From positions 1 through 26,050 of IMG/VR virus record IMGVR_UViG_3300037635_001808: a DNA stretch of 26,050 nt. One strand, 5' to 3'. The stretch is from a virus. A program made the position numbers and the translations under genes. The notes beneath the pieces are model-generated. The model was not told the DNA's origin, made no database searches, and saw nothing but the letters and a program-made list of their open reading frames with translations. Of the stretch, positions 1-26,050 are shown piece after piece (positions within the stretch are counted from its first letter, which is position 1; the number at the start of each line of letters is the position of its first letter).

Positions 1-4
1 GGGT

Positions 5-2659
5 ATGAGCTTAGAGGGTTCTCAATTAACCTACGGTGGAGGAAGTGAAAACTTCCCTGTCCGCGCAGACGGCTACTCACAAGTTACCGCAGGGGGTAGA
101 ATCATTGACGGCTCTATCCAAACAAATAACTTTGGTGCCGGTCCAATAGAAACGGCGAATAGACGTATTAGAAACCGTGCGCAGTTCCACGTAGATTCAA
201 ACAATCAAAACCTTTTGGTTGACAAATCATCTTCTGTTCAAGTCTCACAAATAAATAACATTCCCTTATACGTAGGACAGTGGGGTGGAAGTGATTGGGT
301 AAATGATAGTGATATTGGCGCAAGTTACGACTTAGGCATTAATGTAAGGGCTCTTCCAGCAACCCACTTCGGAGCAACTCCGTACAGAGCAAATAACAAG
401 CCTGGAATGGTTGTCACTAACAACTCCGACGCTGAACTTGTTGGTGTGAGTTACGCTGTTGATTCTCACGACACAGGTAAAGGTAAAGTCGCAATCGCTT
501 CTAATGGCTCTAACTTAACTTTCAGGGGAACCTCCTCTACCTGTACCACTTTTAATTATTTTCCTGTTACCGACACCGCACAACAATTTAGAAGTTGGAT
601 GTCTGCGGGCGTAGTAGCTACCGATAATTCAAACGTGGAACTGACTGGTCCGACTAAGTCGGCTCGATTTGGAGTTCCTTTCTTAGCAGAGAACAACTCC
701 AACTTTAAAGTTAAGCCCCCAACTTTCATAGGAACCGATAATATTCTAGACATCTCTGGGTATAATCTTATTCCTTATACTGGAGCCAATAACCTTCAAC
801 CTAACCACACAAAACTTGAAGTTCATTCAACTAGAGCTTGTCTGGTTGCAAACAAGAGTTCTAATATCGAATTATTTGGTTTGGGAGGAAAAGTTGTTCA
901 GGGTACCACAGGCAATATCCTTGATTCGGTAGATGTCTTTGCGACAGGATATGCTGACAGTTTTATTGGAGACCAAAATAACCAGTGGGATAAATCTACT
1001 TCTGGTGGATATGTTAAGCTTTATCCGAACGCGTTCACCAGTGGTGTAATGACTACCTTCGCTGCCCGCGTATCTCTATCTCCTACTGCTGTCGAAAACG
1101 AAACTTTTAACATTACTAACCCCTACATCAAAACACCTGATACCGCCGCAGATAGTAACTACCACAGAAATGGTATGACAGGCGGTATGTGTGTTCGAGC
1201 AGTTGAGGACAGTAAGGTCGATGTTAATTTAGTTAACTTCCATTTCCAAGGCGCTCCGTCTTCTGTGTCGGGGGTTTACTACAACCTCCGGGGAACTGGA
1301 TGTGAGTTATTCAAAGACACAGCACCTGACAATGGTCCTGGCGGTGGCGGTGAAGGTGATGATAACCCCTGGACCGTCTCGGAACGAGATGGGGGCTTGC
1401 AGGCTGGTGGAATCGGTCCAATCGATGCCGAGGGTGAAGGTGCAGGTGGTGGAACCGGGTCTGGAGGTAATTCTGATTTCGACGACAATATTATTGTAGG
1501 CGGAGATAATTACGCTACAACGGACGGTAATGCCACCAACCAAGGTACGATGTATACTGTAGCTGGACGAGGAACACAAAACTCAACCGGTAAATTTGAA
1601 GATGACACTGGTAACGACCAAGCAGGTAGTATGACGGTTATCGGGGATGAGCGAGACCCTCGCGTCCGTTACCGTGCATATATGAGAACTAAAGCGGGAG
1701 TCACTATAAATGCTCCTGAAGGAAGTCTGATGGGCGAAGTAGAGTGTATGGGAGGTCAACTTCAGATTTGGAATATCGCAGACACTTCACGAATTCACGC
1801 TTCTAACATTCTAGCTAATGGAATGGACCCAATGACGTGGTCTCTCTCCTCCGTTCCTGGTGGTGCAAGTAACTGCCACGGTCCTATGGGTAAATGGAGA
1901 AACGGCGTTGCATTAGATTACTACGGTTTAGGAGGTAGAAGAACTACTTATGGTGGTTGCGGCGCAGTTTTCGCAAATACTGGTGTGTTCCGTTTGATGA
2001 TGTCTACTCGTGGCGACCTAAAGTCGTTCTACGATGTCAGTACTTTGAGCGGAACTTCTACCGGCGCTCAAGGATGGCGAGACACTGCATTGTCTGGTGG
2101 TTCTCCCGTAGACCAAGTTAACGGTCAGGGGTATCCCCACTGGACACAGAATGTTCGCGTTCTTGGTGCCGCCGACAACATTCGCCGTCTCACTGGAACT
2201 GATTCGGACTTCCCGGGAGGAATCTACCAACTATCAAGCTGTTTAAGAGTGTTTGGTTGGGGAATGCCTTCCATGAATCCGTCTGCGGGCGTAGGAACCA
2301 TGCAACCTAGATTAGGTGGCTTTAGCGCTTACAACGCAGTTTCTGGATTGGATGGAAAAGATTACAGTGGATGGATTTACACGACTGCCGAGCCAGCAAC
2401 CCCTCTACCTCCTCTAGGAATGGATTCCTTGGGGTATATGAGGAATTGGTTTGATGAAAGCGCAGCTGGTATGTGGCAGAACGCAAAACATATGGCTGAG
2501 GATAAAGTTAATGGAGTCTCCATTTATAGGTCCCACATGGGTGGACTCACGGGAGGAGAGGGACGAGATTGTGATGCGGAATTTGATGGCGGCGGCGCCT
2601 GTTCTTATGGAGTTGGGGTTAGGTCACTCAACCTCTTTGACCTGGAGAGATTAGTATAA
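5..2659 (+). CDS. Large virion structural protein, probable baseplate or fibre component (5' end probably outside the window)
   Basis: An open frame of 884 codons that I cannot assign to a named family. The frame stays open to the window edge (codon 2-4 is Gly) and there is no visible ribosome binding site before the ATG at 5, so the true start is probably upstream. Residues 130-295 hold several related short units built on an N-S-[DN]-x-E-L-x-G pattern (near residues 139, 166, 206, 230 and 284), the spacing and composition expected of beta-helix or other beta-rich fibre proteins. A flexible linker very rich in Gly, Asp and Glu (about 440-490) separates this from a C-terminal part of about 390 residues. 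The stop overlaps the ATG of the next structural gene. The context upstream of capsid and tail genes supports a virion role; baseplate versus tail fibre cannot be decided from sequence alone. Confidence 0.6.
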   Translation: MSLEGSQLTYGGGSENFPVRADGYSQVTAGGRIIDGSIQTNNFGAGPIETANRRIRNRAQFHVDSNNQNLLVDKSSSVQVSQINNIPLYVGQWGGSDWVNDSDIGASYDLGINVRALPATHFGATPYRANNKPGMVVTNNSDAELVGVSYAVDSHDTGKGKVAIASNGSNLTFRGTSSTCTTFNYFPVTDTAQQFRSWMSAGVVATDNSNVELTGPTKSARFGVPFLAENNSNFKVKPPTFIGTDNILDISGYNLIPYTGANNLQPNHTKLEVHSTRACLVANKSSNIELFGLGGKVVQGTTGNILDSVDVFATGYADSFIGDQNNQWDKSTSGGYVKLYPNAFTSGVMTTFAARVSLSPTAVENETFNITNPYIKTPDTAADSNYHRNGMTGGMCVRAVEDSKVDVNLVNFHFQGAPSSVSGVYYNLRGTGCELFKDTAPDNGPGGGGEGDDNPWTVSERDGGLQAGGIGPIDAEGEGAGGGTGSGGNSDFDDNIIVGGDNYATTDGNATNQGTMYTVAGRGTQNSTGKFEDDTGNDQAGSMTVIGDERDPRVRYRAYMRTKAGVTINAPEGSLMGEVECMGGQLQIWNIADTSRIHASNILANGMDPMTWSLSSVPGGASNCHGPMGKWRNGVALDYYGLGGRRTTYGGCGAVFANTGVFRLMMSTRGDLKSFYDVSTLSGTSTGAQGWRDTALSGGSPVDQVNGQGYPHWTQNVRVLGAADNIRRLTGTDSDFPGGIYQLSSCLRVFGWGMPSMNPSAGVGTMQPRLGGFSAYNAVSGLDGKDYSGWIYTTAEPATPLPPLGMDSLGYMRNWFDESAAGMWQNAKHMAEDKVNGVSIYRSHMGGLTGGEGRDCDAEFDGGGACSYGVGVRSLNLFDLERLV

Positions 2660-4227
2660 TGGCACAAAGAATTAATGAGGATATTAGGTTCTACTTACCA
2701 GCAGACCCGTACTACTACCAAGTGGATAACCTTCCTCTAGAGGATTTGTTATCTAACGACGTAAGACTCCAGGCTCAGATTGATGAGATTAATTCAGCCG
2801 AGCGGGGAAATACAGTTGGCAGAGCTGGCTTTACCGAACTCCAACCGTTTATCGACGCAGCTTTACCTGGCACTATAAGCGTTCGACCAGGTAATTTTAT
2901 TGGGCGTGTCCAAAGCACTAACGCAGGGAACCTTGTAGGAAATATTGGTTCCCGTTATAGAATATACGACGGTACTGTAGAAGTGAATGAGCCCCCTACC
3001 ACATTTGGCTCCGGGGAAAACCCAACAGGTACTTATAATGTGCATAACCCACCTAATGTTGAAGGGGGGATAAAATTGGGGCAAGGCGTAGGGCGTAACT
3101 CCGTTATAATTTTTAAAGGTGGGAATATTAGTATTGATTCGTTTAACTTTAACGACTTCCAACAAATAGGCGAGCCATATACTACAACCGCACCGTTAGG
3201 ACGCCTTGACCTTATTGGAATTACAACCATGAATGGCGCGATGGACGACCCCTACCTCCCAGGAAACCCACTCGCTGACGGTGTGTTGACGGGCGATGGT
3301 TACGCCAAACTCGCTGTTGTTAAAGGTGCAGGTATTGTAGACGCAGATAATGGCAGACGGGTAGTAACTATTGGAGAAAAATTTATTACTATAGGTATCT
3401 CTCAGGAACGCATCAACGATTACGGTAGAGATATTAATGGAGATGTCGTCCCAAACCCTGAGTTCGGAACCACCCCCGCTCCCGATGATGTGGTGAACGT
3501 AAACTTCGCCAGAAACATGTTGGATAATGGGGAGATTGCTCAGAGCCTCAATGATTTGGGGAGGTCCAACAAAAATGGAAACTTCTTCCTGCCCGTAGCA
3601 TATATTTTTGTTCCACAAAGCCACGTAGAAGGAAATCCAATTCCAGAACAATATCTAAAGGATATTAGACCATTCTTCAGAACTGCTGAACTTACTTACC
3701 CGGAAAGACAGGCGATAGTAGGAGCGCTCAAACCTAGCCTCCGAAATCCTTTCGTTACTGAGGAACACGCTAAAGCCTTAAACCAACCTAGCATAAACGA
3801 TTTAGGTGCACGTATTGAAATGTTAGAAGATGCACTGCGAGGGGGTCAAGGCTCTCAAATGCACTTCTTACCAGAAGAAAAATTTGTAGCTAGTACCGGG
3901 TCCTCCTGGAGAACTGTTAACCCTCAAGAATATGGAGTTCCTGCTAATGCTACTGCTGTTTATATTCATTGCGAAGTATCCGCTGACGATAGGGGTCAAC
4001 CTATAGGTCACTTAAAAGGCGGTTCGGGGGATATAAGAGTAGTGAGGGCAGGTCCGGGTGGTGACAACAGGGCAGGTAGAGAAGATTGGGATACTAACGA
4101 GGTAATATTACCTCTACAAGCGAACGGCACTTTCCAACAAAGAACCACTGGCGCAACACTATCCCAGGAATATATGAGTACTTGGATAAGAGGGTACGTT
4201 ACCCCTATAAGTTTCCCTGGATTTTAA
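2659..4227 (+). CDS. Virion structural protein, likely baseplate-associated
   Basis: A 522-residue protein whose start overlaps the previous stop (TAATG), so the two are likely translationally coupled. The N-terminus (LPADPYYYQVDNLPLEDLL, residues about 14-32) and the block IRPFFRTAELTYPERQAI near residue 336 are of a kind I recognise from structural proteins of marine T4-like phages, usually annotated only as virion structural protein. No enzyme motif is seen. The C-terminal 120 residues look beta-rich and could be a receptor-binding or oligomerisation domain. After the stop comes a short gap with a late-promoter-like motif, so this gene ends a transcription unit. The functional label is by family resemblance and location, not by a diagnostic motif. 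Confidence 0.6.
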   Translation: MAQRINEDIRFYLPADPYYYQVDNLPLEDLLSNDVRLQAQIDEINSAERGNTVGRAGFTELQPFIDAALPGTISVRPGNFIGRVQSTNAGNLVGNIGSRYRIYDGTVEVNEPPTTFGSGENPTGTYNVHNPPNVEGGIKLGQGVGRNSVIIFKGGNISIDSFNFNDFQQIGEPYTTTAPLGRLDLIGITTMNGAMDDPYLPGNPLADGVLTGDGYAKLAVVKGAGIVDADNGRRVVTIGEKFITIGISQERINDYGRDINGDVVPNPEFGTTPAPDDVVNVNFARNMLDNGEIAQSLNDLGRSNKNGNFFLPVAYIFVPQSHVEGNPIPEQYLKDIRPFFRTAELTYPERQAIVGALKPSLRNPFVTEEHAKALNQPSINDLGARIEMLEDALRGGQGSQMHFLPEEKFVASTGSSWRTVNPQEYGVPANATAVYIHCEVSADDRGQPIGHLKGGSGDIRVVRAGPGGDNRAGREDWDTNEVILPLQANGTFQQRTTGATLSQEYMSTWIRGYVTPISFPGF

Positions 4228-4239
4228 TACCCTTTAACC

Positions 4240-4248
4240 TATATAATA
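4240..4248 (+). promoter_or_regulatory. Late-promoter-like element TATATAATA
   Basis: An exact copy of the 9-mer TATATAATA in the gap after the structural gene ending at 4227. The same 9-mer recurs at 9055, 13455 and 14186, always in a gap before virion genes. It resembles the T4 late promoter TATAAATA, which is read by gp55-type sigma, and a gp55 homologue is encoded at 17687-18055. The ATG at 4254 is only 5 bases downstream. Confidence 0.6.
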
Positions 4249-4253
4249 ACATT

Positions 4254-4358
4254 ATGTGGAAAACCATTTTAAACAACGTTAACGCACTCATTCTAGAAAA
4301 CTGGAAATCTTTATTCATGTTTGGTCTAGGAGTTCTGGCTGGAGTATTTGTATTTTGA
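4254..4358 (+). CDS. 34-aa single-pass membrane peptide (hypothetical)
   Basis: A small frame of 34 codons starting MWKTILNNV. The C-terminal half (SLFMFGLGVLAGVFVF) is a hydrophobic stretch long enough for one membrane segment. It has no Shine-Dalgarno sequence but sits 5 bases after the TATATAATA element, and its stop overlaps the TTG start of the next gene (TTGA). Because that next gene also encodes a membrane-directed protein, the two could form a lysis or envelope-associated pair, but this is inference. It could also be a non-coding leader to the downstream gene. Confidence 0.45.
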   Translation: MWKTILNNVNALILENWKSLFMFGLGVLAGVFVF

Positions 4359-4732
4359 TAAAATTTGCCGCTTTCGTTCTTCTGGGATTCTGTGTAGGTT
4401 GTTCTATACTAGCTCCGATTGCAGGAGGCGCGGTTGGCGCGGCTGGAGGAGCCGCTGTAGCAGGTCCAGGTGGTGCCGCAACTGGTGCCGCTATTGGAGT
4501 CGCAACGGCACAGGCGGTTTTTCCTGAGGAAGAAGTAAGTGAGGAAGTAGCTTTAGAGGCTGCAAAACATGGTAACGCTCCCCCCGGCTCAGAGGCAGAG
4601 CTTATAGAAAAAATTACTGACCTACTTTCAGAGCTAGGTTGGTGGTATTTAATTTTGTTTGTCCTCGTTCCTTTTATGTCCAAACGCGGACGTAAGTGGA
4701 TGAAACAAAAAGTCTTGCCGAAAAAACAATAG
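4355..4732 (+). CDS. Small lipoprotein-like protein with glycine zipper and C-terminal membrane segment
   Basis: A 125-residue frame that must use a TTG start, since the only in-frame ATG codons are near the C-terminus; a GGAG at 4341-4344 lies 10 bases upstream, a good spacing. The N-terminus is a signal-like hydrophobic stretch ending in CVGC (residues 13-16), close to a lipobox with Cys16 as lipidation candidate. Residues 20-54 are almost all Gly, Ala and Val in a glycine-zipper pattern (GGAVGAAGGAAVAG). An acidic segment (58-88) is followed by a second hydrophobic stretch (WWYLILFVLVPFM, 96-108) and a strongly basic tail. A membrane protein of unknown role; lysis (spanin or holin accessory), superinfection exclusion or DNA ejection are possible. 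The similar-length frame on the opposite strand is a composition shadow. Confidence 0.65.
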   Translation: MIKFAAFVLLGFCVGCSILAPIAGGAVGAAGGAAVAGPGGAATGAAIGVATAQAVFPEEEVSEEVALEAAKHGNAPPGSEAELIEKITDLLSELGWWYLILFVLVPFMSKRGRKWMKQKVLPKKQ

Positions 4733-4747
4733 ATTTTCACTAAACCT

Positions 4748-4777
4748 CTCTAGATATAACTAGAGGAAACCCCCTCT
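4748..4777 (+). promoter_or_regulatory. Two mutually exclusive small hairpins before the prohead genes
   Basis: CTCTAG (4748-4753) pairs with CTAGAG (4760-4765) around the loop ATATAA. The same AGAGG (4762-4766) can instead pair with CCTCT (4773-4777), followed by TTTA. The stems are only 5-6 bp. They lie in the gap before the gene at 4787, which has no close Shine-Dalgarno sequence. A regulatory role is possible but unproven. Confidence 0.3.
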
Positions 4778-4786
4778 TTAAATATT

Positions 4787-5584
4787 ATGAAGTACATCGT
4801 AAACGAAAATAACACTTGTGGTCAAGCCAGTCTGACTGATGACCTGCGCAATATGGTCTTAGAAAGTATGGGCTACACTCCTAAGAAGGGAGAAGTTCCT
4901 GAGCAGATTAACGAGTCTGCCGCTCCACAAGCCGAAGTTGAAGAAAATTATGACATGCCTACTCTATACGAATGGGATGGCTCTGTCTTTGCTCTTGACG
5001 ATGAAGTTTTTGAAATCGAAGGTGATTTATTTTTGAAGGCTATCGAGGTTGGGCCGCGTGTGGGCCTGGCCGAAAGCCACGCTGACCTTTTTATCAACGA
5101 AGTTCGTTTTGAAGAGGCTCCTTTCTCTCTAGGCGACATCTATGATTTTGGCGAAGAAATCTTTATCAAGCTTGATGAAGCAGAAGTGGACCACAGTGAA
5201 GCTGACGCGTACGCAGCCAAAATAAGAAAGAATTATGGTCGTGGAAGCGACGCAGAAATGGACCACCACGCCGCCGTCAAGGAGAAGTATCCCAAGTACG
5301 TGCAAGCCAGTTTGAGGAACAAAAAAGACGGTCAAGTACGTCCAGTCCAGAACCAGAAGGAATCCAAGGAAGCCCCTGCTGAAGAGACCCCTCAAAGTCG
5401 TCTTCAGCGTCAGCTTAAAAACCTCGACCCCTCTACGCCTAAAGGTGTAGAAAAAGCCACTGAGTTAAAAAGAAAGGCAAAAGCAAAAGCTTTAGACAAA
5501 AAGAATCCTATTACCGACCCTAGTCAAACAGTCGCAAGCAAGAAAGCAGCCAATGCCGCTGCTGCTGCGCACGGTAATAAATAA
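4787..5584 (+). CDS. Putative prohead core or scaffold-associated protein
   Basis: A 265-residue acidic-to-basic protein without a family I can name. Residues about 55-135 are acidic and probably folded; residues 145-265 are low complexity, rich in Lys, Ala, Gln and Glu, ending in a Lys/Ala tail (ASKKAANAAAAAHGNK). It opens the run that leads through the gp21 protease, gp22 scaffold and gp23 capsid genes, which is where T4 keeps its small prohead core genes 67 and 68, so a core role is inferred from position and composition only. Its stop overlaps the next start. The nearest A/T-rich element is TTTAAATATT just before the ATG. Confidence 0.5.
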   Translation: MKYIVNENNTCGQASLTDDLRNMVLESMGYTPKKGEVPEQINESAAPQAEVEENYDMPTLYEWDGSVFALDDEVFEIEGDLFLKAIEVGPRVGLAESHADLFINEVRFEEAPFSLGDIYDFGEEIFIKLDEAEVDHSEADAYAAKIRKNYGRGSDAEMDHHAAVKEKYPKYVQASLRNKKDGQVRPVQNQKESKEAPAEETPQSRLQRQLKNLDPSTPKGVEKATELKRKAKAKALDKKNPITDPSQTVASKKAANAAAAAHGNK

Positions 5585-6066
5585 TGAGTAAATCATACTC
5601 ACAGATGGCTGATGAGATTCTTAGTGGAGCCTTAACGGACCCCACTAAGAATCCTTATGACCCTGTACAGGGACACCAAGCATCTATACCGTCTATGAAC
5701 CCTAACGATACATTGCTGGAGATGACTGACTTCCAGCGAAATCAGTTAATGGGTATTACAGACGAAACCCCTAAAAATGAAACTCTTACTGAAACTCAAA
5801 CTAGTTCTCCCGCCCCTACGCAAACTCTTCAACTTACTGAAACGGAGCTTCGAATTCTTTCGGAAGCCAAAAGGATAATCGAAAAGATTCAAGAAATGAC
5901 GAGCGTAGGAAGTATCGGAGTTAATATGGCTGGTGGAGCTAAAGGCGACGCTAAGAAAGTTAAATTGCCTGGACAAGATTACAAAGAACCTGCCCCTAAA
6001 AAACGCACTAAGAGAAAAGTGAAAACCGAAGCTACAGACAGCTTCTTATCCTATCTAAAAGCCTAA
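5584..6066 (+). CDS. Putative prohead core protein upstream of the gp21 protease
   Basis: A 160-residue protein that starts on the stop codon of its neighbour (AATAATGAG) and ends on the ATG of the protease gene (TAATG), so it belongs tightly to the prohead operon. The middle (about 70-85) is rich in Thr, Ser, Pro and Gln; residues 85-107 form a probable helix (TETELRILSEAKRIIEKIQEM); the tail is Lys/Arg rich (KKRTKRKVKTEA) and ends in SFLSYLKA. A basic tail could bind DNA or the acidic core. Position matches T4 gp67/gp68, but I see no sequence evidence of homology to either. Confidence 0.5.
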   Translation: MSKSYSQMADEILSGALTDPTKNPYDPVQGHQASIPSMNPNDTLLEMTDFQRNQLMGITDETPKNETLTETQTSSPAPTQTLQLTETELRILSEAKRIIEKIQEMTSVGSIGVNMAGGAKGDAKKVKLPGQDYKEPAPKKRTKRKVKTEATDSFLSYLKA

Positions 6067-6674
6067 TGTTACTCAGAGACTTCAACGATTTCCAACCCCT
6101 ACAAATTCTAAGTGAAGGTAAGGGGACTAAGACCATGAAAGTGCGTGGTATCTTCAGCGAAGCTGAGAAGAAGAACGGCAATGGTCGAATTTATGAAAGA
6201 AAGTTGTTGGAGAGAGAAGTACAGAAACTACAACCTCTTTTAAGTGAGCGGCGTCTATGCGGTGAACTAGACCACCCTAATGATGAGATTGTACATCTTT
6301 CGAATGTCTCTCATATCATTACGAATTTAAAAATGGAAGGTAATGCCTTGATTGGAGAAGCTGAATTCCTCGATACCCCTTCCGGAAGAATCCTACAAGA
6401 ACTAGCTAAAGCTGGTGTACGTATTGGTATTTCTTCCCGCGCTACTGGTAGCGTTGAGCATGATATGAAGGAGGATGCTTACATGGTCCAAGATAATCTA
6501 CGTATGATTACTTGGGATATGGTAGCTGACCCATCTTGCCAAAACGCATTTCCATCACTAGTCGAGCATAAGCAGTTAATGGAGAACAGGGACGCATCCC
6601 TAGATTACCAACAAAAACTACAAGAAGAGAGAGTTTACTTAACCGCCTTACGTAGACTTTTAGATGAAAATTAA
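6066..6674 (+). CDS. 21: Prohead core protease, gp21-like serine protease
   Basis: A 202-residue protein matching the T4 gp21 / herpesvirus-assemblin-like prohead protease fold (peptidase family S77). The early motif GNGRIYERKLLEREV (residues 38-52) is characteristic; GELDHP holds the candidate catalytic His70, and GISSRATGSV holds the candidate nucleophile at Ser123 or Ser124. The block ITWDMVADPSCQNAF (148-162) ends the protease core. The enzyme digests the scaffold and trims capsid proteins at [L/I]-x-E sites before DNA packaging. It sits directly before the scaffold and capsid genes, as in T4. Length is close to T4 gp21 (about 210 residues). Confidence 0.92.
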   Translation: MLLRDFNDFQPLQILSEGKGTKTMKVRGIFSEAEKKNGNGRIYERKLLEREVQKLQPLLSERRLCGELDHPNDEIVHLSNVSHIITNLKMEGNALIGEAEFLDTPSGRILQELAKAGVRIGISSRATGSVEHDMKEDAYMVQDNLRMITWDMVADPSCQNAFPSLVEHKQLMENRDASLDYQQKLQEERVYLTALRRLLDEN

Positions 6675-6700
6675 CGATTTTTTTTCGTAAACTCAGTAGA

Positions 6701-6708
6701 TATAAACA
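6701..6708 (+). promoter_or_regulatory. Possible late promoter TATAAACA before the scaffold gene
   Basis: The gap between genes 21 and 22 contains a T tract and then TATAAACA, differing from the T4 late consensus TATAAATA at one base. A clear Shine-Dalgarno (AGGAG at 6711-6715) follows, 7 bases before the ATG at 6723. This gives scaffold and capsid genes their own promoter and leader. Assigned by similarity only. Confidence 0.4.
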
Positions 6709-6722
6709 GTAGGAGAATTTCT

Positions 6723-7310
6723 ATGAACGATAAACTAACAAAAATTGCCAAACTACTCCCCGATAGCTTGTCCGAAGCCGGTCTTCAAGAGGTTTTGAAG
6801 ATGGTTAACGAGGCTGTCGAAGAAAGAGTTACTGCGGAAGTTAAGCTGATGGAGACCAAAGTAAGTGGTTTCCTTCGCACCAAAATAGCTGACCTAAAGG
6901 AAGTAGCCAAAAAAGAGGTTGAGTCTGATGATGAAATTCTTCGCGGTTACAGAATCTTTGAGAGCATCCGTGCCATGGTCGCTGCTGAGGTAGAAACTTC
7001 CGACGTTGATTCTAAAATCGCCAAACAAGCCCAAGAGCTTGATGAACTCCAAGAGAGCCTGACCGCTGTAAACCAACAGCTGACTAACTCTCTTCAAGAA
7101 AACACTCTGCTTTTTGACAAAGTAGAGAGTTTGAACGAAGCAAACGAACAGTTGACTGAAAGTGCTAAACTACCATTTAAATCTTCTGAAGCTGCCGTTG
7201 TAATTACTAACGAAACCGATTCGAGCCGTCCTTCTCCTGAAGCGGCTAACAACATCTTCCTCACCGAAGACGTAATCAACCTGTCAAAGCAGGAAGCCCT
7301 GAAAGGCTAA
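6723..7310 (+). CDS. 22: Prohead scaffold (core) protein, gp22-like
   Basis: A 195-residue, almost entirely helical, charged protein with predicted coiled-coil stretches (about 25-75 and 100-150), lying exactly between the protease and the major capsid protein, where T4 keeps gene 22. The segment DDEILRGYRIFESIRAMVAAEV (around 75-96) is a conserved-looking helix of this family. The scaffold forms the inner core around which gp23 assembles and is then degraded by gp21. It is shorter than T4 gp22 (269 residues), as in many distant T4 relatives. A good ribosome binding site (AGGAG) precedes it. Confidence 0.8.
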   Translation: MNDKLTKIAKLLPDSLSEAGLQEVLKMVNEAVEERVTAEVKLMETKVSGFLRTKIADLKEVAKKEVESDDEILRGYRIFESIRAMVAAEVETSDVDSKIAKQAQELDELQESLTAVNQQLTNSLQENTLLFDKVESLNEANEQLTESAKLPFKSSEAAVVITNETDSSRPSPEAANNIFLTEDVINLSKQEALKG

Positions 7311-7322
7311 AACAAAAAAATT

Positions 7323-8999
7323 ATGTTAAATTCAAATCTTAATGAATCTTTATGTGAGAAGTGGGAGCCAATCCTGGAAGGAATCACCGATGACTCTACT
7401 CGTCAGATGACTGCCGTTCTTTTGGAGAACCAAGCCAAGAGTATTCTTACAGAGAACGCTCGTGAGTCTGGTACTCTTGAAGAGGCAACAACTGTGGGTA
7501 ACCTCGGTACTTTCCAGAAGTTCGCATTTCCTCTCGTCCGCCGGGTCTTCCCGGAACTAATTGCTAACAAAATCTGTGGTGTACAGCCTATGCAAGGTCC
7601 TGTGTCTCAGATTTTCTACCTAGGTTATAACCGTGCCGGTAAGGACATGGACTCCAATGCTGTCTCTGATGTAGTCTACTCCAAGTACCGTATGGTATAT
7701 GGCGGTCGTATCGCAGGGGCTCAAAGCAATGTTGGTACTCTAGATTCCGCAGCTGCCGCTGCTGGTTCTGCTGGCTTCGCTCTTTCCGGTCTTTCCGGTC
7801 TTGACGGCAATGGCAAAGCTCGCACTGATAGTCTCGCTATCTCCGAAAGCAATGCAAACATGTCAGCGATGACTGCCGGTTCTCGTATTGCGAACTTCCC
7901 AAACTCTGGTATCGCTGGTCCGCAGTACTTCGTATCTGCTGGTGAGCGTCTTGCTGGTTCGAGTATTCCTGAAGTTAGCTTCACTATCGAGCAACAGTCT
8001 GTAACTGCACGTACTCGTAAGTTCCGCGCCCTATGGACGTTGGAAGCTTCTCAAGACCTTCGTGCATACCACAACCTTGACCTTGAGCGCGAATTGACTG
8101 AGCTTCTTTCTAAGGAAGTTGCTTTGGAAATCGACCGTGAAATCGTTGAGTCCATCCGCACCCTAGCCTATGGTATCGTTCCAGGCTTGAATGGTGCTGA
8201 ATGGGATGCTTACACTAACGGCGGTAACTCTAACGACTTCGGTAACACTGGCTTACCACAAGGCGGCGGTCCCAATCCCGGTGGCACTGGTGCCCAAGGT
8301 AGCTTCACTTACGACCAACCGTTCGGCACTAACGCCAACGCCGCTTATACCCCTAACGATTATGGTATGGGTAGTAACACTGGTGCTGGTGCTGGTATGC
8401 CAACTGGTTCTGATTTGGGTTCCAACGTATTCTTCGTTGACTTCGGTACTACCGCACTTGGACTTGCTCCTCGTCACGTAGGTGAGGTTTACAGTAACTT
8501 GATTGCTGTTGTTAACTTCGCATCACAAGACATCTACAGAACTACTTTACGTTCTGCTGCAAACTACGTCATCTGTTCGCCATTCGTGGCTGCGATGCTC
8601 CAGTCTGCTGCTAAACTAGAAGGTGGTATTGATAGTGGTGAAGCTGGTCAACTAGGTGCCTCGATTACCTACAAAGGTAAGTGGATGGGTCAGTACGATG
8701 TTTACGTTGACCCGCTCTACCCTGAAGATGAGATGCTTGTAGGTTACAAAGGTGCTTCCCCGATGGATGCTGGCTTTGTGTACGCTCCGTACATCCCACT
8801 GCAAATGCTTCCAACTATCACGGACCCACAAACGTTCCAACCAAGAAAGGGCTTGATTACTCGCTATGCGACTGCTCAAATTAACCCTGCTTCAAGGTTC
8901 TACCGTATCATCCGTATTGTTGGTGCTGATAGCCGTTACCTGACGACTCCGTTCATGAAGGCTTCGTCACTGGGTACGACTACCTACGACAACTACTAA
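7323..8999 (+). CDS. 23: Major capsid protein, gp23-like
   Basis: A 558-residue protein with clear T4 gp23 family blocks: ATTVGNLGTFQKFAFPLVRR and FPELIANKICGVQPMQGPVS near the N-terminus, VTARTRKFRALWTLEASQDL and the following ELTELLSKEVALEIDREI block in the middle, and ASRFYRIIRIVGADSRYLT near the end. A candidate gp21 cleavage site L-E-E|A lies after residue 54, matching the N-terminal propeptide that T4 removes at residue 65. Gly/Ala/Asn-rich stretches (about 137-200 and 295-350) are probably surface loops or inserted domains. It has no Shine-Dalgarno; the 12-base leader after gene 22 is nearly pure A (AAAACAAAAAAATT), so translation may rely on coupling or an A-rich initiation region. 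A strong hairpin follows it. Confidence 0.96.
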   Translation: MLNSNLNESLCEKWEPILEGITDDSTRQMTAVLLENQAKSILTENARESGTLEEATTVGNLGTFQKFAFPLVRRVFPELIANKICGVQPMQGPVSQIFYLGYNRAGKDMDSNAVSDVVYSKYRMVYGGRIAGAQSNVGTLDSAAAAAGSAGFALSGLSGLDGNGKARTDSLAISESNANMSAMTAGSRIANFPNSGIAGPQYFVSAGERLAGSSIPEVSFTIEQQSVTARTRKFRALWTLEASQDLRAYHNLDLERELTELLSKEVALEIDREIVESIRTLAYGIVPGLNGAEWDAYTNGGNSNDFGNTGLPQGGGPNPGGTGAQGSFTYDQPFGTNANAAYTPNDYGMGSNTGAGAGMPTGSDLGSNVFFVDFGTTALGLAPRHVGEVYSNLIAVVNFASQDIYRTTLRSAANYVICSPFVAAMLQSAAKLEGGIDSGEAGQLGASITYKGKWMGQYDVYVDPLYPEDEMLVGYKGASPMDAGFVYAPYIPLQMLPTITDPQTFQPRKGLITRYATAQINPASRFYRIIRIVGADSRYLTTPFMKASSLGTTTYDNY

Positions 9000-9020
9000 G
9001 ACTTCTTAGTATAGTAATAA

Positions 9021-9051
9021 AAGAAGCCCAGCTATTTTGGCTGGGCTTCTT
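9021..9051 (+). terminator. 12-bp perfect hairpin terminator after the capsid gene
   Basis: AAGAAGCCCAGC (9021-9032) is perfectly complementary to GCTGGGCTTCTT (9040-9051) around a 7-base loop TATTTTG. It lies 22 bases after the gp23 stop. It lacks a long U tract (CTTCTTCC follows), so it may act as a partial terminator or an mRNA 3'-end stabiliser. Because it is symmetrical it could work in either direction. Confidence 0.85.
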
Positions 9052-9054
9052 CCA

Positions 9055-9063
9055 TATATAATA
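9055..9063 (+). promoter_or_regulatory. Late-promoter-like element TATATAATA
   Basis: Second exact copy of the 9-mer, placed 3 bases after the terminator stem and 5 bases before the ATG of the neck gene at 9069. No Shine-Dalgarno is present. Transcription starting 5-7 bases after the motif, as in T4 late promoters, would begin at or next to the ATG. Confidence 0.7.
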
Positions 9064-9068
9064 GTAGC

Positions 9069-9950
9069 ATGTCTAGTGGACCAGTAAAACCTAATTTCCA
9101 ATGGGGACCCTTTTTAGTAGACCGTTATGGCGCAGGGTCTAACGTTTCCAATATTACGGCTCCTTCTGGGGATATTCCCTACGACTCATTAAATCGTAGG
9201 TACTTTTCGGAGGACGTAGAGTTTAATAGGTTTTATTTGATTATTAAAGACTGGGTTAAATCACGTTTGGGTTACCCGGTTGTGCGAGTTGAGCTTGACG
9301 ACTTTCAAATCTTAACGGCTATTGACGAAGCGATAAGTAAGTTGGACTACCACGCACCGGATTGGTGTACACAACTATGTGCTTTTAAGACTGTGGCTGG
9401 TGCGAATATGTACGAAATGCCATCGTTTATCGTAAACAACTTTAGGTATGCTGCTTACAAGAAATCTCTACTGAGCGTACCCCTAGCTGGACAGTCCCTT
9501 GAGATGGACTTCTTCATTAAGTATTTCCAGGATAACTTCCTGTTCCAGGATTTTGCGATTAGCGATTTCCTCCTAATGAAGATGCACCTCAAATCTATTA
9601 GAAAGATTCTGGGGCGAGAAGGGTCTTTCCAAATCATAAACAACAAGTATCTTATGGTATACCCCACCCCAGCAGCCGGTGGTTCTGAAAGTGTAGTTAT
9701 TGAATATAAATGTCTTAACTCAGACACCCTGCACCATTACTTCATCAGCTGGCTCCAAAGGTATACTCTAGCTATTGCTAAAGGTATTCTAGGTGAGATT
9801 AGAGGTAAGTACGCTACTCTCCCATCTCCGCAAGGAGGCGCACAACTCAACGGTCCTGCACTTATCGCAGAATCTCAAAGGGAGATGGAACTGCTTGAAA
9901 ATCAATTACTACAAGAGATTGAAGAGCCAGCCGTATTCTCTACTTACTAA
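9069..9950 (+). CDS. 13: Neck protein, gp13-like
   Basis: A 293-residue protein with the features of the T4-like gp13 neck family: after an N-terminal arm, the block FYLIIKDWVKSRLGYPVVRV followed by ELDDFQILTAIDEAISKLDY (about 55-95), a hallmark of this head-completion protein, and a helical C-terminus (ESQREMELLENQLLQEIEE). T4 gp13 is 309 residues. With gp14 it forms the neck that seals the filled head and receives the tail. The stop overlaps the ATG of gene 15 (TAATGG). Assignment to gp13 rather than another neck or adaptor protein is by motif memory and by its neighbour. Confidence 0.7.
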   Translation: MSSGPVKPNFQWGPFLVDRYGAGSNVSNITAPSGDIPYDSLNRRYFSEDVEFNRFYLIIKDWVKSRLGYPVVRVELDDFQILTAIDEAISKLDYHAPDWCTQLCAFKTVAGANMYEMPSFIVNNFRYAAYKKSLLSVPLAGQSLEMDFFIKYFQDNFLFQDFAISDFLLMKMHLKSIRKILGREGSFQIINNKYLMVYPTPAAGGSESVVIEYKCLNSDTLHHYFISWLQRYTLAIAKGILGEIRGKYATLPSPQGGAQLNGPALIAESQREMELLENQLLQEIEEPAVFSTY

Positions 9951-10786
9951 TGGTTGAAGTATCTGGACCTCCGTATGATAGGTATCCTCCTATGGTGGAT
10001 GGTACCAGGGAAACGTTTTATAACGGTAAGCGCCTATCCAATGTTTTTGCTATCAAGCGCCAAATCTTTGAAAGAGAAAATAAAAACTTTAGAAGTTTAG
10101 AGTTTTATAGAAAGACCTCAAGAGAACTTTTAAATATTTTTTCTGACGCACAAATCATAGGAAGTGATAACGAGGTACAGCCGGTTACGGTTTCGTATGC
10201 TAACTATGAAAGAGCTATTGCGATGCTTTTCAAGACTCGTAACCTAACGCTACCTCAAATGACGTTAGCTATCTCCGACACCGTAGAAGATTTTGAAAGA
10301 AGAAAACCTAATACGGATATCGAGTTCTGGACGATTCGCGACAAAAAAAGCATGAGGTACACGCGTGTAGCAGCGATGTCCCCTAAAGCTGTTAAAGTAT
10401 CTTACCAGTTAAATTTATGGGCAAGGTACGTGGAGGACATGAACCAGCTTATTGAGTATGTGATGAATAAGTTTCGACCTCAATTAAGAGTAGGGACCGA
10501 TTTCCTCACCAACGCACCAGCATTTATTACCGCTGTATCTGACAACTCTACTTTGACCGTACCTGATAGAGAAGACCGAATCATCAAGAAAACCGTCACC
10601 TTTGAAGTAGAGACATGGATGCCTACCAGAAAGTACATGATTCAAAGCAACGGAGCCATCAGAGAGATGCGATATGACGTAGAGCTGAAGACCGATATCG
10701 CGTTTTCTGGAACTGGCACCCCCTCAACCTCTATCCTCTCTACCTCTGGCTCAGAAACTGTAGTTGTACCTCCCCCTTCCTCCTAG
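9950..10786 (+). CDS. 15: Proximal tail sheath stabiliser / tail completion protein, gp15-like
   Basis: A 278-residue protein that lines up with T4 gp15 along its length: a segment resembling FSNIQIKRQ near the N-terminus, QPVTVSYANYERAIAMLFKT matching the IRVPITYASKEH region, then KAVKVSYQLNLWARYVEDMN and QLIEYVMNKFRPQLRV matching the T4 segment around its SIFTRYEDDMFQIVEQILPY, and KKTVTFEVETWMPTRKYM matching its SLTFEVNGWMYP. T4 gp15 (272 residues) forms the hexameric ring that caps the tail and joins it to the neck. A low-complexity Ser/Thr/Pro tail closes the protein, as in T4. It starts on the stop of gene 13. Confidence 0.88.
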   Translation: MVEVSGPPYDRYPPMVDGTRETFYNGKRLSNVFAIKRQIFERENKNFRSLEFYRKTSRELLNIFSDAQIIGSDNEVQPVTVSYANYERAIAMLFKTRNLTLPQMTLAISDTVEDFERRKPNTDIEFWTIRDKKSMRYTRVAAMSPKAVKVSYQLNLWARYVEDMNQLIEYVMNKFRPQLRVGTDFLTNAPAFITAVSDNSTLTVPDREDRIIKKTVTFEVETWMPTRKYMIQSNGAIREMRYDVELKTDIAFSGTGTPSTSILSTSGSETVVVPPPSS

Positions 10787-10828
10787 TTAATTTTTAAAAA
10801 TACGACTTTTTTTACCCCTCAATTAACT
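10785..10828 (+). terminator. Inverted repeat AGTTAATT / AATTAACT after gene 15
   Basis: A perfect 8-bp inverted repeat (10785-10792 and 10821-10828) encloses A/T-rich sequence including a run of T residues. All pairs but two are A-T, so it is a weak hairpin. It starts inside the gene 15 stop codon and ends just before a TAAATACT element (10828-10835) that resembles half of a T4 late promoter. It may separate the neck genes from the sheath genes. Confidence 0.3.
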
Positions 10829-10851
10829 AAATACTAAAGAGGAAGAAGTTT

Positions 10852-11028
10852 ATGAAGAACCGTACAATTGTAAATATCGCAGGACAGGATTTAGAAATTG
10901 TTCTAAAGTCCGGTCGCTTGTTTGAACATATCTGCTTATCTGCCGGACAGAAGATTTCTGTTCCAGAAAAATCAATCACAGACCTTTGTCTGGAACTTCA
11001 GAAAAGACATCTTCTCAACATAATTTAA
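10852..11028 (+). CDS. 58-aa protein upstream of the tail sheath (hypothetical)
   Basis: A frame of 58 codons with a good ribosome binding site (GAGGAAG) a few bases before its ATG; it begins MKNRTIVNIAGQDLEIVLKS and ends KRHLLNII. The pattern suggests a small beta-strand protein with a C-terminal helix (SITDLCLELQKRHLLNI). It stands 8 bases before the sheath gene and is probably co-transcribed with it, so a small tail-associated role is plausible. I do not recognise the family. No nearby frame competes for this stretch. Confidence 0.7.
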   Translation: MKNRTIVNIAGQDLEIVLKSGRLFEHICLSAGQKISVPEKSITDLCLELQKRHLLNII

Positions 11029-11036
11029 GGTAAAAT

Positions 11037-13451
11037 ATGGCTAACTTCGTTTCCCCTGGTGTTTATACGATTGAAAAGGACGTATCTGATTACGCTCCTT
11101 CTGTCAATCCGTCTATCGTTGGTTTGGTAGGATTTGCTTCTCGCGGTCCTGTTGACACCCCAACACTCCTAACCAACCCTGCCCAAGTGATTCGGGAGTT
11201 TGGTACTCCTGACCTAGTGAATGGCGGTCAAGGTATTTATGCAGCTTTGGAGATTCTGCAAAAAACTAACCAAGTTTATTACGTTCGCGCCGCGACCAGT
11301 GAAGCTAAAGCTGCTAGATACACTATTCCTTTGGTGACCCACCCAAACGTGGCTGTAAACATGGGTGCTTTTACTGGACTGGCAAATGGCACTGTAGCTT
11401 ATAGGTTTGATGTGAATGCTTGGGATAAGAACGGCGTATCCGTTGGGAACACCGCTACTTTCTACGCTTATCGCGACCGCCCATACGCTTCTGCACTAGC
11501 TGCTATGCCAGCACCTTTAAACGCGACTGGAATGACCACTGACCTGTGGCAGGACGCCCTACAGGCTGGTCTTGGAGAGGCAGTTAACCCAACTACTGGA
11601 CCGGTTTCCTTCATTCCTAGTGGTTACGGCGCTACAAGTGGTATGCTTGTGGCAAAAGAACCTGGTGCAACTGCGAGCAACACTTCACGACTTACAATCA
11701 ACACGTTTATCTCCTCTTCTCTTAGCATTGGAGGCGGAGCCCGAGGTCAATTTGATTTTACTGGAACTTGGTTATCAGGCCAACCACTCGATGTTAATGA
11801 CTTCATATGGTCGGCTGCGGCAACCATCGACTCAGATAGCAGTCTAGGAGCCGTATCCGCCCAGCCTTTCTTTGTTGTTCCTGATATGGCGACTGGTCCT
11901 ACTACCTTCTTCGGCGGTAGTGCCTGTGTACTAGAAGCAGCGCAAGCCACCGCGTTGGGATATGATGATGACGCTTGGACTGGAAACGTACCTTCGGGCG
12001 CTCTTCTTGATTACGTCGATGCGACTCAAGCAGGTGCTTATCAAATAAATTCCCTGTACCCAGGACTAGGTTATAACTACTCCGCAGTGAACTTAACGGG
12101 TGGGTTACAGTACCGTGGTCTTCAAGCAGATATTGTCCATACTAACGACCAAGGACGTTTCGTAACTAACGTCTATTCCGAGGGAGGTCTGGAAGAAAGC
12201 TACGATATGGGTTTATGGAAGCCCACTGGTACCGCCTCAGCAACCAGCCTATGGCCGGAAGACGTTCTTAACCAAGGACTTGTTAATGCTGTCTCCCCGT
12301 ACGTGAAAGGTAACTTCTACCAGTATGATGCTAGTATTGAACCTTCTGGAACTAATACCTGGACTGAGCCGACCACCTTTGCGGGAGGTACTACGATTTC
12401 AACCGCTTACCAAATAGGTAAGGGTAAGGGCAGCGAAGTCGGGACCGCCGCACATGCATTCCGTTGCCTCTCTTTAGATGGTACTGCCAATAACCAGAAC
12501 ATTTACTTCAACCTTTCTGGAGGTAAGAATGGCGATGCTTCGGATTACGGAGGTAACATAAGTAACTCTGATGTAAGAACGGCGCTGATTGGCCAAACTC
12601 CCGCCCAAGGTCTTCGGGCTTTGGACTCGGAAGCAACTCCGGTTACTATGGCTGCTGTTCCGGGTGTAACTGACCAGAACGTACAAAACGAACTAGTTAG
12701 TTTAGCTGAAACTACTCAAAACTTTATTGCGGTTGTATCTCCTCCTGTAGGATTTAGAAGTGCGCAACAAGCTATTGCGTGGTCTAACGGTCAAGGAACT
12801 GGTAGAACCACCTCTCTAAACAGTAGCTACGCTGCTCTATACTGGCCGTGGGTAAAATCCTTTAATACTTACACTGGTGCGGATACCTGGTTCGACCCGT
12901 CAATCTTCGCTATCGGCCAGATGTGCTTCACTGATGAAGTATCGGACCCATGGTTTGCCCCTGCTGGCTTGCGTAGAGGTCGTCTGACTAAGCCGACTGA
13001 TGTTGAGGTACAACTCAACCAAGGCGACAGAGACGCTCTCTATGGTCCTGGGAATGTCGTTAACCCGGTAACCAAGTTCCTCCAAGATGGAATTGTTATT
13101 TACGGACAAAAAACAACTCAAAGAGCATCTACTGCTCTGGACAGAATTAATGTTCGTCGCTTGATGATTTACTTACGCAGACTTGTACTACAAGCCGCCC
13201 GTAGGTTTGTGTTTGAGCCGAACGACCCCATCACTTGGAACGCCGTACGAAGCGTCATCAACCCAGCGTTGGCTGACATTCAACAGAGACGAGGTATTAC
13301 TCAATTCTCTGTAACGTGTGATTCAACTACTAACACCCCCCTTCGCGTTGATAGAAACGAACTTTGGTGCAAGGTTATTATCAAGCCTACTAAGACCGCT
13401 GAAATCTTGGTATTCGAGCTTAACCTCACAAACCAATCAGCTAGTGTATAA
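11037..13451 (+). CDS. 18: Contractile tail sheath protein, gp18-like
   Basis: An 804-residue sheath protein. The N-terminus MANFVSPGVYTIEKDVS with SIVGLVGFASRGPVDTPTLL and the block FGTPDLVNGGQGIYAALEIL are diagnostic of the phage tail sheath family; the C-terminal domain RRLMIYLRRLVLQAARRFVF, FEPNDPITWNAVRSVINPAL and the final ELWCKVIIKPTKTAEILVFE are the conserved core that forms the inter-subunit mesh. The middle (about 140-530) is a variable, beta-rich surface region, larger than in T4 gp18 (659 residues). The sheath contracts to drive the tube through the host envelope. Ribosome binding site AAGGT lies just before the ATG. It is followed by the tube gene. Confidence 0.95.
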   Translation: MANFVSPGVYTIEKDVSDYAPSVNPSIVGLVGFASRGPVDTPTLLTNPAQVIREFGTPDLVNGGQGIYAALEILQKTNQVYYVRAATSEAKAARYTIPLVTHPNVAVNMGAFTGLANGTVAYRFDVNAWDKNGVSVGNTATFYAYRDRPYASALAAMPAPLNATGMTTDLWQDALQAGLGEAVNPTTGPVSFIPSGYGATSGMLVAKEPGATASNTSRLTINTFISSSLSIGGGARGQFDFTGTWLSGQPLDVNDFIWSAAATIDSDSSLGAVSAQPFFVVPDMATGPTTFFGGSACVLEAAQATALGYDDDAWTGNVPSGALLDYVDATQAGAYQINSLYPGLGYNYSAVNLTGGLQYRGLQADIVHTNDQGRFVTNVYSEGGLEESYDMGLWKPTGTASATSLWPEDVLNQGLVNAVSPYVKGNFYQYDASIEPSGTNTWTEPTTFAGGTTISTAYQIGKGKGSEVGTAAHAFRCLSLDGTANNQNIYFNLSGGKNGDASDYGGNISNSDVRTALIGQTPAQGLRALDSEATPVTMAAVPGVTDQNVQNELVSLAETTQNFIAVVSPPVGFRSAQQAIAWSNGQGTGRTTSLNSSYAALYWPWVKSFNTYTGADTWFDPSIFAIGQMCFTDEVSDPWFAPAGLRRGRLTKPTDVEVQLNQGDRDALYGPGNVVNPVTKFLQDGIVIYGQKTTQRASTALDRINVRRLMIYLRRLVLQAARRFVFEPNDPITWNAVRSVINPALADIQQRRGITQFSVTCDSTTNTPLRVDRNELWCKVIIKPTKTAEILVFELNLTNQSASV

Positions 13452-13454
13452 CAC

Positions 13455-13463
13455 TATATAATA
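13455..13463 (+). promoter_or_regulatory. Late-promoter-like element TATATAATA
   Basis: Third exact copy of the 9-mer, starting 3 bases after the sheath gene stop. Here the ATG of the tube gene is 18 bases downstream, and a GAGGT Shine-Dalgarno lies between. The tube protein can therefore be transcribed from its own promoter, allowing a different amount from the sheath. Confidence 0.65.
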
Positions 13464-13481
13464 TTGAGGTAAACAAACAAC

Positions 13482-14150
13482 ATGGCTAATGGAAAATACT
13501 ACGTAGACAGAGCTGCCGAGCTAATCGCTGACAGCCCCCGTCTCTCTCACGCACTGGAGTCCTTCCGTGCATACGCTTGGGAGATTCAGATTCCGCAATT
13601 CGCGGGCGCTCTTTCTAACGTTCCTGGTCTGGATTCACAAGACCGTCTTACTCTCGCCGCAAAGCAAATTACTCAACCGGGCTTTACTGTTGAAGACATT
13701 GAAGTTCATCGTGTAAACGAAAAGTTCTACTACCCTGGCAAAGCTTCGCCTGACGAAATCACTGTTACGTTTGATAATTTAATCAAAGGTGATATCGCTG
13801 ATACGCTTTTCGCATGGATGAGAAGTGTGTATGACCCAGTCTACGGTATTCATTACGGTGGTCTAGGCAACGGTACTAGCGAAGTAAACCCAAGCCCTGA
13901 AGGTCTTGCTGGTATTACTGAAGCTCCTATCTTCAAGAGAACTGTAACTATCTGGCAATTAGATGCTCACCGTAACCCGATTACTCACGTTAATCTCTAC
14001 GGTTGCTATCCGAAAGGCTGGAAGCTAGGTGAGTTCAACTACTCAACTAACGAGTTCCATACTATTGAGATGACCCTACGTTATGACTTCGCTGTCCAGT
14101 TTACTGAGACTTCTGATATCGATGCCGTAATGTCTCCGATAGCTATCTAA
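13482..14150 (+). CDS. 19: Tail tube protein, gp19-like
   Basis: A 222-residue protein of the T4 gp19 tail tube family. Supporting blocks: FRAYAWEIQIPQFAGALSNV near residue 28, then KQITQPGFTVEDIEVHRVNE and KFYYPGKASPDEITVTFDNL (the hand-like beta core that stacks into hexameric rings), WMRSVYDPVYG, and the C-terminal VNLYGCYPKGWKLGEFNYST with HTIEMTLRYDFAVQ. It is somewhat longer than T4 gp19 (163 residues), with an extra loop near GNGTSEVNPSPEGLAG (about 127-142). It follows the sheath gene, as in T4, with its own promoter motif and ribosome binding site. Confidence 0.93.
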   Translation: MANGKYYVDRAAELIADSPRLSHALESFRAYAWEIQIPQFAGALSNVPGLDSQDRLTLAAKQITQPGFTVEDIEVHRVNEKFYYPGKASPDEITVTFDNLIKGDIADTLFAWMRSVYDPVYGIHYGGLGNGTSEVNPSPEGLAGITEAPIFKRTVTIWQLDAHRNPITHVNLYGCYPKGWKLGEFNYSTNEFHTIEMTLRYDFAVQFTETSDIDAVMSPIAI

Positions 14151-14174
14151 TAAGTTTTAATTGAAAAATATTTG

Positions 14175-14205
14175 GGCTTTCCTGGTATATAATATCAGGG
14201 GAGCC
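14175..14205 (+). terminator. 10-bp hairpin after the tube gene with a promoter motif in its loop
   Basis: GGCTTTCCTG (14175-14184) pairs with CAGGGGAGCC (14196-14205), 10 bp including two G-U pairs, around an 11-base loop that contains TATATAATA. It lies 24 bases after the tube gene stop. It looks like a terminator for the tail unit, but the right arm contains AGGGGAG, which could also serve as a distant ribosome binding site for the next gene. Confidence 0.6.
14186..14194 (+). promoter_or_regulatory. Late-promoter-like element TATATAATA in the hairpin loop
   Basis: Fourth exact copy of the 9-mer. The predicted transcript would start around 14200 and give a leader of about 20 bases with GGGAG before the ATG at 14220. 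A second A/T element, TAATATAATA, runs directly into that ATG. Confidence 0.65.
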
Positions 14206-14219
14206 TACTTTAATATAAT

Positions 14220-16583
14220 ATGGAACTATCTAAATTTCTTGACGTATACCTAGACTGCGGCAACACTTTGCTAGAGGGTAAGTTCACACAAGACCCTGCA
14301 CAAGCAGTTAAGATGTTTGCTGTTTTTGCCCCTAACGAATTACCTCCTACTGTTAGGACCGCAACTGCGGCGGCAGACGGACACACAGCTAACACTAATG
14401 CGGCCCAGGCTCAAGGCGATTCTTCTTTTGAGTACATTAACCAAAAAGGAGTGAAGATGATTGCGTATCGAGGTAAAACCTTTAACCCTAAAGGTCATTC
14501 TGCAAACCAAGCGGTTAAATTTACTGAACCTGAGTGGAATGCTGTTCTAGGGTATTATGACCAACAAAAAGGTAACATAGCCGCAGAAGACCCTGACATG
14601 AGGGACAAGGAGCAAGCGCAAACTCCTGTAATGGACCCAGCTGCTCCCGCCGCCGAGCAACCAGATTTCTTAAAACAGCTGTCCGAGGAGGCGACCCAAA
14701 AAGACCTCAAGGTATTAGAAGAAATGGGGTATACCGGACCAGATGTAACGAAATGGGCTCAAACTTTTAATGACCAAGCTAGAGGGTTAGGAACCGTTAC
14801 TAAAATGAGGAAAGCGTCTTTGGCTTTGCAAGGAAAAGAAAATGTATCTGTGGAAGAGACTGAAGCCGCTGCACAAAAGTTATCTCAGACAGCCATGAGA
14901 GCCATGGGTCTGGCGTACAAACTAAAAAATAAAATAATCACTCCAGACAAATTATCCCAGGAGGACGTAGATTTTCTCAAGTGCTTTAGATGTAGAAACA
15001 AAGGAACTGTACACGTACAAGGGGGAGATAAATGTGGAGGAGATATCGCAACCCTAGGAGCAACTATGGATACCGATGCAGGTAAAGCGTTTGGTATGCA
15101 GATAGGAACCAAGGATAGTCTTGTGGCGAAAGATTTGTGTAGGTTAACCAAGATTGAGGTTGACGGTAAGCCTTTAATCCTTAAAGGACGTTCCGCAGAC
15201 AGAGCTTCCGAAGATACATACCGAGCCATTGCTGGGGATATGAATGAGTACTCCTCCGACCTCGCCCAAGCCATCTTTGTTAAAAAAGATAAAAAGGCTG
15301 TTAAAAAAGTTATGGAGAGTATTGTTGCAGGTGTCGGAGATAAGTTGGACCTCAAACTATTTCTGGAAGTTGCTCAAGCACGGGCAGGAGGAAGTTTAGA
15401 AGATGTGGAGGTAATTAACTTTGTCGAAGAGGGGGCTAACGAGCTATTGGAGGAAGCAACCGCCGAGTTAGGAGAAACCCCAGACGAGAAAAGAGCTTTA
15501 GCATGGCTTCTATCAAAGCAAGTAAGTGGGTGGAAACCTATTGTAGAGCAGTTCCCGCCAGACTGTGAGTTTAGAAAGGTAGGCACGGAAGGTGCCGGTA
15601 TTCTGGGTGATGGCACTGTTTTAAATGCAGATGTTGAAGTGGCTTGCGCTGAAGGCAGCACTTTAGACAAAGTAGTAAACAAAAAGTTCGATGTGAAAGG
15701 AAACCGCGCCGCCCAATCTAAAAGCTTTGGTGACGTTGTCAGGATTAGCGTGAAAAATGGTTTTGGAGGAAAAACCATCGAGTTTGGAAAAAGAAGTTTC
15801 CTTAAACTTAGGGGGTCTGCGGATAGAGAGGCTGTAACTATAGCTCGTCAGAGCCACGCGGCTGCCCTCAGTGAGATTACCAGAAACCATGGCGTGGACC
15901 TTCCGGACGATTGGCTAGAGCAAGCCGATGAGTTTAGAGACCGAAGCACCCGTGAAGTGGATAGGATGATGGGAGCATTAGACAATATCTCCTCGGGTGC
16001 GTTGAAAGATTGGACTACGGACCAGATGTCTAAAGTACCTTTTAATGATTTGAAGAAACAAAAGGCTTTTTATGATAAATTAAAAGAGTACAAAAAAACT
16101 AAGGACCCTAAAGTAAAACTACGTCTTCGCGCTGAAAGTATAACTCAAATGACTCAGATGTATGCAGCTAAACATTCAAATGAACCCGGGTTTAGGTATA
16201 ACTGTGTGCTGGATGCTGCTGTTTGTGGAATGTCAACCGAAAGACAAATGTTCGCTCTTACTAACCCTGACGGGAACTCCATGATAGGAATGGAAACCGA
16301 CGCAGTCGGTCCTTCCCTGCTAAAGATATTATCGGGAGAAGCCGACATTAGAGTTCTTGGGAGCGGTACTAATTTTGTAAGCGAGGATGGAAAACTGCTT
16401 AGTAGACTGAGAATCGGACGTAAAGGAACCTCCGCTAACACCCATTATATTGTAGCCAAGGATGAGGTTACCTCTGGGCTAGAAAAGGCTCAATCTGTCG
16501 GTAACTCATCCATGAAAGCCGAAGACTTCGTTAGACATCTTCAGGAACTCATTCAGAGGATAGATGAAGTATCGACCGTCTAG
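14220..16583 (+). CDS. Large protein of unknown function, possibly virion-associated
   Basis: A 787-residue protein I do not recognise. Residues 44-70 and 118-147 are low-complexity linkers rich in Ala, Asp, Gln and Pro. Residues 150-240 are helical. A cysteine cluster KCFRC (255-258) with Cys272 and Cys307 could bind metal or form disulphides. Residues 465-530 form a beta-rich region with DVEV, KFDVKGN and VVRISVKNGFGGKTIEFGKR; the D...(x)SVK pattern is reminiscent of PD-(D/E)XK-like nuclease folds in some phage virion proteins, but this is weak. The C-terminal 200 residues are helical then beta. It sits alone between the tube gene and the strand switch, under a late-promoter-like motif, so it is probably made late and may be packaged or ejected. 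It is not the portal protein by sequence. Confidence 0.6.
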   Translation: MELSKFLDVYLDCGNTLLEGKFTQDPAQAVKMFAVFAPNELPPTVRTATAAADGHTANTNAAQAQGDSSFEYINQKGVKMIAYRGKTFNPKGHSANQAVKFTEPEWNAVLGYYDQQKGNIAAEDPDMRDKEQAQTPVMDPAAPAAEQPDFLKQLSEEATQKDLKVLEEMGYTGPDVTKWAQTFNDQARGLGTVTKMRKASLALQGKENVSVEETEAAAQKLSQTAMRAMGLAYKLKNKIITPDKLSQEDVDFLKCFRCRNKGTVHVQGGDKCGGDIATLGATMDTDAGKAFGMQIGTKDSLVAKDLCRLTKIEVDGKPLILKGRSADRASEDTYRAIAGDMNEYSSDLAQAIFVKKDKKAVKKVMESIVAGVGDKLDLKLFLEVAQARAGGSLEDVEVINFVEEGANELLEEATAELGETPDEKRALAWLLSKQVSGWKPIVEQFPPDCEFRKVGTEGAGILGDGTVLNADVEVACAEGSTLDKVVNKKFDVKGNRAAQSKSFGDVVRISVKNGFGGKTIEFGKRSFLKLRGSADREAVTIARQSHAAALSEITRNHGVDLPDDWLEQADEFRDRSTREVDRMMGALDNISSGALKDWTTDQMSKVPFNDLKKQKAFYDKLKEYKKTKDPKVKLRLRAESITQMTQMYAAKHSNEPGFRYNCVLDAAVCGMSTERQMFALTNPDGNSMIGMETDAVGPSLLKILSGEADIRVLGSGTNFVSEDGKLLSRLRIGRKGTSANTHYIVAKDEVTSGLEKAQSVGNSSMKAEDFVRHLQELIQRIDEVSTV

Positions 16584-17021
16584 AACTAACTCTGGACTTA
16601 CCCGATACGGCTTCCCGACGATTACAAGAGCCATTCGTCTGGTCTTCTGGTAGATTACCATCCACTCTTTATTCGCGTGAGAGGCGTCTTTCTGTGCTTG
16701 TGAGATGAAAGATTTGAAATCGCTTTTTCGTTTGAATAAATCATCAAGTTGTACGTCATAACCATTTTTACATTCAACAACAAAGGGGAATGAGGTTGGG
16801 GTAATTAAATCTCCCTGAATGCGTAGATTCTCGGGCAAGTTCTTGTGAGTAGTAGCGAAAGCTCCTGAGCCCGGTGTGCGACTAAACTCCTTAGTCTCAA
16901 ACCTCTCATTAAGTATCTTGGCTATCTTCCGTTCGAAGTTGCTTCCCTTGCGCTTGCTGTTGACGCGCCGCTTCTTGGAGAATTCTCCAAATTCTAAAAT
17001 TGAGTCGATATTTTTTGACAT
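16506..17021 (-). CDS. PD-(D/E)XK endonuclease, Holliday-junction-resolvase-like
   Basis: A 171-residue protein on the minus strand with the nuclease core of the archaeal-type resolvase/VRR-like families: KGSNFERKIAKILNERF (25-41, Glu30), SRTPGSGAF (47-55), GDL with Asp71, and FVVECKNG with Glu83 and Lys85, i.e. the E-D-ExK arrangement. A basic N-terminus (KKRRVNSKRKG) could bind DNA. In a T4-like phage it would cut branched DNA before packaging, the task of T4 gp49, or act in recombination with gp46/gp47. The start at 17021 is divergent from the gene at 17040, with an 18-base gap. Its last 78 bases overlap the end of the 787-aa gene on the other strand, so the two transcripts are convergent and complementary there. 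Confidence 0.82.
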   Translation of the reverse strand: MSKNIDSILEFGEFSKKRRVNSKRKGSNFERKIAKILNERFETKEFSRTPGSGAFATTHKNLPENLRIQGDLITPTSFPFVVECKNGYDVQLDDLFKRKSDFKSFISQAQKDASHANKEWMVIYQKTRRMALVIVGKPYRVSPELVLDGRYFIYPLNEFLKMSNEVFGFHG

Positions 17022-17028
17022 GGTTTAC

Positions 17029-17035
17029 TATAATA
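17029..17035 (+). promoter_or_regulatory. Late-promoter-like TATAATA in the divergent gap
   Basis: CTATAATA matches 8 of 9 bases of the TATATAATA element found before virion genes. The ATG at 17040 is 4 bases downstream, and no Shine-Dalgarno is present. The gap is shared with the minus-strand nuclease gene, whose upstream sequence reads TATTATAG on its own strand. Confidence 0.4.
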
Positions 17036-17039
17036 TTGT

Positions 17040-17414
17040 ATGGCTGCCGACAAGGAAAAAATCACATTTGCTGTTGACGGCAATAATTTTGGTAACTTTA
17101 AACTCCGTGAAGGAGACCGAAGAATGAAACTATACATTAAATTAGATAAAGAAGAGACGAGCCAATGGGACTCTCTCAAACAAGCCCTTACAGGCGGACA
17201 GATGTCTAACGACACTCTTGCCCGTATCCTGTTTTTCAAAGGCATCCACGCAATTACTGCTGAACTTAATGAGCGCGTTGAAAACATGACGGAAGAAGAA
17301 AAAGAAGAAGTTATGAAACAAATGAGCGCCGACCAAGCCAATGCTGCGATGCAGATGGCAGAAGAAGAGTTTAGTGGAGAGGGCGATGAGAAGTCTGACC
17401 AAGCTAGTAACTGA
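17040..17414 (+). CDS. Hypothetical protein, possible small helical DNA-binding protein
   Basis: A 124-residue acidic protein without a family I can name. The middle part, MKLYIKLDKEETSQWDSLKQ followed by MSNDTLARILFFKGIHAITA (about 29-72), has a beta-strand then two helices, the order of a ribbon-helix-helix fold, but this is only a shape argument. The C-terminal 50 residues are almost all Glu, Met, Ala and Lys helix, ending in an acidic tail. It opens the plus-strand run in the strand-switch region and overlaps the thioredoxin-like gene by 29 bases. It could be a transcription accessory factor near the late sigma gene; nothing proves it. Confidence 0.6.
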   Translation: MAADKEKITFAVDGNNFGNFKLREGDRRMKLYIKLDKEETSQWDSLKQALTGGQMSNDTLARILFFKGIHAITAELNERVENMTEEEKEEVMKQMSADQANAAMQMAEEEFSGEGDEKSDQASN

Positions 17415-17715
17415 GCAGGAGTTGAATGAGGTACTAAAGGACCGTAAGTGTAAAAACTTTTCGGTTCTTTACTACTCAACTTGGTGTAAGTGGTGCGACC
17501 GTATTCTTGAACGCGCCGAAGAATGGAAAAACGAAAAGGGTCACGAGACCGTTTACTTAGTAAACAGTTGGGATTTACCTGAGTCGTTTGCATCATTTTC
17601 AATTACATCATCTCCATCGCTAGTTCATCTCGTGAATAAGAGGGTTAAAGTGGACGTGGAGTATCCTAAGATTTACTCCTTCTTCTCTACTCCGTCTCCT
17701 CAAGAAACGACCTAA
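17386..17715 (+). CDS. Thioredoxin-like protein with a CxxC active site
   Basis: A 109-residue thioredoxin-fold protein. The active site is YYSTWCKWCDRI with Cys34 and Cys37, and SSPSLVHL (75-82) carries the cis-proline typical of thioredoxins. I chose the ATG at 17386 rather than the upstream in-frame one at 17341 because GGAGAGG stands directly before it and the N-terminus then matches the family. It overlaps the preceding gene by 29 bases. A phage thioredoxin or glutaredoxin could reduce the class II ribonucleotide reductase encoded at 24606, or act as a polymerase processivity factor as host thioredoxin does for T7; the first is the simpler reading. The last 29 bases overlap the late sigma gene on the opposite strand. 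Confidence 0.75.
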   Translation: MRSLTKLVTEQELNEVLKDRKCKNFSVLYYSTWCKWCDRILERAEEWKNEKGHETVYLVNSWDLPESFASFSITSSPSLVHLVNKRVKVDVEYPKIYSFFSTPSPQETT

Positions 17716-18055
17716 TCTTCTTGTCTTTATACTGTTGAATCTTTTCCTGATATTTCTTGTTTTTAGTATAAATAAGCTTCAGGTTATTTACTATAACAGT
17801 AGTGAAGTAGTTGAAAGCCGAACCTTTTTCACGGGTAAAGTTTTTAAGTACTTTCAAGGACAATACGAAACATTCTTGTTTAGCATCATCAAACTCCACT
17901 TTAAATTTAAAGGATATAAGGATGCTTGTAATTAATAAGTCTAGTTGCCCGATAAGTTCATCTTCATACTCCGAGGGATTTTCCAAGTAGTTAAAGATGG
18001 TTTCCTCAAACTTCTTATTATCAATATAGTGTTTCTTTTTTTTACACTTCGCCAT
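17687..18055 (-). CDS. 55: Late-transcription sigma factor, gp55-like
   Basis: A 122-residue protein on the minus strand that matches T4 gp55 in order: HYIDNKKFEETIFNYLENP matches the gp55 start around YVNNKELLQAIIDW; a middle helix pair, then FDDAKQECFVLSLKVLKNF and GSAFNYFTTVIVNNLKLIYT match the gp55 region with KQEMIADGIEASIKGLHNF and AYITQACFNAFVQRI, the sigma region 2 that binds RNA polymerase and the -10-like late promoter. KNKKYQEK follows, as in T4. It is shorter than T4 gp55 (185 residues); the last residues (SFLEETE) might be a remnant of the clamp-binding tail (SLDFL in T4). Presence of this factor fits the TATATAATA elements seen before virion genes. It faces the polymerase gene across a 15-base gap. 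Confidence 0.8.
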   Translation of the reverse strand: MAKCKKKKHYIDNKKFEETIFNYLENPSEYEDELIGQLDLLITSILISFKFKVEFDDAKQECFVLSLKVLKNFTREKGSAFNYFTTVIVNNLKLIYTKNKKYQEKIQQYKDKKIRSFLEETE

Positions 18056-18070
18056 AACCTATCATAGAAC

Positions 18071-19042
18071 ATGGACTTAGAAAAATTACTACAAAATTTC
18101 GACAAAGACGAAAAAACAAAAGATTATTCATCTACAGATGTTGGTGATGAGAAAATTGTTTTCATTACCACTTGTCAATATCGTGAGCGCGGGAGTCTAT
18201 ATGATTTCAACGACCATGAGTATGCGGCTGTTAAAACCCTTCTAGAGAAGACAGGCGTACCCGAGGGACACTATCAGTTCGTACCCGCGATTCGGGAACC
18301 CAACACCTCAGAGGACGACTTAACAACGGCAGACTATAACACCCATCGTCCATTCCTTTATGAGGACCTAGACCAGATTAAGCCAGAGCTTATTATCCCT
18401 CTAGGTAATGTAGCGATGAAGACTCTGCTGAAGAAGTCCGGCTTATTTAATAAGCGGGGTAAAGAGTTTGAGTATGAAGGTTGTCCTGTAGTACCGACCT
18501 ATAGCTCAGACCTCGTCTTCCTAGAGCCAAAGCTACGAAAGCTGTTTGTTCAGGATGTAGAGAATGCGTACAATAAATTCATCTTAGATAAGAATAAGTT
18601 TGACGGAACTGGGTATGTTCTATGCAAAACCATTAAGGAGTTCAATGAGCAAATGGACAACCTTAAAAATTATGACGTAGTTGGTGCAGACATTGAAACA
18701 ACTGGATTGGATTTCAAGAAAGATGTTATGTCAACTATTGCGTTTTCGTACGGAGAGAATCAAGCCTTTACCATACCTATTCATCATCGCGAAAGTCCAT
18801 TCGATGATAAAGACAAAGAAATCATTAGAGAGAGGCTCAGTGATTTGCTGGCAGATTCGAGTACTGAGAAAATTTTCCATAATTGCCAATTTGATTTAAA
18901 ATTTTTGATGACTTTTGGAATTACAAACTTTAATAATATTGGCGACACAAAAATTATGCACTCGCTACTCGATGAAAATCTTCCTCACGGCCTTATGGAT
19001 TTAGTGAAGGAGTACTTCCCTCAAGAATTGGAGAAATTTTAA
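18071..19042 (+). CDS. polA: Family A DNA polymerase, N-terminal part: UDG-like domain plus exonuclease motifs I and II
   Basis: A 323-residue protein forming the front part of a phage PolA. Residues about 27-165 resemble a family 4 uracil-DNA-glycosylase-like domain (KPELIIPLGNVAMKTLL at 104-120), but the catalytic N-terminal motif is not visible, so it is probably structural. Residues 180-323 are the 3'-5' exonuclease domain: exo I ADIETTGLD (Asp207, Glu209), exo II FHNCQFDLKFL (Asp275), then GDTKIMHSLLDENLPHGLMD. The protein stops at EYFPQELEKF, before exo III. The missing part of the domain starts the gene at 20194. The stop overlaps the ATG of glutamine synthetase (TAATG). The proofreading site is complete only if the two proteins assemble. 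Rhodothermus phage RM378 also encodes exonuclease and polymerase separately. Confidence 0.9.
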   Translation: MDLEKLLQNFDKDEKTKDYSSTDVGDEKIVFITTCQYRERGSLYDFNDHEYAAVKTLLEKTGVPEGHYQFVPAIREPNTSEDDLTTADYNTHRPFLYEDLDQIKPELIIPLGNVAMKTLLKKSGLFNKRGKEFEYEGCPVVPTYSSDLVFLEPKLRKLFVQDVENAYNKFILDKNKFDGTGYVLCKTIKEFNEQMDNLKNYDVVGADIETTGLDFKKDVMSTIAFSYGENQAFTIPIHHRESPFDDKDKEIIRERLSDLLADSSTEKIFHNCQFDLKFLMTFGITNFNNIGDTKIMHSLLDENLPHGLMDLVKEYFPQELEKF

Positions 19043-20028
19043 TGATTACTGTAGAATATATTTGGTTGGATGGGTCTGTTGATATGCCCCAACTACGTTC
19101 AAAGACGAGAGTCTTTTCTGAGAAACACGCTTTGGCTAAATTGCCTGAATGGTCTTTCGATGGTGGTAGCACCGGACAAGGAGATTTGGCAGACTCAGAC
19201 CGTAAGCTTAAGCCTGTGCGCTTATATAAGAACCCTTTTAGTGAGGGTAATTACATGGTACTGTGTGAGGTTATGAACCCAGACGGTACTCCCCATGAAT
19301 CTAATATGCGTAGCCTTTTGGCGGAACAGTTAGATGATGGTGATACTAGCATGTTGTTCGGGTTTGAGCAAGAGTATACTTTTGTAGACCCTATGATGCA
19401 ACCCCTTGTACCGGAAGACATTAAGCAGGGAGATTTCTACTGCGGTGTAGGTGCAGGTAATGTTATTGGTCGTTTGATTGCAGATGAGCATCTAGCAAAC
19501 TGCGATAAGGCAGGTATTACCTTATTCGGCAACAACGCAGAGGTAATGATTTCTCAATGGGAATATCAGACCAACGCCGCCGAAGCTCTTCAAGCCTCTG
19601 ACGACCTGTGGATGTCTCGGTACATCTTACAGAAAGGTAGCGAGAAATTCAATATGAGAATCTCGTACCATCCAAAGATTTACCCGACCTTAAATGGCGC
19701 TGGTTGCCATGTTAATGTGTCTACCGAAAAGACTCGTGAGAAAGGCGGTATTAAAGAAATCGAAAGTATGATGGACAAATTGAAAGAAGCTCACTTAGAA
19801 CATATCAACGTTTATGGTGCAGGTAATGACTTGCGTCTAACGGGTGAATGTGAGACTTCTAACTATGATGAGTTCTCTTGGGGCGTCGGAGACCGTGGCG
19901 TAAGTGTTCGCATCCCGTCGCACGTAAAGATTGATAGGTGTGGTTATTTCGAAGACCGTCGCCCAGCAGCTACCTGTGACCCTTACCTAGTAACCTCTCA
20001 GATGATGGAAACTCTAGTTAGATGTTAA
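19042..20028 (+). CDS. glnII: Glutamine synthetase type II (GSII, eukaryotic-type)
   Basis: A complete 328-residue GSII, which joins ammonia to glutamate using ATP. The N-terminal beta-grasp domain has EYIWLDG (5-11) and LPEWSFDGGSTGQ (34-46). The catalytic domain has FEQEYTF (Glu109, Glu111), the YCGVGAG loop (133-139), NNAEVMISQWEYQ (Glu167, Glu174), NGAGCHVN (His223), RLTGECETS (Arg265, Glu271), RIP (Arg290) and YFEDRRPAATCDPY (Glu304, Arg306, Arg307). All positions that bind metal, ATP, glutamate or ammonia in known GSII appear kept. GSII lacks the adenylylation control of bacterial GSI, so the enzyme should stay active when the host GS is shut off. It lies between two parts of the DNA polymerase and overlaps both neighbours by a few bases, so it is expressed with replication genes. 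Base composition looks like its neighbours, arguing against very recent arrival. Confidence 0.97.
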   Translation: MITVEYIWLDGSVDMPQLRSKTRVFSEKHALAKLPEWSFDGGSTGQGDLADSDRKLKPVRLYKNPFSEGNYMVLCEVMNPDGTPHESNMRSLLAEQLDDGDTSMLFGFEQEYTFVDPMMQPLVPEDIKQGDFYCGVGAGNVIGRLIADEHLANCDKAGITLFGNNAEVMISQWEYQTNAAEALQASDDLWMSRYILQKGSEKFNMRISYHPKIYPTLNGAGCHVNVSTEKTREKGGIKEIESMMDKLKEAHLEHINVYGAGNDLRLTGECETSNYDEFSWGVGDRGVSVRIPSHVKIDRCGYFEDRRPAATCDPYLVTSQMMETLVRC

Positions 20029-20210
20029 AACCTGGACTTCCCCCTCAATTATTAGATGAGGTAATTCGTGCTCTAAATGAGTATCAAGCTGCTATAATGA
20101 AAGCGGGGGAAGTAACCCAATCTAATTACAAATCTAACGTACACTACGTTAATATTATTTTCGAACTAAACCACATAATAAAAGAATTAAAAAATGCTAA
20201 CCGTAACTAA
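20022..20210 (+). CDS. 62-aa helical protein between glutamine synthetase and polymerase (hypothetical)
   Basis: A short frame starting in the last codons of glutamine synthetase (GATGTTAA) and ending 17 bases inside the polymerase gene. It reads MLKPGLPPQLLDEVIRALNE at the start and ends IIFELNHIIKELKNANRN, two likely helices around a polar middle. The tight overlaps on both sides suggest it is translated, possibly by coupling, and may simply link translation of the two enzymes. I do not recognise it. It could be a small regulator or partner of glutamine synthetase or a bridge between the split polymerase parts; both ideas are guesses from position. Confidence 0.55.
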   Translation: MLKPGLPPQLLDEVIRALNEYQAAIMKAGEVTQSNYKSNVHYVNIIFELNHIIKELKNANRN

Positions 20211-21708
20211 CGGAGGAGCCCATGACTGGGAAAACATGCCTCTGGATGAAATGGCGTTGGGAAACGCTATGGACGCGGACTTCACCTTACGCGCCCACAC
20301 CAATATGATTGGAGAGATGAATAGGAAGGGCGTAAACCATGTTTACGAAAAGCTTCTTAAAAAGATTCTCGTTGTAGCATCAGATGTGGAACACCGAGGT
20401 ATTTTGGTAGACAATAATTGCGTAGCCCGATTCGATGAGCTTCTCGCAAAAGAAATTGGAGAGCTAGAAACTAAGCTCTCTGAGCTATCAGTAATTGACG
20501 ATGTTAATCCTAGGTCGAATGCCGATATGGGACTCCTGCTCTTTACTAAAGAAGGTTTCGGGTTAAGAGCTTTAGAGTTTTCCAAGAAAACTAAAGCAGC
20601 GTCGATTACTGAAGCTCACTTACAGAAAGTGGCCGTGACTGCCACAGGGGATGCCAAAGAGTACATTGACCTTTTACTTAAATACAAAGGTCGAGTAAAA
20701 CAACATAAGACCTATGTTAAAGGTGTAGAAAAAGCCACTACATACAACGAAGATGGTAGGGTTTACTCTAGCTATAACTTCGGTAACGTGGTAACGGGTC
20801 GTCTAAGCTGCTCAACCTATTCTGTAGGTAAAGAACGTAAAGGTATTTCGTTCCACACGTTACCCCGCCCTGATGAGGATGACCCTGTCAATCTTCGTAG
20901 TATGATGACTGCGGATGATGATAAAGTGTTTGTGGCTGCTGACTTCTCTCAAGCAGAACTGCGAGTCCTCGCTCAGTGCTGTAAGGATAAGAACCTTATT
21001 GAAGCTTTTAACTCCGGACAGGACTTGCACAGCTTCACGGCGTCCCTTGTATTTGGCAAGAATGCTAAAGACGTAACAAAACAAGAAAGACAGATTGCTA
21101 AGAGCGTAAGCTTCCTCATTGTGTATGGAGGGGGTCCGAACAAACTCGCAGAACAGATAGGTCAGTCTGTAGGATATTGTAAGAATATTTTTAAAGCTTA
21201 TCAAGATTCTTTTCCAAAAGTTTTTAAGTGGATTAACTTTGTACATAAGTTTGTGAGGGAAAATGGATACGCAGTGAGCCTTTTTGGGCGCAGGAGACAT
21301 CTTCCAAATGTTAAGAGTCCCAATAAAAAATATCAGTACCGCGCTTTACGACAAGGCATGAACTTTGTTATTCAAAGCTCTGCCTCTGATTTAATGCTCC
21401 ACTCAATCCTTCGTCTGCAAAAATACCTGAAAGCCACAGACTTAGATGCGCAGATTCTTGCTACGGTCCACGACTCTGTTGAAGTGCAATGCTCAAGAAA
21501 AGACTTAAAGAAAGTTATTGAGCTTATGCGTTATGTGCTGGAAAGCACAGAAGATTTCAAAGAGTTGTATGGCTTGGACTTTGTGGTTCCTTTTGCTGTT
21601 GATGTTGAAGCAGGTTATTCCTTTGGGGATATGATTGATGCAGAATTCAGTAGCGAAGGACATCTGCTTAATGAAGCAGAAATTATAGATTATGTCGAAA
21701 CCAGCTAA
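20194..21708 (+). CDS. polA: Family A DNA polymerase, C-terminal part: exo III segment plus polymerase domain
   Basis: A 504-residue protein. The start NGGAHDWENMPLDEMALGNA (6-25) and DADFTLRAH (27-35) is the end of the exonuclease domain, with Asp27 at the exo III position; the usual Tyr four residues earlier is Gly23. The polymerase domain follows: thumb region, TGRLSCSTYS (201-210), motif A FVAADFSQAELRVLAQ (Asp250), motif B RQIAKSVSFLIVYGG (Arg299, Lys303, Phe307 equal to E. coli Phe762, Tyr311), and motif C ATVHDSVEVQ (His426, Asp427). All catalytic residues for nucleotide addition are present. Phe at the 762 position predicts discrimination against dideoxynucleotides. It starts within the 62-aa gene and its end overlaps gene 47 by 17 bases. 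It is the replicative polymerase of this phage in place of T4 gp43. Confidence 0.95.
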   Translation: MLTVTNGGAHDWENMPLDEMALGNAMDADFTLRAHTNMIGEMNRKGVNHVYEKLLKKILVVASDVEHRGILVDNNCVARFDELLAKEIGELETKLSELSVIDDVNPRSNADMGLLLFTKEGFGLRALEFSKKTKAASITEAHLQKVAVTATGDAKEYIDLLLKYKGRVKQHKTYVKGVEKATTYNEDGRVYSSYNFGNVVTGRLSCSTYSVGKERKGISFHTLPRPDEDDPVNLRSMMTADDDKVFVAADFSQAELRVLAQCCKDKNLIEAFNSGQDLHSFTASLVFGKNAKDVTKQERQIAKSVSFLIVYGGGPNKLAEQIGQSVGYCKNIFKAYQDSFPKVFKWINFVHKFVRENGYAVSLFGRRRHLPNVKSPNKKYQYRALRQGMNFVIQSSASDLMLHSILRLQKYLKATDLDAQILATVHDSVEVQCSRKDLKKVIELMRYVLESTEDFKELYGLDFVVPFAVDVEAGYSFGDMIDAEFSSEGHLLNEAEIIDYVETS

Positions 21709-22711
21709 AGTTGTTATCCTAACGGATTTGCATTTACGCGCAGATTATTTTCCAGGGTTCTTGGATAAACAAGTAGAGACCCTTCTGCACCTCACTAACA
21801 GGAAGCCTTGCTCACACGTCGTCATTAACGGGGACGTGTTTGAGCGTAGAAACCCCCGCAGCGAAGAGCTCCTGGCGTTTGGTTATTTGTTAGATAATAT
21901 TAAATGTAAAAATATTATTGTTAATAGAGGTAACCACGACACCCTCCGTAAAGACGGAACCTCAGACACCATCCTATCACTGTTCTCTGAGAAAGCTAGG
22001 ATTGTTAAGGACACTGAAACGATTAGAATTGGAGACGTAAACTTTGATTTTATTCCTCATTATGAAGATGAAGATAGAATCATTGCTGACCTAAAGAAAA
22101 CAAAGAATCCAGTGTTCGGACATTTTGGGTTTGACGGGTGTGTGTCTAATGGGACGTATGCTTATGAAGCCCGTGTGAAGAAGTGGCATCTCAGAGGGAA
22201 ACCGTTCGCTTTCCTCGGACATATTCATAAACCTAAAATCTACGATAACGTCGTAATCCTAGGAACGCAGTACTCTAATACTTTCGGAGAGGCAAACGCA
22301 CAGAAGTTTTCGCACGAATTAGTAATTAGAGACCAAGAAATAGAGCTTATTAAAAAGCCTATTGGTAAAGGCATTAAACATATTGTAGGAACTATTGATG
22401 AAATTCCTGCCCTCGCCAAAAAACACAAGTTCGAAGACTTTTACACCATCCTCAGAGTTAAGATGGATAAGCTGGATTCCTACACCGAGAAGAGATTGAA
22501 GGAAGAGATATTCGCAGAATACCCTATCCAAAGTTTGGAACTCGTGTTTGAGGATGTGCTTCCCAAGTTCGAATCTGGATACGTACCTAAAAATCGTATT
22601 TTTAGTTTGGATGACAAGGTAATAGACGAGTATATTGACGCCAGCGATACTGTGTTCAAAAAAGAAGAGTTGCTGAAAGGGTTATCGGAGATAAAAGATG
22701 CAGTTAAATAA
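21692..22711 (+). CDS. 47: Recombination endonuclease subunit, gp47 / SbcD / Mre11-like
   Basis: A 339-residue metallophosphoesterase equal in length to T4 gp47. The five motifs are visible: DLHLR (Asp12, His14), NGDVFERR (Asp48), NRGNHD (78-83), GHFGFDG and LGHIHKP. It forms the nuclease of the gp46/gp47 complex, which resects double-strand ends and degrades host DNA so that recombination-dependent replication can proceed. Its end overlaps gene 46 by 14 bases, so the two subunits are translated together. The N-terminus overlaps the polymerase end. Confidence 0.95.
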   Translation: MSKPAKVVILTDLHLRADYFPGFLDKQVETLLHLTNRKPCSHVVINGDVFERRNPRSEELLAFGYLLDNIKCKNIIVNRGNHDTLRKDGTSDTILSLFSEKARIVKDTETIRIGDVNFDFIPHYEDEDRIIADLKKTKNPVFGHFGFDGCVSNGTYAYEARVKKWHLRGKPFAFLGHIHKPKIYDNVVILGTQYSNTFGEANAQKFSHELVIRDQEIELIKKPIGKGIKHIVGTIDEIPALAKKHKFEDFYTILRVKMDKLDSYTEKRLKEEIFAEYPIQSLELVFEDVLPKFESGYVPKNRIFSLDDKVIDEYIDASDTVFKKEELLKGLSEIKDAVK

Positions 22712-24308
22712 AATAGAAATATATAATTTTCTTTCTGTAAAAGAGGCGGTCGTAAACTTCGATTCTTATGGAAACCTTGTTCGTATTGTAGGAAAGAACT
22801 TTGACAGCAAACCTTCCGGTTCTAACGGGGCAGGTAAAAGCACCATCATTGAGGCTGTTATGTTCGCGCTGTTCGGGAAGACTATCCGTAAGACTAATGA
22901 CAAGAGTTTAAAGAACTACCACACCAAAGGAAAGTGTCGCGTTGTTCTTACAGTAAACGGAGACACCGTCATCGAACGTATAAAACGAGCCCCTATGTTA
23001 TCAGTAACGGTAGGGGACGAGAACTGTACGCAGGAGTCTATTCAGGCTACCCAGAAGTACCTGGAACAGATTCTCAATATTAACCATAATGTTTTTCTTG
23101 CTTCTATCGTATTCGGTCAGTCGAATAACACAGACTTTCTCACAGCATCGCCCGAAGAAAAAAGGGCTATCATTCAAAACTTCCTCTCAGTAGGGGACCT
23201 GTTTAAGAATAGGTCTACCATCAAGTCCCTTAAATCTAAGTACTTAAACGGCAAGAAGGTTAATTTAGCTCTCCTAAATAACGGCAATGATAAGATTGAC
23301 AAAATAGCTGGTAAGCTCAAGAAGTTACGGGCTATGAAGAAAGAAGCTAAATCTTTCCTGTCTTCTGAAAAATATAAATTTATTTTTGGAAAGTCTCTTA
23401 CAGAGATACAAGAACAGGAACGCGCTTATCACGAAAAGGATTTAGAGTATGAACGTACTGTAGCACGTAGGGACGTTCTGAGAGAAAGTATCCTCCAAAC
23501 CCATTCCATGATAAAGAATTTGGGGGAAGCGCAGTGTGAGCATTGTGGGAAGCTCTCTAACGCTAACTACGACAAGAGTGTCTTTCTAGAAAATAAAATT
23601 CAAGAGATGTCGAACGAAGAAAGGGCTATCGTTAAAACAATAAAGGCTTTGGGTAAGGAGGTCGATGCTCTGGAAATCCCCGTTACAACCTCAGACTTCG
23701 AAACCATTGAAAAGTTTAAGGAGATTGATACAGAAATAAAAATTCTCACTTCACAACGTAAAGAAGAGAAAAAACTTATTTTGAAGTACGGAAAGCTTGC
23801 AACGGACGCACAGAAAAAGTATGATATCCAGAAGTTTTGGGAACACGCTTTTTCCGAAGCAGGTTTAATTAAGTACGTTATCCGTAATATCCTCGACTAC
23901 TTAAATGAGCGATGCAACTCCTACCTCAGCACCCTAACGAAAGGTAATTTCGTCATAAAATTTGATGATTCTTTAGTCGAAAGCATCTATAATAACGGAG
24001 TCGAATGTCATTTCGATTCCCTTTCGGGAGGAGAGAAGAAGAGGGTGTCTTTGGCTGTGATGCTGGGACTCAATGACCTTCTTCTTTTGACGGGCAAGGA
24101 CCGCTCTAACATTATTTTCTTTGATGAAGTAGCGGAAAACCTAGATGCTGACGGGGTAAAAGGCTTAATTGAGCTTATTCACCAATTGACAAAACACAAG
24201 AAATTATTCTTGATTACTCACAACGAGTATTTAACTTCGCTTTTAGAAGAATATTCTGAAACTTTAAAGGTTATAAAACGCAATAATCTTACCAAAATCA
24301 CTAAATAA
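22698..24308 (+). CDS. 46: Recombination ATPase subunit, gp46 / SbcC / Rad50-like
   Basis: A 536-residue SMC-like ATPase, close to T4 gp46 (560). Walker A is GSNGAGKS (41-48), the Q-loop region is VFGQSNNTDFL, a coiled coil runs from about 180 to 370 with the zinc hook CEHC (Cys280, Cys283) in its middle, the ABC signature is LSGGEKKR (442-449) and Walker B is IIFFDEVAENLD (472-483). It forms the DNA-binding clamp that drives gp47. The coiled coil is short, as is usual for phage forms. The gene is followed by 13 bases and then GroES. Confidence 0.95.
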   Translation: MQLNKIEIYNFLSVKEAVVNFDSYGNLVRIVGKNFDSKPSGSNGAGKSTIIEAVMFALFGKTIRKTNDKSLKNYHTKGKCRVVLTVNGDTVIERIKRAPMLSVTVGDENCTQESIQATQKYLEQILNINHNVFLASIVFGQSNNTDFLTASPEEKRAIIQNFLSVGDLFKNRSTIKSLKSKYLNGKKVNLALLNNGNDKIDKIAGKLKKLRAMKKEAKSFLSSEKYKFIFGKSLTEIQEQERAYHEKDLEYERTVARRDVLRESILQTHSMIKNLGEAQCEHCGKLSNANYDKSVFLENKIQEMSNEERAIVKTIKALGKEVDALEIPVTTSDFETIEKFKEIDTEIKILTSQRKEEKKLILKYGKLATDAQKKYDIQKFWEHAFSEAGLIKYVIRNILDYLNERCNSYLSTLTKGNFVIKFDDSLVESIYNNGVECHFDSLSGGEKKRVSLAVMLGLNDLLLLTGKDRSNIIFFDEVAENLDADGVKGLIELIHQLTKHKKLFLITHNEYLTSLLEEYSETLKVIKRNNLTKITK

Positions 24309-24321
24309 ACGGCATAGAAAA

Positions 24322-24606
24322 ATGAAATATACCCCTAACGGAAAGAGATTAATCGTGACTCGCAAAAAGCACGAGACTAAAACTAAGTTCGGCATTGTCC
24401 TCCCTGAACAGATGACGGAAAAGAAATTGAGCGAAGGCTACATCGAGCGTATTGCACGGGGTTGCGAGGGCGACCACTGGGAAGAAGGGATGCACGTTAT
24501 TTTTGCTCAGTTCGCTGGACAAGAAATTAAGGTGGGTGAGGATGTGTATTTGGTAATGCCCGAAGAAGATGTGCTGGTTTACGGCTGGGATAGCGAGGAA
24601 GAGTAA
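24322..24606 (+). CDS. groES: GroES-like co-chaperonin (functional counterpart of T4 gp31)
   Basis: A 94-residue protein with the GroES beta-barrel pattern: NGKRLIVTRKKHETKTKFGI at 6-25, the mobile-loop region LPEQMTEKKLSEG (27-39), then GYIERIARG, MHVIFAQFAGQEIKVGEDVY and the terminal MPEEDVLVYGWD. T4 replaces host GroES with gp31 because gp23 needs a larger GroEL chamber; a phage GroES here probably has that role for the 558-aa capsid protein. It starts 13 bases after gene 46 and overlaps the reductase start (TAATG), so it sits in the replication and nucleotide operon rather than next to the capsid gene. It is close in length to bacterial GroES (97). Confidence 0.88.
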   Translation: MKYTPNGKRLIVTRKKHETKTKFGIVLPEQMTEKKLSEGYIERIARGCEGDHWEEGMHVIFAQFAGQEIKVGEDVYLVMPEEDVLVYGWDSEEE

Positions 24607-26050
24607 TGGGTTTTGAAATCAAAGAAGGCTCCCTGGGGGAGACCATTTTCATGGATAAGTACGCTTACCCAGGGGAAGATTCCTGGAAGCAATGCGCGAA
24701 GCGCGTAGCTAAAGCAGCTGCGGACCCAGAGTTCCCCGAGAATCGCGAGAAATACGAACAGAAGTTCTACGAGGCGATTAACAATGGAGACTTCTGCCCA
24801 GGAGGACGTATTTTGTATGGCTCTGGCAGGAACCGTCAGAACATGCTTAATTGCTATGTACTTGACCCTGAGGATTCCGTAGATAGTATCGGTAAGATTA
24901 TCTCTGATATGTACAAGATTTCTTGTGGTGGAGGAGGAATCGGTTTTAATTTCTCTAAAATTCGTCCCAAAGGGGACAACATTCAAAACATTAGGAACTC
25001 GGCTCCCGGGTCTATCTCAGTGATGCGAATGATTAATGAGATTGGAAATCATGTTCGTGCAGGGAAAAATCGTAGAACTGCACTAATGTCTATCCTAGAT
25101 ATTACACATCCCGATTTTTTGGAGTTTCTCCATGTTAAGTTGGACAGAAACGAACTCACCAACTTCAATATTTCAGTAGCAATCACGAAGCGATTTATCG
25201 AATCTGTTGAAAAAGACGAGGAGTGGCACTTTACGTTTGGGGGAAGACAAAATAAATATTATGTTTACGAAGTTGGGCGTATCTCTGAGGAAGGCAACGA
25301 CACAGTTGAGGTCGTGGCTAAAGATGAAGAGGACGCGCTTGGACGTGCCAAGCTGCACCACCTCAAGCATTACGAGGATACATTTGAAGGAGCTACGAAG
25401 AAACCAATCCGCGCCCGTGAACTCTGGGAACGCATTGTAGATAATGCGATTGAGTCAGGGGAACCGGGTATCTTCAACATTGATTTTGCTAACGAGTACA
25501 CTAACGTATCTTATTTTGAGCACATGCCTTCTACTAACCCCTGTGGTGAGGAAGTGCTTCCTGCATACGGCAACTGTTGTCTTGGTCACGTTAATCTGGC
25601 TAACATGGTTGACATGGACGGCACTATCGATTGGCGTAGGCTTGCCCGTACGATTCGCACAGGTACTCGGTTCTTGGATAACATCCTTACGGCGAACCAC
25701 TTCCCTATCCCCGAGTGCGATGAAGCAGGAATCCGTTCCCGACGAATCGGATTGGGCATTACCGGACTCCATTACTTCCTCATCAAAGCGGGGTACAAGT
25801 ACGGCTCGGAAGATTGCTTGGAGTTCTTGGAACGGTTATTCGCTACAATAAGGAACGAGGCATACAAAGCTTCTATGTATCTTGGACGTGAGAAAGGTAG
25901 TTTTCCGGCTTATGACTGGAACAAACTAAAAGATGAAAAGTTCTTTAAAACCCTGCCTTCACGTATCCGCTCTGATGTTAAAAAGAACGGACTTCGTAAC
26001 GCAGTTCTCCTTACTGTCGCGCCGACTGGAACTATCTCTATGGTATTGGG
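24606..26050 (+). CDS. nrdJ: Class II (adenosylcobalamin-dependent) ribonucleotide reductase, 3' end outside the window
   Basis: The frame stays open to the window end (481 full codons). It begins MGFEIKEGSL on the stop of groES. Diagnostic blocks: CPGGRILYGSGR (64-75), QNMLNCYVL with Cys83 (first redox cysteine), SCGGGGIGFNFSKIRP (107-121), the active-site NPCGEE (Asn311, Cys313, Glu315) followed by GNCCLGHVNLANMV, then RRIGLGITGLHYF and VAPTGTISMVLG near the end. The GGRIL and CGGGGIGFNFS style and the lack of a small-subunit gene nearby fit class II, which makes the thiyl radical from vitamin B12 coenzyme and needs no oxygen. A segment at about 215-263 (YYVYEV, TVEVVAKDEEDALGRAKLHH) looks like an extra beta-alpha-beta insert. 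It makes deoxynucleotides for phage replication; the C-terminal redox cysteines are beyond the window. Confidence 0.93.
   Translation, partial: MGFEIKEGSLGETIFMDKYAYPGEDSWKQCAKRVAKAAADPEFPENREKYEQKFYEAINNGDFCPGGRILYGSGRNRQNMLNCYVLDPEDSVDSIGKIISDMYKISCGGGGIGFNFSKIRPKGDNIQNIRNSAPGSISVMRMINEIGNHVRAGKNRRTALMSILDITHPDFLEFLHVKLDRNELTNFNISVAITKRFIESVEKDEEWHFTFGGRQNKYYVYEVGRISEEGNDTVEVVAKDEEDALGRAKLHHLKHYEDTFEGATKKPIRARELWERIVDNAIESGEPGIFNIDFANEYTNVSYFEHMPSTNPCGEEVLPAYGNCCLGHVNLANMVDMDGTIDWRRLARTIRTGTRFLDNILTANHFPIPECDEAGIRSRRIGLGITGLHYFLIKAGYKYGSEDCLEFLERLFATIRNEAYKASMYLGREKGSFPAYDWNKLKDEKFFKTLPSRIRSDVKKNGLRNAVLLTVAPTGTISMVL

Follow-up and report, generated by a model that had tools for sequence, protein, structure and literature searches.

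A family A DNA polymerase split inside its exonuclease domain around a gene slot of variable content in a metagenomic virus lineage

RESULTS

Layout of the locus

The window that we analyzed, meaning the whole stretch of DNA considered here, comprises 26,050 nt of the virus record IMGVR_UViG_3300037635_001808, and within it a family A DNA polymerase is encoded by two open reading frames (ORFs) with other genes between them. The features of the locus, with the evidence for each in parentheses, are as follows.

17687-18055, minus strand: small divergent gene, conserved, at the left border of the syntenic block and outside the slot (synteny; weak sigma-70 region 2 match)
18071-19042, plus strand: exonuclease half of the split family A DNA polymerase, 323 aa (Pfam, fold match, invariant residues)
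18095-18592, plus strand: UDG-like domain of the 323-aa protein, residues ~9-174 (PF03167; UdgX/family 4 UDG fold match)
18593-19018, plus strand: 3'-5' exonuclease domain of the 323-aa protein, residues ~175-316 (PF01612; Klenow fold match)
18689-18697, plus strand: Exo I, D207/E209 (invariant residues)
18893-18895, plus strand: Exo II, D275 (invariant residue)
Just 5' of the TAATG junction, plus strand: GGAG within the C-terminal codons of the exonuclease half (TTGGAG) (sequence; SD count)
19040-19044, plus strand: TAATG junction, where the exonuclease stop overlaps the next start (sequence; junction table over relatives)
19042-20028, plus strand: slot cargo 1, glutamine synthetase type II (GSII), 328 aa (Pfam; yeast GS profile match; dN/dS)
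20022-20210, plus strand: slot cargo 2, 62-aa ORF (ORF list; orthologues in relatives)
20194-21708, plus strand: polymerase half, 504 aa, with Exo III segment, thumb, palm, and fingers (PF00476; Klenow fold; invariant residues)
20272-20274, plus strand: Exo III aspartate, D27 of the 504-aa protein (invariant residue)
Within 20194-21708, plus strand: polymerase motifs A, DFSQAELR (D250); B, R299/K303/F307/Y311; and C, H426-D427 (alignment)
21692-22711, plus strand: SbcD-like nuclease gene at the right border, with an invariant junction (overlaps the polymerase gene by 17 nt)

A sequence-only reading of this DNA had recognized the 323-aa ORF, the 328-aa GSII, the 62-aa ORF, and the 504-aa ORF, and their coordinates and identities held up in our analysis. 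The two ORFs that lie between the halves in the window overlap at their ends, and the 3' end of the 62-aa ORF runs 17 nt into the polymerase gene. No family from PHROGs or Pfam matched the 62-aa ORF, orthologues of which occur in contigs L003, L007, L011, L012, and L016-L018. The sigma-70 region 2 match of the minus-strand gene at the left border (E 0.0075) fell below the Pfam cut-off.

The cut falls inside the exonuclease domain

The 504-aa protein can be assigned to family A by its DNA_pol_A domain (PF00476, 3e-82) and by motifs A, B, and C, the residues of which are invariant in 39 pol-half sequences. We found no single chain combining exonuclease and polymerase in this lineage: two ORFs are present in 60/60 contigs, the relatives examined here being 60 distinct metagenomic contigs that carry both halves and come from many separate IMG/VR records. 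Because Taq-like members of family A also lack an active exonuclease, we regard the split as an architectural departure rather than as grounds for exclusion from the family.

Predicted structures of the two halves tile the Klenow fragment with neither gap nor overlap, residues 175-316 of the exonuclease half lying on Klenow 324-469 (Z 13.4) and residues 1-481 of the polymerase half on Klenow 470-928 (Z 37.6 over 407 residues). The cut thus corresponds to Klenow residue 469/470, inside the exonuclease domain, and alignment with intact homologues showed that no residues are missing there, in agreement with the earlier suggestion that nothing had been lost. In one subclade the polymerase is cut a further time. 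Both halves are under purifying selection, with dN/dS values of 0.02-0.17 in the exonuclease half, GSII, and the polymerase half, where computable. A search of 16 records for a second PolA found none.

The exonuclease metal site is divided between two proteins

The 323-aa protein matched DNA_pol_A_exo1 (PF01612, 2e-19) and UDG (PF03167, 2e-5), the latter only just above the cut-off; the UDG fold was confirmed by predicted structure, in which residues 9-170 matched UdgX/family 4 UDG with Z 18.5. All four DEDD metal-binding carboxylates are kept, and they are distributed as the sequence-only reading had placed them. D207, E209, and D275 (Exo I and II) lie in the exonuclease half and are invariant in 44 aligned sequences, while D27 (Exo III) lies with the polymerase domain in the other half and is invariant in 39/39 aligned sequences; the exonuclease half has no Exo III aspartate. 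The last 30 residues of the exonuclease half, predicted alone, had low confidence (pLDDT 49-62), as would be expected if those residues need the polymerase half.

The tyrosine that defines DEDDy exonucleases, four residues before the Exo III aspartate, is absent from the split lineage, in which an invariant glycine instead occupies this position (Klenow Y497 in the alignment with intact homologues). One residue before that glycine we found Leu, Ile, Phe, or Tyr, with Tyr in only some relatives; intact outgroups retain the DEDDy tyrosine. Given this replacement of a catalytic residue, proofreading in the split polymerase may be weak or altered. Both the loss of the tyrosine and the UDG-like domain that occupies the N-terminal half of the 323-aa protein had been overlooked in the earlier reading.

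The slot holds different genes in different relatives

The split occurs at the identical site in all 60 contigs, and what lies between the halves varies. GSII is present in 30 contigs, the slot is empty in 11 (the exonuclease gene abuts the polymerase gene), and 19 carry other cargo: ThyX, a PD-(D/E)XK nuclease, a saccharopine-dehydrogenase-like protein, small ORFs, and combinations of these, most labels beyond the Pfam-scanned ones denoting sequence resemblance. Weak Pfam matches of small slot ORFs were not accepted. The inserts are unrelated intact genes of 0.2-3.7 kb, and the exonuclease 3' end (..ELE-F stop) and polymerase start (ATGYTWAC) stay constant whatever cargo intervenes. At empty slots, a seamless TAATG joins the two genes directly, leaving both ORFs whole with a 1-nt overlap in the -1 frame. 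Variation in gap length is restricted to this junction, with an interquartile range (IQR) of 741 nt versus 0-31 nt at six neighboring junctions (0 nt at the pol-sbcD junction). The two polymerase genes always flank the slot and never change their order. Homologues with an intact polymerase were all distant (≤31% identity), and they include intact UDG-exo-pol relatives outside the split clade.

Since 30 of the 60 relatives share the split site and lack GSII, we conclude that the split predates the insertion of GSII, as had been suspected from the window alone. Moreover, the recurrence of the layout in 60 contigs, together with the dN/dS values, shows that it is due neither to chance nor to an assembly error, a concern that the sequence-only reading had raised.

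The slot GSII itself contains the Gln-synt_C and Gln-synt_N domains, matches yeast GS over its full length (profile E 1e-116), and at the sequence level retains the type II motifs EQEY, NAEV, QWEYQ, NGAGCH, and EDRRPA. Its dN/dS is 0.05-0.14, and the slot GSIIs form a single clade with support of 100/98. We found no GSII elsewhere in 10 records whose slots lack it, these records being fragments. GSII is also phage encoded in huge phages (LR756501, LR756502, and LR745206), where it is 45-47% identical to the slot GSII over the full length; the huge-phage proteins, however, grouped with cellular GSII and apart from the slot GSIIs, and inspection of their loci revealed no split polymerase nearby.

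Cargo turns over repeatedly

We mapped cargo states on a 46-tip tree of the exonuclease and polymerase halves and counted at least 26 changes of cargo, including at least 11 changes in GSII state. Sister contigs differ: L038 is empty, L039 has GSII, and L041 has an 80-aa ORF; L135 is empty and L139 has GSII; L034 has a nuclease, L108 ThyX, and L031 GSII plus ThyX. The deepest split relatives, L203, L204, and L209, have empty slots. These results do not support the proposal that GSII could scarcely be shed unless the polymerase was rejoined or rearranged, and GSII is one of several cargos rather than a special partner of the polymerase. The GSII tree is largely congruent with the backbone tree (Mantel r 0.86); thus, much of the cargo pattern may reflect vertical inheritance plus loss.

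DISCUSSION

A two-protein polymerase around a cargo slot

We propose, with a probability of roughly three in four, that this lineage has a two-polypeptide replicative PolA, with an exonuclease metal site spanning both proteins, built around a translationally coupled cargo slot. Protein 1 would supply most of the 3'-5' exonuclease domain along with the UDG-like domain, and the polymerase would come from protein 2 together with the Exo III segment. The halves probably associate, one chain contributing three exonuclease carboxylates to the metal site and the other chain the fourth. Within the clade, the split would be the ancestral state, and the TA|ATG seam may act as a tolerant insertion point in a replication operon (exo, cargo, pol, sbcD, sbcC) whose genes are translationally coupled; a promoterless ORF could enter there without breaking a gene and be expressed together with the polymerase. 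Cargo would then be gained, lost, and swapped, most likely via homologous recombination between coinfecting relatives at the conserved ends that flank the slot (exo 3' and pol 5'), and GSII presumably boosts the supply of glutamine for nucleotide synthesis during infection. We regard as doubtful the broader idea that the polymerase is permanently split because the seam is a dedicated cargo bay, in which metabolic or defense-type genes are swapped at a cotranslated, replication-timed position, while proofreading is adjusted through the ratio of the subunits, the separable exonuclease being completed in trans.

Alternatively, a homing endonuclease may have made the split, as has been proposed for the genes in pieces of Aeh1 (nrdA/mobE) and Aeromonas phage gene 43, with PDDEXK_11-type slot nucleases still driving cargo exchange. 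PD-(D/E)XK proteins (PF20472, 9e-29) do lie in the slots of L034 and L124, with resembling ORFs in L126, L127, L129, and L174; the known precedents were split and invaded likewise (PMC2988022), and nucleases mark exchange boundaries in phages (PMC10448857). However, we consider this history rather unlikely: Pfam and PHROGs revealed no homing endonuclease in the gap of the window, most relatives also lack a slot nuclease, no HNH, GIY-YIG, or LAGLIDADG gene was recognized in the slot, and PDDEXK_11 is only a putative homing enzyme.

It is quite unlikely, in our judgment, that the exonuclease half has become a separate repair enzyme, leaving a polymerase half without proofreading with which it no longer associates. 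The loss of the catalytic tyrosine fits such a history, and a separable subunit would permit it, but the Exo III aspartate is invariant in the polymerase half and missing from the exonuclease half, the C terminus of which looks incomplete alone, and the two genes always keep their order and their places beside the slot.

We give very little credence to the possibility that GSII, or an element carrying it, inserted into an intact polA, split it, and was kept since its removal would break the polymerase. Although GSII is the commonest cargo and the slot GSIIs are one clade, 30 relatives have the same split without it, including the 11 insert-free loci with both ORFs whole; the deepest relatives are empty, and loss of GSII leaves a working gene pair. 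Finally, an assembly artifact, intron, intein, or programmed frameshift that restores a single chain is scarcely credible: the -1-frame overlap makes rare frameshifting conceivable at empty loci, but the identical split recurs across separate records, the intact genes that fill other slots would be impossible to frameshift across, and there is no Rfam intron in the window and no Pfam intein family among the gap proteins, the sequence-only reading having likewise seen no intein motifs.

A natural family A polymerase in which the exonuclease metal site is apparently common to two proteins, at a defined site in the best-studied polymerase fold, would make proofreading testable by mixing subunits. 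The two-protein reading also suggests that the entry point for auxiliary metabolic genes in a phage replication operon can be a preexisting seam, so that GSII and ThyX could be traded without damage to essential genes. In addition, polA-based surveys of ocean viruses that expect one gene would miscount or truncate this lineage.

Comparison with known systems

No description of this exact layout was found in the open-licence literature, and split polymerases go unmentioned in PMC4360716 and PMC6302109. Rhodothermus phage RM378, cited in the sequence-only reading as a PolA precedent, also has its exonuclease and polymerase in separate genes, along with T4-type structural genes; however, its polymerase is family B (PF03104 and PF00136), the genes are ~57 kb apart, and neither matches our profiles, which rules it out as an ancestor or relative. 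The domain arrangement of our two halves, taken together, matches that of the UDG-exo-pol family A polymerases of Pseudomonas phage PaBG (gp205; PMC7412058), SPO1-like phages, and MW202455.1, which are ~26-31% identical to our halves where aligned. Unlike the present pair, MW202455.1 is a single continuous gene, and PMC7412058 describes PaBG gp205 as a single protein.

Essential phage enzymes in pieces are nonetheless established. In Aeh1, nrdA-a/mobE/nrdA-b encode an enzyme that still functions in pieces around an inserted gene, although the enzyme is ribonucleotide reductase and the insert an HNH homing endonuclease, the presumed cause of the split (PMC2988022). Aeromonas phages 25 and 44RR encode a two-piece replicative polymerase (gene 43A/43B) with a gap that contains a seg endonuclease in one phage and an untranslated spacer in the other, and the phage 25 products copurify with polymerase activity (PMC2988022). 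That polymerase is family B, its gap holds a homing endonuclease or noncoding DNA rather than metabolic enzymes (PMC2988022), and the comparison spans two phages, whereas the slot described here has ~20 contents. The marine OM43 phages MEP401 and MEP402 likewise encode a family A polymerase as two ORFs with a small ORF between them (PMC10580990). Their cut instead falls in the palm/fingers, gp13 ending at position 208 of our polymerase profile and gp15 aligning from 299, and neither a UDG-like domain nor metabolic cargo is reported (PMC10580990). Split polymerases are therefore already known, and the present layout is a variant among them.

A family A polymerase divided around a cargo slot

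The best-supported reading of this locus is that its family A DNA polymerase consists of two subunits (three in one subclade) whose genes lie on either side of a cargo slot within a coupled replication operon, and that the split preceded glutamine synthetase type II (GSII), which is a passenger. The sequence-only reading had placed four open reading frames (ORFs) here, and an ORF check of the window sequence returned exactly the same frames:

18071-19042 (+): exo half, 323 aa, with a UDG-like domain ahead of a DNA_pol_A_exo1 domain
19042-20028: full GSII
20022-20210: 62-aa ORF, matching no known family
20194-21708 (+): pol half, 504 aa, a DNA_pol_A protein

Every seam between these ORFs is a stop/start overlap: TAATG at the exo/GSII seam (19040-19044), 7 nt between GSII and the 62-aa ORF, and 17 nt between that ORF and pol. 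Always adjoining the exo half is a conserved 122-aa minus-strand gene (17687-18055); it weakly matches sigma-70 region 2 and may encode a middle or late sigma-like factor. Elsewhere, a 787-aa protein (14220-16583) is encoded between the tail tube and PD-(D/E)XK genes. Among relatives with 80-95% identity in the adjacent proteins, most show only 25-43% identity in this one; its gene is hypervariable.

We modeled the halves separately with AlphaFold2 (mean pLDDT, 84.3 and 87.4) and aligned the predicted models to solved structures. In the exo half, residues 175-316 matched Klenow 324-469 (Z 13.4), and in the pol half, residues 1-481 matched Klenow 470-928 (Z 37.6); therefore, the two halves tile the Klenow fragment. 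Aligned at the seam with intact UDG-exo-pol relatives (L215, L216, and L217; 26-31% identity), the split enzyme keeps all motifs. Residues 9-170 of the exo half matched UdgX (Z 18.5), and its UDG-like domain (18095-18592) has a clear UdgX/family 4 fold. A noncatalytic UDG-like domain was already suspected in similar phage polymerases, and this one may likewise be a noncatalytic remnant. In the pol half (20194-21708), Phe (F307) apparently occupies the position of E. coli Phe762; this residue type has been tied in published work to high-fidelity or cautious incorporation.

The Exo I (D207/E209) and Exo II (D275) residues do not vary among 44 aligned exo halves, nor does Exo III (D27) among 39 pol halves. 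The exo half modeled alone had low confidence over its last 30 residues. The expected reading is that the pol half would complete the exonuclease metal site. The intact outgroups have the defining Tyr of DEDDy exonucleases; in the split enzymes an invariant Gly replaces it, and the residue immediately before is Leu, Ile, Phe, or Tyr. Proofreading by the split enzyme may thus be altered.

In one subclade, comprising L036 (3661-5246), L038 (8001-9586), L039, L041 (8001-9586), and near copies, the pol half is cut again after residue 157, in the thumb; the resulting ORFs of 157 and 371 aa overlap at ATGA, with nothing inserted between them. PolA is therefore in three pieces there. No second PolA was found in the 16 records searched, all of them fragments.

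Cargo varies at a single junction

Relatives were collected from IMG/VR by single-protein and profile scans. All 60 distinct contigs with both halves share the split site, and flanking order is kept (sigma-like gene, exo, slot, pol, sbcD, sbcC, nrdA). GSII occupies the slot in 30 of them, 11 have an empty slot, and 19 carry something else.

Slot contents other than GSII alone (labels without a Pfam scan are by sequence resemblance)
Empty: L038, L089, L111, L116, L118, L125, L135, L194, L203, L204, L209
ThyX (PF02511): L033
PDDEXK_11 nuclease (PF20472): L034, L124
Saccharopine-dehydrogenase-like (PF16653/PF03435): L113
GSII + ThyX + 659-aa ORF: L031
GSII + DUF3310: L036
72-81-aa ORF + GSII + ThyX + nuclease (PDDEXK_11): L124
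Further: ORFs resembling the 62-aa protein; an 80-110-aa ORF family; others

The 659-aa ORF (L031, 6017-7996) matched no Pfam or PHROG family. The phage-borne saccharopine-dehydrogenase-like protein (351-357 aa; L113, L115, and L119) is an unusual metabolic cargo.

The exo/pol gap ranges from -4 to 3735 nt (IQR, 741), versus IQRs of 0 to 31 nt at six neighboring junctions; the variability belongs to the slot rather than to a general looseness of the locus. The last exo codons and first pol codons (ATGYTWAC) are identical in empty and filled loci, so cargo sits exactly at the TA|ATG seam. On an unrooted exo+pol tree (46 tips; IQ-TREE, LG+G4), the minimum number of changes is 11 for GSII presence, 7 for the empty state, and 26 for the full cargo state. 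A GG-rich Shine-Dalgarno-like motif (GGAG, GAGG, GGAGG, or AGGAG) precedes the first post-exo ATG in 29/46 and pol in 16/46, counts consistent with translational coupling. Cargo could be exchanged by homologous recombination through the conserved exo/pol ends, perhaps aided by slot nucleases.

Slot GSIIs form one clade, separate from cellular and huge-phage GSIIs (support, 100/98), which would suit a single entry into the lineage, then loss and exchange. Distances among GSIIs are correlated with those of the backbone (Mantel r, 0.86). L036 and L039/L064, backbone neighbors, carry GSIIs that are not sisters (AU p, 0.03), a hint of exchange that is weak because of long branches. The window GSII retains catalytic motifs and matches solved GSII over its full length. 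For pairs with computable dS, dN/dS spans 0.05-0.14 in GSII and 0.02-0.17 in the polymerase halves. The benefit of GSII would be glutamine for nucleotide synthesis.

Comparison with known split polymerases

We found no description in the open-licence literature of a PolA whose exonuclease domain is split around exchangeable metabolic cargo. The intact UDG-exo-pol enzyme is known in PaBG (PMC7412058), and split phage polymerases are already documented (PMC2988022, PMC10580990). Rhodothermus phage RM378, proposed from the sequence as a precedent, does not serve as one, its polymerase being family B. Gene 43 of Aeromonas phages 25/44RR is split, with gap contents differing between both phages and products that co-purify and polymerise, although it is family B rather than family A as here (PMC2988022). 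OM43 phages MEP401/402 do have a divided family A polymerase with a small ORF between the pieces, but theirs is cut in the palm/fingers region (PMC10580990), whereas ours is cut in the exonuclease domain.
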